Positions 1 through 64,000 of a stretch of DNA of 64,000 bases are shown here, in pieces. Where the stretch lies: positions 96,375 to 160,374 of the forward strand of contig JAMYWO010000009.1 of assembly GCA_024220525.1 (NCBI GenBank), read 5' to 3'. The DNA comes from Cochliopodium minus. Lineage: Eukaryota; Discosea; Himatismenida; Cochliopodiidae. How positions within the stretch are numbered: position 1 is the first letter of the stretch; each line of letters begins with the position of its first letter. The position numbers and the translations under genes are program-made. The notes under the pieces are model-generated. The model searched no databases. It was not told the DNA's origin and worked only from the letters and a program-made list of their open reading frames with translations.

Positions 1-3000
1 GTTCCTATTCTTACTGGATCTAAAACTTATTTTGGAGATCTTTCAAATTTAAATGGAATTATGAAAGAAGTTCAACCTAACATTCTCCTATTTCCAAGCA
101 AGAAATGGAAGAGACTATCTAATGCTCTCCAAAAACAATTCCCATCCGACAAACTTGAGAAATCAAACAAAGGAGAAAAAGAAAAAGAAAGAGAAAAGTT
201 TGGATTGAAAGATGTATCTCTTGCCATTTCTACTGATGGTCCTCTAACTAAAAAGGAAGATCAATATTTCAATGATATTGAATGTCCAGTCTTACCTTTA
301 TTTGAAGAATTGGAAGCTGCTGGTCCTATCACCTTTTCAACCAAAGACAGCAGAAAGTATGGAACATCTGGAAAGCCTTTAGAAGGAGTAAGTGTTGAAA
401 TTGAAGGAGAATTAGATGAAAATGGAAATGGAGAAATAGTTGCATTGAAGCCAAACTTGTTTTCAGGATACAATAATGAACCAAAGTCATTTGATGAAAA
501 AGTAAATGGAGGCAAGTTGAAAACAGAGAGCATCGGTAAACTTGATGAAGAAGGATTTTTGATCGTTTGTGGAAATAAATCTGATCGAGTAAAGTTGAGC
601 AATGGAGTATCTACTCATCCAAGAGACATCGAAAAAGAGTTGAGAGAACATCCACTTGTTGATGATGCGATTGTACTTGGAAATGGAAGAAAATATTTGG
701 TCGCACTCTTAACCATTGACGAAGAAGAAACCAAATTGGTAGCAAAGGAGAACAACATGGAATTAAAAGACTTTTACAACTCTCCTCTCTTCAACGAGAT
801 AATCCAAAATCATGTTGATTCTGTTAACGAAAGGTTCCCTGAAAAGGACAGAGTAAAGAGATACCAAGTGTTGTTCCATCCGTTCACTGTTCCAAACAAA
901 GAGCTCATACCTGGTGATTTCCTCAACAGAGAATTGATCGAAAAGAAATACTCTTCTTATTTGGATAACTTTGATACGCAAGATTTTCTAGTGATTGAAA
1001 ACAGAATTACCCAACAGCTCACTCGCCTCAAAAAAGATTTGAACAAGATTGCTTTTAGATTGCCAAACTTGGAAGATGAAATGGGATCTGGTTTTATCGA
1101 AAAGTATTATTTGAATGAACATCATGATGAACCTGAAATTCATTCTTTGGAGGAACTTTCGGATAAATTCATCAATGTTGTCGAAAAGAGAACAGAAGCT
1201 TTGGATTGTATTGTAGAAACATTAAAGGTTAAAAACATTGAAGAAAAAGAAAAGAGAGTCGAATTGGAAGAAAAGAATAACATTGGTACTTTATTTTTAT
1301 AATTTAATTTTAAAATTAATCTTATTTTAATTTCAATTTGATTAATTAGTTGAAGAAAGAGTGGGAGTTCTCATTGAAAACTTGAACGAAGTAGAAAATG
1401 AGATTAATGAACTCAAAGTGAAGAATACTCAGATCAACAAAGAAATTCAAGAAATATCTCTCAAAATCCCTTTGAACATGGTAAATTTAAACAAAAAAAT
1501 TTTCAATCAATTTCAATTTTTTTTTCCCGCAGAGACAAGGTAATTAAAACTTTAAAAGTTTAATTTAAACTAAAATTTCATTATTAATATAGGAACTCCA
1601 ACTGTACCTCCTCCAACTGGTATTGTAACATTAGTTTTTACTGATGTAGAAAATTCAACACTTCAATGGGAAAAAGACGCAAAAGTAATGGCCCAAGCTT
1701 TGTCTTTGCACAACAACACAATGAGAGAGAAAATCAATGAATACAAAGGGTATGAAGTCAAAACAGAAGGAGATGCTTTTATGATTGCTTTTACCAACCC
1801 TCTTGATGCTACCAAATGGTGTATTGATGTACAACAAACATTATTGACTCTTGATTGGCCAGAGCCCCTTTTCCACAGTGAATCTTCTTCTATTCTTAAG
1901 AATGACGAAGATAAATTTATTTGGAGAGGATTGAGAGGTAAATATTTCATTTTTCTTTTTTTAAATCTAATTATCTTTAAATTTTAGTGAGAATGGGAAT
2001 TCACAGAGGAGAACCAAGGTAAAAACATTTGTTGGTTATTTTATTTTCTTTAATTATTTATTTTGTAGTTGTGAACCTGATCCAATTACAGGAAGAATGG
2101 ACTATTTTGGTAGAATGGTAAATAGATCTGCTAGAGTTGAGAGTATGGCCAAAGGAGGACAAATCCTTGTTAGTGAAGATGCTTTTGATGGTATCAAAGA
2201 TAAATTGAAAGAATTGGGAGATCCTATAATCATCGAATTAGGAGAGTATGAACTTAAAGGTCTCGAAAAGAAAGAATTCATCAGACAAGTTTCCCCTCTT
2301 TCATTGAAGGACAGGGTATTTGAGAAAACAACTATAGCCAAGGACCCTATAGAACAAAAATCTGACATGTTGAAAGATAAGCTAAAGAAATTGGAAGAAG
2401 AGAACGAGGAATTATTGAAGAAAATGAGTGAATTGGAAGAAAGAGCTAAAAAATATGTAGAAGAAGCCAACCAACTTGCTCTTATGTTGAAAGAGAACAC
2501 CCAAAAAGATAACAAGGAGCTTTCCAAGAAATTGATAGAGATGGTCGAAAAACAAAAGTTGATCAACAGTGATCTCATTGAGTCAAAGAATAAGAACAAG
2601 TTGTTGACTGAAAACTTTCTCAATTTGAACTCTCAACTTAACTTGATCAAAGAAGATAACCAAAAGTTGAATGGAATGATCAACAATCTTTCCGACAAGC
2701 TGAATCTTTTGGAGAAAGAGCTCAAACATCTCAGAGAGGAGAATCAAAAGCAAAAAGAACAGATTAAAGAAAAAGATCTCAAGATTCAAAACTTGGAAGA
2801 TACAATCAAGCAACTCCAAGAAAAGGGGGATAACACTGTTGTCATTTCAAAAGAACAAGGTATTATTTTCACAAAGATTTTTTTTCTAATATCAAAATAA
2901 TATTTTTCAATTATATTATAATCTTTTGTTAAACATAGAATTGGAATTCAAAACCAAGATTGATAATCTCTCAGATGAAAACAAATCTTTGAAAGAAGAT

Positions 3001-5264
3001 TCTCAAAAAACACTTGAAACATTGGGAGATTCTGTCAAACAACTTGAAAAATCCATAGAAAACGAAAAGGATTTGGCAAACAAACTAAAGCAATCACAAG
3101 GAGAAAACGAAAGACTCAGCTTAGAGAAACAAGGTTTGTCCAACGATCTAGAATTGACCAAAAAGCAACTCCTTGAAGTAGAGAAATGTAACAAAGAATG
3201 TGATGAACACAAAAAGAAATTGACTGANNNNNNNNNNNNNNNNNNNNNNNNNNNNNNNNNNNNNNNNNNNNNNNNNNNNNNNNNNNNNNNNNNNNNNNNN
3301 NNNNNNNNNNNNNNNNNNNNNNNNNNNCCTTGAAGTAGAGAAATGTAACAAAGAATGTGATGAACACAAAAAGAAATTGACTGAAGAAAATGAGAAATTT
3401 GGCTCAGAGAACCAAGGTTTATCCAACGATCTAGAATTGACCAAAAAGCAACTCCTTGAAGCCGAGAAACGTAACAAAGAATCAGATGAACTCAAAAAGA
3501 AATTAAACGAAGAAAACGAAGAATTGAAAAGATTGATTGGTAATTCCTTTTATTTTTATCGTCTTTGCCTTTTTTATTATTGCTAATTCATTTTTTTTTT
3601 TTGGATATAGAGGAGCTCAAAAACAAAACACCCAATTCCGTTCCTTTGAACCCAAAGTTGTTGGATCTCCACAGAGAAATGAAGGAGAATCAACAAAAGA
3701 TCGAAGATACTGCATCCAAAGTGAAACAACTCTTTGACGAAAACGAAGATCTCACCAACGTATCTGTAGCTATCGCAGAAGCTTTGAATGATACAAGCGA
3801 TATGTTGGAGATATCAAAAGGTAAAAAGTTTTTAATCCTTTATAGATTTCAAATCATTTAATTCTTTTTCTCTGTAGAAAACAATGATTCTAATTTGGAT
3901 ACTTTGTCCAAGGAATCTGAAGCCTTGGAACAAGCAAAGAAACAATTGAGCGAGGCCCAAAACGAATACAAAGAAATGGTAGAGAATTTGGAAAAGCAAT
4001 TGGCTCAATACAAAGAAGACAACAAAAATTACGAAGAACGTAAACTCTATTATCTTTTTATTTTATTTTTATTAACCTTTAAATAATTTTTTATTTATTT
4101 TTAGAAATCAATCAAAGCGAATCAGAAAATACTAGTGGAGGAGATGATTCCGTAAACATCACCAAAAGAAACAACTTGAGACAGGGAATCCAAAAGTTCG
4201 AGAATCTCATCAATGATGCGAGAAAACAAATCGAAATCATCCCAAAGACCATCAAAGAAATTGATACCTTACAAACTGAATTGGATATTGATGATAACAC
4301 TGATCTCGATTCAGAAGAAGGAGCATCCAAAAGTATTCCCTCTTTTAAATTTTTGTTTATTTTATTAAATTTAATTTTTTTGTTTATTTTATTAAAGGCA
4401 TCCAAAAACTCCTTGAAAACATCGAAAATCAGATCCAACAAAGCAATAAAAAGGTTGAATCACTCCAAAACTATCCTAATGACTACAACTCCCAATCACA
4501 AATCCAATTACACAAACAACTCATCAAGGATTTGTAAGCTGAATCTTTTTTTTAATTGATTTCAATTTAAATGAGAAAAAAATTAATTTAATTTTTTATT
4601 AGGGCATCACTGAGTGATAAAATAAAAAAGACTTTGTCCATCAAAAGTGCTCAGGCTTTCGTTTATGATGCTTACATTGGATATGAAAACATCTTGTTGG
4701 CTTTCCAAAAGAAGTTGGAGAACTTGCCTAACAATTTCTTGTTGAACAAAACTAGATGGGTCTCCACAAGAAAGATCTACACCACCATCATTAACAACAG
4801 GTAAAAAAAAAAAAAGAAAAGATTTTTGTTATTGTTTATAATTTATTTTTTTTATTTAAATACAAAGATTGACAAGATGGCAAATCAAGAAAAACAATTA
4901 TTTGAATGCTCAGAAAGAACCTGTCAAAGAGAGCCCTTCCCCACAAAAACTTTTGGTTGTTACTAACACCAAATTGGATGATGTTGACGATGAAGTTTCA
5001 AGTGTATTAAACGAGTTGGGCGTTGAAATTCCTGTTAAGAAATTGGGTGTGGGTCAATACATGGTTGGCAGCAAAAAACTCAACATGAAGATCTTGAATG
5101 GTTTCTTGGTGGTCAGAATCGGAGGAGGTTACATGAGATTCAAGGAGTTTATTGAGAAGCATGCCAAGAGTCTTGGTGTCATCATTAACCCTAATCCTAT
5201 TGGTAAGGTTGGTTCTGCTTTTATGGGTGGACATGGAAAGATGAACTTGATTGAAAAGAAATAA
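1..5264 (+). CDS. ACS-like / adenylyl cyclase / coiled-coil / GAS2 fusion protein (5' truncated)
   Basis: The reading frame is open from base 1, so the start lies upstream. Thirteen exons can be joined: 1-1285, 1350-1480, 1533-1539 (7 nt), 1593-1937, 1988-2018, 2069-2859, 2939-3539 (holds a gap), 3611-3820, 3878-4039, 4105-4332, 4398-4533, 4603-4800, 4868-5264. Domains in order: C-terminal half of a long-chain acyl-CoA synthetase-like domain (GEIVALKPNLFSGY, IGKLDEEGFLIV); a short coiled coil; a class III cyclase domain (FTDVENST, YEVKTEGDAFMIAF, RMGIH, TGRMDYFGRMVNRSARV); about 800 residues of Glu/Lys-rich coiled coil with 32-residue repeats; and a GAS2 domain (VGSKKLNMKIL, VRIGGGYMRFKEFIEKH), which in known proteins binds microtubules. 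Both metal-binding Asp residues, the Lys of EVKTEGD and the Asp of RMDYFG point to an active, ATP-using cyclase. The ACS-like part lacks the usual TGD and A10 lysine. No membrane segment is seen, so a cytoskeleton-associated soluble enzyme is inferred. Confidence 0.85.
3171..3384. other. Assembly gap of 100 N flanked by an identical 57-bp overlap
   Basis: Bases 3228-3327 are exactly 100 N. The 57 bases before the gap (3171-3227) are identical to the 57 bases after it (3328-3384). The simplest reading is two contig ends that overlap and were not merged. Collapsing the overlap keeps the coiled-coil frame open. A real extra copy of the local 32-residue coiled-coil repeat cannot be excluded, so the length of the protein here is uncertain. 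Confidence 0.9.
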
Positions 5265-5449
5265 ACACAAATTAAAAAAATTAAATAAAAAATACTATTC
5301 TTCCCAAGATATAACCTGTCATTGGATGATTTGAATGTTTTTTTTTTTTTTGGGAAATTTAAAGGAATATTTAAATTTTTAAGTTTTCTCTTTATCAGAA
5401 TTTGAAAAAAAAAAAATAAAAAAAAAATTGTTTTGATCCTACCCTTTTA

Positions 5450-7894
5450 ATGGAAACTTTTCTAGGGTTTGATTTAAAAAATATTGAGTATGAAGGTAAT
5501 TATTTTATTATAAAACAAATATAATTTATTTAATTTGAAAAAAAAGATTCATTTGGGAATAGTATACTCCATTATCTTCTCATTGATGAACAAATGCATT
5601 CAAATTTTACCAGATATTTTGAAAAAAGGAAAATTGAAAATGAGATATTCCAAAAAATGGATCCAAAAAAGAAAAAAGGGATCAAAATCAACAATTTGAT
5701 AAAAGAGATGATTGAAAAAAAAGCCGAAGTAAATCATCTTAACCAATTCAACAGTTCTCCCCTTCATTTTGCTTGTGAAAGTGAAGAAATTAAAATTGAA
5801 ACAATAAAGTTATTGATTGAGAATCACATTGAAATAAATGCAACAAATTTAATTAAAAACACTCCTTTACACATTTACTGCTCGAACAGAAAAGTTGAAA
5901 TGGAGGGAATAAAACTTTTAATTGAAAAAAAAAGCGAAGTAAACTTGAAAAACAAAAATGGAGAAACTCCCCTTTACATCTATTCTTTAAATGGAAATAA
6001 TAATTTTGAAATAACGAAATATTTAATTGAAAACAAATCTTCCATCAATCATGAAAACAAAAGTGAATCAGTGTTACATAATTTTTGTAGGAAAGAAAGC
6101 CCTTCTTTGGATATCATAAAGTATTTGATTGAAAATAAAAGTGAGATTGACAAAAAAAATGAAAATAAACAAACTCCTCTCTATATATTGTCTCAGAGAA
6201 TAAAAGACGATAATTTCGAAATTATAAAATACTTTGTTTCTAAAAAAGTTGATCTAAACACAAAAAATTCTAGAAAGAAAACTCCTTCACACAATCTTTT
6301 AAAGAATATTAATCTTGAAAATATAAAGTATTTGGTTAATAATAAAGCAAACTTGTTGGATTTTGGAGATGATTCTCCTATATTTTATTCTCTTCTAAAA
6401 AATAAAATTGATGAAGAAATGTTGAAATATTTCTTTGAATTGAAACTTGACATCAATTTTGTTTCGAACAAAAGTGAAAATATTTTTCATCTTCTTTGTC
6501 AGAATAAAAAATCAGATCTTTCTTCTCTTTCTTACTTATATCATTTAAAAAAAGACTTTATCAATTCGATACTAGATATTCTTAACGAAACACCTCTACA
6601 TCTTGCTTTAAAAAATGGAAATGGAATCGAAAAAATTGAATTTTTGTTGAAATTCAAAGCAAATGTAAATCTAAGAAACAAATATTATTATTCTCCTCTT
6701 CAAGATTATTGTAGTAATCTTAAAAATTCAATTGATATAAAAGTGATAAAGTTATTGATAGATCACAAGTCTATTTTGAATACAAGAAATGCTCCTCCTT
6801 TCAACAATTATATTGGCAGAGGGAAAAAGATTAAATTGGATATTTTGAAAATGTTGAACAAAGACAACTGCATTCTTGGAGACTCAATGAAAATAAATTC
6901 TCCTCTTCAAATTGTCTCCAAGTATCCACTCGTTAAGAAAAAAGTTTTTGAATATCTCGTTCTAAACAAAAGTGACGTTAACTGTTTGGACAAAGATGAG
7001 ATGTCGTGTCTTCAAAATGCTTGTTATTATGGGCTCGGTATTGAAATAATAAAATTTTTGGTTGAAAACAAAGCAAACATAAATCCTATAAGCATAAACC
7101 CTTCTCCTCTTATCAGGGCCTGCTCCAATAATCCAAATTATGAAATCATAAAATATCTTGTTCATGAAAAAGCAGATTTAACACATTTTTCAAAGTCTTC
7201 TCCTTTAATCAGAATTCTAGAAAATATTTCCCTTGATTTAGATTTAATCAAATTCTTGATAGAATCGAAATCTGATATGGATCAATATAATCCAATGCAT
7301 GAGACCCCTTTTATGGTTTCTTGTAAGAACTCAAGCACAACAGTTGAGTTATTAGATTATTTGATTCAAAAGAAAAGTTCTTTTGAATCTTCTAATTTAG
7401 CTGGAATAACTTCTCTTCATTTTGCCTCAAAACATTGTTCACCTTCTGTGATAAAATATTTGATAGATAAAAAATGTAATCTTAATCAATTAGACGACCA
7501 TGGGAAATCTCCTCTAGTTTTCTTGTTTTACAACAAAAACTTGAGTCACTCTTCTGTTCGTTATTTTTTGGAAAACAAAGCAAACATAAACTCTCAGAAA
7601 AAATCTATTTTAAATTTTGTAAACTTTCAACGTGAAAGATACTTCATTATGTTTTTGGAGTTTGGATTGTCCAATTTTGATTTAAAAAACTCAAACTTTA
7701 AAAAAATAATGGAAGATTATCAAAACGGGAATCTTTGGTCTGTAAACCGCCACATTTATTTTAGTGAAAAGATAAAATCAATCATTTTCTCTTTGTTACT
7801 TTGTTCAAAATTATTCTCAAAGAGAAACAAACAAATTTTTCCAAAACCAATACTTTTTATTATTATCAAGAGATACATCAGAATAATTTATTAA
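5450..7894 (+). CDS. Long ankyrin-repeat protein
   Basis: Two exons, 5450-5495 and 5547-7894. The upstream ATG at 5450 is preferred because the short first exon splices in frame and completes an ankyrin-like unit (FGNSILHYLL) before the ATG at 5594. The protein of about 800 residues is almost wholly degenerate ankyrin repeats of roughly 33-36 residues. The pattern is SPLHFAC / IIKYLIENK / ANINxxN, and EN/KK replaces the usual GA. No signal peptide or catalytic domain is present. The last 50 residues leave the repeat pattern and form a short module (LWS, then an H, then FPKPILFIIIK) also found at the end of the neighbouring minus-strand gene. Ankyrin arrays mediate protein binding; the partner is unknown. 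The gene converges on its neighbour with only about 16 bp between stop codons. Confidence 0.88.
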
Positions 7895-7910
7895 AATATT
7901 TAAAACTAAT

Positions 7911-9656
7911 TTATTTGAAAAGATGATTGTTGTGTTCAACCATTAATTTGATTATTTCAAACTTTATAAATCTTGGAACTTTAAAAGGAAATTTCACTCT
8001 CAAGCACAATATAAAGAATAGAATACAATCTTTCCAAAAAAGTTTAAGTTTGTTATGGTTGTCTGGGCTCCAAGTAATATCAACTTTTGCCTCATATGTT
8101 TCCGAGTTAGATTGAAAAATTTCAAACTTTGAAAGCAGTTTATCTTTCTTCGCACTCTGTTGAAAAGCATCAATCAAAATTTGAGTATCAATTCTGATTA
8201 AAAGTTTCTCACAATCAATACTTTCCAAATTACCTTTTATTCCATGAGAAACATCATCACAATAACAAGGTTCCAGCATTCCATTTTCTAATTCATTAAA
8301 ATGATTCAATTCTTTCAACATCTTTCTTAAAATTCTCGTGTTTTCTTCTCGAATGGAATATTGAATTTCATCAATGCTTAAATTTTTGGAATGAAATGCT
8401 AAAACATCCAATGTTTTTCTTTCATAAATAAGGTTGACTTCTTTGAATTGTTTTTCAATATTTCTTTTTCGATCATCAATGTCAGGAAGATTAATCTGAA
8501 ATATAATTAATAAATAGTTAAATAAATACTTTATTTTTGTTTTTATTATTAATTTACAAATATTCTCCAATCAAATCTCCTTAACATAGCACGGTCCAAT
8601 TCCCATGGTAGCTCTGTGATTCCAAGAACCAAAACTTCTTCTTGATTTTGAAGTTGCACCAATAACTCTGTTTTCAACCTTCTATTTATATCACCTTCTC
8701 CATTTCCCGAACAAAAAAGATCCAAATTTTTGAAAACAATTATTGAAGGCCTATTTTTTTAAAAAATTAATTTTAAATTAATTTTAAATTAATTTTTTTT
8801 TTTTTACTTTTTATCTTTTGCTTCATCAAAAACATTTTTTATTTCTCTTTCATAACAATAATGCCTTGTAAATAAATCACAAGCATCAATCTTTATTATT
8901 GTCACTTTTAAAAAAATTTTTTTTTTTTTAAGAAATAAAAAGAATTCAAATTCATCTGGTAAACATTTTACAATTTGGAACTTGAATTTCAAAGTAATCA
9001 ACAAATTTTTCTTCATCATTACCTCCAGGCTAAAGATATTTATTAATCATCAATTTTAAAAAAAAAAAATTTTTTAAAATTTTTTTTACTCCATATATCC
9101 TTTTACATTAATGATTAATATTAAAAATAAAAAATAAATTAAATTATTACAAAAAATTATTAACTCTATTTCGAGATTTAAAGAGTTCAGGATATTTTAG
9201 GAGACACATAATTTCCTGAAACTTTTCTTTGACTTCCTCATATCCTGTCACTTCTTTGAAATTTAAAAGGTTTTTCTCTTTATTCTCTTTATTCTCTTTT
9301 TCTCTTTCTATTCTAAATTTTTAAAATTTGAATTTAAATTTTAAAATTTTAAAATAAACTACCTTCCATTTCCAAGAAATTCTTTGATCAATTCACATCT
9401 TTTTATATATTCATCCAATTTCTTCATTATAACTTTTTTTTTTTCTCCATTGTTTAAAGCTGGAAGAAATTAATCTTTATTGAATTATGATTCAATAATT
9501 GGGGAAAATATTACTTTTATAATAAAACAAGAGATATTCTATTCCCAGTTTATATGATTCATATGCCAATTTATATTCTTTATTATTATCAAGATTAGTA
9601 GCATCTTTGATATAATCGATTCCTCTTTCAAGTAAACTCCCTGGTTTTTGTTCCAT
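7911..9656 (-). CDS. MIT-domain AAA protein, Vps4-like, with lost Walker A and Walker B (pseudo-ATPase)
   Basis: Eight exons give 447 codons: 9515-9656, 9363-9459, 9151-9312, 9090-9099 (10 nt), 8972-9029, 8808-8904, 8558-8750, 7911-8495. The N-terminus is a MIT domain (ERGIDYIKDATNLDNNKEY, LAYESYKLGIEYLLFYYK). The AAA module follows, from NFKEVTGYEEVKEKFQEI through LVLGITELPWELDRAMLRRF, with the paired arginines kept. The P-loop reads GPGGNDEE where Vps4 has GPPGTGKS, and Walker B reads IIVFKNLD where Vps4 has IIFIDEID. Lys/Ser of the P-loop and Asp/Glu of Walker B are therefore all absent. The Vps4 C-terminal region is replaced by a 170-residue extension ending in a module beginning WSPDNH and containing VPRFIKFEIIK. 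A regulatory or ESCRT-binding role without ATP hydrolysis is inferred. The 10-nt exon supplies most of the GPGG loop context and joins in frame. Confidence 0.82.
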
Positions 9657-9867
9657 TTTTTTTTTTATTATTTAATTTTCATTTTTTTTTCTTTTTTTTC
9701 TCTTTTTTCTGAAAAATATTAAAAGAATCAGAAAATTCTTTTTCAACTTTCAAAAAATTTCAAAAATTAAATTCTCTTGTAATGAATTGAATGGATTTCA
9801 AGTGCATTTCAACAGATATTCCAAATTTCAAATCTTTTTTAGCTAATCAAAAAAAAAAAAAAAAAAA

Positions 9868-11346
9868 ATGGGAGATGAAGTTCAATTAATAGTACAAATA
9901 TTGGGTGATAGAAATGTTTATTGTGGTTTTGCAGGAGATGATGATCCTCAAGTCAAATTGAATGTGGTGAATGATGATCAAGACAAAACAACGTCACCCC
10001 ATGAGGATCATCTCGAGAACATCAACCAATATCTCTTTGAAAAAATGAAAATAAAACCTGAGGAACATCCTATATTGGTAATATAAAAAGAATTTAAAAA
10101 ATAAATATAAATTTTAACATAAAAATAATAACAATTTTGTAATAGTATAACAAAAAATTGGAATCCAATAAAGCATATGGTAATAAAAAATTTCAAATTA
10201 AATTTTTACAATTTTTTTCATTAAATTTCATTAAATTTAGACGAAAAAATTACCCAAATTTATTTTGAAACATATAATTTTCCTGCGATATATGCTTCGC
10301 TGTAAAGTTTTTCTTTTCTTGTATAACAATAATTATTAAATAAACATTTATTTTTTAATTAAAGTGAAGGACATCTTGTCATGTACGCTTCTGGTCATAC
10401 AACTGGAATAAGTATTATTTCGGGACACAAGCAAACAGAAATATGTAAAAAAAAAAATTTTAAAATATGAAATTTAATTTTGAATTAATTTTTCTTTTTC
10501 AACAAAATATTAAGACCCAATATTCTTAGGTAAAACAATTCATTATGAATCTTTTTTGAACTTTTATTTAATCTAATTATTCATTATTTTAAAGGATATC
10601 CCACTCCATGTTCAAATGTGACCACAAAAACAGGAGGAAATACTGTTTCGAATTTTCTTTCAAATTTGATGAGGAGAAGAGGAATTGTGATCGAAAAAGA
10701 TTTTTACACAAACAATCAACTTTCCAAAAACATCTTTGGGAAAACAGTGATTGATGATTTAAAAGAAAAATTTGTTGAAATTCTGAATGAAAGACCAAGC
10801 ATTCTGAAATCATCAGACAAAAGCAACCAAAAATATGAATTACCTTGTGGAAAGATCATTGAAGTGGGATGTGAAAGATTTTTGAGTGGAGAAGTTTTAT
10901 TTGACACATCTATTGATGTGGAAAGTGATATTTCTGAGCAATTATCTATTCCTGAAGCTGTTCATGAAAGTATAAACCTTTGTGACATTGATGTCAGAAC
11001 TACTTTGTTGAAAAATTTGGTGGTGACAGGAGGGAATTCTTTTTTTGGAAATTTTAAAGAGAGATTGAAAAGAGAGGTTCAATATAAAATTTCAAAAAGA
11101 TCTGTTTGGATCAAAAACCAGAAACACAACGAAAACAATTTGTTATCTTCCATTCCTCAAAGTATCATTAACAAAATTCATGAATGTGATAAGTTAAGTG
11201 TTAATGTCAATAAAATTAAAGAGAAATATTTATCTTGGATTGGAGGATCCATTTTGGCTTCTCTTGGGATATTCCAACAAATGTGGATCTCAAAAGAAGA
11301 GTATGATGAAAGAGGTCCTTCTGTTATAAGGTGTAGAAGATTTTGA
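9868..11346 (+). CDS. Divergent actin-like protein, copy 1
   Basis: Six exons give 383 residues, close to actin's 375: 9868-10077, 10146-10179, 10241-10301, 10365-10444, 10515-10529 (15 nt), 10595-11346. Actin signatures are clear: CGFAGDDDPQ, EKITQIYFETYNFPAIYASL, LYASGHTTG, VVTGGNSFFGNFKERL, and the C-terminal WIGGSILASL / FQQMWISKEEYDE / GPSV. The nucleotide-binding loops are not conserved: the first phosphate loop (DNGSG in actin) is ILGDRN and the second (DSGDG) is ISGHKQ. Internal insertions precede the WIGGSI block. It may be an actin-related protein that no longer binds ATP in the usual way. It is tandem with a near-identical copy at 12117. The ATG sits directly after a run of about 18 A. 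Confidence 0.85.
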
Positions 11347-11663
11347 TTTTTATCGTCATAATAAAAAACTTTAATATTTAATTTGTAAATTTAATAAAAT
11401 TTTAAGATCCAATTTACTTTGGGAACATTTTCTTCATAAATATTGCTGTTATAGTCAATACTTCAATTTTCTCGTCGAGGTTATTTGATAGTTCCTAAAG
11501 AATTGAAATAGACTCCAAGTATTCTTTCTGGGGAGGGGAGAATTTAATGTGAATGGTGAGATCTTTGTTGCTTGGTTCAACACCCAGCGAAAGTTTTTAA
11601 TTAATCAAATTCTAATTTTTTCATTGGATATTTAACACTGACAAAGTCACTACAAGATTGCTA
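11347..11663. other. Intergenic spacer between actin-like copies
   Basis: No exon can be read here on either strand. It is less AT-rich than most spacers (for example a G-rich patch near 11540-11550), which might mean decayed coding sequence, but no actin motif is recognisable. Confidence 0.4.
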
Positions 11664-11985
11664 CACAAACAATCAACTTTCCAAAAACATTTTTGGGAAA
11701 AAAGTGATTGATGATTTAAAAGAAAAATTTGTTGAAATTCTGAATGAAAGACCAAGCATTCTGAAATCATCAGACAAAAGCAACCAAAAATATGAATTAC
11801 CTTGTGGAAAGATCATTGAAGTGGGATGTGAAAGATTTTTGAGTGGAGAAGTTTTATTTGACACATCTATTGATGTGGAAAGTGATATTTCTGATCAATT
11901 ATCTATTCCTGAAGCTATTCATGAGAGTGTTAGTATTTGTGTTTTGAAAAATGAAAGTTTTTGTTGAAAAATTTGGTCTTATTAG
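11664..11985 (+). pseudogene. Truncated actin-like gene fragment
   Basis: From about 11664 the sequence matches the middle of the last exon of both actin-like genes (equivalent to about 10706-10990). It starts abruptly inside the exon with no 5' exons. The frame holds through the block with motifs IIEVGCERFLSGEVLFDTS and LSIPEA, then breaks down after the SVSIC equivalent (about 11940). A short remnant of LLKNLV follows at about 11963. The GVSIC-type variant resembles copy 2 more than copy 1. It is best read as a dead partial duplicate left by tandem duplication. Confidence 0.85.
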
Positions 11986-12116
11986 TTAGTGTAGTGAAAT
12001 TTCATTGAAAGATTAAGAAGAAAATGGTAATAAAAGAACAAATCGAATGATTCCGAAAATAATACAATCAAGCTTTTAAAATCTTTCAATTTTGCTTGAA
12101 TATAAAAAATAAAAAA

Positions 12117-13588
12117 ATGGGAGATGAGTTCTATCAAATTGTACAAATATTGGGTGATAGAAATGCTCATTGTGGTTTTGCAGGAGATGATGATCCTCAA
12201 GTCAAATTGAATGTGGTGAATGATGATCAAGACAAAACAACATCACCCCATGAAAAAAATCTCGAGAACATCAACCAATATCTCTTTGAAAAAATGAAAA
12301 TAAAACCTGAGGAACATCCTATATTGGTAATATAAAAAGAATTTAAAAAATAAATATAAATTTTAACATAAAAATAATAACAATTTTGTAATAGTATAAC
12401 AAAAAATTGGAATCCAATAAAGCATATGGTAATAAAAAATTTCAAATTAAATTTTTACAATTTTTTTCAATAAATTGCATTAAATTTAGACGAAAAAATG
12501 ATTGAAATTTATTTTGAAACATATAATTTTCCTGCGATATATGCTTCGCTGTAAAGTTTTTCTTTTCTTGTATAACAATAGTTATTAAATAAACATTTAT
12601 TTTTTAATTAAAGTGAAGGGCCTCTTGTCATGTACGCTTCTGGTCATACAACTGGAATAAGTATTATTTCGGGACACAAGCAAACAGAAATATGTAATAA
12701 AAAAAAATAAGAAATTTAGTTTTGAATTAATTTTTCTTTTTCAACAAAATATTAAGACCCAATATTCTTAGGTAAAACAATTCATTAAGAATCTTTTTTG
12801 AAATTTTATTTAATCTAATTATTCGTTATTTTAAAGGATATCCCACTCCATATTCAAATGTGACCACAAAAACAGCAGGAAATACTGTTTCGAATTTTCT
12901 TTCAAATTTGATGAGGAGAAGAGGAATTGTGATCGAAAAAGATTTTTACACAAACAATCAACTTTCCAAAAACATCTTTGGGAAAACAGTGATTGATGAT
13001 TTAAAAGAAAAATTTGTTGAAATTCTGAATGAAAGACCAAGCATTCTGAAATCATCAGACAAAAGCAACCAAAAATATGAATTACCTTGTGGAAAGATCA
13101 TTGAAGTGGGATGTGAAAGATTTTTGAGTGGAGAAGTTTTATTTGACACATCTATTGATGTGGAAAGTGATATTTCTGAGCAATTATCTATTCCTGAAGC
13201 TGTTCATGAAAGTGTTAGTATTTGTGACATTGATATAAGGAAAGATTTGTTGAAAAATTTGGTGGTGACAGGAGGGAATTCTTTTTTTGGAAATTTCAAA
13301 GAGAGATTGAAAAGAGAAGTTCAATTTAAGTTTTCAAAAGGATCTATTTGGCTCAAAAATCAGAAACACAACAAAAACAATTTGTTATCTTCCATCCCTC
13401 AAAGTATCATCAACAAAATTCATGAATGTGATAAGTTAAGTGTTAATGTCAACAAAATTAAAGAGAAATATTTATCTTGGATTGGAGGATCCATTTTGGC
13501 TTCTCTAAGCACATTCCAACAAATGTGGGCATCAAAAGAAGAGTATGACGAAAGTGGTCCTTCTGTTGTAAGGTGTAGAAGATTTTAA
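12117..13588 (+). CDS. Divergent actin-like protein, copy 2
   Basis: Exon structure is the same as copy 1, with identical exon lengths: 12117-12326, 12395-12428, 12490-12550, 12614-12693, 12757-12771 (15 nt), 12837-13588. The predicted protein is 383 residues. Introns are also nearly identical between copies, so the duplication is recent. Differences are concentrated near the N-terminus (GDEFYQIVQ against GDEVQLIVQ) and in the last 100 residues (LSTFQQMWASKEEYDESGP, closer to true actin than copy 1). The phosphate loops are degenerate as in copy 1. The ATG at 12117 is chosen because it aligns with copy 1. It may be co-expressed with copy 1; no regulatory element could be read. Confidence 0.85.
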
Positions 13589-13886
13589 ATTGTATTAACA
13601 AAATCATAAATAAAAACGAGATTCTTTTAATTTTTTGATTTCAAAATGTTAAATTGTCATAAATACTTTAAACTTACCTTATTTCTTAAAGGAGAAATCA
13701 AATTTGTGAAATGTTTTTTCTTTATATTTTAAAAAAGAATTTTGGGAACAAAGTTATTTGATCTTGAAATTTTTTTTTTTGAATAAATGAGTTCATGATG
13801 ATGTTGTTACCAATTTAAAAACTATTTTATTTTCAAAACTACACAAAATATGACAAGAACAAAAAGAAGAAAATGTCAAAGAAAGA

Positions 13887-15581
13887 TCATTCTTCATGAG
13901 AATACTTATATTTCTTGAAAGCAATGTTATTAGAACCAGAATGGAGATTCTCATAACACTTCGTACAAGCATAAGAGACAGCATCACCAAACAAAGGGTC
14001 ATCCACGGCGACCCACTCTGAAGGGAAAACATCACAAACCTTGCATTTCTTTTTACGGTAAACAGGAGCAAAAACTTTTTGAGGATAAAAGTCCAAGGTA
14101 GGCTTATCATCATCCGAAATTCTCCAAACCTTAACGAATGTTAGTAAATGTTCACAATCTCCTTGGTGGACGTAGAGGTAGGGTTTACCAATCACCATTT
14201 TGAGGTCTAAGAAGCGGGTGTTCTCCATCTTTCGGGATTTGAAGACGTTGATTCCGTTTTGGACAATTCTTTTTGTTGAACTTTCCGTATTTTCTTCGCT
14301 CCAATCTATTATTTTTCTTTTTAAAAAAAAATTAAAAAGATAAGATTAATTAAATTTTAAAAAGTTTTTTTTCATTTTTAAATCAAAATCTTTTTTTTTT
14401 TTTTATTTACCTGCTATAATCTATATTGTTCACATTTCTCATGTCATTGTAAAAAACATTCTCAATGAAAAAATATCCGCTCTTTCTGTGGCACCTCTCC
14501 TCATTGACATCATGAAGACAATAAATGTGATCCTTCAAAACTGTCAAATACTGAGAACCCAAAATGATGAATTCGATCTGTTTAGATAACTTTCTAATGT
14601 GAGAAACTGACACTTGTATCAAAACTTCGTTCTTATCGAGAGGTGTTGGTTCTACTTCATCATTTTTGTAGTCAAAATTTTTTGCCAAATTGATTTCTTT
14701 TCTTCTCCTCTTGTTTTTTTCGTTGACTTCGAACTTGTTGTCCAAGCACAAAAACTTGTTTTTTGATAACAATAATTCTTCTTCATCTTTTTTTGAAACA
14801 AAAAAAAGATTAAATTTAAATTAATTTCTTCAACATATTTCTCATCAAAACTTTTAACTTTTTTAATCCCATTGTAAAATCAACGAGATATATCTTTTCA
14901 TTTATGGATAGATAGATTGGAATAGAGAATGATATAAAAATAATGCTGCTAAATCCATCAAACCTGATATATCATTTCATCTTATTTTATTTTTATAAAT
15001 TGAAGCATATTTAATCTCAATGTATAATGGTGAAACAAATGAAATACAATAATATTGAATTTATCAGAAAGATTTTATAAAATACAATTTTCTTTGAATA
15101 TTTTCTGATCTATTAAAAGATAAAAGATATATAATATAGATGATATACCTTGTGTAGGAGGAGGCCCAATTTGATCAATGAATTTCTTAATCTTGATGTG
15201 ATTGGTCGAAGGTTTTCTTCCTCTCTTCTTGGGAATGATGATACCCTCCTCCTCCACTATCTCCCCATTCTTCACTTTCTCTTCGAATTTATCTATCTCA
15301 TCTTTTATATAATTCTCCATTTTTTGATTAAAGGTCAAACATTTCAAATCAGTGACACTAAAAAAAATATAATATATCGATAAAACTCCTCCTTATATGT
15401 TTTATGTATACAACTATAGAATATAAATCTTGGATTTTTTTTGTTTTTTTTACTCTAATATTTTATCCTGTTCTTCGCTTCTCATTTCTTGTGGATATGA
15501 GAAATCTTGAGAATCGAAAATCTCACTATCATTTTGGAAATCCTTCAAATTTAACCTCTTTGATATTCCTTGTTTCTGCAT
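13887..15581 (-). CDS. SNAPC3: snRNA-activating protein complex subunit 3 (SNAPc50) homologue
   Basis: Four exons join in phase to 380 residues: 15454-15581, 15149-15357, 14411-14786, 13887-14316. The family core is plain: EVLIQVSVSH, IEFIILGSQYLTVLKDHIYC, SGYFFIENVFYNDMR, then KPYLYVHQGDCEHLLTF, followed by a zinc-binding C-terminal region (CKVCDVFPSEWVAVDDPLF, CTKCYENLH). In known systems SNAPc50 helps bind the proximal sequence element of snRNA promoters for Pol II and Pol III transcription in the nucleus. The N-terminal 110 residues are acidic/basic and not conserved, and include a KKRGRKP AT-hook-like stretch. Human SNAPC3 is about 411 residues, so the length fits. Confidence 0.85.
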
Positions 15582-15767
15582 AATTTCAAGAATAATTCAC
15601 AATTTTTTTTTTTTTTTTTTATTTATCAAAAATCCTTTTTCAAAATAAAAGAATACAAAAGAAATAAATGATCAGATAATTGAATATTAATTAATGTTCA
15701 GTTAATTATTAAAAATACATGATTTTTTTCTATCAAAAAAAAAGAACAACTATTTTTTCTTTTTCTT

Positions 15768-17980
15768 TTAAAATGAATGAAATATTTTGCTCCAGTCTTT
15801 TGCAATTTGGATTGAAGACTGATAAACCCCCACAGCACTCGTACATGATCCAATTACAATAATCAAAATCAACCAAAAAAATTGAGGTTTTTTTATCTCC
15901 GAATAATTAAGTTTTAAATAAAATACAGAAGGAACTAAATAATAAATGAAAAAAAAAAAGAAATAAAAGAAATATAAAATAAAAATAAAAAATAAAATAA
16001 AAATAAAAAATAAAAAAAAAAGAAAGAAAAGAAAAGAAAAAAAAATTGTTTTTTTTTTACGTATATAAACAGTGGATATTGTACAGAGACTACTTATTAG
16101 ACTCATGAAATCTCCAAAATAGGATCCTGTCAAGAGAGCAACGCCCAAACAAAAACTAAAAATGACAAATCTCATGATTGTTCTTGCTATCAATTCTTTA
16201 TTACTTAATCAAAAAAAATAAATCAAAAATAATTGTTATTTAAAAATAAATTATTAAAAATAAAAATAAAAATAAATAAAAAATAAAAAATAATTTTAAA
16301 TATTTTTTGTTACTTTTCATAATGAGGAAAAAAACTTTCTTGAAGATCAATAAATACAGGATTGAGCAAAATTGGGATTACAACAAAAACGTGGATGTTG
16401 ATTAAAATGGTGGCAATAATAGAAAAAGCATTGACTGGCTAAAAAATTTTTTAAGAAAATATATAATTCAAACTTCAAATTAAAAAATTAATTAAAAATT
16501 AATATTTGTTTTTTTTTTATATTATTTTTATTACAAGGTTTAACAAAATGACATCTTTAACGTTGTTTCCGTACGCAATGTATCCAATAACACTTAAGGG
16601 AATATAAAGGAACAAAACGAAAAGAAAAGAGGCATTTATCATTCTTATAAAAAAATTCAAAAATAAAAATAAAATAAAAATAAAATAAAAATAAAATAAA
16701 TAAATAAAAAAAATTAAAATTAAAAAAAAAATTTAGAGATGTTCAAAACTTTACAACAGTTCAAAATTTGTTAGTTATAAATTAATATCCGCTAACAAAG
16801 TTGTAAATTTTGGACATGTCTAAAAAAAATTACTTGTTAAAATTTTGAGGATTTTTCATGTGTCTTTCAATATTGTTCAAGGTGTTGTGGAGTGCAAAGG
16901 AAAAAGTGATGGTGGAAAAGGCAAACGGAAGACCTTTGATGTGGATGAGATCCGTTTGAGGCTTTATTTTGGGCATGTAGACGGAAGAAAGAATGACAAC
17001 TGCGACGACAAGAAAACCTGAAGCGAAAATACCCAAAAACCTTTATTTTAAAAAGAATAAAAATTATTTACAAAAGAAAATTTACAAAAAAAATTAATAA
17101 AAAAAAAATGAAACAAAAAAAAGATGTTTACGCTATCCAACTTATTTCTTTGAGAGTTTTCATGAACAAAATGAAGGGAAGAGAGATTACAAAAGTGACC
17201 AACATGTAGATTCTCACTGAGAGATGAGGAAACACTCCATGAAAAAGAGATTGGAAGTTTATTGCAGCTAAAATGATGTATAGGATCGCCACTCCTATCA
17301 ATGCTGAATGTTGGAACACGACAGATACGATTCTTCCTTTACTTCCAAATGCTGCTTCTCCTATTCTTTATGTTTTTTGTTAAAAAAATTTTTAAAGGAG
17401 AGAAATATGAAATGAAATCAAATTCTTTTAATTTTGTCATATTTAAATTTGATTTCTTATAAATAATCTTGGTAAATGAGATTAAAAATAGACATGTCCA
17501 AAATTTACAACTTTGTTAGCGGATATTAATTAATTACTAACAAATTTGAGACTGTTGTAATATTTTTGAACATCTCTAGATTAAAAAAATTTCTCTATCT
17601 CTTAATTATATGGTTATAAATTAAAAATTGACTCAACCTATTGATGCATAAGTTCTATTCTTTACGTTTTTGTAATGCGCACACTTTATCAATAATTTTC
17701 CAGTATAATTGGCCAATACCATCACTACAAAGAAGATTATCAAACCCATCCATCCTGATTCTTTTATTGCATACGGTAATCCCAAAGCACCACCTCCAAC
17801 CAAGACAGCTATCGAAGATTATGTCAAAAATAAAAAATTTGAATTTCCTTTTTTTTTTTTTTTTTTACCTGTTGCACTGAATGCTGTACTTGCATCTGAA
17901 TTTAATTTATGATCTACTTCATTATCGTCCAACAAACTATCATATTGTTCTACATTATTGGGCAGATCTTGTATTTGCAT
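15768..17980 (-). CDS. Amino acid transporter, AAAP (SLC36/38) type, with an apparent frameshift
   Basis: Eight exons: 17869-17980, 17638-17808, 17132-17360, 16834-17040, 16535-16644, 16314-16438, 16061-16203, 15768-15934; about 421 residues with some ten hydrophobic segments. Family marks include VLVGGGALGLPYAIKESGW in the first membrane segment, LPFAFSTITFSFALHNTL, LYIPLSVIGYIAYGN and HVFVVIPILLNPVF. These proteins carry amino acids across the plasma or vacuolar membrane, usually with protons or sodium. In the fifth exon the frame shifts by one base in a run of five A (plus strand, about 16619-16624) between the RMINASFLF and FVLFLYIP segments. It is either a homopolymer error or a damaged gene. 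Introns 2 and 4 each hold a MITE, the latter ending about 10 bp from a splice donor. Confidence 0.8.
16734..16822 (-). mobile_element. MITE copy A, 89 bp, in transporter intron
   Basis: This copy lies in reverse orientation. It starts TAGAGATGTTC and ends GGACATGTCTA on the plus strand, forming imperfect terminal inverted repeats of about 25 bp. It is flanked by a perfect 9-bp direct repeat AAAAAAATT (16725-16733 and 16823-16831). The core holds GTTAGCGGATAT on the complementary strand, shared by all copies. There is no coding capacity. Confidence 0.85.
17489..17578 (+). mobile_element. MITE copy B, 90 bp, in transporter intron
   Basis: It starts TAGACATGTCCAAAA and ends GAACATCTCTA, with imperfect inverted ends. 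It is flanked by a 9-bp target duplication GATTAAAAA (17480-17488 and 17579-17587). It carries the family core TTGTTAGCGGATAT and the right-hand block ACTGTTGTAATATTTTT. It sits in intron 2 of the same transporter gene that holds copy A, in the opposite orientation. Confidence 0.88.
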
Positions 17981-18306
17981 TTTTTTTTTTTTTAAATTCT
18001 AAAAAGAGAAGATAAAAAGGGTAATGCAAGGGGTATTGGTGATTCAAATCCAAATATTTCACTTATTTTCTCTTTCAAATTCCAAATTTTCTTTTTCAAA
18101 GCAAATTATTCATTGAATATTGATTTGGATAAAAGTAAATTCAAAATTTTTAATTTCTTGAATTGAAAAGCTTGCCATATTCGTTGTTTGAGAAAAATAA
18201 AAATAAAAAAAAATTTGAAAGAGAATATTTTAATTCTCTTTTTAAGATAATTCTCTCACATTTTTTACAAAAAAATTTTTTATTGAACATTCATCTACTA
18301 TCAATA
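17981..18306. other. Intergenic region between divergent genes
   Basis: The start codons of the transporter (minus) and the RhoGEF (plus) lie at the two ends, so promoters for both must be here. The sequence is A/T runs only. No defined promoter motif is recognisable, and an upstream open stretch from 18163 has no ATG before 18307. Confidence 0.5.
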
Positions 18307-21300
18307 ATGATTCTTAATTCGTTCAATAAACCCAAAATAAAAAAAACCGCAGAGATTTTGATTGTCCAGGTCGAAAAACTATTGTCGGAAAGAAATGAAT
18401 GGATAGAAGATATAAATAGAGGAAACAGAGAAAAATCAATTGAACATGCTAATAAATCTTCAAAAGTAAATTGCTTTTCCCATATTATTTCAAAAAAAAA
18501 AAAAAAAAAAAAGAAAAAAAAATATATTTCTTTAAAAAAGAGAGGATCTCTTTCAAATAAAATATATTGAAAATAATAAATTCAGAAACTAATCTAAAAT
18601 CTTCCCAAAATAGCTATTGAAATTATGCAATGAATTGTTGAAAATAACTACTGGTAAATAAATTTTTTTTTTTTAATTTTTCCTCCCTTCTTATAAAACA
18701 TAAAATTAATTTAAAAAAGCAATCAAATTTCCATTTCACAAAAAAATACTGTTTTTTATAAATAAATTTGATATTTATAAATTAATAAAATTGATTATAT
18801 AATCATCTCCTTTAATAAGAAGCATCATTAAAAGGATTTTTCAATTTTTTAATATATATTGTTATATTTTAGAGTAACCAATTTATTTATGAACAGGTTA
18901 CCTCTCACCTCAAATTGCAGCTACAAAAATTCAAGCATTAGTGAGGATGTTTCTGCAAAGAAAAAGCTACAAGAGAGCGCAAAGGAGAAAAAACATAATA
19001 TTTGAACTTTGCCAAACAGAAAAGACATACATCTGCAACTTAAGTGTGATCATATCTGTATTTTTGAATCCATTACAAGAGTTGGAAAAGAAAGGGAAAG
19101 AGCTGATTAGTGTGGAAAATAGAAAACTCATCTTTGGAAATGTAGATGAAAGCTTGTTTGTCAGTCACAAAGGTTTTGCTGAAAAACTCCAAGAGAGAAC
19201 TGTTCGTTGGACTATATTTAGTTCAATAGGAGACATTTCAGATAGTTTCTTCAAAAGAAAAAAAATTGTAAAAAAATTCCTCTTATTTTAAATATTTTAA
19301 TCCTATTTTTTTTAAAAAAAATACTTATAATTTCTAGCTGGAAATTTATTCAAACTATATCAATAGATATGACGAAGCAACAAAAATCATTACATCTTTG
19401 ATTACTAACAAGAGTTGGTCTAAATTTGTAAATACTCAAGAGAAAGATTCAAGATGTAACAGTAAGATATTCATCTTGAATTTTTTAAAAATAAATTGTA
19501 CTTTAATTCTTGTTTTTTTAAAAAAGATCTAGACTTGATGTCTTACTTGGTTTGTCCTGTTCAAGTAAAAAAAAATTTTAAAATTTTTTTAAAATATATC
19601 ATATTTTTTTAACAAATTTTTTTTCATGTATAGAGAGTCCCAAGATATGTTCTACTGTTCAAAGATTTATTGAAATCAACAGAAAAGAACCATCCTGATT
19701 ATAAATACATCCAAACTTCCTTTGAATCAGTTGCAAGTTGTAAGATTGTTTGGAATTTTTTAAAAAAAGTAATGAAAAATTAACTTTTTTCAATTATCTA
19801 GTGGCATCTGATATTAATAATGCAAAGAATAGTAACAATGAATTAAAGGTAATACATATTTTTTTAAAAATTTTAATAAGTAATTTTATTTTATTTTTTC
19901 TTTTGATTAGAAATTGCAAACACTATTCGACAATGAATTTGAAGAAACTGTATAACAAAATAAAATTTTTTTCTATTCACACTGAACATTAAATAATAAT
20001 TTTTAATGAATAGCCATCCTTTGTAGTGGAAAAAAGAAATTTAGTCTCAAGAGATATAGTAACAGTAGAATACGACCCAAAACTCAAAGAAAACGGCCAA
20101 AGAACAATTTTCGTATTCAACGACATCCTCCTCTGCTCAACCCAGAAAAAGAAAAAGTTCGTGCAACAATGGACTTCCTCCATAGAAAACTGCCACGTGG
20201 AAATATCCTCCATCCAGCACAGGTCCTCCCTAAGAAACGTAACATCAGAGAACAAGCTGTTCGAGCTAGTAGAGTTCCAACTTACAAACGAGTTTCCATT
20301 TTCAAGAAGAATAAGCAAGTATTTCTTCCCTCACGAAAAATACGACTTCAACTTTTGGCACACTCTTTTGTCTTCGTTGCAAAACTCTTCTGGATCTGGT
20401 CCTAACAGTGTCCTCGAAAAATTCTCCAACCACTTTGAGAACAAGTTGGTGAGTGCGAATGACTGGGAGCTGCTCAAGTCCATCGCAAAGTGCAAGACTA
20501 CGTGTAACAAGAGCGACGTCATTTTTCAGAGCACTCTTCTCGAGGACTCCAACAACCTGTATTTCATTGATGTAGGTGCTGTAGGTGTCAAAAGATCTTT
20601 TGGTAAATGTTTTGAATTATAAAATTTTAAATAAATTTATTTTTAAAAAAAAAAATTATTGACTTTTCTTCTCCATTTTTTGTTTTTAATTTTAAAAAAA
20701 AATTTAAAATTATCATTAATAATATTTTTTTTTTATTTCTTTATTTTTTTTTGTTTTTAATTTTGAATAAAAATTTTTTATCATCAATAATATTTTTCTT
20801 TATTTAATTTTTTTTTTCATTAATTTTTCAATTTGTTTAGTAAATAAACCAACATTGGTTTCAATACTTAAGAGTGACACATATGACAATTTCTTTGGTA
20901 TCGAAGAGTTTCTCGGAATCAAAAGTGGTAACACCTACAGTGCGATCCAAGAGAACACTCTCATTTACACCATTGACGGAACCAAACTCAAAAACCTCTT
21001 TTTCTCTAACCACTCTTTGTCTTATCATTTCTACATGTTATTAAGCATAAAACTTGCAAGAAAAATACATACAAACTCTGTTGAAAATGTATCAATTTTA
21101 ATTTTTTTTCAGAAATATTTTTTTTTTTTTCTTTTGAATATTTTCTCTTTTATATTTTTTCTTTTAAAAATTTTTGTTATATTTCTTTTAATAATTTATT
21201 ACTTTTTTAAAAAAATTTTTCATTTTATTTTTCAATTTTAGATTTTGTTGAATAGAGAAGAGAGATTCAAACTTAATGAAGTTTTCGAATCCCTTTTGAA

Positions 21301-23093
21301 ATCGAGTGCCAAAAAAGTTTTATATGACTCAAGAGAAGTAAAAAAATTTCAATCATTTTTAATTTTTAATTTTTAATTTTTGTTTTGTATTTTTTTACTT
21401 TAAAATTTTAATTTTTAATTTAATTTTCAATTTTTAATTTAATTTTACAATTTTTAATTTTTAATTTTTAAAGAACCAACAAGCAAAAGGAATTTTCGAG
21501 TTATTTGAGATAAAATACGAAGCAGGAGACAACATCATCAACACTTTTGACTGTGTGTTGAGAAAGGGATCTCTCACCAAGCTTAGAGGAGAAATGTTCA
21601 TCATAAGAGACAACCTCTGTTTCCTCAGTAAAAGAAATAAACTCAAAATCCCAATTAAGACTGTCACTACTTGGTAAATTTTATTTTTATTTTATGTTTA
21701 CTAATTTTTATTATTTTTTTTTTTTGTAAATTATTATTTCATTTTATTTTTTGATTTATTATTTATTGATTTATTTATTATTTTATTTATTTTATTCATC
21801 ATTGATTTATTTGATTTATTTATTTATTTAATTTATTCAACTATTATTTTTTCTTTTAAAAGGTATGTAGACAACAAGAAAGAGTCTTACAACATCTACT
21901 TTTTGGCAGAAAAAGAAAAACACTGTTTCAAATTTTTCCAAAGACCATTGCATCTGGGTAAACAAAAAAAAAAATTATTTTTTATTTATTTATTTATTTT
22001 TATTTTTATTTTTTATTTTGTTTTTTTTTTTTAATAATATTTTTTCAAAAAAAGAAATGTTCATTGACAAATTTGTTAAGAGATCAAATTCTCCTATCGT
22101 GAGAAATTTGAAGAGAGATCGTTCCATGACTCTCAATATTAGTGGAGGAAGCGAAGTTCTCACCACGAATAATCTTCATTTCAACCAAAGGTAAGAATAA
22201 ATCAAAATGAAGAATTGAAAAAATAAAATAAATAAAAATAAAAAATAAAAATAAATTAAAAATAAAATAAAAAAATAAAAAATAAAAAATAAAAAATAAA
22301 AAATTAACGAATGAAAAATTAAAAACTAACAAAAATAAAATGTAAAAATAAATAAAAATAGCGAATGGATGGAAATGATAGAATGTGGAACGTTGATGAG
22401 CTTCAAAGCAGGGGAGACAGTCCTAGAAAAAAACTATAAGCAACAAACTATTTTCATTATCATGAAAGGCCTTTGCGAAATCCAATCTGAACACGAAAAC
22501 TCTGCCAAAGTTCTCCACACTTTACGCCCCGGTGAATACTTTGGAGAAAAGTAAAAATAAATAAAAATAAATAAAAATAAGTAAAAATAAATAAAAAAAA
22601 TAAAAAATAAATAAATAGATAATAAAAAATACAAAATAATGAATAAATAAAAAAAGAAAAAATAAATGAAAAATATTACATAACTTTATAAACTAGATCA
22701 TTTTTGTTTGGTTCTCCTTCTCCCAATAAGTTTGTAACTGCAGCAGAAGATTCTGAACTTTGTAAAAAAAATTTCAATTCTAGAAAATTAATAAAAATAA
22801 AAAATAAAAAATCAAATCAAAAATTAAATATATAAAAAATTAAATAAAATTAAAACAATTTTTTTTAACAAAAAACAGATTGTTACGAAAGAAGTTCTTT
22901 AGAGACTTTGTTCAACAAAAACAATGAAATAGGCGCCAAATTCTTTGGAAATCTTGCTTATTGCCTCTCTGTTCGCTCTCACACCAAAATTTCTAACATC
23001 GAAAAGAAATTGGAGGAGTTGGTTTTGAACAGCTCTAATCCCACTCTCAAAAAGGAAATTGAAAAGGAAATTGAATTTCTTTTAAAGAATTAA
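18307..23093 (+). CDS. IQ-RhoGEF-PH protein with two cyclic-nucleotide-binding-like domains
   Basis: Seventeen exons join in phase to 918 residues. Order: an IQ motif (TKIQALVRMFLQRKSYKR, residues about 73-90); a DH/RhoGEF domain (about 95-300) with the diagnostic CPVQRVPRYVLLFKDLL and NHPDY; a PH domain (310-430); a first cNMP-binding-like domain (435-570, weak phosphate cassette FFGIEEFLGIKSGN); a PH/GRAM-like segment (635-720, GSLTKLRGEMFIIRDNLCFL); and a second cNMP-binding domain (763-870, GEYFGEKSFLFGSPSPNKF). The enzyme class activates Rho/Rac GTPases at membranes. Calmodulin through IQ and cyclic nucleotides through the C-terminal domains are likely inputs. In the second domain the phosphate-binding Arg is replaced (PNKF), so binding needs a test. 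ATG 18307 is the first in-frame Met that splices on. Confidence 0.85.
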
Positions 23094-23362
23094 TTCAAAA
23101 AAAAATTTAAAGAAACTTTTTTAAAAAAAAAATTTGAAGAAACTTTTTAAAAAAAATAAAAAACTTTTAAAAAAAAAAATATTATTGACTACCCAATGAA
23201 AAAAAAACAAATTAAAAAGAAAGTACTGAGAATAAATTACAATTATTGCTCACAAAACTAATTCATTCTGTGGAAACTTCAAAAAATAAAAAAATTAGAA
23301 ACTTCTTTTTCATCCTATTAATTTTAACATTCATTTTTGTTCCAATTTCAAAAAAAAAAAAA

Positions 23363-25162
23363 ATGGGCAATGGGGAAAGCCAAGAAATAAATAGAGACAT
23401 TTTCAAAGATATCATCTTTACAGGTGAGAATGCAATCACCATTAACGAAGAGTTTTTGAGGAATCAATTCAAGTTGATCTCTAATGATACCGAGTCCATC
23501 AATGCAGGGAAATTGTTCAATTATCTCAGATTGTTTTATGATTCTAACCAGAATTTGGATAAAACAAGGAAATTTAAATATTGGGATGAAAAAGCATTAG
23601 ATGTAAAAACCTCATTAAAGCTAATTATAAAATAAAATATTATTATCAGTTAAAAATTTTTGATCATATCAAAATGGAAATCTTGAATATTCCTATATTA
23701 TAAGAATGTTATTTCAATACTTTGATAATTTAATTTATAATACTAGAAAGTTGAAAAAATTTTGTCTGTTATTTAAAGTTTGTTGCTGAAATTGAACATT
23801 TTATTTCCAAATTCAAAAGAATCATCAACGAAAAACTTTTGGATGAAATTTATAATTGAATTTTATTTAGTGAATGAAGCAAAACTATCAAAACAAACAA
23901 TAAATTTTTCTTTAAAAGAGATTTTTGTCAATCTTGAACCATACAAAATAAAATTATTTTGACCAATTAAATCATAAATAGATTTATGATATTCAATTTA
24001 GACATGTCCAAATATTACAACTTTGTTAGCGGATATAAAAATTTTACTAACAAAATTTATACTGTTGTAATATTTTTGGACATCCCTATATTCAATTTTA
24101 AAATCAATTAATTATTAGAAACAAAAATATCGTTCTATGTTAAAAAAAAACAAAAATATTTTTTTTATAAATAGGATTGGAGAAAAGCAAGAGAATTCAA
24201 AGAAACAGTGGAAGTGGAAATAGCAAAAATAATACTGGGAGAAGTGTCCAACCCAAAAAAGAAGAACGAAAAAGTAGAAGAAATCGTAAAGCAAGACTTC
24301 AACAAAAATGGAAATTTGAATTTTTCTCTATTCAAAAAGGCATTTCTTCTTGTCTTTAGCTACCTTGATGATAAATTGATAAACTTCAGTTTCGCTTTTT
24401 CTTCTGACATTTTCTTCCAAATTCTTATTTTGAGAAAAACGAATATTTTTGAAAGGGACAGAATTAATAATAATAAAAATTTTTTTAATTACATTTTTTT
24501 ATTTTTTTATTTTTCAATTATTTTAATTTTTTAATTTTTAATTTTTTATTTTTTTTTTTTCAAGAAAAATCATTGGTAAAAATAAATAAATCAGATTTAA
24601 AAATAGAGACATCAGAAAAAGATAAATGTGACTTCCCTGAGGAAGAAACAGACAGAAAAACCATTTTGAAGCTAGTTTTCATGCATTTGTCTGCGGAAGA
24701 TTTGTTGAAAACTTCCTCTGTCAGTAAAGAATGGTTAAGTGTCAAGAAATGATCTCTTATGGTCTAATCTTTTAGAAAAAGATTATTATCCGAAAAGTAC
24801 ACCATTTTTTCTTATTATCATTATTTTCTATTTATTAAATTTTTTAAATTTTTGTTTATTTAATTTTTAAATTTATATTTTTTAATTTTTAAATTTATAT
24901 TTTTTCAATTTTTAAATTTATTTTTTAAATTTTTAAATTTAATTTTATAAAACATTTTTCTGATTTTAGAGAACGAAGATGAGATTTTTGAAGAAGAGAT
25001 AAAGATAAAATCTTCCAGGGTTCCGTTGAAAAATCAATTCTCTGATTATTTGAAAGTAAACAAGCCCAAAAACCAATTTTCTAGTTTTGTTGAGTATTGG
25101 CAGTTAAGAGAAGGCTTATTTCAAATCGAAGCAGATTATTATAAACCAAGGTAAAAAACTTA

Positions 25163-25196
<34 letters not shown>

Positions 25197-25779
25197 TAAA
25201 TAAATAAATAAATAAAAAATAAATAAAAAATAAATAATGAAAAATAAAAAATAAAAAATAAAAATAAAAATGAAAAATAAAAAAATAAAAAATAAATAAT
25301 AAATAATAAATATCAAAAAATAAAAAATAAAAAATAAAAATAAAAAAATAAAAATAAAAAAACTTTACAAATAAAAAACTAAAAAAAAAAATAAAATAAT
25401 AAAAAAATTTTTATTAGTCCTCCTTCGAAATGTGGTATTGGTGCTTTACCAAGGGGTGACATTGTTGAAGAAATAAAGGGATGTTGTCATGATTCTGTCT
25501 CCAAAATCACTGAAGACTTGTTTTCACAAGAATGTATCAAAGAGTTAGTTTTTGAAGGAGAAAGAGAACAGTTCAAAAAAGATATTTCCCAAAAAGGTTT
25601 TAATTAATTTCTCAATTTTATTCTTTTAATTTTTCATTTAAAATTATTTCATTAAAAATTTATTTAAAATTTATTCATTTTTAATTTTAAATATTTTAGT
25701 TGGTCTTGAATGCATGTTAAACAAGATGGATGTTCTAGAAATAAAAGAAAGACTTTTGCATTTAATAAAAAATAGATAA
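23363..25779 (+). CDS. N-myristoyl, EF-hand and F-box protein; one apparent frameshift
   Basis: The start MGNGESQE carries an N-myristoylation signal. Readable exons: 23363-23602, 24174-24386, 24565 to about 24796, 24970-25150, 25418-25596, 25700-25779. A single EF-hand loop is seen in DFNKNGNLNFSLF (last position Phe, not Glu). An F-box follows (KLVFMHLSAEDLLKTSSVSKEWLS, then NDLLWSNLLEKDYYP); the frame slips by one base at about 24741-24745, where one extra base would explain it. The C-terminal 180 residues have no recognised domain. A short open segment at 23779-23856 (FVAEIEHFISKFKRIINEKL) lies in the long first intron and ends in a stop; it may be a skipped or decayed exon. The fusion of EF-hand and F-box parts rests on splice phase. 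F-box proteins usually recruit targets to SCF ubiquitin ligases. Confidence 0.6.
23999..24088 (+). mobile_element. MITE copy C, 90 bp
   Basis: It starts TAGACATGTCCAAATATTACAAC and ends GTAATATTTTTGGACATCCCTA, with the best-matched inverted ends of the four copies. It is flanked by a 9-bp direct repeat TATTCAATT (23990-23998 and 24089-24097). It lies in the long first intron of the EF-hand/F-box gene. Confidence 0.9.
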
Positions 25780-25870
25780 TTTTAAAAAAATAAAAACAAT
25801 AAATTTTATTTTGTTAAATAAAGTATGATAATTATTTTTTTTCAGTTTGATTAATAAATATTTTGAATAA

Positions 25871-27190
25871 TCAATCACTCATGGAAGCAGTAAAAACAAA
25901 AATAACATTTCTGACAGGATCATAAGCAGCATAGCAAAAAACACCCCTAATAAAATAAAATAAAAAATAAATTAAAAACAAAAAAAAAAAATCAAAAAAT
26001 AATAAAAAATAATAAAAAATTAAAAAATAATTAATATTTTACCACCATTCAAGGCCAAAATCATAAACTTGAAGTACAAAATCAGTAGCATTGGGGTACT
26101 CTAAGAGTTTGATGTTAGAAAAACTTTGATCAGGAAAAAAGAACTCCAACATCTCTCTCCACAAATTATCTTGTCCTTTTCCGCATCCATATGGAGTATT
26201 GAATGTCATTGAATAAAATGTACCCTCTTTGGAGTTGCTGGATGAATCTTCGAAATTATTGTCAATACCACTAAAATCCCCAACAGAAACTCTTTCATTC
26301 TTTATTTAAAAAAAATTAATTAAAATAAAAAAAATTATTTAAAATAAAAAAATAAAATGAATCAAAAAATTATTTATGTCTTACAACTTCGATGTTATCG
26401 AGAGAAAAGAGAAATTTAGGATCATCTTTTCTTGGATTTTTGTTGGTAGATTTGTAAAGTTTATATTTTAGCCTGTATTCAAAAGGCTCATTCTTCAGCT
26501 TCTTGTGCTCATTGTAGAGAAAGATGCTGTGAAAAATGAAACATTCTTCCATTCTGTCTTTTATCTCTTTTTCGGTGATTTCCTTTTTGCTTGGATGAAA
26601 GGCTTGGTAGTAGGTTGTTCTTGTCCCTGCACATAAATTGTTTAATCTTGTATCTATTGAAGTAAATTTTTGGTGGAAAGATTTGTTTATATATCCATCA
26701 TCTAGTTATTTTAATCAAAAAAAAAAAATTAATTTTTACGAAATGAAAAAAAATGCAAAATCAATTTGAATTCCTTCTATATTGAGGTAATATTTCATAG
26801 TATAAATAAAACTCATTAAAAGGGATAAATGATTTATTAATATAAGATCCTTCATAATCCCAAAAGATATGTTGTCCATTGTAATATCAATGCCACAATA
26901 TAATCAAATAAAAAAAAATTACGAAGCAAGCAAAGAAGCCTTTTATAATCAGGTTCCCCTTTGAATTTCCAATCAGATGAAAAATCATGGAGGAGAGGAA
27001 GATATTTGTCGATGTCTATCCCTTTTTCGATGGCCAATGACATGAAAATTCTCTTGTAAATCTTTTTTGAATCTTGAACTATTGAATTCCATCTTTTCTC
27101 TACCAAACAACAATTATAAATATCTTTCTTTTTTGGAAGATGTGAGATTATCTCTTCTACAATCAATTTGGGTAACTTATTAAAGTCCAT
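25871..27190 (-). CDS. F-box protein
   Basis: ATG at 27190. The first exon (27190 to about 26933) encodes an F-box (LPKLIVEEIISHLPKKKDI, CCLVEKRWNSIVQDSKKIYKR). Later exons about 26385-26701, 26043-26299 and 25871-25946 join in phase and end VRNVIFVFTASMSD. The middle is unclear: between 26740 and 26900 there is an open stretch containing EGSYINKSF, echoed by DGYINKSF at the start of the next exon, but no AG acceptor that joins it in frame was found. Either a noncanonical splice, a duplicated exon or a sequence error is possible. The C-terminal 110 residues are globular and not recognised. It probably acts as a substrate adaptor for an SCF ubiquitin ligase. Confidence 0.7.
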
Positions 27191-27334
27191 ATTTTTTTAT
27201 TATCAAAAAAACAAAAAAAGCTTGGTTTTAAAAATTTTCAAATAAAAAGGAAAATGGATTGAATGATTCATTCGGGTTCATTAAAATATTCTCTTCAAAA
27301 CATTCATATTGCAAAAACAAATGAAAAAAAAAAT

Positions 27335-27420
27335 TCTCCCCAACTAGAATCGAACTAGTGACCTGTCGATCTACATTACTGCATTATTGTCGACCGCTCT
27401 ACCAGCTAAGCTATGGAGAG
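27335..27420 (-). tRNA. tRNA-Tyr with a 13-nt intron in an unusual position
   Basis: On the minus strand, CTCTCCA pairs with TGGGGAG (acceptor stem), GCTT/GAGC forms the D stem, GTCGA/TCGAC the anticodon stem, and ACTAG TTCGATT CTAGT the T arm. A run of T follows as a Pol III terminator. The anticodon loop is 20 nt. Removing 13 nt (27376-27388) leaves CTGTAGA, with U33 and anticodon GTA, which is the standard Tyr loop. That places the intron between positions 32 and 33, not at the usual 37/38. A canonical intron would give loop CAATAAA, with anticodon ATA but A at position 33. Both decode Tyr, so the identity is firm and the splice site is not. Confidence 0.88.
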
Positions 27421-27579
27421 AGTTGTGATTTAAATTAATTTCATTCAAAATATTTATAATTCACCAAATAAAAAGAAGTTTTTTTTTTTTTGGGATTTTA
27501 TTTTTACCATTTATTTGTTAGGTAAAAGAATTGAATGGATCTCAGTCACTATTTCAAATTATAAAATAAAATAAAAAAA

Positions 27580-29746
27580 ATGGAAAAATATGGAAAATGG
27601 AGAGATGGAGAAACATCAATACATCCATTCTTACCTCCCCAAGTAAAGATTATTTTAAAATATAACTTATAAATTACTCTTTTTTTTTTTTAATTGAAAT
27701 GTTCAAATTAGCCAAAAATAAGCTTCTCTAAAATGAATATCGTTCAAAAACTCATCAGATTGATCAAATATTATATGATAGGATTAGGGATTGGAACCAT
27801 TAGATTTTTCCTCTTGATCTTCTCCACCCTATATCTTCTAATCTCAAATAAAATATTTGGAATGGTAAAGCATAATATATTTATTTTCATTTCCAAACTA
27901 AATATACATATTCACAACATCTCATTCTTTTACACTCTTTTAAATATCAACCTTTTTCCAAAAATAAAAAAAAAAAAATTATTTTCAGATAAATTTTCTT
28001 TTACAAAAAATAAATTTGGAATTCTGAGACAACTTTTTCTCTTTTAAAATTTCCTCTTTTTTTTTTTCTAATCAAATAAAAATGAAAGATTAAAGCAAAG
28101 AAATTGATTGACTTGAACACATCTATCATTTGCCGATTCATTCTCTTCTTGTCTGGTTTTCTTTGGATACAAGATGTCACCAAAGCAAACTCTTCAGGTT
28201 TTTTAATTTTTATAATTACAATATTTATTTATTTTTAATTTTCAATTTTTATTATTATTTTTTTTTTTAGTTGCATCATTACTTTTAAAATTAATTTTAA
28301 ATAATTTTAAATTTTTAGTTATTATTTATTAAATTATTAATTTTATTATTTACCAAACTATTTTTAATTTTTAATTTTTAATTTTATTTTTTATTATTTT
28401 TTATTTTTTCATTTCATTTTTATTTTTATTTATTAAACTATTTTAATTTATAATTTTAATTTTTAACATTAATTTTTAATTTTTTGTTAGGAAAACCAAC
28501 AACTCCACAAAAAGAAACTGCTAAGCCAGGAGATGTCATTGTTTGTAACCACACTTCCTACTTTGACGAAATTTACCTGGCTTATTACTACAACAACCCC
28601 ATTTTCTGTTCTACCAGTGAATTAAACAATTTGGTAACAAAAAATCAAATAAAAAAAAAAATTATTAAATAAAGATTATGAAAAATAAATAAAAATAAAT
28701 GAAATTAATAATAAAAAAAAATGAAAAAAATCTCAAAAATAAATTAATTGAAAAATATCTTTAAAATAATAATAAAAATAATAAAATAAAAATAATAAAA
28801 AATAATAATAAAAAATAATAATAAAAAAACAAATTTAATAAATAAAACAAAAAAATAAAATATCTTAAAAAATTATTATTAAAAAATAAAAAAATATTGT
28901 TTAAAAATTTTTTTTTAATAAAATAGGATTTGGTGAAAAGAGAAGACCTTTTTAGTTCGATCAGAAACACTATTCATCCTAATACTCAAAGCCCCCACTC
29001 CGACCTCACTTTGGAGGAGCTCTGTATTGATGCCAAATCTGAAAACAAGGTAGTCATTTTGTTTCCTGAGGGAACCACTTCCAATGGAGAATGTTTTTTG
29101 GATACTGTTCACAACTTGTAAATTTTTTTTTTTTTCTTTCTTTGTGAAAATTTTTTAATTTAAATTTAATTTTAATTTTAATTTTATTTTTATTTTACTT
29201 TTATTTTTATTTTTTTAAAAATTTTTTTTTTTCATAGATCCCATATCAAAACTGTCACTCCCAATTTCTTTGCATGCCTGATCCAGTACCCTTACACTAA
29301 CACAAGCCCTTCTTACACTGTTCAAAACTTTTTTTCTCACCTCTTTTTCGTATGTTGTGAATTATTCAACAACCTCTCGTAAAAAATTTTTTTAAAAAAA
29401 ATATTTCTATTTTTCTTACACTTAAAATTTAACATTCAAAATAAAAAAAAAAATTTAAAAAAATAGTGTGACTCGTATAAATAAACTTGGAGTTTTTCCT
29501 GTTCAAAATTTACAAAGCAAAATTGAAGATTTGGAAGAATGGGAGGTAAAGAAAAAACTTACATACAAAACAAACCTTTTATTTCTCTCGCAAATAATTT
29601 TTTTCAAAAAAAAAAAAAAGGACCAACTACACTTTTATATGACTAAATGCACTGGTTTAAAGTTTGTTTCTTTGGGTATCAAGGATAAAGTAGATTTCAC
29701 CAACTATTGGATCAAAAACCACTCCAACAGCAGAAAAAAAAATTGA
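27580..29746 (+). CDS. Lysophospholipid acyltransferase (PlsC / LPLAT family)
   Basis: Eight exons give 334 residues in phase: 27580-27642, 27712-27864, 28089-28197, 28491-28633, 28927-29117, 29238-29378, 29467-29545, 29621-29746. Two hydrophobic segments (IGTIRFFLLIFSTLYLLI and ICRFILFLSGFLWI) precede the catalytic NHTSYFDE, the NHxxxxD motif of the family, and FPEGTTSNG matches the substrate-binding block. These enzymes transfer an acyl group from acyl-CoA to a lysophospholipid, usually in the ER. Substrate choice (lysophosphatidate, LPC or LPE) cannot be told. Introns include stretches that are almost pure A/T (28198-28490, 28634-28926). Confidence 0.88.
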
Positions 29747-29883
29747 AAAATTCAAAAAAACAAAAAATTGAAAAATAAATAAAATATTTATTAAAATGAA
29801 AAAAAAACTAAAATATGAAACATCACATTTAAAAACATTTTGATTTTTTGTTTTTTTTTTTTAGTATTTTATTGCTGCTCCAA

Positions 29884-31032
29884 TCATTTTTTCTTCTTGT
29901 TCTTTTTAGGATCGATTTTCTTCCCTTTCCTCTTCTTCTTCTTTGGAACAGAAGGAGTTCTCTTCCTCTTCTGGTTTCCATCACCCTTATCCCTACCATT
30001 GCCATTACCACCACCCCTCCCAAATTTATTGTTTCCATTATTACCACCGCCATTATTATTTCTGTTATAAAATTTTTTTTTGTTATCGAATCTATTATCG
30101 TTTCCGTTATCTCCGCTATCATCTTCCGAACTGTCCTCGATCAAAACTTTTTCGTTTTCTTCTTCTTCACCAAAAGTAGGTTCAGATATAGTAATGGTGG
30201 TCTTCAATTTCTTGTTTTCGAAAGACAAAGTGTCCATGACAGAAGGTTCTTTAAGTTTGAAGATGGAAGACACCTCCTTTTGTTCCTTCTTTTGTTCCTT
30301 CTTATTTTCTTTTATATCGTCCATCTTCATTTTTTCTTCGTGTATTTTTTTTATGAATACGTTTTCAGAGTTGTGGTTCATCAACTCTAACAACTTTTTC
30401 GATTTTTCAATTTTTTGATCTTCGAATTCTTTCACCTTTTCAAAAATGTTTTTTTTAAAAAAATGTTCATTATTTTGGTAATAATTTTTTTAGTTGTAAA
30501 TAACAATAGAGAATTGTTTTAGATTTTTCTTTTTAAAAATTTTTAAAATGTTTTATTTCAATCAAAAAATGATAAAAAATGTTATTGAAAATTTTTTTTG
30601 TGGTTTTGGGAAAGATTATTGAAATAGATGAAATCCAATATCTTTAAAATTATTAATTTTAATATCCTTGGGATGATATTTCAGATATTATTGAAGTTAT
30701 AACTTTAATCACATCGAAATGATTTATGGATAATAATGAAATGATATTCACTGAATTAATTAATTATTTTTCATGTTTTTCTCAATTATTTTTTTTTTTA
30801 CCTGTTTTTTTTCTTCTTGTTTCTCCTTTTTCATTTCTTCCATCTTCAATCTAGCTCCTTCTTTCTGCCTTTGTTTTTTCCTCTTTGAAAAACCGGTCAA
30901 AAAATTTCTTGGTTCAATGAAAAAAAATAAGTTTATATCTCCTTTGGAATTTAAATTCAATTTATACCTTCTTTCTTTAGGATCAAATACAAGTTCGACT
31001 TTGGTTTGTCTATTGATTTTCTTTTTGTGCAT
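29884..31032 (-). CDS. Nucleolar protein 12 / Rrp17 family
   Basis: Two exons, 30802-31032 and 29884-30435, give 260 residues. The N-terminal family core is present: VELVFDPKERRYKLN, RNFLTGFSKRKKQRQKEGA, followed by a Glu/Lys helix. In yeast Rrp17 is a nuclear exonuclease for pre-rRNA 5' end trimming; the human relative is NOL12. The C-terminal half is low complexity: an acidic patch, an Asn/Gly-rich stretch (NNNGGGNNGNNKFGRGGGNG) and a lysine-rich tail that would serve as a nucleolar signal. Its start codon is 46 bp from that of the plus-strand gene at 31079, so the two share a very short divergent promoter. Confidence 0.8.
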
Positions 31033-31078
31033 TTTTTTTTTTAATCAACAATAAAAAATTGAGAAAATAATCACAAAA

Positions 31079-32414
31079 ATGAAGAAAATATATCCCAGAT
31101 TCAAATTGCCCAATATATTCACCATGATCCCCAAATACAAATTATTGAATATCAAATCATCCATCAAAATAAATTTCAATCATTCGAACGATATGAAGAG
31201 ATTCTATTGCAATCAGCAACCCAATCAGCTCAAAATAGAAAGTGAAAAAGAAAAAAATACACAAGATATGTTGGAAGAGATAAATGAAGAAAGGGATAGT
31301 GATAAAAAATCTGATAAATTAAGAGCATTCATTTATTTATTGTTTGGTAAATAAAATCATCAAATGCTTCTTTTTAATTGAGTATCATTTCACTCATGAT
31401 AGGATTGAACAAAAATATATTTCAATATCTATTTAATTTAATTTGCTTATTATTTAAAATATGAATAACAAAGGGATAGGAATAGGAATTTATACTGCCA
31501 TTACAAAATGTGAGTCTCACACGCTTCTTTAAAAAATTTAAAAAAAAAATTCAATTTAAAATCCACTTTACAAAAAAAAAAAAAAAAAGGGAAAACTGAT
31601 GAAATCAAATCTCTCATCTCCTCCTTTGACAAAGACATCATCGATGAAGAAAACTCTAAAAAGCTACAAATAGTTCCCCTCATGGATGACATTGGAAATT
31701 CTCACATAAAAAGTGCCTTCGGATGGATGAGAGTATACTATGGTCCAAAAGGAGATGGTAAAGAAAAAATTTGAAAACATTCAAACTAAATTATTTTGAA
31801 AAGAATTTTTTTTATTTTTTTTTTCATTAAAATTTTTGTTATAAAAAAAAGGAAATGTAAAGGCAATTTATAAATCTCTCAAAAACAAAAAAAGGATATT
31901 GAGGATAAAAGTGGAGAGAGATAACAGTCTTTCCCTGTTTGGATCTATCCTCAAAAAAATGGAAATAGAAGATGAAAAGGTGGATTTCCTCCAAATCTTC
32001 AAAAAAACATTGTACATCTTACACAAAGAAAATCCATATATCATTCCAACAATAATAATAGAAGATTTGAATGTAAAACAACTAAATGAATATATCTCCG
32101 CTCCTCAATTCGTTTCTTTGTTCAAAACATTCGCAGAGTTGGTAGAAAATGATGAATTGAAAGTTATTCTATTCGTTTCTACAGACTCTTTACCTTTTCT
32201 TTATTCTTCTAATGAAATTTCTTTCAAAGATTCTATACAACTTTATGACTACAAAAAACTGAGTGATTATTTATTAGAGAACAAAATGTCGCATCATTCT
32301 TTAAAGGTTTTGTTTGATTGGGAAGAAATCAACTCTAAACTTGTCACTCCTCATTCTAATAAAGTTAAAAAGATTGTTTTCATTCCCAATTTGCTTGATT
32401 ACAAAAAGAATTAA
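31079..32414 (+). CDS. Divergent P-loop ATPase-like protein, possibly mitochondrial
   Basis: Four exons give 344 residues in phase: 31079-31346, 31474-31509, 31590-31757, 31852-32414. The N-terminus is rich in Lys/Arg/Ser and lacks acidic residues for the first 50 positions, as in a mitochondrial presequence. A P-loop-like YYGPKGDGKGNVKAIYKSL follows a conserved-looking core, with Gly where Ser/Thr is usual after GK. A later strand PTIIIEDLN fits Walker B. The order resembles STAND/archaeal-type ATPases that bind nucleotide in membranes or mitochondria, but no family could be named. Function unknown. Confidence 0.65.
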
Positions 32415-32633
32415 TTCTCACATACATTCTCTCTTTGTATATTAATCAATTAAAATAAAAAAAATAATTATTTATCTTTGAAAAAAGTTCATAAAATTTG
32501 ATTGAAATAATCATGTTTGTTTTTTTTGAAATTTTTGAAATTTAAGAAATTTACATTAAATATATTTTAATTTTAAATATATTTTTTATAAACATTAGTT
32601 TGTGAAATGATCATTCAAGGAATCAATGATTAT

Positions 32634-33086
32634 TCAACACTGACATCTTTGTTTTCTTGTGTTGGGAACCACTTTTCCATCTTGTTGAACATAGAAGAAA
32701 TATCTTTTGCGGCGAATGGATAGAAGCTTGATGATTTCAAAAATGAGGGGTCGAGGGAAAAGCATGGAGAAACATCTCTCCTTATTCTTTGCCTTGAAGC
32801 ATAAAAACAAACAAGGGATCATTTCTTTCAAAGAAGAATTCAAATTCAACCAGATCTTTCTGAATTCAGGTGTCAAATAGATTGTTGAAGCAGATGATGA
32901 TTCAAATGAAACTGATGCACTTAAATTTTGTAGGAAGAAATTATATTGATTCATATTGGGATTATAGAAGGGCAGATAGGTCATTGGATTGTAATTTAGT
33001 GGGTGATCATGATGTTCATTGCGATGGGCAAGGAGATTGTTTCTTCTTGGGAGATCATGACGTATAATTGGCTTGTATGGAAGCAT
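32634..33086 (-). CDS. Hypothetical protein with the shared C-terminal module
   Basis: A single open frame of 150 codons runs from ATG 33086. The first 45 residues are rich in His, Asn and Pro. The last 75 contain LTPEFRKIWLNLNSSLKEMI, then CLFLCFKAKN and FPRPLIFEIIKLL. This ending resembles the C-termini of the ankyrin protein (5450-7894) and the Vps4-like protein (7911-9656). That similarity, in an otherwise open single-exon frame, is the reason to call it a gene. It may be a fragment of a larger gene; no upstream exon was found. Confidence 0.5.
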   Translation of the reverse strand: MLPYKPIIRHDLPRRNNLLAHRNEHHDHPLNYNPMTYLPFYNPNMNQYNFFLQNLSASVSFESSSASTIYLTPEFRKIWLNLNSSLKEMIPCLFLCFKAKNKERCFSMLFPRPLIFEIIKLLSIRRKRYFFYVQQDGKVVPNTRKQRCQC

Positions 33087-33848
33087 TTAAATGGTGAGGA
33101 TTCAAATAATAGGATATAGGAGGCCTGTTGCTTAATTAGGGCAAATATTCTTTTTATATTTTGAGTTTTCCTTTTTTTTTTTTTTTATTTATAATAAATT
33201 TTTAACCAATACGGTTTATATCTTTCATTTTCATTTCTCTTGAGGGTTTCAATTAAGATTCTCTTTATTCTTGATTTAAATCAATTTACTTTAAATCTTA
33301 TCTTTTTGAAATTATGTGAATATTTCTAATTATAATCCTAATTATTTATTTACGAGATGAACTGGTAAAGAATTATGATCATTGGATCAAATGATGCTTT
33401 AATGTTAGAAATGAACAATTCCCATCAAATGAAACATCTTGTATTTTTTTGAAAATTAAGGTTAATTTGTGTATAAGTTATCATTTATTGATCATGCAAT
33501 GAAATATCGGCTAATTAAAAGCATATAAATTATATTTTTTTTAAAAAGGAGATTAATATCTCTATTGATTGGATGAATATATATTTCTTATTTAAAATGT
33601 ATACTGTTAAATAACAAAGAATTGATTGTATCTTTTCTTATTTGTGGATTTCATGAAAATTATTCAACCTGTAGATTCATAACTTTAAAAGAGATCTCTT
33701 TATGAATCAAAATTAATACAAAACTTTTTTGAATTTTTTTTTTTTTGTATTTTGCAGTGAAAATTAATTTGAGAAGAAAATTGAGAAAACATTTGAATCT
33801 CTATGAATCAAGTATAAATAAATAAAAAAAAAATCATTTTATATCAAA
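33087..33848. other. Intergenic region
   Basis: 762 bp with stops in all frames and no coding bias, tRNA fold or repeat noted. It should hold the promoters of the small minus-strand gene and of the eIF4G gene. No motif is recognisable. Confidence 0.5.
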
Positions 33849-36800
33849 ATGTCAAAAGAACAAGGGTAATTATATTTTTAATTTCAAAATCATAGGTTGA
33901 TATTAATCTTAATGTTGAAAATAGTAAAAAATAAATAGAAAGATTGGATTTTTTTTCATTTTCCAAAATTGATTATGACTTTATAATTTCAAAACAGTAT
34001 CCATTCCCAACAACTGGACAGGGAACAATGCACCTTTAGGAGTGAACATTCCTGTAAGAAGCAATATAATTTTATAAAATTTTCAAAAAAATAATTTTTC
34101 TGATTTTTTTATTACGTATATATTAATCCTATTTTTTAATAATCTTGAATAAGAACCAAATATTAAGAATAAATAAAGAAAATAAGAAAATAAAGAATAA
34201 TTATTGATATATTTGATATTTAAAAAATCACTTTTGATCTCATTTTAACATATAATCGATAAAATCACAATATTTACAACATATATTTCATTTTTAAAGC
34301 CAAGGACCACATCTGCTCCTCCAACCAATGATGTGAAGAAACCATTCGCCTCATCGAACCAAAATCAAAAACAAAACAATCAAAACTTTAATAGTGGCAA
34401 TCAACAAAATTTTCAAAACAATCAACAAAATAACAATCAGAACAACAATAAACAAAATAATAATATTTTCCAACCAAATAATAATAATAATCAATTCAAT
34501 CAAAAACAGAACAATCAGAATAACAATTATACAGGGAATAATAATCAACAAAACACAAATACAAACAATAATCAACAAATCAACAATCAGAATAACAATA
34601 CCACCCCACAAAAGAATACTTCTCCATCCAAACCCAACGAATCACCTTCCAAAATAAATTGGAATATGGGAGGATCAACTTATAAACCAACTACCACCAA
34701 TTTCTCTACTACTTCCCCAATCAGCACCAATTCCCAGCCTTATGTGCCAAAATCAAGCCCTAATAAATCCAGCCCCATTAAATTTACCAGCACCCCTTAT
34801 CAACCACAAGAAAACAGCAATTTGAGCAACATGGGAAATAATAGATTTTATAACAATAACAATTTTAATACAAATTACAATTCAGGAGGATATAATAATG
34901 GAGGAGGTTATGGAAATAATAATAATAATTTCCATTCAAGATCATACAATCCAAACAATACACAACAGTTCAACAATGTGCCAAACAGTCCAATTCCAAA
35001 CAGTCCACAAGTAAATAATCAAGTGAGCGCTCCACTAAATACTCCTTCTCCTTCTAAAGTTGTTCCTCCTCCATCAAGAGAAAAAAAGATTCTTTTTAAA
35101 GTAACAGATGGAAAAGTGATAACACCAAAGCTCACCGAAGAAGAAGAAATTCAAAAGAAAGAGGAAGAGAAGAAGAAGCAAGAGGAAGAGAAAAAGCAGA
35201 AAGAGGAAGAAGAGAAGAAGAAGAAAGAAGAAGAAGAGAAAAAGAAGAGGGAAGAAGAAGAGGAGAAGAAGAAGCAGGAGGAAGAGAAGAAGAAGCAAGA
35301 GGAAGAGGAAAAGAAGAAACAAGAAGAAGAAAGAAAGAAGAGAGAGGAAGAGGAAAGAAAGAAGAGAGAAGAAGAAGAGCGTCTTAGAAAAGAAGAAGAG
35401 GAAAAACACAGAAAGGAAGAAGAGAGAAAGAAAAAGGAGGAGGAGGAGAAGACTAAAAGAGAGATCCACAACAATGTAGAGAAGGAAGTCGGAGAAATAA
35501 AGTTGGGTCCTCAAAGCTCTAACAACAACAACAGAATCACTTTTGAGTTGGACTACTTGTTAAAGTTGAACCAAAATTACCATCTCATCGAAAAACCTAA
35601 GATGGACATCGATCTTAATGCTCACGTTAAAGATAAACCTCAAGCTGAAGGAAAGAAGTATGCTGGTACTTACAGTGGAACCACCAAAAAAGACAACAAA
35701 TACATCAAAAACAATTACAACAACAAAAAGAAAATCATCAAACCTAAAACTCCTATTCTGAAAACTACTGACAATGGATGGAAGTCTAACAGACAAAGAC
35801 CAAAAGAAGAAGTTGATGAAAATGAGGAGGTCATCAAACAAGTTAGAGATTGGCTCAACAAGTTGACTTTTGAAACTTTCAATAAGATCAGCGGAAAGAT
35901 CCAGACTTCTATTGACAACATTGATACTCTCAGAAACATCGTCAAGGTCATTTTCGACAAAGCTGTTACTGAAAACTTTTTTTGTTCCTTATATGCGGAA
36001 CTTTGCAAAATCTTGCAAGACAAATTTCCTTCTTTCACTTATATTGATGAGAATAACACAGAAAAAGAAGAAACCTTCAAAAAATATCTCCTCAATACTT
36101 GTCAAAAAGAATTTGAAAAAACAACACAAGAGCCCGAGGGATTGTCCAAGCAAGAGTTTGAAGATTGGAGAGTCCTGAACAAAAGATTGACACTCGGTAA
36201 CATCCGTTTCATCGGTGAGTTGTTCAAGTTGGAGATGTTGGGATCCAACATCATGCACATCTGTATAAAACAATTGCTCGAATGTGACGTCGAGAAGCCT
36301 AACGAAGAAGATATCGAACAATTGTGTAAATTGATCGAAAACGTAGGTGCTAAACTCGACACTGAAAAAGCAAAAGTTTGGATGGATCAATACTTTCATA
36401 GATTAATTATAATGTCCAAGAAAGTCTCCAACAGAGTAAAATTTATGGTTGAAGATCTCATCAGTTTGAGAAAAAGCAAATGGCTTTCCGTTAAATCTCA
36501 AGCAAAGGAGGTCATCAACAGCAACAGCAACAAAACTGCATCTCCTTCTCCAAAGAAGATCACCGTGTTGAAGAGAGACAACTCCAGCAGGGTCAACTTG
36601 AGCCAAAATAACAACAGCAAGCCTGAGAAGAAGTATCCTGACATCGATTTCTCCAAAGCCAAGAACGATTTCGAAGAGTATTTCGAGAACCAAGAGGCTG
36701 AAGATTTGGAAGATTACATCAGCAAATCTTTCAAGAAAACCGAGTACGCATTTTTGTTTGGAGAGGCCATCATCGATTACTCTGGTGATGCCAAAAAGCT

Positions 36801-37731
36801 GAGAAAAGTGATCGATCTGTTCACTCAAAACTACGAAGAACTCAAGTTCAAGAAGGAGGATTTCACTCTTGTTGTAGATTATTTATTGTACAAGTACCCT
36901 TTTGTTTATAAAGATTGCCCCAAGTTGGCAGATGCATTGGTTACCTTCTTTTTGCAATTGTTCACTTCTTTCCCTGAGGTGATCAATATGTCCCTCTTCA
37001 ACAAAGAAGAGTTTATTGCTTTAAGAAATTTGTCCACTAAGAGTAGATTGGGATGTGTTGGTGTTGCTGCAAAGATTTTTGGATCTTGTTGCGAGGAGTT
37101 GATGGATGATGAAAACTTCAAAGAAAACTTGAAAAAGCACAACATCAAACCTTCCCATTACTTGAAGGAGGAATCCAACGAAGAAGATCTCGAAGAGTTC
37201 TTCAGGGAATTCGAATTTGATCCATCTTTCTTCCAAGAAGCAAGCCCGATCGACATCGTCAAGAAATCTTTCAAAGCAAAGAAGACTGCGACCGAGATCG
37301 TCAAAGAGCTCAAGGAAACCGTTCCTGAAGGTACCTTGAAGAAGTTCTCCTTTGTAGAAGAAGTTGTGGACGGCGTCATTGAGTATCTTGCCAGCACTTT
37401 AGGAAGAACCACTTACAAGTCTACTGATGATTTAGGAGACCTCTTGGAGAAGGAGGCTTCCTTTTGGAAAGAATATCACAGTGTCGTCTCCAGTTTTTCT
37501 TCGCAAGAAGATTCCCGCTGTTTAATTCTCGACAGGGTTTCCATCAAGCATTCCACCGAAAACTACAACAAGTGTTGGATCGAAAGGTTTTTTCAGTATT
37601 TATTGAACTACAAAGTTGTCAGTGAGACTGACTTCAACAAGTGGTCTGATCTTGTAAAGTCCAAGTCTGATCACAAGAAGTCTCTTGATGATCTCTCCTC
37701 CTTTTTCAACGTTCTCAATGAGAAGAAGTAA
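33849..37731 (+). CDS. Translation initiation factor eIF4G
   Basis: One large exon from about 34300 to the stop at 37731 holds about 1140 residues, preceded by an exon at about 33999-34053 (IPNNWTGNNAPLGVNIP). A first exon at 33849 (ATG) is likely, but its splice phase misses by one base, so the exact start is open. Domains: an Asn/Gln-rich N-terminus; a 100-residue Glu/Lys helix (35139-35460); a probable eIF4E-binding helix FELDYLL at about 35542 (Tyr of YxxxxLL replaced by Phe); a MIF4G domain (VIKQVRDWLNKLTFETFNKI, IRFIGELFKLEML); an MA3-like domain (FENQEAEDLEDYISKSF); and a C-terminal helical region. As the scaffold of eIF4F, it links cap-bound eIF4E, eIF4A and eIF3 in the cytoplasm. Confidence 0.88.
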
Positions 37732-37882
37732 AAATGGACCCCCTCTCTTTTTTTTGCTTCCACTGCCCCCAAATCAGATTTTCAAAAAAAAAAAACTTAT
37801 TTAAAAAAAAATAAAATAAAAATAAAAAATATAAAATATAAAAAAAAAAAAATTGAAACCTTTTATTTTTATTTCTTCAACT

Positions 37883-40673
37883 ATGGATCATATTTGCCTT
37901 TTTGAGACCATTTTGCCTGCACAAGTCAGAAGATATATCTTTATCAATTTCCTCGATATCACCTCTTTATGTAATTTGATGCTCTCCAACAAGAAATTTC
38001 TATCCTATGTCAATGATGAGGTTGTATGGAAAGGCCTCACCCTCATGAGATTTGGAAATATAAAGGAAGAGGGAGATTGGAAATCAAGATATAGGACATA
38101 TCACTTGGAAAATGACGGATATGTAAAAAAAAAAGAATCCATCTTTAAAGATATATCGGAAATAGTGCTTTTAATACTGATATTTTAAGCTTTTACAATA
38201 ATCTAATTATAAAATCTATTAATTTTAAAAATGAAATATACAACTTTGCCATTATAACAAACAATATTTTAAAAAAGCTCATTATTTGTTCAATGATTTC
38301 ATTTAATCTTGTTAATCATTCAAAAAAAATTTGAAAATTATTTAATTTCAAAAAAAAAATTAAAAAAAATTGTTCAGGGATCAACAGAAAATAGCAAGGG
38401 ACAATATTTCATCAATACTTTATCTCCTTTACAAGACATTCCTAAGGTGAGGGGTTTGGAGTTTGTGTGGTCACAGGTGGCGATTCCCAACGAATCTAAT
38501 TTCATCTCCTCTTTCAACAAACAATATCTCCTCTATTATAAAGAACAAAAAATGGTTTGTCAAAAAAATAAAATAAAAAAAAAATATAAAAAAAATTAAA
38601 AAAATTAATAAAATATTAAAAAAAAAAATCTATGTAAGAAAAAATTAAATTAATTCAGAATATTTTAATTCAAAAAAATTGAAAAATCAAATTAGATTAA
38701 AATAAAAATAAAAAAAAAAAATGAAAAAAAGATAGGATTAGATTTAAAACAAGGTTATTCATGTTGGTAAAAGATTTCATATTTTATTTTTTTTTTTCAA
38801 AAAAGTATTTTAAATTTTTACTGTTTTTTATTTTTTATTCTTATTTTTTATTTTATATTATTTTTTTCTTTTTAAAGGATGAAACAATTAAACATGTTTG
38901 AAGGGCACAACAATCAACATTGTCAATATTGCATTCATTTTTTGATCAATGATCATCTAATTATAACTGCACGGTAAAGATTTAACAAAAATTATGGCAA
39001 AAAAAAAAAACAAAAAAAAAATATAAAATAAAAAATAAAAAATAATGAAAAAAATAAAATTTTTTTTTTATTAGTACAACGATTGGAGCTTTTAATTTAA
39101 CAAATCAAAAATTCAAATGGAAACATACTTTTGATTATTTTGCTAATCCTGTAACCACTTTTTATTTTTTATTTTTTATTTTATTATATTTAATTTTTAT
39201 TTTCATTTTCATTTTTATTTTTATTTTTATTTTTATTATTTATTATTTTTTATTATTATTTTGATAGGTTCCATTCACTAGTATTTTGAAAATATGGGAC
39301 AATAAAGTGGTATTTCTCTCCACTTCTTCACTGAAAGCAATCTGCTTAGAAACGGGGAAAATAGAATTGGATATCACTATCCCCCTTTACATGGCTTATT
39401 ACTCTTATGCCAACAAAATTGTCATAGGTTTTTAATTTGATTTTTTTTTATTTTTTTTATTTTTTAATATTTTTTATTTTTTTATTTTTTTTTATTTTAT
39501 TTTTTTATTTTTAGAAAAAAACATTTTGTGTTGCCATACCAATAAACAAGTAATTGTGATTGACTTGAAGAAGAAAAAACAACTCTACAACTTTGAAATA
39601 GAAAGCAACAAGACAGTTGTAAAAAACAAAATATTTGAAATTATTTTTTTTTGAATTTTTTTTTTAATTTTTTTGATTTTTTATGCTTTTCATTTTTATA
39701 TTTTTTTGTTTTTTCATTATATTATTTTATTTTTTTTCATCAAACAATTTTTATTTTTTTATTTTATTTTTTTTATTAAACAATTTTATTTTTCTATAAT
39801 ACAAATTTCATTTAACAATTCCATTAATTTATTTTCATTTGTTTTTTTATTTTGAATAAAGATATTGCATAAAAGATGGATTTTAATTAATGGAGTATTA
39901 TTTTCCATCATGGATGGATCAGTATACTATTTAAATCTGAATGTCGTTGATGAACATCTCATGTGTTTCATCAAAATAGATTTGGGATATTTGTCTTTCG
40001 AGGAAATCAACTTTTGCCAAGGTATATTTTTTAATTGTATCAAAATCATTTAAATAAATTCTTTTTTTTTATAATAAAATTATTATAAAATTTTTTTAAT
40101 TTATGTTTCAAAAAAAAAAAAAATAGAAAACATATTTTTAACTGACTCAAAAAAAAATTTTTTTTTTTTTTTTATTTCACTTTAATTTGATGCATAAATT
40201 TTTGCAAAAATTCATTGAAGAATTTTTATATTAATATTAAAATTTATCTATTAAAATTAGGTGTTGGTCTCATTTTAATTCCTACAACATTTTCAAATAT
40301 AATAATTCTGCCAATAAAATTTGGTGATGAAATACTTTTTGGAAAGATGATACCTATCGATTTCAAAGAAGAAAACGAAGACAAAGAACTTTCTCTCAAA
40401 ATAAACTCTCCTCCTTATGTTCTCTTTCATCCTTACCAATCTTATTTGTTTCTCAGAGGATCTTTAGGGACTAAATCGGATTTTGAGTACGTTTTTTGTG
40501 TTGATCTTAACAAACCAAAATATTTGTTCAAGTTTTCATGTGATAAGATGGATATCAAAAAAGATAATCTCAGATACACTCAAACCTCTGTCAAAAATAA
40601 AATGTACATGGACAAAAATTATAATCTTTATTTAACCTACCCTGACAAGATTGTTTCATTGAAGCTAATTTAA
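37883..40673 (+). CDS. F-box protein with a beta-propeller-like C-terminal part
   Basis: ATG 37883 begins MDHICLFETILPAQVRRYIF. An F-box follows (FINFLDITSLCNLMLSNKKF, VVWKGLTLMRFG). Later exons at about 38378-38554, 38878-38971, 39075-39150, 39268-39427, 39514-39620, 39861-40020 and 40260-40673 encode repeated four-strand blades (LKIWDNKVVFLSTSSLKAIC, KQVIVIDLKKKKQLYNFE, GVLFSIMDGSVYYLNL), as in WD40 or PQQ propellers, though the WD pair occurs only once. F-box/propeller proteins use the propeller to bind substrates for SCF ubiquitin ligases. Exon edges are approximate. The region 38123-38377 is probably one intron. The introns are long runs of T with A. Confidence 0.72.
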
Positions 40674-40781
40674 AAAGAAAGAAAGAAAGAAAAATAAAAA
40701 GTTTTTTTTTTTTAAAAGGAGTTTTTATTTTATATTTATTTCTTTCAAGGAAATTATTCTGTCAAAAAGGTTTTTTTTTCT

Positions 40782-41764
40782 TTATTTATCATTGTCGCTT
40801 CCAGAATTGTCATTGGAATTGTCTTTTTTTTTGTTAGTCTTTTTGATAATGGGGAGTTTATTGAGATCAGAGAGGGCTGATGAGTTTTTTTTGTTGTACT
40901 TATTGCGAGGGGATGTCATGTTGGGACTGTCCTCACGACCAGGGTGTGGGCTGACCAACAAGTCTTTCAAAGAATTCATGCTTTGATAGCCACCTAAAAA
41001 AAAAAAAATTTAATTATAATTAAAATTAAAATTAAAAAAAAATAAAAAAAATTTTACCTTTAAAATCATTTTGCTCTTCAGAAGAGCGCATTTTGAAAAT
41101 GGCGGAACAAGGAGGCATCAGTACGACGGGTTTTACCCAATGATTTTTGTGGGCATCAATGACTTGGTTAATAGATAAGAAGTTTTGTTCGCTTTTTTAA
41201 AAATTTTAAAAATTTAAAAATTAAAAAAAAATAAAAAAAATAAAAAAAATAAACAATGAATTTAAAAAATAAATAATAAAAAAAAAAATGAAATAAAAAT
41301 AATTAAAATAAGAAAAATAATTATGAAAAATATTTTTTTACCTAACTGACCAAATATCTGAACAATAAGAATGAGAGATTGGAGTATGGTACAATTGTCT
41401 TGATGGATGCACCCAAGAAATAACCCAGTTACTAACAAAAATAAATTATATCAAAAAAAAAAAATTAAAAAATTTTTAAAAAAATATTTATTGTAAAATT
41501 TAATAAAAAATTGAAAAATTTTATTAAAAAAAAATTATTTACCCATGAGATCTGCTGTATCTAACCAAAAATTCCCCTGGCTCTGCAAATTCCAAAAGAG
41601 TGACAGCTTTAAGAAAAATGATTTATTCAAAATAAAAAAAAAAATAAAAATAAAAAATAAAATTCGCCATAATAAATATGAAAAATGTAAAATGAAAAAT
41701 AAAAAATAAAAAATAAAAAATAAAAAATAAAAAATAAAAAATAAAAAATAAAAAATAAAAAATA
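40782..41764 (-). CDS. SH2-domain protein, C-terminal part only (cut at a single N)
   Basis: Four exons join in phase: 41543-41606, 41342-41431, 41058-41191, 40782-40993. They encode an SH2 domain (PGEFLVRYSRSHGNWVISWV, LYHTPISHSYCS, INQVIDAHKNHW), with the phosphotyrosine-pocket Arg in FLVRYS, and a Ser/Asn-rich basic tail ending in NDK. SH2 domains bind phosphotyrosine peptides. In amoebae they often sit at the C-terminus of SHK-type kinases, so a kinase may be encoded upstream, but that sequence is absent: upstream the intron runs into the heptamer repeat and the N at 41765. The truncation looks like an assembly break, not biology. Confidence 0.7.
41690..41764. repeat. AAAAAAT heptamer microsatellite
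   Basis: About ten tandem copies of a 7-bp unit (AAAAAAT) run directly up to the N at 41765. Such low-complexity DNA is a common place for contigs to end, which helps to explain the junction beside it. Confidence 0.9.
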
Positions 41765-41765
41765 N
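41765..41765. other. Single-N junction, probable misjoin
   Basis: Left of the N is the SH2 gene without its 5' exons. Right of it is sphingomyelinase copy 1 without its 3' exons. The right side is nearly identical to copy 2 (from about 45316) and the match stops at the N, within a few bases of the copy 2 splice acceptor. Two unrelated genes broken at one base point to a chimeric join. Confidence 0.75.
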
Positions 41766-44292
41766 AAATTTTATTTTCAAATATTTTTAAATGAGTAAAT
41801 TTAAATTTTTTTATTTAATATTAATATTGAAAATTTAATTTAAAATAAAATTACCAGTAGCTCTTGAATTAGTTCCATTTTCATAAAATACTTGGAATTC
41901 GTCAGTGTGAGTGTGACCCATGAACATTGCAGAAATGGTGTTTTCATATCTATTCACGATTTTGTAGAAAGTGTTTCCCCATGACCTAACCAACCAAAAA
42001 AATTTAATAAAGTGGGCAACATTAAAAAAGAAAATAAACAGATAATGGATATTAGATCGTTTACGCAATACAATCCTTGATACCAGTTGGAATATGAGCC
42101 TTTTAAAAAAAAATTTTTAAATTTTTAAGTTATTTATTTATTTTTCGTTTTAACTTTTTTTTTCATTAATTCTAATTTTTTTTGATTTTATTTTTTATTT
42201 TGATTTTACCAAAACGAAAACTTTTTCTTTGCTGTCTTCTGCGTTTTGCAAGGTTTTGATGGTCCACTGTAACATATTGGCAGGGTCTGTTTCGTTCAAA
42301 TAATTCCAGAAATTCAAGTTATTGCAAAAGTTGTCATTCATACTCAATATTCTCAATCCTAAAAATAAACAAGTATAAAAAATAAATGAAACAAAATGAG
42401 AATTAAATTTAAATATTTTAAATAAAATAATTAAATAAAAAAGAACGAAAATGTAGAAATTTAAATAATGAAATTCAATAAAACAATTTATTTATTTTTA
42501 CCAGGTTCAACAAGTTGAGTGTAAAATCCATTTTGAGAGAAAGATTCTACAGCTTCCGGAGTCAACCATTTGGAATATTTTTGAGCAATAGGAGCATACA
42601 ACCAGCTTGTCTTATTAACACGAAAATTGTTCACAGGACTCCCCTCATGATTTCTTTTGAAATGTGGAAAAATCAATAAATAAATTAAATTCTTTAATTT
42701 TAAAATAAATTATTTTAAATAAATTATAAACTTATTTTTAATTTTAACTAGAATTTATTATAATTGAAATTAAATTTTACCCAATCGCGGGATAGACAGT
42801 GATGTTCAGCTTTCCAAAAGTGTCCAATAAAACTTGGGAGATGAACAAAGAAAAATCCAAGTTAGTAGTTTCTGTTTGGTTCCATACGTTGTGAGGAGGC
42901 AAATCACCTGTCATGACGACAAACTTTGGTTTTACAGGAAGAGATGTGTTGAAATAGTTCATACCTAAAATTAAAAGTTTTTTTGATAAATTACTTGTCT
43001 ATTTTTACTTTTTTGTTTTTAATTTTTTTTTATTAATTTGATTTTTTTTTATTTTTTTAAAAAATTTCTTTACTCCAGTTCAATAAATCTGGATTTAAAT
43101 CACAACTATAATCTCCCCACTTTGCTGCAGATCCTGTTCCATTGTCTGATTTTCTGCAGCACAAAGGTTCTCCTGTAATAAAAAATAAGTTAATTAATCA
43201 AGGTTTGAGTTTTTAAATTTTTTATTTTTTTATTTTACCACAATTAGTAGGAGATCCTTGACAAAAAATGTTGGATGATCGAAAAAGAAATAACTTTTAA
43301 AAGAGAATATTACCTACAGAATATCTTGGGTCATAATGAATATCAGAAAGATGGAGAATGTAGTAGTTTTCTCCTGGAACAACCTATTATTTCAAAAAAT
43401 TTTTTAAAGAAAAAAAAGGGAAGCTAAAAAAGGATGCAAATAATTATGTAGAGTTGATTATTGCTGATTAATAAAAACTAAAAATTTTAAATGATTTGGT
43501 TTACGTGAGGGGGAACATATGGTGGCTTTGGTTTTGGGAAAACTGGGTTCCAAACGAATGGAATAGGCACAACAGAACAATAACCTAAAACAAAATAAAA
43601 ATTTTTGTTTATTCTTGTAGATTTGATTCTTATTTCGATTGTACGAAATTTAAAGTTTATTTTGGTTTTAATTTTTTATTTTGATTGATTTTTCGGTTCA
43701 ATTTGTTTTACCTATGTTTCCGCATACGATGTTAGAATCTAAATCTATTCCTGTTGCAAAAACATCTAACAACCATGGAACGAATTCTGCCAAAATTCCC
43801 TTGCATACTCTATCATCTTCTATTTTCAAAAGATCTGCACATACAGGATAGATTATTTTTTCTGCATCTTCTTCTGTTGTATTCATTTTGAATAAATTTC
43901 CAACCAATTCAAGAAAAAATTTGCAGGAGATGCCTATTTTTTCATTTATAAATCATACAAATTAAAAAATGATATTTTCAAAAGATATTTTCATCTAGAC
44001 ATGTCCAAAATTTACAACTTTGTTAGCGGATATAAATTATTTGCTAAAAAAATCTCTAATTTTCATCTATAATTTGTGATATTCTTCAAGTTGTTTGAAG
44101 ATCATTTTGATTGAAAAATAAATATATGTTTTTATATTTGTGATAAATGAATTATTGGTAGCTGTAAAAAATATATTTTTTTTGGTTACAATCAAGTTGA
44201 TCTCTCTTTTGTGGCAACTTTGGTGATGCTTCGACAACATTTGAAATCAAAATTGTCAAAAATAAAAAGAACAAGATCAATTTTCCTATCAT
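41766..44292 (-). CDS. Acid sphingomyelinase-like phosphodiesterase, copy 1 (3' end missing)
   Basis: Start MIGKLILFFLFLTILISNVV is a signal peptide (exon 44190-44292). Then come a saposin-B domain (ISCKFFLELVGNLFKM, KIIYPVCADLLKIEDDRVC, VCGNIG) and a calcineurin-type metallophosphoesterase with its metal-binding motifs: DIHYDP, MTGDLPPHN, NHEGSP, LAHIPTG and GHTHTDEF. This is the SMPD1 architecture. Such enzymes hydrolyse sphingomyelin or related phosphodiesters in lysosomes or outside the cell. The last readable exon ends RATG near 41855; the C-terminal exons present in copy 2 are missing at the N. The first intron (43934-44189) holds MITE copy D. Introns and exons are nearly identical to copy 2, so duplication is recent. 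Confidence 0.85.
43996..44058 (+). mobile_element. MITE copy D, 63 bp, internally deleted
   Basis: It starts TAGACATGTCCAAAATTTACAAC, carries TTGTTAGCGGATATAAAT and ends ATCTCTA. About 27 bp of the right-hand half are missing. It is flanked by a 9-bp duplication ATTTTCATC (43987-43995 and 44059-44067). The paralogous intron of copy 2 has a single ATTTTCATC at 47528-47536 and no insert. Confidence 0.9.
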
Positions 44293-44710
44293 TTTTTTTT
44301 TTTTTATTTCTATTTCAATAATTTAAATTGATTCTCTCTAATTACAAAACAAAGATATTTAAATTTTTAAACAGAATTTCTTAACAAAGTTTGATTTTAT
44401 TAATTCTTATCAAAGTTTTGAACAAAATTTTTTTTCCAAAGTTTGATTCTTTAAATAAAGTGAAACATAAATTGAGTTTTAGGAATGATTTTATCACAAT
44501 TCCAACAAACCAACGCACTTAAGCAATTTGTGCAAAGTTACCTCTCACGAATTTTACCATCCTCTAAAAGAAATTAAGTTACAACAAAAAATAAATAATG
44601 CTGGAACGTAATGTTTTCATTTTCATAATTTGTGGTGTTCTATTTTAAATTTTTTATCAATTTTTATTTTATTTTTAACAAAGATACTAAAGTAAAAAAA
44701 ATAATTAGTT
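44293..44710. other. Intergenic region between sphingomyelinase copies 1 and 2
   Basis: 418 bp, AT-rich, with no open frame of note on either strand. It should hold the promoter of copy 1 and the 3' end of copy 2. Confidence 0.45.
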
Positions 44711-47700
44711 TTAATAATTGTTGATGGTTGCAAAAGTGTTGTTGGATGCGACGCAATCTTTATAAAGGGAGTAAGATCCACTCTTAGTAGAACAAAGAAG
44801 GTCTATTTTACAATCACCCTCACACTTTTTAGTTGCGGTGGAAGTGTATTTGTAGTAATAGAATGTTTGGAAAAGAGAATCATCCTGTTCCATTCTGGTG
44901 ATCAAATCTGCCCAATCTAAAAAAATTTAAAAAAAAAAGGTTTTAGTAAACAAAAAAGTGTTTTGTTTGTTTTTTTGATTTACCTTGAGGAAATAAATTT
45001 GTCATGTTGTATGTTTTTTTAGCACTGTATTCCTTTTAAGAGAAAAAATATTTTTAATAAAGAAAATAATTTCATTCAAAAAAGTTATGAATTGAAAAAA
45101 CATAAAACAAAAAAAACAATAAAAAATATAAAATAAAAAAAAATTATTTTTACATGTTGAAAAGAAGGTCCAACTCTGTTTGCAAGAGTGAGATTAACAT
45201 GGTAAGTATCAGTGTCAACAATAAAATTGGTTTTTTGATCAACAGTGTAAATTCTGTAAGAAGGGTTGATGTTTGTGAATGTTGTCAAACTGGGAGCAAC
45301 ATATGTAATAGCTATAAATTTTATTTTCAAATATTTTTAAATGAGTAAATTTAAATTTTTTTATTTAATATTAATATTGAAAATTTAATTTAGAATAACA
45401 TTACCAGTAGCTCTTGAATTAGTTCCATTTTCATAAAATACTTGGAAATGATCCTTATGAGTGTGACCCATGAACATTGCAGAAATGGTGTTTTCGTATC
45501 TATTCACGATTTTGTAGAAAGTGTTTCCCCATGACCTAACCAACCAAAAAAAAAAAAAATTGAAGGTAACATTAAAAAAGAAATTAAATAGATAATAGAT
45601 ATTAAATCATTTACGCAATACAACAATCGATACCAGTTGGAATATGAGCCTTTTAAAAAATATTTAAATTTTTAAGTTATTTATTTATTTTTCGTTTTAA
45701 CTTTTTTTTTCATTAATTCTAATTTTTTTTGATTTTATTTTTTATTTTGATTTTACCAAAACGAAAACTTTTTCTTTGCTGTCTTCTGCGTTTTGCAAGG
45801 TTTTGATGGTCCACTGTAACATATTGGCAGGGTCTGTTTCGTTCAAATAATTCCAGAAATTCATACTGTTGCAAAAGTTGTCATTCATACTCAATATTCT
45901 CAATCCTAAATAAACAAGTATAAAAAATAAATGAAATAAAATGAGAATTAAATTTTATAAATAAAAAAAAAACAATGAAAATGAAGAAATTTGATAAGAA
46001 AAAAAATAAAAAAAAAAATAAAACAATTTTATATATTTTTGTACCAGGTTCAACAAGTTGAGTGTAAAATCCATTTTGAGAGAAAGATTCTACAGCTTCC
46101 GGAGTCAACCATTTGGAATATTTTTGAGCAATAGGAGCATACAACCAGCTTGTCTTATTAACACGAAAATTGTTCACAGGACTCCCCTCATGATTTCTTT
46201 TGAAATGTGGAAAAATCAATAAATAAATTAAATTCTTTAATTTTAAAATAAATTATTTTAAATAAATTATAAACTTAATTTAATTTTAACTTGATTTATT
46301 ATAATTGAAATTAAATTTTACCCGATGGCTGTAAAAACTGGAATGTCAAGATTTTCGAAAGTGTCCAATAAAACTTGGGAGATGAACAAAGAAAAATCCA
46401 AGTTGGTGGTGTCTGTTTGGTTCCATACGTTGTGAGGAGGCAAATCACCTGTCATGACAATAAATTTTGGTTTTACAGGAAGAGATGTGTTGAAATAGTT
46501 CATACCTAAAATTAAAAGTTTTTTTGATTTCTATTTTTACTTTTAATTTTTTTTATTAATTTGATTTTTTTATTTTTTTAAAAAATTTCTTTACTCCAGT
46601 TCAATAAATCTGGATTTAAATCACAACTATAATCTCCCCACTTTCCTGCGGATCCTGTCCCATTGTCAGATTTTCTGCAGCACAAAGGTTCTCCTGTAAT
46701 AAATAAAAAATTTATAAATCAAGGTTTGAGTTTTTAAATTTTTTATTTTTTTATTTTACCGCACTTTGTTGGAGCTCCTTTAAACAATAAAAAAAAATTG
46801 AAAATATTTTGGAAATAAAAGACAAAATTTTACCCATCATATATCTTGGGTCATAATGAATATCAGAAAGATGGAGAATGTAGTAGTTTTCTCCTGGAAC
46901 AACCTATTATTTTCAAAAAAAAAAACATTTTAAAGAAAAGAAGAGAAAAGCACATAAGTAATTTTCTGTAGAGTTGATTGTTGCTGATTAATAAAAACTA
47001 AAAATTTTAAATGATTTGGTTTACGTGAGGGGGAACATATGGTGGCTTTGGTTTTGGGAACACTGGGTTCCAAACATAAGGAATTGGTACAGCAGAACAA
47101 TAACCTATGTTAATCAAAAAAAAAAAAGTATTATTTAATGATTTCCGTTTATTAATTAGAGATAAAATATAAGGATTAATGAAACAAAATTCAAAGTTTA
47201 TTTTGGTTTTAATTTTTTATTTTGATTGATTTTTCGGTTCAATTTGTTTTACCTATGTTTCCGCATACCAATTGGGAATCTAAATTTACTCCTGTTGCAA
47301 AAACATCGAACAACCATGGAACGAATTCTGCCAAAATTCCCTTGCATACTCTATCATCTTCTATTTTCAAAAGATCTGCACATACAGGATAGATTATTTT
47401 TTCTGCATCTTCTTCTGTTGTATTCATTTTGAATAAATTTCCAACCAATTCAAGAAAAAATTTGCAGGAGATGCCTATTTTTTCATTTATAAATAGTACA
47501 AATTAAAAAATGATATTTCCAAAAGATATTTTCATCTATAATTTGTGATATTCTTCAAGTTGTTTTAAGATCATTTTGATTGAAATAAATATATGTTTTT
47601 ATATTTGTGATAAATGAATTATTGGTAGCTGTAAAAAATATATATTTTTTTGATGGTTACAATCAAGTTGATCTCTCTTTTGTGGCAACTTTGGTGATGC

Positions 47701-47763
47701 TTCGACAACATTTGAAATCAAAATCGTCAAAAATAAACAAAACAAGATCAATTTTCCTCTCAT
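44711..47763 (-). CDS. Acid sphingomyelinase-like phosphodiesterase, copy 2 (complete)
   Basis: The ATG at 47763 starts MRGKLILFCLFLTILISNVV, a signal peptide. The saposin-B and metallophosphoesterase domains are as in copy 1, with MTGDLPPHN, NHEGSP and GHTHTD. C-terminal exons (45315 to about 45155, then about 45030, then 44905-44711) encode the family C-terminal domain (SYRIYTVDQKTNFIVDTDTY, then a Cys-rich end with CEGDCKIDLLC). About eleven exons. The enzyme is probably secreted or lysosomal, and Cys pairs and N-glycosylation sites (NET, NQT, NGT) agree. Exon and intron identity with copies 1 and 3 shows a recently amplified family. Confidence 0.87.
47528..47536. other. Empty target site matching MITE copy D
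   Basis: A single ATTTTCATC lies in the same intron position of sphingomyelinase copy 2, where copy 1 has two copies of the 9-mer around MITE D. It shows that the insert and the second 9-mer arrived together after the gene duplication. Confidence 0.9.
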
Positions 47764-47899
47764 TTTTATTTTTTATCAAAAGAAATTTCACTTTATAAAA
47801 ATTTGAAAGAACAATCAATAATAAATAAGTACTCATATTTGAATAAATGGACATTTTTTTTTTGAATAAAAATAACTTTATTTTTTAATAAATTATAGA

Positions 47900-48499
47900 T
47901 TAGTCGACTTCTTCAATCTTTGGACCAGATGAAGAACCTCCGGTGTTTCCACTTTCTTCTCCACCAAAGTTTTGTCCACCAAAGTTTCCTCCAGGGAATC
48001 CACCTTCTCCTCCAGGAAATCCTCCTTCAAAACCACCTTGACCACCTTGTCCTCCTTGATAGAGTTTAGTCATGATAGGACCAACTTTAGATTCGAGTTC
48101 CTTTCTTTGATGTTCAATTTCATCTTTTTCTGCAGTTTGATTCTTTTCCAACCAAGAAAGAGTTTCTTGAACTGCATTTTCGATAGTCTTTCTATCTTCT
48201 TCTGGAATCTTATCTTTGATCTTTTCATCACTGATAGATCTTTTAATTTGATGAGCATAAGAATCCAAGTTGTTTCTTGCTTCAATGAGTTCTCTTGCGA
48301 GTTTATCTTCATCTTGATGTTTTTGTGCTTCTTCAACCATTCTCTTGATTTCTTCAGGAGACAATCTTCCCTTGTCGTTGGTAATGGTGATACTGTTCTT
48401 CTTTCCGGTAGATTCTTCAGTAGCAGTGACATTCAAGATACCATTTTCATCAATAGCATATTTAACTTTGATTTTTGGTACACCACGAGGAGCAGGAGG
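47900..48499 (-). CDS. Cytosolic HSP70, C-terminal 200 residues only
   Basis: The fragment begins [20 protein letters not shown], the substrate-binding beta domain, and continues through the helical lid ([20 protein letters not shown]) to a Gly-rich tail ending GPKIEEVD, the cytosolic HSP70 signature that binds TPR co-chaperones. HSP70 folds proteins using ATP. The ATPase domain and part of the substrate domain are missing because the sequence is cut at the N at 48500. There is no intron in the visible part. Codon use is less AT-rich than its neighbours, as is usual for a highly expressed gene. Confidence 0.93.
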
Positions 48500-48500
48500 N
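48500..48500. other. Single-N junction, probable misjoin
   Basis: The HSP70 gene (minus) and the DCN1-like gene (plus) both lose their N-terminal coding parts at this base. Opposite orientation and double truncation at one ambiguous base suggest two contigs joined in error. Confidence 0.7.
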
Positions 48501-49322
48501 TTTTTTTTGCTTAAAAAGGTATTATCTTTTGTTATTGGATGGAGATTTGAATGCCAAGAAATAGGATATTTATCAAGGGATGAATTCATTGAGGGACTCA
48601 CCAAATTGAAGATCGATTCAATCGAGAAGTTAAAAGAGTCGATTCCTCAGCTCCAACTTGATTTCAATGACAATAAGGAGAAGATTTGGCAATGGACATT
48701 TCTTGCCTCTCAAGAAAGAAAGGTTTTGGGTAAACAAAAAAAATATAATTGCTTTGCATATATTAAATTTAAGAAAACAAATTATTTTATAATCTTCATT
48801 CTTTACATCCTTAATTCATTATATAGTTTCAAATTTACATTTGATAATTTTTTTTTTTTTTTTGGCAAACATTATATTCAACTTCAATATAAGCATTCCC
48901 CATTCAAATAATAAATTCCTTATTTAATCTTTTATAACTCATTTTTCTTTCTTTTCTCAATTTTAGAATTAGAAGCTGCTTATATTTTGATTGGACTATT
49001 CTTCCCTGCCGAAGATAAAATACCACATACCACCGAATTCATCCAATTTCTCAAGGAGCAAGATGACGCCAAGAATCTCACCAAGGATCAATGGAACACC
49101 TATTATGAATTTATCCACAGCGTAAACGAGGATCTCTCCAACTATGATCCCGAGGATTCCTGGCCCGTCATCATCGATGAATATATCGATTGGAAGATGA
49201 AGAGAAACTCCATCCCTGAAGGTGCAGGTACCAACTCTCGTGTTTCTTATGGTCTCGAGAATAAACCTGTATTGGGTTGGGGTAGTGATATGGGAAAGGT
49301 TGATTACTCTGGCTGGTACTAA
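48501..49322 (+). CDS. DCN1-like (cullin neddylation) protein, 5' truncated
   Basis: Exons 48519-48729 and 48967-49322. The potentiating neddylation domain is clear: EIGYLSRDEFIEGLTKLKID, SIEKLKESIPQL, IWQWTF, then AYILIGLFFP, KNLTKDQWNTYYEFIHSV, DLSNYDPEDSWPVIIDEYID. DCN1/DCUN1D proteins help load NEDD8 onto cullins and so activate SCF-type ubiquitin ligases, the machinery that the window's F-box proteins would use. The N-terminal part, including any UBA domain, lies beyond the N at 48500. The C-terminal tail is Gly/Ser-rich and ends DYSGWY. Confidence 0.87.
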
Positions 49323-49476
49323 GTTCTTCTCCTTCTTTTTCTTTTTCCCCCTTTTGCTTTTTTGGTTTCCCTCCTTGATGTACATTTATTCTTTTTTTGA
49401 AAAAAAAAAAAACTCTTTTTCTTTAAGAGGGAGGAAGAGTGGAAAATACTTTTTGTTTAAATTTATGTTTTTTTGT

Positions 49477-50215
49477 TTAATCAATTAAAAATTTGTTTGT
49501 GAAATAGAAAAAATAGAAGGGTGACCATTTAACTTTTGTTTTCACTTTTGAATTTGTTTTCTTGGATCTATCTTCACAAGAGTAGTACGAAGTGATTTGA
49601 TTATTGAACAAAGTTTGAGAAGTGGTTTTTCCTGTTTTTGGATTAAATAATCTCATCACAAAAGAAGGTCTTTCTATTTTGACTTCATCCATTCTGTTTG
49701 TTTCTTTGTTTGGAACGTAAAAAATACAATTTTTCACAAGTCTTTTTCCTTCTGAAACAAGGGTCAGTCGAGACAACTTTATCCTGAAATCATTATTTTG
49801 GTTTGGTTTGATGAAATTCTCCTCTCCAGTAACTTCTTTCTTGAATTCTTTCGGAAAACAAAAGTAGGTCAAAGAAAAAGAACGAAATAAAAGAAAAGAT
49901 TCTTACAAGTTTGAGATACCATATTTAAATATGTTCCCTTTGAGAAAGAATAGTCAGAAAGAATCTTTGGGTAATTTTTGTGTTCAGAAGTGTTTCTATA
50001 TTTTGAAGGAATGATGGTTTGTTGAGGTTTTCACATATTACTGCAAAATAATAAAAAGTGAGATTATTTTTGAAATTGAAATCTATTTCTTTTTTATTTG
50101 AAAAAGAGAAAAAATTTTTTTGTCTTTTGATTATCAAAAAATAGGATAAGATCTTCAAGTAATAGTACCTATTTCATGCTTGATTTTTTTCAATTTACAA
50201 AATAACATGATTTTG
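49477..50215 (-). other. Possible gene, model not resolved
   Basis: A possible first exon starts at about 50209 (MLFCKLKKIKHEI). A 400-bp open frame at 49477-49872 has coding-like composition (KLSRLTLVSEGKRLVKNCIF, RPSFVMRLFNPKTGKTTSQT). The middle segment (49926-50040) reads well in one frame (SKYRNTSEHKNYPKILSDYS), but that frame is closed by stops at both splice edges. It could be a decayed gene, a sequence error or a wrong model. No family was recognised. Confidence 0.35.
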
Positions 50216-50256
50216 GAAAGTTTCTTTGGATTTTAAAGATTGTTTTTGGAATTTAA

Positions 50257-50510
50257 TCTTAAAAATCTTTCAAATTGAATTTTTACAAAGAATTATTATT
50301 GTTTTGATAAAATTTGCGCCAAAATATTTTTGANNNNNNNNNNNNNNNNNNNNNNNNNNNNNNNNNNNNNNNNNNNNNNNNNNNNNNNNNNNNNNNNNNN
50401 NNNNNNNNNNNNNNNNNNNNNNNNNNNNNNNNNTCTTAAAAATCTTTCAAATTGAATTTTTACAAAGAATTATTATTGTTTTGATAAAATTTGCGCCAAA
50501 ATATTTTTGA
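50257..50510. other. Assembly gap of 100 N flanked by an identical 77-bp overlap
   Basis: Bases 50334-50433 are exactly 100 N. The 77 bases before (50257-50333) and after (50434-50510) are identical. This is the pattern of two contig ends sharing one assembly k-mer of length 77 that were scaffolded but not merged, so the true gap may be zero. It lies upstream of the PDS5 start codon. Confidence 0.9.
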
Positions 50511-50558
50511 ATAAAATTAAAAAAAATTGAAGCCATTTTTGAGATATAAGAGGAAACA

Positions 50559-53500
50559 ATGAGCCATAAGAAGAAAAATACAAAAAAAGATGAAATGAAT
50601 GAAGCAGATTTGATATTGGGAGGAGCATACATAGGGGAAGAGAAAAATTCAAAGATAATATTAAAAAAATTGAAGGTAAAATAAATATACCTTTAAAGAA
50701 TACCATTATATAGATCCATCTATACATCAGATGTAATTATATAAGACCAATATTAATTTTTTTTTATTTTGAAGACTTTGCATGAATATTTGAAAGTATT
50801 TGTTGAAGAGATAGAGGATAATAAGAGAGATGCAAAGGATTTGGATAATTTGACAGCTGAATTATCAGAATTGAAATTATACAAAAATAAGAGCGCAGAT
50901 GTGAAGATAATGTATGCATTATGTCTATCATACATAATGAGAGGACATGCACCAGAACAACCATATGATAAAGACACAATGAAAATCATCTTTAGATTTT
51001 TCATCGATCAATTTCAATTGTTGGAGAAAGATGAGGCATATTTCCAACAAGCAACAGAATTGTTGCAGCAATTATCGAATATCTGTGCGTTCACATTGGT
51101 ATCAGAGGAGGAAACAATGATCGAAAAGGTCTTCACCTCCTTTTTCGATATGATCAACGAAAATCATCTGGCAACTCAGATAGGAGAGTACATCATAAAG
51201 ATACTCTGCGATATATTGGATGATTACGATGAAATACCTCAAAGCTTTGTGGAGATCATCCTAACAAACCTTTTGCAAGAGAAAAAGACTCCACAATACA
51301 CATTGGCGATGAATCTCATCAAAAAAGCGGAAGAAGTGTTAGGACCAAGAATCTCACAATTCTTTGTACTTGCCATCACAACTGTAAAGTTCCAAAGTGA
51401 AATTCCAAGCAAGAAGATCTACTCTCTCATCTTGGAAATAAATAACATTGCTCCTGAAATTCTTGACAGTGTCTTGCCCGAGTTTGAGAGCGAGTTGCTT
51501 TGCGACAACGTGCCCAAGAGAAAACAATCTGTAGATCTTTTGGGAAGAATGTTTGCTGAGAAAGGTTCTGTGCTTTCTTCAAAGTACCACAATGTTTATG
51601 TCGCTTTCACAAAGAGATTCAATGACACAGAAGAGGAAATAAGAAAACAAATGGTTTATTTTTCAAAGTATTTCATCTTAAATCATCCAAACACAAGAAA
51701 AGACATGATAAGCAACATCATCACCTCCACTAATGACTCTTCTCACTTGGTTAGAACGATGGCGTTGAATGTGACAAAGGATATCCTCTTGGAAAAAGAT
51801 TACCTCGAGTTTTTTGATGATAAATCACTCAAACAAATCGGAGAAAGAATGTTGGACAAAAACCAAGAAGTCAGGATAGAAGCGATGCAATTTTTGGCTT
51901 CTTTCTACAGAGAGTGCGAAAGACTTGAATTGGCAGATACCAACAAAGATAAAAAAATAGATTTAAAGTATAATTGGATCCCAACCAAACTCATGGAGTG
52001 CTACTTCCAAAGCAACGTTGCCATCAAGTGTGTTGTAGAAAATATTTTTGACAGATTTTTGTTGCCTGAAAATCCAGAGGTTCACAAAGACAGAACCAAC
52101 GCGTTCTTGAAAGTCTTGTTTAGTGTATATGACAACACTTCCAATTCCGCACTCAAAGATCTCTTGAAAGAAAAGTTCAACTTCAGAACTCTTTTCGATA
52201 CTTACTTTGGCCTCAGCTCTGGAAACACTGAGGACTTGTCTGATGAAGAAAAACTCACATATAACTCTACTTTGAAGAAGATGTGTAGCCACTTTCCTTT
52301 CAAAGAAGACAGAACAACCAATTATTTTGTCAACTTGATGAAAGGAAACAAAAAGTCGAAAATTAGGAAGATTTTTGAAAAGTTGACCAACCCTGACTCT
52401 AAACTCTCTGACACAAGAAAAACAGTTGAGTCTTTGTTCGAGGTTGTTGGAAAGAGAACTGTCTCTGAAGAGTTTTTGACTTCTCTTACCACCAAGATCT
52501 CTTACAATTTCCTCACAAAGGAAGAAATTCCCACTTTGATCAACACCTTGAGGGAATACCTCGGGGACGATGATGAAGGTTCTTACACACCATTGGTTGA
52601 CGTCCTCGTTGTAAACTCTTCTTTTTTTTTTAAAAAAAAAACTCAATTCACATTTATAAATTCAACTTAATTTTTTTAATAAGAACGTATCTGAATACTT
52701 TCCAGAATTATTCTCTGGATCATTCAAAGACTTGTCTTTCCTCATCTTAAACGAAAAGAAAAGTTTCATCATCAAAAACACACTCACCATCTTGTCCAAG
52801 CAAAACTCAGAGATGGTTTCCTCATCCCCAGGTGCTGCAAAGGAGCTCAAAGCAAAATTGATCGAGTTTGCAAAGACAGGGACAACCAAAAACGCAAAAA
52901 GAGCTACACAAATCATTTGCAAGTTGTACACTAGAGATCACAAAGATATTTTGAATTCGATCCACAAGAACTACGAGAAGAATTTTTTGACATCAAACGA
53001 ACATCTCAACGCATTTTTCTCCACTTACAACCAAATTGTCACTTTGAAACCAAAGTTCATCCCTTTGAGAGACATCATCTTTATTTACGACTTTATTATA
53101 GAAGATGTTCTTGTAGATATTGGCTTCACATCTCAAAAGGAAGTCGCCGCAAGAGTGTGCGCAGTCAAGTTGATCACTTCCATCCTCTTGAACTTTGATA
53201 TCGACAAAGCAAAGGTCCAAGACACTATGAAAGTCTTCTCCGACATCCTCAAGAATAAAGGCAAACTCCCCGCCTCCAAAGAACTCGAGAATTCAAAGAA
53301 GAAATCGAAATCAGACAAAGAGATTTCTCACAAAGTCGAGATGAGAAAGATCATCTCCGTCTCTATGTTGGACCTCGCCCACAACCCCAAAATCGAGCAA
53401 CACATCAACCCCAAAATGTTCCAGATCCTTTCGGAGAGCTCCTACGACAACAATCTCGACAACAGAAAAAAGTTTTTCAAGAGATTACACAGACATTTCT

Positions 53501-55620
53501 GCAAAGATATCCTTCTCCCTTTGAAGTACTTGAACCTCTTCGTTTTGTACGCTTTGGAGGAAGACAAGACTCTTTTTCAAAGTGCCAAAAATTCTCTCGT
53601 CACTTTCATTAATCTCCGCCGTTCCATCTATGCCAAGAACAAGAAGAAGAAGGATGGTGTCAAAGATATTGAGAAATTGAAAGAGATCGACAAACTTTTG
53701 TTGAGAACCCTTCCTGAGGTAAATCAAAAAAAAAAGTTTTTTTTAAAATCAAATAAATCAAAAAATATAATAAAAACTTAAAGAAGTAATAAAATGAAAT
53801 AAAAATAAATCAAAAATTAAAATAAATAAAACAGAAAGAAAAACATTTTGATTTTTCCAATGGAATAAAATAAAAATAAAGCAAAATAAAGAAAAAAAAA
53901 AGTTAAACAACAAAATTAAAAATTAAACAACATAAAGAAAAAAAAAATAAAGAAAAAAATTTAAAGAAAAAACAAGAAAGTAAAATATAAAAAATAAATA
54001 TTAAATCAAAAATATTTAGATTTCACTCCCTTACCTCATACATCTCCTTGCACACTCAAAATTCATCAGCTCCGAAGACGAAAAGCACGAGAAGATAGTA
54101 CACTACCTGAAGTTCTACCTCGACCCCATCCTCCAAAAATCCGACAACTTCACCTTCATCTCCAGCTACCTCCAAAGAATCCACTTCACCGAAGACGCCT
54201 TCGAAACCAACCCGCAAACAGAAAAAATCACTCTCATTTGCGAAATCGCCTTGAAAATATTGGAAACGATCTCCAATAACAAAAGCTGGGTTCAACACCC
54301 TCACCCAGGTGACCTTTTTATTCCCGCTGCTTATTTCAAGTTTGATAAATCTACCACCCCCAAGAAAACTTTCGCTTTGAATGAGAGTTTCACTCTTCCT
54401 ACCAACATCAGCTTCAATCCTAGGTCTAAGGCCAATGTCTCCAAAACTGTTAATACCACTACCAAAATTGCTAACACTACTTCTAAGACTTCTTCCAAGA
54501 GCGTTTCTAAGCGTAATCTTTTTTTTAATTATTTTTATATTTTATTTTTTTAATCTTTTTTTTTTATTTTATTTGTTTTTTTCTTTTTTATTTCATTTTA
54601 TTTGATTTTTTTTGTTTTGTTTCCTTTACCTGTGATAAATTTTTTTTTTATTCAGCAAAAACAGCAAACATAACAAATACAACAACAAAAAAGAAAGCAA
54701 GTAAAAGTAAAAAAGAAGATGATGAGAATTACAAATCCTCTCAAAAAAACACAGAGACATCCAAAAAGAGATCTTCCTTGGACAGAAACGCAAAAGTCAA
54801 AACAAGAAGATCCCTCGTTTTTGATGACATTGAATTGGAAAAGATCATCGACGATGATCTTGACGAAAAAGACGAACAAGAAGAAGAAAAGGAAGATAAA
54901 GAAGGAAAAGAAGAGGAAACAAAAAAAAGAAAAAATAAAACCAAAACTTCTTCCAAGAAAAATACAAAGAAAAATACAGAAAAAAGTGAAGATGATGAAA
55001 AGGAAGGAGAAGATGAAAATAAAGAAGATCAAGAACCAGAAAAAAAAGAAAATACTAAGAATAGAAAAACAAAGAAAGATACAAAGAAAGATACAAAGAA
55101 AGTTGGAGAAGAAGAAGGAGATAATCAAGAGGAAGGAGAACCAGAAGAAGAAACAAAGAAAAAAACCATCACAAAAGGCTCTACCAAGAAAATTACAAAG
55201 AAAGTTGCAGAAAAAAGTGAGGAGGATGAAAAGGAAGGAGAAGAAGATGAAAAGGAAGAAGATAAAGATGAAAATACTAAGAAAAGAAAAACAAAAAAAG
55301 ATACAAAGAAAGTTGCAGATAAAAGTGAAGAGGAAGAAGATGATCAAGAGGAGGAAGGAGAGCCAGAAGAAGAAATAAAGAAAAGAAAAACCAATACAAA
55401 AGGTACTTCCAAGAAAATTACAAAGAAAGTTGCAGAAAAAAGTGAGGAGGAAGGAGATCAAGAAGATGATGAAGATATCGAAAATCAAGAAAACAAATCA
55501 AGAAAAAGAAACACTTCTTCAAGACAATCTTCCAAAAAGAAAACCACTGATTCTTCTAAAAGAAAAAATGATGAACCACAAATCACCCACTCAAGCAAAA
55601 AAAGAAAGAACAAAAAATAA
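50559..55620 (+). CDS. PDS5: PDS5 cohesin-associated regulator
   Basis: Five exons join in phase to 1481 residues: 50559-50675, 50775-52610, 52684-53718, 54020-54512, 54656-55620. The N-terminal part matches PDS5 family landmarks: VKIMYALCLSYIMRGHAPEQ, PYDKDTMKIIFRFFIDQFQL, then long HEAT repeats (RKQMVYFSKYFILNHPN, GERMLDKNQEVRIEAMQFLA), and the later ISLPYLIHLLAHSKF. PDS5 binds cohesin with WAPL and sororin-type partners and controls sister chromatid cohesion in the nucleus. The last exon (residues about 1161-1481) is a highly charged tail of alternating Lys- and Glu-rich blocks repeated three to four times (TKKITKKVAEKSEE), ending in KKRKNKK, a likely nuclear signal. Confidence 0.9.
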
Positions 55621-55734
55621 ATCTCTAATCTTTTTGTTGAACAACTTTATTTTTGTCCAATTAAAAAATTTTTTTTTAATAAATATTATTATTTACATTT
55701 TTTTTCTTTTATAACAAACAACACAGTATTTTTC

Positions 55735-56662
55735 TCACAAAATTTTACAAAAACCCTTTTTTTCTTTCTTTTTGTTTGGATTTTGTTGATAGTAACGAGT
55801 GATACTCCTCAAAATATTTTCAAAGATATCGGTGATTCCCTCTCCCACCTTGGCAGAAATTTCTTTGAACAAACAGTTGGAAAAAGATAGAGCCATGTTG
55901 TAACCCATTTCATAAGGAACTTCCCTCTGATCTTCCAAATCTGTTTTGTTCCCCACAACGAAACAAGGAATGGTATCGCTGTTTCTTTCCTCTACTATCG
56001 ATTGGTGAAGTGTTTCTATTCTTTCAAAAGATTTCATGTCTGTAATTGAATAAACAATTACGAATCCATCACTTGATTTTATGAATCTAATTTTGAAAAA
56101 AAAAAGAAAATGAAATTATATTTTAAATATTTTCAAATATTTGCGCAAATTATCTTCACAATAAAAAACATTTCCTTGAATTTATTTAATTTGATTTGAA
56201 TGAGGATCAAATATTATTTTTGGATACTTATTTATCCTTTCAATTTCTTTATTTTTTATTAATATATATATATTTCTTTTTACGTATCCTTCAAAGGAGA
56301 ATATTCTTCTTGTCCTGCTGTATCCAATATATCCACATTATATGATTCATCCTCCAGTATCATTTGTTTCCTGTAATTATCCTAATGAAGAAAGAGGAAG
56401 TTTTTGGAATAATTCATCAAGATTAATGGAAGATATTTACCATAATGGTTGGATCATAGTATTCAACAAATTTATCCATACAGAATCTGATGGTCATAGC
56501 TTTTTGAAATTAAAAATTTTTTATTATCGTTCAAAAAAAAAATTTATACCAGATTTTCCAACACCTCCATCTTATAAATTAGATATATGAATAAATTGTG
56601 ATAAATTAATAGATATATATTTACATATTACCTCCTAATATGCATATTTTAAACTCATTCAT
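55735..56662 (-). CDS. Ras-like small GTPase 1
   Basis: Five exons join in phase to 186 residues: 56632-56662, 56550-56570 (21 nt), 56441-56499, 56284-56381, 55735-56086. G1 is LGDGGVGKSA, the switch I region YYDPTI, G3 DILDTAGQEE, G4 GNKTD, G5 ISAK. It ends in CKIL, a CaaX box predicted to be geranylgeranylated. All catalytic positions (Gly12, Thr35, Gln61 equivalents) are normal. Ras/Rap subfamily; the switch I effector sequence is shortened or variable (TIMDNYRKQ in place of TIEDSYRKQ). First of three tandem paralogues on this strand. Confidence 0.88.
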
Positions 56663-56895
56663 CTTTTATTTTATTGATCTCCTTTCTATATACAAAAACT
56701 AACAAAGTTGGTTTTTTTGGAAGAAAAAAGAACGAATTTCCTTTTTTTTTTAATTTTTTTTCTTCGGATTCCTCACTTTGAATAAATTGTTTTAAATTCA
56801 TACAAATTTCAAAAAAAAAACTTTAACATGAATGGTAAAAAGCAAAAAGTTTTTTTTTTTAGATTTTTATTAAATTTATTTAAACACAAAATTAT

Positions 56896-57834
56896 TCATA
56901 AAACAGCACATAATCTCAATCCTTTATTTTTTCCTTTCAAGTTTTGAGAATATGGATAGTAAGAAGAGATCATTCGAACTAAAGTTGCAAAAATTTCTGT
57001 AATACCCAGTCTATGTTTTGCAGAAACTTCACTAAATGAACTTTTCATGATTACATTTATAAACTTTAATTCTTAAATTTTGTTTATTTCTTTTTTACCA
57101 ATTACGATAAGATTGTGCCAATAGCTTTCCTTCCTCTGTTTTAACTTCTCTTTTACTTTCTAGGTCACATTTATTTCCTACCAAGACTATTGGGGTGTCA
57201 TTAGTGTTTTTTGTTCTTACAATAGAACTATGTAATTCTTCTATGTGTTCGAATGTAGATTTGTCAATAATGGAGTAAATTAAAACGAAACCATCGGAAG
57301 ATCTAATCCAAGAATCTCTTAATGGTGAAAACTATTTTTGAAAATAAAACATTAATTTTTAACAAAATATTTTTGAATACCTCTTCTTGCCCAGCCGTAT
57401 CCAATAGATCTAAAATCTATTTATTGTTAAATAAATAAATTCTTATAATATGTTTTCTTACGTAACATTGATTATCAATCACCATTTGTTTTCTATAACT
57501 ATCTTCTATTGTTGGATCTATTTATTTTTTAACAAAACAATGAGAACAAATGTTTATAATTTAAAATTTACCATATTGTTCCACAAAATGATCTTTTTTT
57601 TTTGATTTAGATTTTTAGTTAAGAAAAATAAGAAAAATTACTAGAACATAGCTGAATGGTTCTTTTAATCAAAAAGAAAAGTTAGAAATAAAAAAGATAG
57701 TTTTAAATAAGCTTACACTGCAGTTTTCCCAACTCCTCCATCCCTTTAGTATAAAATTTAAATTGAAAAAAATATAAAAAAAAAATTTCTTCAAACCCTA
57801 AAATACAAATGTTGATATAATTTGAACTTTTCAT
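56896..57834 (-). CDS. Ras-like small GTPase 2
   Basis: The ATG at 57834 starts MKSSNYINICILG, joined to a short exon with DGGVGKTAV, then TIQLCS and NHFVEQY. Later exons give DPTIEDSYRKQMVI, DLLDTAGQEE, GNKCD and VSAK, and the protein ends in CAVL, a geranylgeranyl-type CaaX box. At least seven exons, several under 30 nt (the exon at about 57656-57675 is about 20 nt). The DPTIEDSYRKQ effector region is that of classical Ras, so Ras effectors with RA/RBD domains are expected partners. Active-site residues are intact. Confidence 0.85.
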
Positions 57835-58213
57835 CTTTAAAACAATTCCTCTTTTTTTTTTATTTTTTTTTTAAATTTGGGAACTAACATAATTTTAAAT
57901 TTCTTTTCAAGTACTTTGAATGTGAATGAATAAATTTTCCCAATCAATAAAAGAATGGAGGAAATGTCCAATTTGTTTGGAGATTGAATGTCTTTTTTCT
58001 CCTTTTCTTAAATTTTTTTTGGAAATACAATAAAAAGAGACAAGATAAAGCCTAAATTTTTTGCAAAATTTGGAAATAGAAGAGTTTACTTTATCAACAA
58101 AACAAAAATGTTGAGATATTTATTAAATATTCTCTTATTTATGAAACAAAAACTCTTTTTTTTTTTTCCTTTTGCAATAATCAAATCTCTCCAAATATCC
58201 TTCTTCAATCCAT
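57835..58213. other. Intergenic region between Ras-like genes 2 and 3
   Basis: 379 bp, AT-rich, no open frame or repeat of note. It should contain the promoter of Ras-like gene 2 and the terminator region of gene 3. Confidence 0.5.
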
Positions 58214-59001
58214 TCAAAATATAACACATTTCTTCTTTTTTTTAGTATTGGTGAGATGAGGATAATATTCGGCAGATAGTCTCACCAGATTTTTGAAGAG
58301 ATTCAAAACATCTTTTTCAGATTTGGCAGATACCTCATGATATTGAGCATTGTAAAAATAATTGGCCAATTCCTTTCCCTCTTCAACAGATACTTGTCTC
58401 TTATTGAACAAATCACTCTTATTTCCGACAATCAAACAAGGGATATCCCTCTTATGTTTGCATTGTACTATTTCTTTGTGTAATGTGTAGATTCTTTCGA
58501 ATGTACTTCTTTCTGCAATAGAAAATACCAACAGAAAGACATCTGAGGATAAGATCCATCCTTCTCTCAACTTGCATTCTTGGCCTGCTGTATCTAAAAT
58601 CTCCAAATTGAAATTTTGTTTGTCGATTGTGATTTTAGTTTTATGGGATTCTATCAAAATTATGCATATCAAGAAAATTAAGGTTGAAATTTTATTATTC
58701 AATAATTTATCTTTTTCTCACCTTCAATGGTTGGATCATATAGCTCAATAAAATAGCGAGAACAAAATTGTGTTGCAATTGCACTTTTTCCTATTGAGAA
58801 AAAAAGATAAAGAAAAAATAAAGAATTCTAATAATTTTTCTGATTAAGTGAAATGCCTTTATATAAATTAAAAATTCTTTTTTACCCACTCCTCCTTCTC
58901 CAAGTATGCATACTATTTAATTTTTTTTTCAAAGATAATGGTTTAAAATTCCAAAAATTTATAACCAAAAAGAGAAACCAACCATTCAATATATTGCTCA
59001 T
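58214..59001 (-). CDS. Ras-like small GTPase 3
   Basis: First exon 58983-59001 (19 nt, MSNILN), then 58886-58912 (CILGEGGVG), about 58723-58790 (GKSAIATQFC, YDPTIE) and 58214-58650. G3 is EILDTAGQEC, G4 GNKSD, G5 VSAK, and it ends in CVIF. The start was chosen because the 19-nt exon joins in phase and matches the start layout of Ras-like 1 and 2. The switch I sequence after TIE (ESHKTK) lacks the SYRKQ of Ras, and Cys replaces Glu after Gln61, so effectors or GAPs may differ from those of its neighbours. Confidence 0.82.
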
Positions 59002-59603
59002 TTTTGGTTGTTTAACACTATATTTCTTTTTTATTTTTTTATTCTCCTTTGTTCAATTTGCAGCAACTTCACAAATTGTTTTTTTTTTAATTTTTTTATA
59101 TTTTTTGTCAAATTTAGGCAATTATCTTCATCTTATTATCCTTTAAAGAGTGTTTCGTTTTTAAATCAACAGAAGTCCCAAATAAATCACCATTATCTCT
59201 TATTAAAATTGCCCAAATTCAATCAAAAAACAAATTTTAACAAAGATTTAGAAATTAACACTTGTCATTTAGCTCTTATTGTTATGGAAGCTGGAAACAT
59301 ATCAAAATAAATTGTAAGGGAAGCAAGCAAGGTTTTTTAACAATGAATAATTAATGGAAGTAAGAAAAAAACGAAATTGATTCGCTTTAACAAATTGGAA
59401 TGACATGTGTCCAAACAGAATAATTTTGATCAAGATTTTTTTTTTTGAAATTTAGAGATGATTTTGTTAAAAAATATTCCTTTATCAAACCAATCTTTCT
59501 GACAAATTGAAATGAAGTAAAATTAGCAAAGTTATTAAAAGTTTGTAAAATTATAGTCGAAATGGAAAAATAAAATTTATTTATGAATTTTAATTCAAAT
59601 TTA
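59002..59603. other. Intergenic region
   Basis: About 600 bp. Open stretches on the plus strand (58853-59310) are T-rich, phenylalanine-dominated and lack domain content, so they are not called. Nothing else is recognisable. Confidence 0.5.
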
Positions 59604-59988
59604 TTATTTTTTCTGAAAAGTTGCTGCAATAGATCCACAAGAGCATTTCTTGATATAGCTATATCAATAAATATATATTAAAAAAAAAATAATTTATTTT
59701 ATATTTGAAAAAAAGGAATTACGTATTGAAGGTAATTCCTGGTACTGAGGCACAAGTCGAACAGCAAGTAAACTCGCATCCTTTTCCTTTATGCACAAGT
59801 GTTTGTTTGGTTGCCATACTATTAAAAAAATTAAAATCCAAAAAGAAAGGATTTATTTGAAGAATTTTACCTCTTTCCTTTTGAATTAAATTAAATTTAA
59901 ATACAAGTGATTTTCAAAATTGAAAAATAATTAGATTGTTTTAAAAAAAAAAAACTTAATCTTTACCACATAATGGGCAATTAGGCAT
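59604..59988 (-). CDS. 59-residue cysteine-rich, probably zinc-binding protein
   Basis: Four tiny exons join in phase to 60 codons: 59967-59988 (22 nt), 59871-59877 (7 nt), 59723-59818, 59604-59658. The protein starts MPNCPLCGKSMATKQTL and continues with KGKGCEFTCCSTC and, near the end, KKCSCGS. It has nine Cys residues in CxxC, CxxxCCxxC and CxC clusters, as in small zinc-ribbon or metal-binding proteins. Each exon ends in GT and begins after AG, and the 7-nt exon is needed to keep the frame and complete the first CPLCGK knuckle. Every piece is below usual ORF thresholds. No family is named; metal binding is inferred from the cysteines. Confidence 0.7.
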
Positions 59989-60540
59989 ATTTAAATTTTT
60001 GATTTGATTATTGGTAGTTTTTTGATTGGTATTCCGGTATTAGACCTTTTTTTTAATTATTTTATTTATTATAATTTAGTTTTTGAATTCAATTTAAGAA
60101 CTTTTAGAATTTGGCTTTATTCAAATTAAATCTTACTCTTGATCAAGAAATTGATCTTGAATTTTTCTCAAGAAAGTTTTCATTTTAATGAAGTTTTTAA
60201 ATTTGTAGTCGAAATTGAAAAAAGAATTTTAAAATCAAATTAGCAATTTTTAATGAGAGAAGTGTCTTGATTGCTTCCAAGAATATTTGGTTTATTTTTG
60301 AAAAACAAAAAAAAATCTTGAAAATTTGAATAAAATCCGTTAACTTTAAAAGTATCAATAATAAAAAGAAGTTCTGATCATTTATAACAAAACAGATTTT
60401 ATAAATTCAATAAATAAATAAATCTGAGGGGATTTCATTTAACGGATATATAAACTATCCAAGTTGAATTAAAAAAAAAAAATTTGTATTTATTCGAATT
60501 CCATTTCTCCATATAAAAAATCAAATAAAAGCATTAATAA
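59989..60540. other. Intergenic region between divergent genes
   Basis: About 550 bp between the cysteine-rich gene (minus) and the ankyrin gene (plus). A 9-bp inverted pair (ATCCGTTAA near 60335, TTAACGGAT near 60438) is visible, with no further symmetry. Nothing else could be supported. Confidence 0.45.
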
Positions 60541-62039
60541 ATGGGAAACAAAATAAATCTCGATAATCTAGAAAGGGAAGAAGATATAAAGAATTTATAC
60601 TCACATGTAATGAATGGCAAAGATCAACAAAGACTAAATCAGAAAGAATGGAAGTAAAAATTTAATTCTGAAATATTTTTAAAATCAGTTCTTGTCCAAA
60701 TACGTTTTAATATGTTCGATATATCTCGTAATAAATTTAATTTTTTTTTTTACGAAAAAGAAATTTGATTGAAGAAATAGTGGTACATGATCTCAAAATA
60801 AAACATTTGAAAGTAAATGATAATACATTGAAGAAATTGATAATGAATTACATGATAATGGTGAATGAAAAAATAATAATAAAAAAAAAATGAACTCAAA
60901 ATTATTTTTTATTTTATTAATATCCTCCTATTTTTAGATATCAGATCTGATTGAAAATGAAGATGTATCTTACGATAAATTTTCGAGTTTTATAAAACAA
61001 GACAGATTGGCACTATACAACGTTTGCAAAAACAACGGAGATAAAGAAGTTGTTAAATATTTAATGAACAACGGATTTGATGTTAACAAATTTCCAGAAG
61101 GAGAATATTCACCTTTATTTCATTGCTTGAAAAATGAGAACATGGACTTAGTAAAGTATTTGATACAAAACAAAGCGTACACAAACATTTTCAACAAGGA
61201 TTCTTCTGACTGTCCTTTGTCTCCCTTGTTTCATCTTTGTGGATCCGTCATTCCTCATTTGGACATAATCGAGTTACTAATTAATTATGGAGCTAATATT
61301 GATCTAAGAAATTCTAAAGGTAAATAATTTATTTATTTTATTTTTTTTCTTTTTTTATAAAAATTTAATTTTCAATTATTCAATTTTTCAACGATTTATT
61401 TTTTTCTTTTAAAGGATACACTCCCTTTCACGTTTTATGTAGCAATGAAAATGTAGTATATGAAATCATTCAATTATTCATTGACAATCAAGCTAACATA
61501 AACTTGAAAGCGGTAAAATAAAAAATTCAAAATTTACTTTAAATTTAATTAATAGTTAAATAGGAAAATGGAGAAACACCTTTCCATAGCATTTTTAAAA
61601 ATAAAAAAACATACATTACAAGCTATTCTATCAAAGCTTTATTCGATTGTAGAGCAGACCCAAATATCCATAATAATGAGTTAAATTCTCCCCTACATTT
61701 TGCTTCTGCTAATGGAGAATTACCGATTGAAATTCTAGTCTTCTTTGTTCAACACAAAGCAAATCTTAACTTAAAGAATTTGGAAGACAAAATTCCTCTT
61801 CATATTTTTTGTGCCAATTTTACCAATATCAACCATGGCTTTGTTTTGAAATCTTTTATTGATTTAAAGTCTGATGTCAATTTGAAGGACAAATATAATG
61901 TATTTCCCTTTTATATCCATTTTTTAAAATTTATTTTTGATTGATTATTTTTGTTTAGAAAAAACCTTTGGATTATTTAGAACCAAAGATAAAAAGGAAA
62001 CTCAAAAAAATGAAGATAATCAGCCGAACAAAAAAATAG
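60541..62039 (+). CDS. N-myristoylated ankyrin-repeat protein
   Basis: The ATG at 60541 begins MGNKINLDNLE, a good N-myristoylation context. Exons: 60541-60653, about 60760-60859, 60938-61319, 61415-61513, 61566-61898, 61959-62039. From about residue 110 there are eight or so ankyrin repeats (EVVKYLMNNGFDVNK, SPLFHCLKN, DIIELLINYGANIDLRNSKG, NSPLHFASANGELPIEIL, IPLHIFCANFTN), ending in a lysine-rich tail (KIKRKLKKMKIISRTKK). The predicted role is membrane-tethered protein binding. It resembles the ankyrin protein at 5450 in repeat style but lacks that protein's C-terminal module. Confidence 0.82.
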
Positions 62040-62120
62040 TGTTTTTTTTTTAAAAATTAATTTTAATTTATTATTTTTGAAAAAAAAAAAAAATTTGTAA
62101 AATAAAAGATTTTTTTTTTT

Positions 62121-63573
62121 TTAAACAATCAAACTTTCGCAATAAGATTTGGCATTTTCAATTCCGTACATTGTATTGTAATCAAGAGAAAGAGTATTAA
62201 AATGTTCGTCCTGATCGTGATTAGTTTTCCCTCTCCACATAGACAAAAAAGTGGAATAGTTCTTGACATTCTCCTGGTTGTTCTGATAAACGTGAGAAAA
62301 ATCAATGATGACAACTTTTATTTTGTCTTCAATAACACTCAAAGGAGTTTTTTCATCAACATTTTTTAAATCACTGTCATAAATTATCAACAAAGAAGAG
62401 CAAAAAAACAGATATTTGTGGTTTTTTTTGAACCAATCTATCACTTTGTCTATTTTTGTTATGGCCACTTTTATAATGTCTTTGCGGAGAGTTTCTCCAT
62501 CGAAGAAGAAATCCTGGAAAACCATTTCCTTCACTTTTTGTTCTTCTACCTTTCTTCCCCATTTTTGTCCTCTACTAATATATTCTTTGGTTTTTTTGTT
62601 CCAAACCTTTTGGTTTTTTATTAAAAAAAAATATGATTAAATTAATAAATATTTTTTTTTTTTACTTTCATTCCACAACATCTAAACCCTACATTAGGCT
62701 GTGGAGGATATTTTTTCAATTCTCTTAAAATTTTGTGTTCGTCAGCAAAACAATCATGAGTCTTTTGAAATTTTTTAATAAAAAATATTGTGATAAAAAT
62801 TAATTATTATTAAAAATAATATTAAAATAATGATGTTAAAATAAAAAATTTTATCTCTCTTTTATTTACAATTTGTCCCAACTTTAAATCTAATACACAG
62901 GGATGATTCATAGTATATGTAAGATCTTCCAGTACCAAGTACCTGCATTTGACGGGAGAAGTCAAAGTGATGACACCGTAGTAACGAGGGATGATGGGGG
63001 AAATGTTTTTGTCGTTTAATGTTTCCTCGTAAAAAGTTTTTTCTATCAATCCTCTTTGTTGTGATTGCAATGGTTTGTATATTTTGTTTTCACTTTTCAA
63101 CATCCCCACTTTTCCTTTATTTTTTTTGTGATTAGAATAATATTGTAGAAAAGATAAAAATTTTTTCTTCTCAAATTTTTATTTTTAATTATGAAATGTA
63201 TTCCAAATTGGAAAAGTGATTATATATCCTTTATCATCCATAAAAATTTTCCAATTTTATTATTTTATCAAGACATGTTTTGATCAAGCAAGATGCATTT
63301 TAATTGGATACTCATTATATGATTCATTTAAAGTATCATATTTATTTTTGGCAATCAATAATGAAAATTATACTTTGATATAAAAATTATGATATATTGA
63401 GATTTAGAAAACAATATTAGATGGATAGAAAAAGAATACATACCCTCTTTCCATAAATGCCCTGCCACTTGTCCTTCAAAGATTTTGATCTCGTTTTTTT
63501 TCTTGGGTTGGAAGAGATAAGATAGAGCATAACCAGACAAGAAAATGAAGGAAGAATAAAGAAAAGGCTTCAT
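62121..63573 (-). CDS. Inositol polyphosphate kinase family protein with N-terminal membrane anchor
   Basis: Four exons give 316 residues in phase: 63444-63573, 62870-63108, 62666-62761, 62121-62606. The start is MKPFLYSSFIFLSGYALSYL, a single hydrophobic anchor. The kinase fold of the IPK family (IPMK, IP3K, IP6K) follows: FEGQVAGHLWKE, KPLQSQQRG, PRYYGVITL, YLVLEDLT, the catalytic PCVLDLKLG, VGFRCCGMKV, then SSLLIIYD and the metal-binding VVIIDFSH. These enzymes phosphorylate inositol phosphates with ATP. The membrane anchor is unusual, since known members are soluble or nuclear. Which inositol phosphate it uses cannot be told. An upstream in-frame GTG (63612) exists, but ATG 63573 is the first ATG. 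Confidence 0.87.
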
Positions 63574-63666
63574 CTCTTTCAATTTTTTTTTTTTTGATTT
63601 AAATAATTTCACAAAGAAAATTGAAATTGAAAAAAAATTTAAATTTAAATATAAAAAATCTTTTTA

Positions 63667-64000
63667 TTAATTTTGTTTTGGACTGTAAGATGCAGTGCAA
63701 TTTTTATAAATGGAGTAAGATCCACTTTTTGTCAAACAGATTTGATCCCATTTACATTTACCAGTGCACTTGTTGTAGTAGTGGAAGTGGATTTGTAGAA
63801 CCAATATTTTTCAAAAAGAGAATCTTCTGTTTCCATTCTCTTTGACAAATCTGCCCAATCTAAAAAATTTTAAAAAAAAAATTTTTTAAAAAAAAAAGGG
63901 TTTCAGTAAACAAAAAAGTTTTTTGTTTTGTTTGTTTTTTTGATTTACCTTGAGGAAATAAATTTGTCATGTTGTATGTTTTTTTAGCACTGTATTCCTT
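63667..64000 (-). CDS. Acid sphingomyelinase-like phosphodiesterase, copy 3 (3' end only)
   Basis: The window ends inside this gene. The last exon encodes DWADLSKRMETEDSLFEKYW and, after a one-base frame slip at about 63772-63790, KCTGKCKWDQICLTKSGSYS and a stop. The equivalent exon of copy 2 has a single frame through YKYTSTATKKCEGDCK. The intron beyond (63870-63948) and the next exon (63949 on) are almost identical to 44930-45040. The slip may mark a pseudogene or a sequence error. Confidence 0.75.

Follow-up and report, generated by a model that had tools for sequence, protein, structure and literature searches.

A predicted spectraplakin-like crosslinker carrying acyl-CoA-synthetase-like domains and an adenylyl cyclase in Cochliopodium minus

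Spectraplakins and other CH-GAS2 proteins (MACF1, dystonin, Shot and GAS2) share actin-binding CH domains at the N-terminus, a GAS2/GAR domain near the C-terminus and a long rod between them. The gene described here shares this layout but, in contrast to these proteins, carries two acyl-CoA-synthetase-like (ACS-like) domains and an adenylyl cyclase in the middle of the chain. The first ACS-like domain, ACS1, resembles long-chain acyl-CoA synthetases (FadD family, AMP-binding_C_3 type) in family profile and motifs; unlike them, it is fused behind a tandem CH pair and is followed by a degenerate second copy, ACS2.

The usual means of positioning a cyclase is a membrane or a separate anchoring protein. 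The closest solved cyclase domains by sequence are those of the trypanosome receptor-type class III enzymes (chains 1fx2 and 1fx4, T. brucei GRESAG 4.1 and 4.3, respectively), and their catalytic residues align with those found here. GRESAG 4.1 and 4.3 are receptor-type by their PDB names, whereas the present cyclase is flanked by coils within a multidomain cytoskeletal protein. The soluble guanylyl cyclase (sGC) of Dictyostelium associates with cortical F-actin via its N-terminal region, as described in passages of PMC11988041 on this enzyme. Its product is cGMP and its likeness is to the soluble adenylyl cyclase of mammals; those passages mention no CH, ACS or GAS2 domains. The adenylyl cyclase of Entamoeba histolytica was also considered as a relative, and was rejected because it is described in a passage of PMC7546249 as a CYTH-type protein.

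The stretch of DNA analysed (the window) comprises 64,000 nt of C. minus contig JAMYWO010000009.1. Based on one open spliced chain (an assembly gap aside), domain identities, conserved residues and relatives in the same genome, we consider it likely that the gene encodes a single spectraplakin-like protein that crosslinks actin and microtubules and that also contains an enzyme for fatty-acid activation and an adenylyl cyclase acting as a dimer.

Gene model and domain order

The gene has 18 exons and encodes about 2,540 known residues plus the assembly gap, which goes unmentioned in an earlier note on this DNA. That note had given window positions 1 to 5264 for the protein; its end is indeed at 5264, but the start ATG lies outside the window, at L009:6503 (contig C9:92877), 3,498 nt upstream of window base 1. 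Each of the model's 17 introns has GT-AG ends and measures 50-79 nt, and the chain is open from ATG to TAA, provided that one of the 100 N of the gap is dropped for frame. The features within the window are listed in Table 1.

Table 1. Features of the gene within the window
Feature	Position	Strand	Remarks
Exon 6, window part	1..1285	+	Open frame; first base of the exon is L009:8902, 1,099 nt upstream of the window
Exon 6, content	1..1285	+	ACS2 from mid-domain, C-terminal subdomain, start of coil; AMP-binding_C_3 at about 583-894, 44 bits
Exon 7, coiled-coil linker into cyclase	1350..1480	+	GT-AG, in phase; end matches pre-cyclase sequence of paralogs
Exon 8, 7-nt micro-exon	1533..1539	+	Required for frame in the chosen model; residue spacing of paralogs is matched with it
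Exon 9, first half of cyclase	1593..1937	+	Guanylate_cyc, 47 bits when the window frame is scanned by itself
Exon 9, residues	Metal Asp 1643-1645 and 1772-1774; adenine-contacting Lys 1760-1762	+	
Exon 10, mid-cyclase	1988..2018	+	1fx4 alignment runs through
Exon 11, remainder of cyclase, then first coil	2069..2859	+	Guanylate_cyc, 28.5 bits at start; single open frame
Exon 11, residues	Adenine Asp 2100-2102, Asn 2121-2123, Arg 2133-2135	+	
Exon 12, coil with internal repeats	2939..3539	+	Broken by the assembly gap
Assembly gap, 100 N	3228..3327	.	True length not given by the sequence; same 57-nt repeat on each side
Exons 13-17, end of coil and pre-GAS2 region	3611-3820, 3878-4039, 4105-4332, 4398-4533, 4603-4800	+	Together 3611..4800; no Pfam match above cut-off in the pre-GAS2 region
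Exon 18, GAS2 (GAR) at about 4983-5162, C-terminal tail	4868..5264	+	Pfam; alignment to MACF1 and GAS2 chains
Stop codon TAA	5262-5264	+	

The model was scanned with Pfam as spliced residues 1-1760 plus the C-terminal 186 aa, with the coil exons scanned individually and stretches counted up to E 1. Five families exceed their curated cut-offs on the spliced model: CH (97.3 bits, two stretches), AMP-binding (292 bits, two stretches), AMP-binding_C_3 (89 bits, two stretches), Guanylate_cyc (90.1 bits, residues 1550-1732) and GAS2 (38.5 bits; 39.3 bits and E 6.1e-10 for exon 18 alone). The window part of the ACS region (1-1284), taken alone, passes only for AMP-binding_C_3; its AMP-binding score of 15.9 bits falls below the cut-off of 29.9.

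From the N-terminus, the resulting order is two CH domains, the complete ACS1, the degenerate ACS2, the class III cyclase, the long coil and GAS2. The earlier note had described a single polypeptide made of an ACS-like domain, a cyclase, a coil and a GAS2 domain, and had named AMP-binding, Guanylate_cyc and GAS2 as the profiles by which it could be checked. These matches and the open spliced chain support the single polypeptide, and the four parts and their order stand. The layout is nevertheless larger than was proposed, with two ACS-like domains rather than one, ACS2 being the one that the note could see, and a tandem CH pair upstream, outside the view of that note. Searches for structured RNA gave no Rfam match and no tRNA; one further search gave three matches, all AT-rich and intronic.

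The enzyme domains

ACS1 has the AMP-binding core motifs of a long-chain acyl-CoA synthetase, and its C-terminal subdomain carries the motif of the catalytic Lys (YTSGTTGPPKA, YGQSE, SGDLG, GRKKD and TLKMKR are all kept). The best NCBIfam match is FadD11, at 314.9 bits and far under the curated cut-off of 950. At the corresponding places ACS2 reads KNLATPNSKG, LKTES and GNKSD, and no catalytic Lys motif was seen in it by eye; it is an ACS homologue by profile only. ACS1 is probably an active enzyme. In ACS2, the loss of these motifs would be in keeping with a role as a pseudo-enzyme or as a structural part.

The Guanylate_cyc domain contains two metal-binding Asp residues, D1560 and D1603, as expected of class III. 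Aligned to 1fx4, it also has the adenine-selecting Lys/Asp pair, K1599 and D1679, and the transition-state Asn/Arg pair, N1686 and R1690. All six catalytic residues are thus kept in the adenylyl pattern, matching 1fx4 and 1fx2, and the domain is predicted to be an adenylyl-type cyclase that produces cAMP. The active site of a class III enzyme lies at the interface of two domains, so this cyclase would need to dimerise.

Could the ACS and cyclase domains be passive, serving as spacers or scaffolds that make little acyl-CoA or cAMP? The degeneracy of ACS2 points that way, as do the two ACS units of a relative on C106, both of which read by eye as being without a normal P-loop. However, neither the six cyclase residues nor the ACS1 motifs have been lost, and codon positions 1 and 2 change less than position 3, both between ACS1 and its C52 relative (differences of 0.268, 0.187 and 0.469 at positions 1, 2 and 3) and between the cyclase and its C1 relative (about 0.33, 0.20 and 0.50). 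We therefore regard passive domains as improbable.

The joins along the chain

No stop codon separates the cyclase from the coil, since the end of the cyclase and the first coil lie within one exon (exon 11). Between ACS2 and the cyclase, in-phase joining by itself is weak evidence, because, when 1286-1592 is shuffled with its dinucleotides preserved, loose rules still allow an in-phase join in 221 of 300 shuffles; with strict introns (GTA..YAG, 45-90 nt), 2 of 300 can be joined. Six of the 37 in-phase solutions share the two introns on either side of the micro-exon and differ solely in where exon 7 starts, so that the acceptor at 1349 is one choice among six.

This join is supported independently by paralogs. 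In seven other copies (five on C1, one on C11 and one on C294), a single open frame holds 'LK(M/L)PLYLQPGS...PPTGTVTLVFTDV', and exon 7, the micro-exon and exon 9 give the same spacing in the window gene. This evidence bears on whether there might be two adjacent genes here, a CH-ACS-ACS gene whose stop codon (1300-1302) would fall within intron 6 and a cyclase-coil-GAS2 gene that would begin at about 1478. If intron 6 were retained, that stop would come 14 bases past the end of exon 6; there is an in-frame ATG at 1478; and elsewhere in the genome there are CH-ACS genes with no cyclase seen and CH-cyclase genes with no ACS seen. However, just 47 nt lie between the stop and exon 7, and the ATG at 1478, the last codon of exon 7, is the only one in frame from the exon 6/7 join up to the cyclase domain (frames read by hand), yet the end of exon 7 corresponds to the pre-cyclase sequence of the seven copies. 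The rarity of strict in-phase joining among the shuffles also argues against two genes. Modest support for continuity comes from the heptad register: the best register of exon 7 (0.92 of a/d places hydrophobic) is tied best on the end of exon 6 over residues 1455-1496 (0.5), and second best over 1440-1496 (0.44 versus 0.50). Two separate genes thus seem very unlikely to us, and one continuous gene remains the preferred reading.

The length of the coil and its frame across the assembly gap are not directly read, since the gap falls in the coil between copies of the same 57-nt repeat. These identical flanks, and the gaps that also occur within the C11 and C52 relatives, would suit an assembly chimaera, in which the CH-ACS-ACS-cyclase-coil part is real and what follows the 100 N is the end of some other coil-GAS2 gene. 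A collapsed internal repeat would give repeat flanks as well, though, and a third copy (83%) is present at 3454. Moreover, the C-terminal 187 residues have two matches in the genome (E up to 1), both within the window gene, and the genome's only other GAS2-family match belongs to a CH-GAS2 gene on C112. We give a chimaera little credence.

Cytoskeletal ends, relatives and control of the cyclase

The tandem CH domains at the N-terminus match, at a best E of 4.8e-45, the actin-binding domains of plectin, MACF1 and actinin-like proteins, and are thus of the actin-binding type found in spectraplakins. At the other end, the GAS2 domain is weak by sequence against solved chains (best E 0.00014). Nevertheless, of the nine tubulin-contact positions given in passages of PMC12084551 (K237, R242, R252, G254-256, W257, K266 and H267), seven are identical and two are conservative changes (R to K and W to Y), as mapped by hand on the alignment. 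The zinc-binding motif of GAS2 mentioned in that paper is probably missing here, as there is no cysteine in residues 2440-2574. No plakin or spectrin repeats, SH3 domains or EF-hands gave a Pfam match above cut-off in the parts scanned. Given these differences from animal spectraplakins, we would call the protein spectraplakin-like in its working without classing it as an animal-type spectraplakin. The earlier note had proposed a cAMP source on microtubules, a reading that is incomplete: the actin side lay outside its view, and the N-terminal tandem CH points to an actin-plus-microtubule arrangement like that of spectraplakins.

Filament binding, dimerisation and catalysis are taken over from known families. 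In the preferred single crosslinker, CH1-CH2 would hold F-actin and GAS2 would hold microtubules. Between these would lie ACS1, catalytically complete by its look, its degenerate partner ACS2, and the adenylyl cyclase between two coiled coils, which may pair two chains and so bring about the cyclase dimer. The most likely outcome would be local cAMP and local fatty-acid activation at actin-microtubule meeting sites. This suggests signalling chemistry built directly into a cytoskeletal linker, with the anchor to both filament systems apparently within the cyclase's own chain. If borne out, it would offer a direct way to ask about local cAMP at actin-microtubule contacts in a protist, and also whether fatty-acid activation is coupled to cAMP.

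The same genome contains CH-ACS, CH-cyclase and CH-GAS2 genes, all three of which are combined in the window gene; this set shows domain shuffling around one actin-binding module. The cyclase family has 11 exon-level matches in the genome, whereas an abundance of cyclase domains is emphasised in PMC11589745 for Acrasis kona, first suspected as the lineage but not confirmed. In the assembly, COX1 gave no match, and a SAH-hydrolase fragment has 5v96 (Naegleria fowleri) and 6uk3 (Acanthamoeba) as its best PDB matches, at 287.7 and 283.4 bits, a pair that singles out no one lineage. The C1 and C11 relatives share this coil and cyclase, preceded by CH domains, and no ACS was seen in between. In the C52 relative, a CH pair and ACS1 are followed by the beginning of ACS2 and then by 2,494 N, beyond which no match to any part of the window protein was found and an opposite-strand frame follows.

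These relatives bear on the earlier note's proposal that the ACS part senses a ligand (an acyl chain or a nucleotide) and switches the cyclase via the intervening coil. A coil before the cyclase is a layout used by signalling cyclases generally; here a coil joins ACS2 to the cyclase, and ACS2 is probably a non-catalytic homologue of a ligand-binding fold. However, the C1 and C11 relatives indicate that the cyclase persists without the ACS part, and we hold such a sensor to be possible but doubtful. More speculatively, the crosslinker might be a lipid-sensing second-messenger station, in which ACS1/ACS2 reads or makes acyl-CoA/AMP and either this or actin-microtubule strain is passed via the coil to the cyclase, yielding cAMP where filaments meet; we think this rather unlikely.

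When the cyclase domain was used to scan viral_contigs and genome_contigs, once each, no relative turned up; these collections are not meant for eukaryotes, and the result has no bearing on eukaryotic novelty. In the literature, covered largely outside subscription journals, no paper was recognised by its title or abstract opening as describing the combination. The genome also has 13 matches to the cyclic-nucleotide phosphodiesterase family PDEase_I, on six contigs, and 45 to cNMP_binding.

Gene model and domain content

The window spans contig C9 from base 96375 to 160374 (assembly of 44.65 Mb and 598 contigs) and has a G+C content of about 23-33% in 4-kb steps. An open frame is already running at its first base, with no start codon inside the window, and 10 kb of upstream sequence (stretch L009) were added to model the 5′ part of the gene. 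Upstream exons extend the frame to an ATG at L009:6503. The model comprises 18 exons, separated by 17 GT-AG introns that measure 50-79 nt, and ends with a TAA at 5262-5264; its product, whose 2,540 known residues are interrupted by an assembly gap, carries two CH domains, two acyl-CoA-synthetase-like domains (ACS1 and ACS2), a cyclase, a coil and a GAS2 domain.

Pfam was run on residues 1-1760, the last 186 residues and each coil exon separately, with stretches counted at E up to 1. Scores above the curated cut-offs were obtained for CH (two stretches, 97.3 bits), AMP-binding (two, 292 bits), AMP-binding_C_3 (two, 89 bits), Guanylate_cyc at residues 1550-1732 (90.1 bits) and GAS2 (38.5 bits, or 39.3 when exon 18 is scanned by itself). 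The cyclase and GAS2 domains named in the earlier note are borne out by these scores. Its synthetase assignment was also correct, though taken from the weak half: the part inside the window reaches 15.9 bits for AMP-binding against a cut-off of 29.9, and AMP-binding_C_3 alone passes. The CH pair matches PDB actin-binding domains of an actinin-like 'calponin homology domain protein', plectin, alpha-actinin and MACF1.

Among solved cyclases, the GRESAG 4.3 and 4.1 domains (1fx4, 1fx2) come nearest. Alignment to solved cyclases finds the metal Asp pair kept (D1560, D1603), together with K1599/D1679, a Lys/Asp pair which we take to select adenine, and N1686/R1690, an Asn/Arg pair which presumably stabilises the transition state. 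ACS1 retains P-loop-like, YGxxE-like, GD, GRKKD and terminal Lys motifs. Because the matching places in ACS2 read KNLATPNSKG, LKTES and GNKSD, and no terminal Lys motif was seen there by eye, ACS2 is judged degenerate by sequence.

GAS2-domain residues that touch tubulin are named in PMC12084551. When these were placed by hand on an HMMER alignment, 7 of the 9 proved identical in our gene (K237, R252, G254-256, K266 and H267), with R242 replaced by Lys and W257 by Tyr; ungapped counting, which ignores a one-residue alignment gap, shifts K237 and R242 by one residue and gives Ser and Met. Sequence matches to solved GAS2 chains are weak (best E 0.00014); the family profile is clear. That paper also mentions a zinc motif, which is probably absent here, since residues 2440-2574 contain no cysteine.

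Continuity of the chain

The earlier note argued for a single protein from in-phase splicing. At the ACS2-cyclase join (1286-1592), this argument gains from a strict rule (GTA..YAG introns of 45-90 nt, as elsewhere in the gene), under which the real sequence and 2 of 300 shuffles were joinable, but it is weak alone: when any GT-AG intron of 35-120 nt was allowed, 221 of 300 shuffles could be joined in phase, and the real sequence had 37 solutions with up to three introns, all using three.

Better evidence for the join comes from relatives. In cyclase copies on contigs C1 (five), C11 (one) and C294 (one), the coil ends in LK(M/L)PLYLQPGS, followed after a few residues by PPTGTVTLVFTDV, within one open frame; a second, partial place on C294, which matches the start of the motif and then breaks off, was left out. 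Our gene reads LKIPLNMRQGTPTVPPPTGIVTLVFTDV, with spacing equal to that of the seven copies once exons 7 and 9 are spliced together through a 7-nt exon (1533-1539). Those two introns occur in 6 of the 37 solutions, which differ in the start of exon 7 alone. The sole in-frame ATG from the exon 6/7 join to the cyclase is the final codon of exon 7, and therefore translation of the exon 7 coil must begin further upstream. Across this join, the heptad register lends modest support to a single chain.

A stop between cyclase and coil had been named as grounds against one protein; given that exon 11 encodes both the last part of the cyclase and the first coil, this objection is removed at the DNA level.

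The single-chain model is least secure further on, where 100 N (3228-3327) interrupt the coil. An identical 57-nt repeat flanks both ends, with a further copy, 83% identical, at 3454. The simplest explanation is an internal repeat that collapsed in assembly; a misjoin is also conceivable. When the genome was searched with the last 187 residues, both matches were the gene's own exons; the genome's one other GAS2-family match lies on contig C112.

Relatives in the same genome

Relatives found on other contigs of the genome (L043, L044 and L055 are stretches on C1 or C106)
Contig	Position	Content	Remarks
C52		CH pair, ACS1 and start of ACS2, up to a 2,494-N gap	ACS1 61-71% identical
C463		end of first CH and second CH, then ACS-like stretches	
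C106	14562-23861 (L055 in part)	end of first CH and second CH, highly charged stretch, at least five ACS-like units	four units in one 3,108-aa frame; usual P-loop lost, by eye, in the two units read
C1	260997-266816 (the 1,940-aa frame; L043/L044)	five cyclase domains, spaced 362-367 residues, in a 1,940-aa frame behind a CH pair	
C11		CH pair, coil and cyclase, up to a gap	
C55		cyclase of membrane type	hydrophobic segments, by eye
C112	CH 139-243, GAS2 487-547 (residues)	576-aa frame with CH and GAS2	

The relatives counted are lower bounds; the searches score best candidates only. CH-ACS, CH-cyclase and CH-GAS2 are three local gene designs, all combined in the window gene. On C1, cyclase unit 2 shares 97.5% and 97.8% amino-acid identity with units 3 and 4, and the changes fall mostly at third codon positions; the tandem units represent a recent, conserved expansion within one protein. 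Codon-position differences are 0.268, 0.187 and 0.469 for ACS1 versus C52 (418 codons), and 0.33-0.34, 0.20-0.21 and 0.50-0.53 for the cyclase versus the five C1 copies (195 codons each). Hence, the reading frames of ACS1 and the cyclase are under constraint.

C52 also carries, at 107866-111927, a 1,354-aa minus-strand frame in which, judged by eye, a protein-kinase-like region is joined to apparent leucine-rich repeats.

Putative function and neighbouring genes

The window gene most likely encodes a spectraplakin-like crosslinker with enzymes in place of the usual rod. As in their families, the CH pair would hold actin and the GAS2 domain microtubules; the coils would pair two chains, as the cyclase needs, and the acyl-CoA synthetase would be kept at the same site as the cyclase. 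A functional parallel is the soluble guanylyl cyclase of Dictyostelium, whose N-terminal region, according to PMC11988041, allows association with cortical F-actin.

In the C1 and C11 relatives, coil and cyclase follow CH domains and no ACS was seen in between; this speaks for the ACS part as an extra module and against its being the basic regulator of the cyclase. Phosphodiesterase and cNMP-binding domains are also encoded in the genome, and therefore cAMP could be read and removed. Literature searches, covering titles and listings, returned no published description that we recognised of CH, ACS, cyclase and GAS2 combined. The surprising feature is that a spectraplakin-like frame appears to be fused with an adenylyl cyclase.

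Downstream, the main frame of the next gene, for a long ankyrin-repeat protein (5534-7894; Ank_2 198.7 bits), opens 270 bases past the stop. Two tandem frames that closely resemble each other, 265 and 270 aa long (10549-11346 and 12776-13588), look by eye like an actin-related protein (VVTGGNSFFGNF.. WIGGSILASL). A cNMP_binding match of 34.6 bits lies at 22396-22548 (C9:118770-118922), with the cyclase gene about 17 kb upstream.
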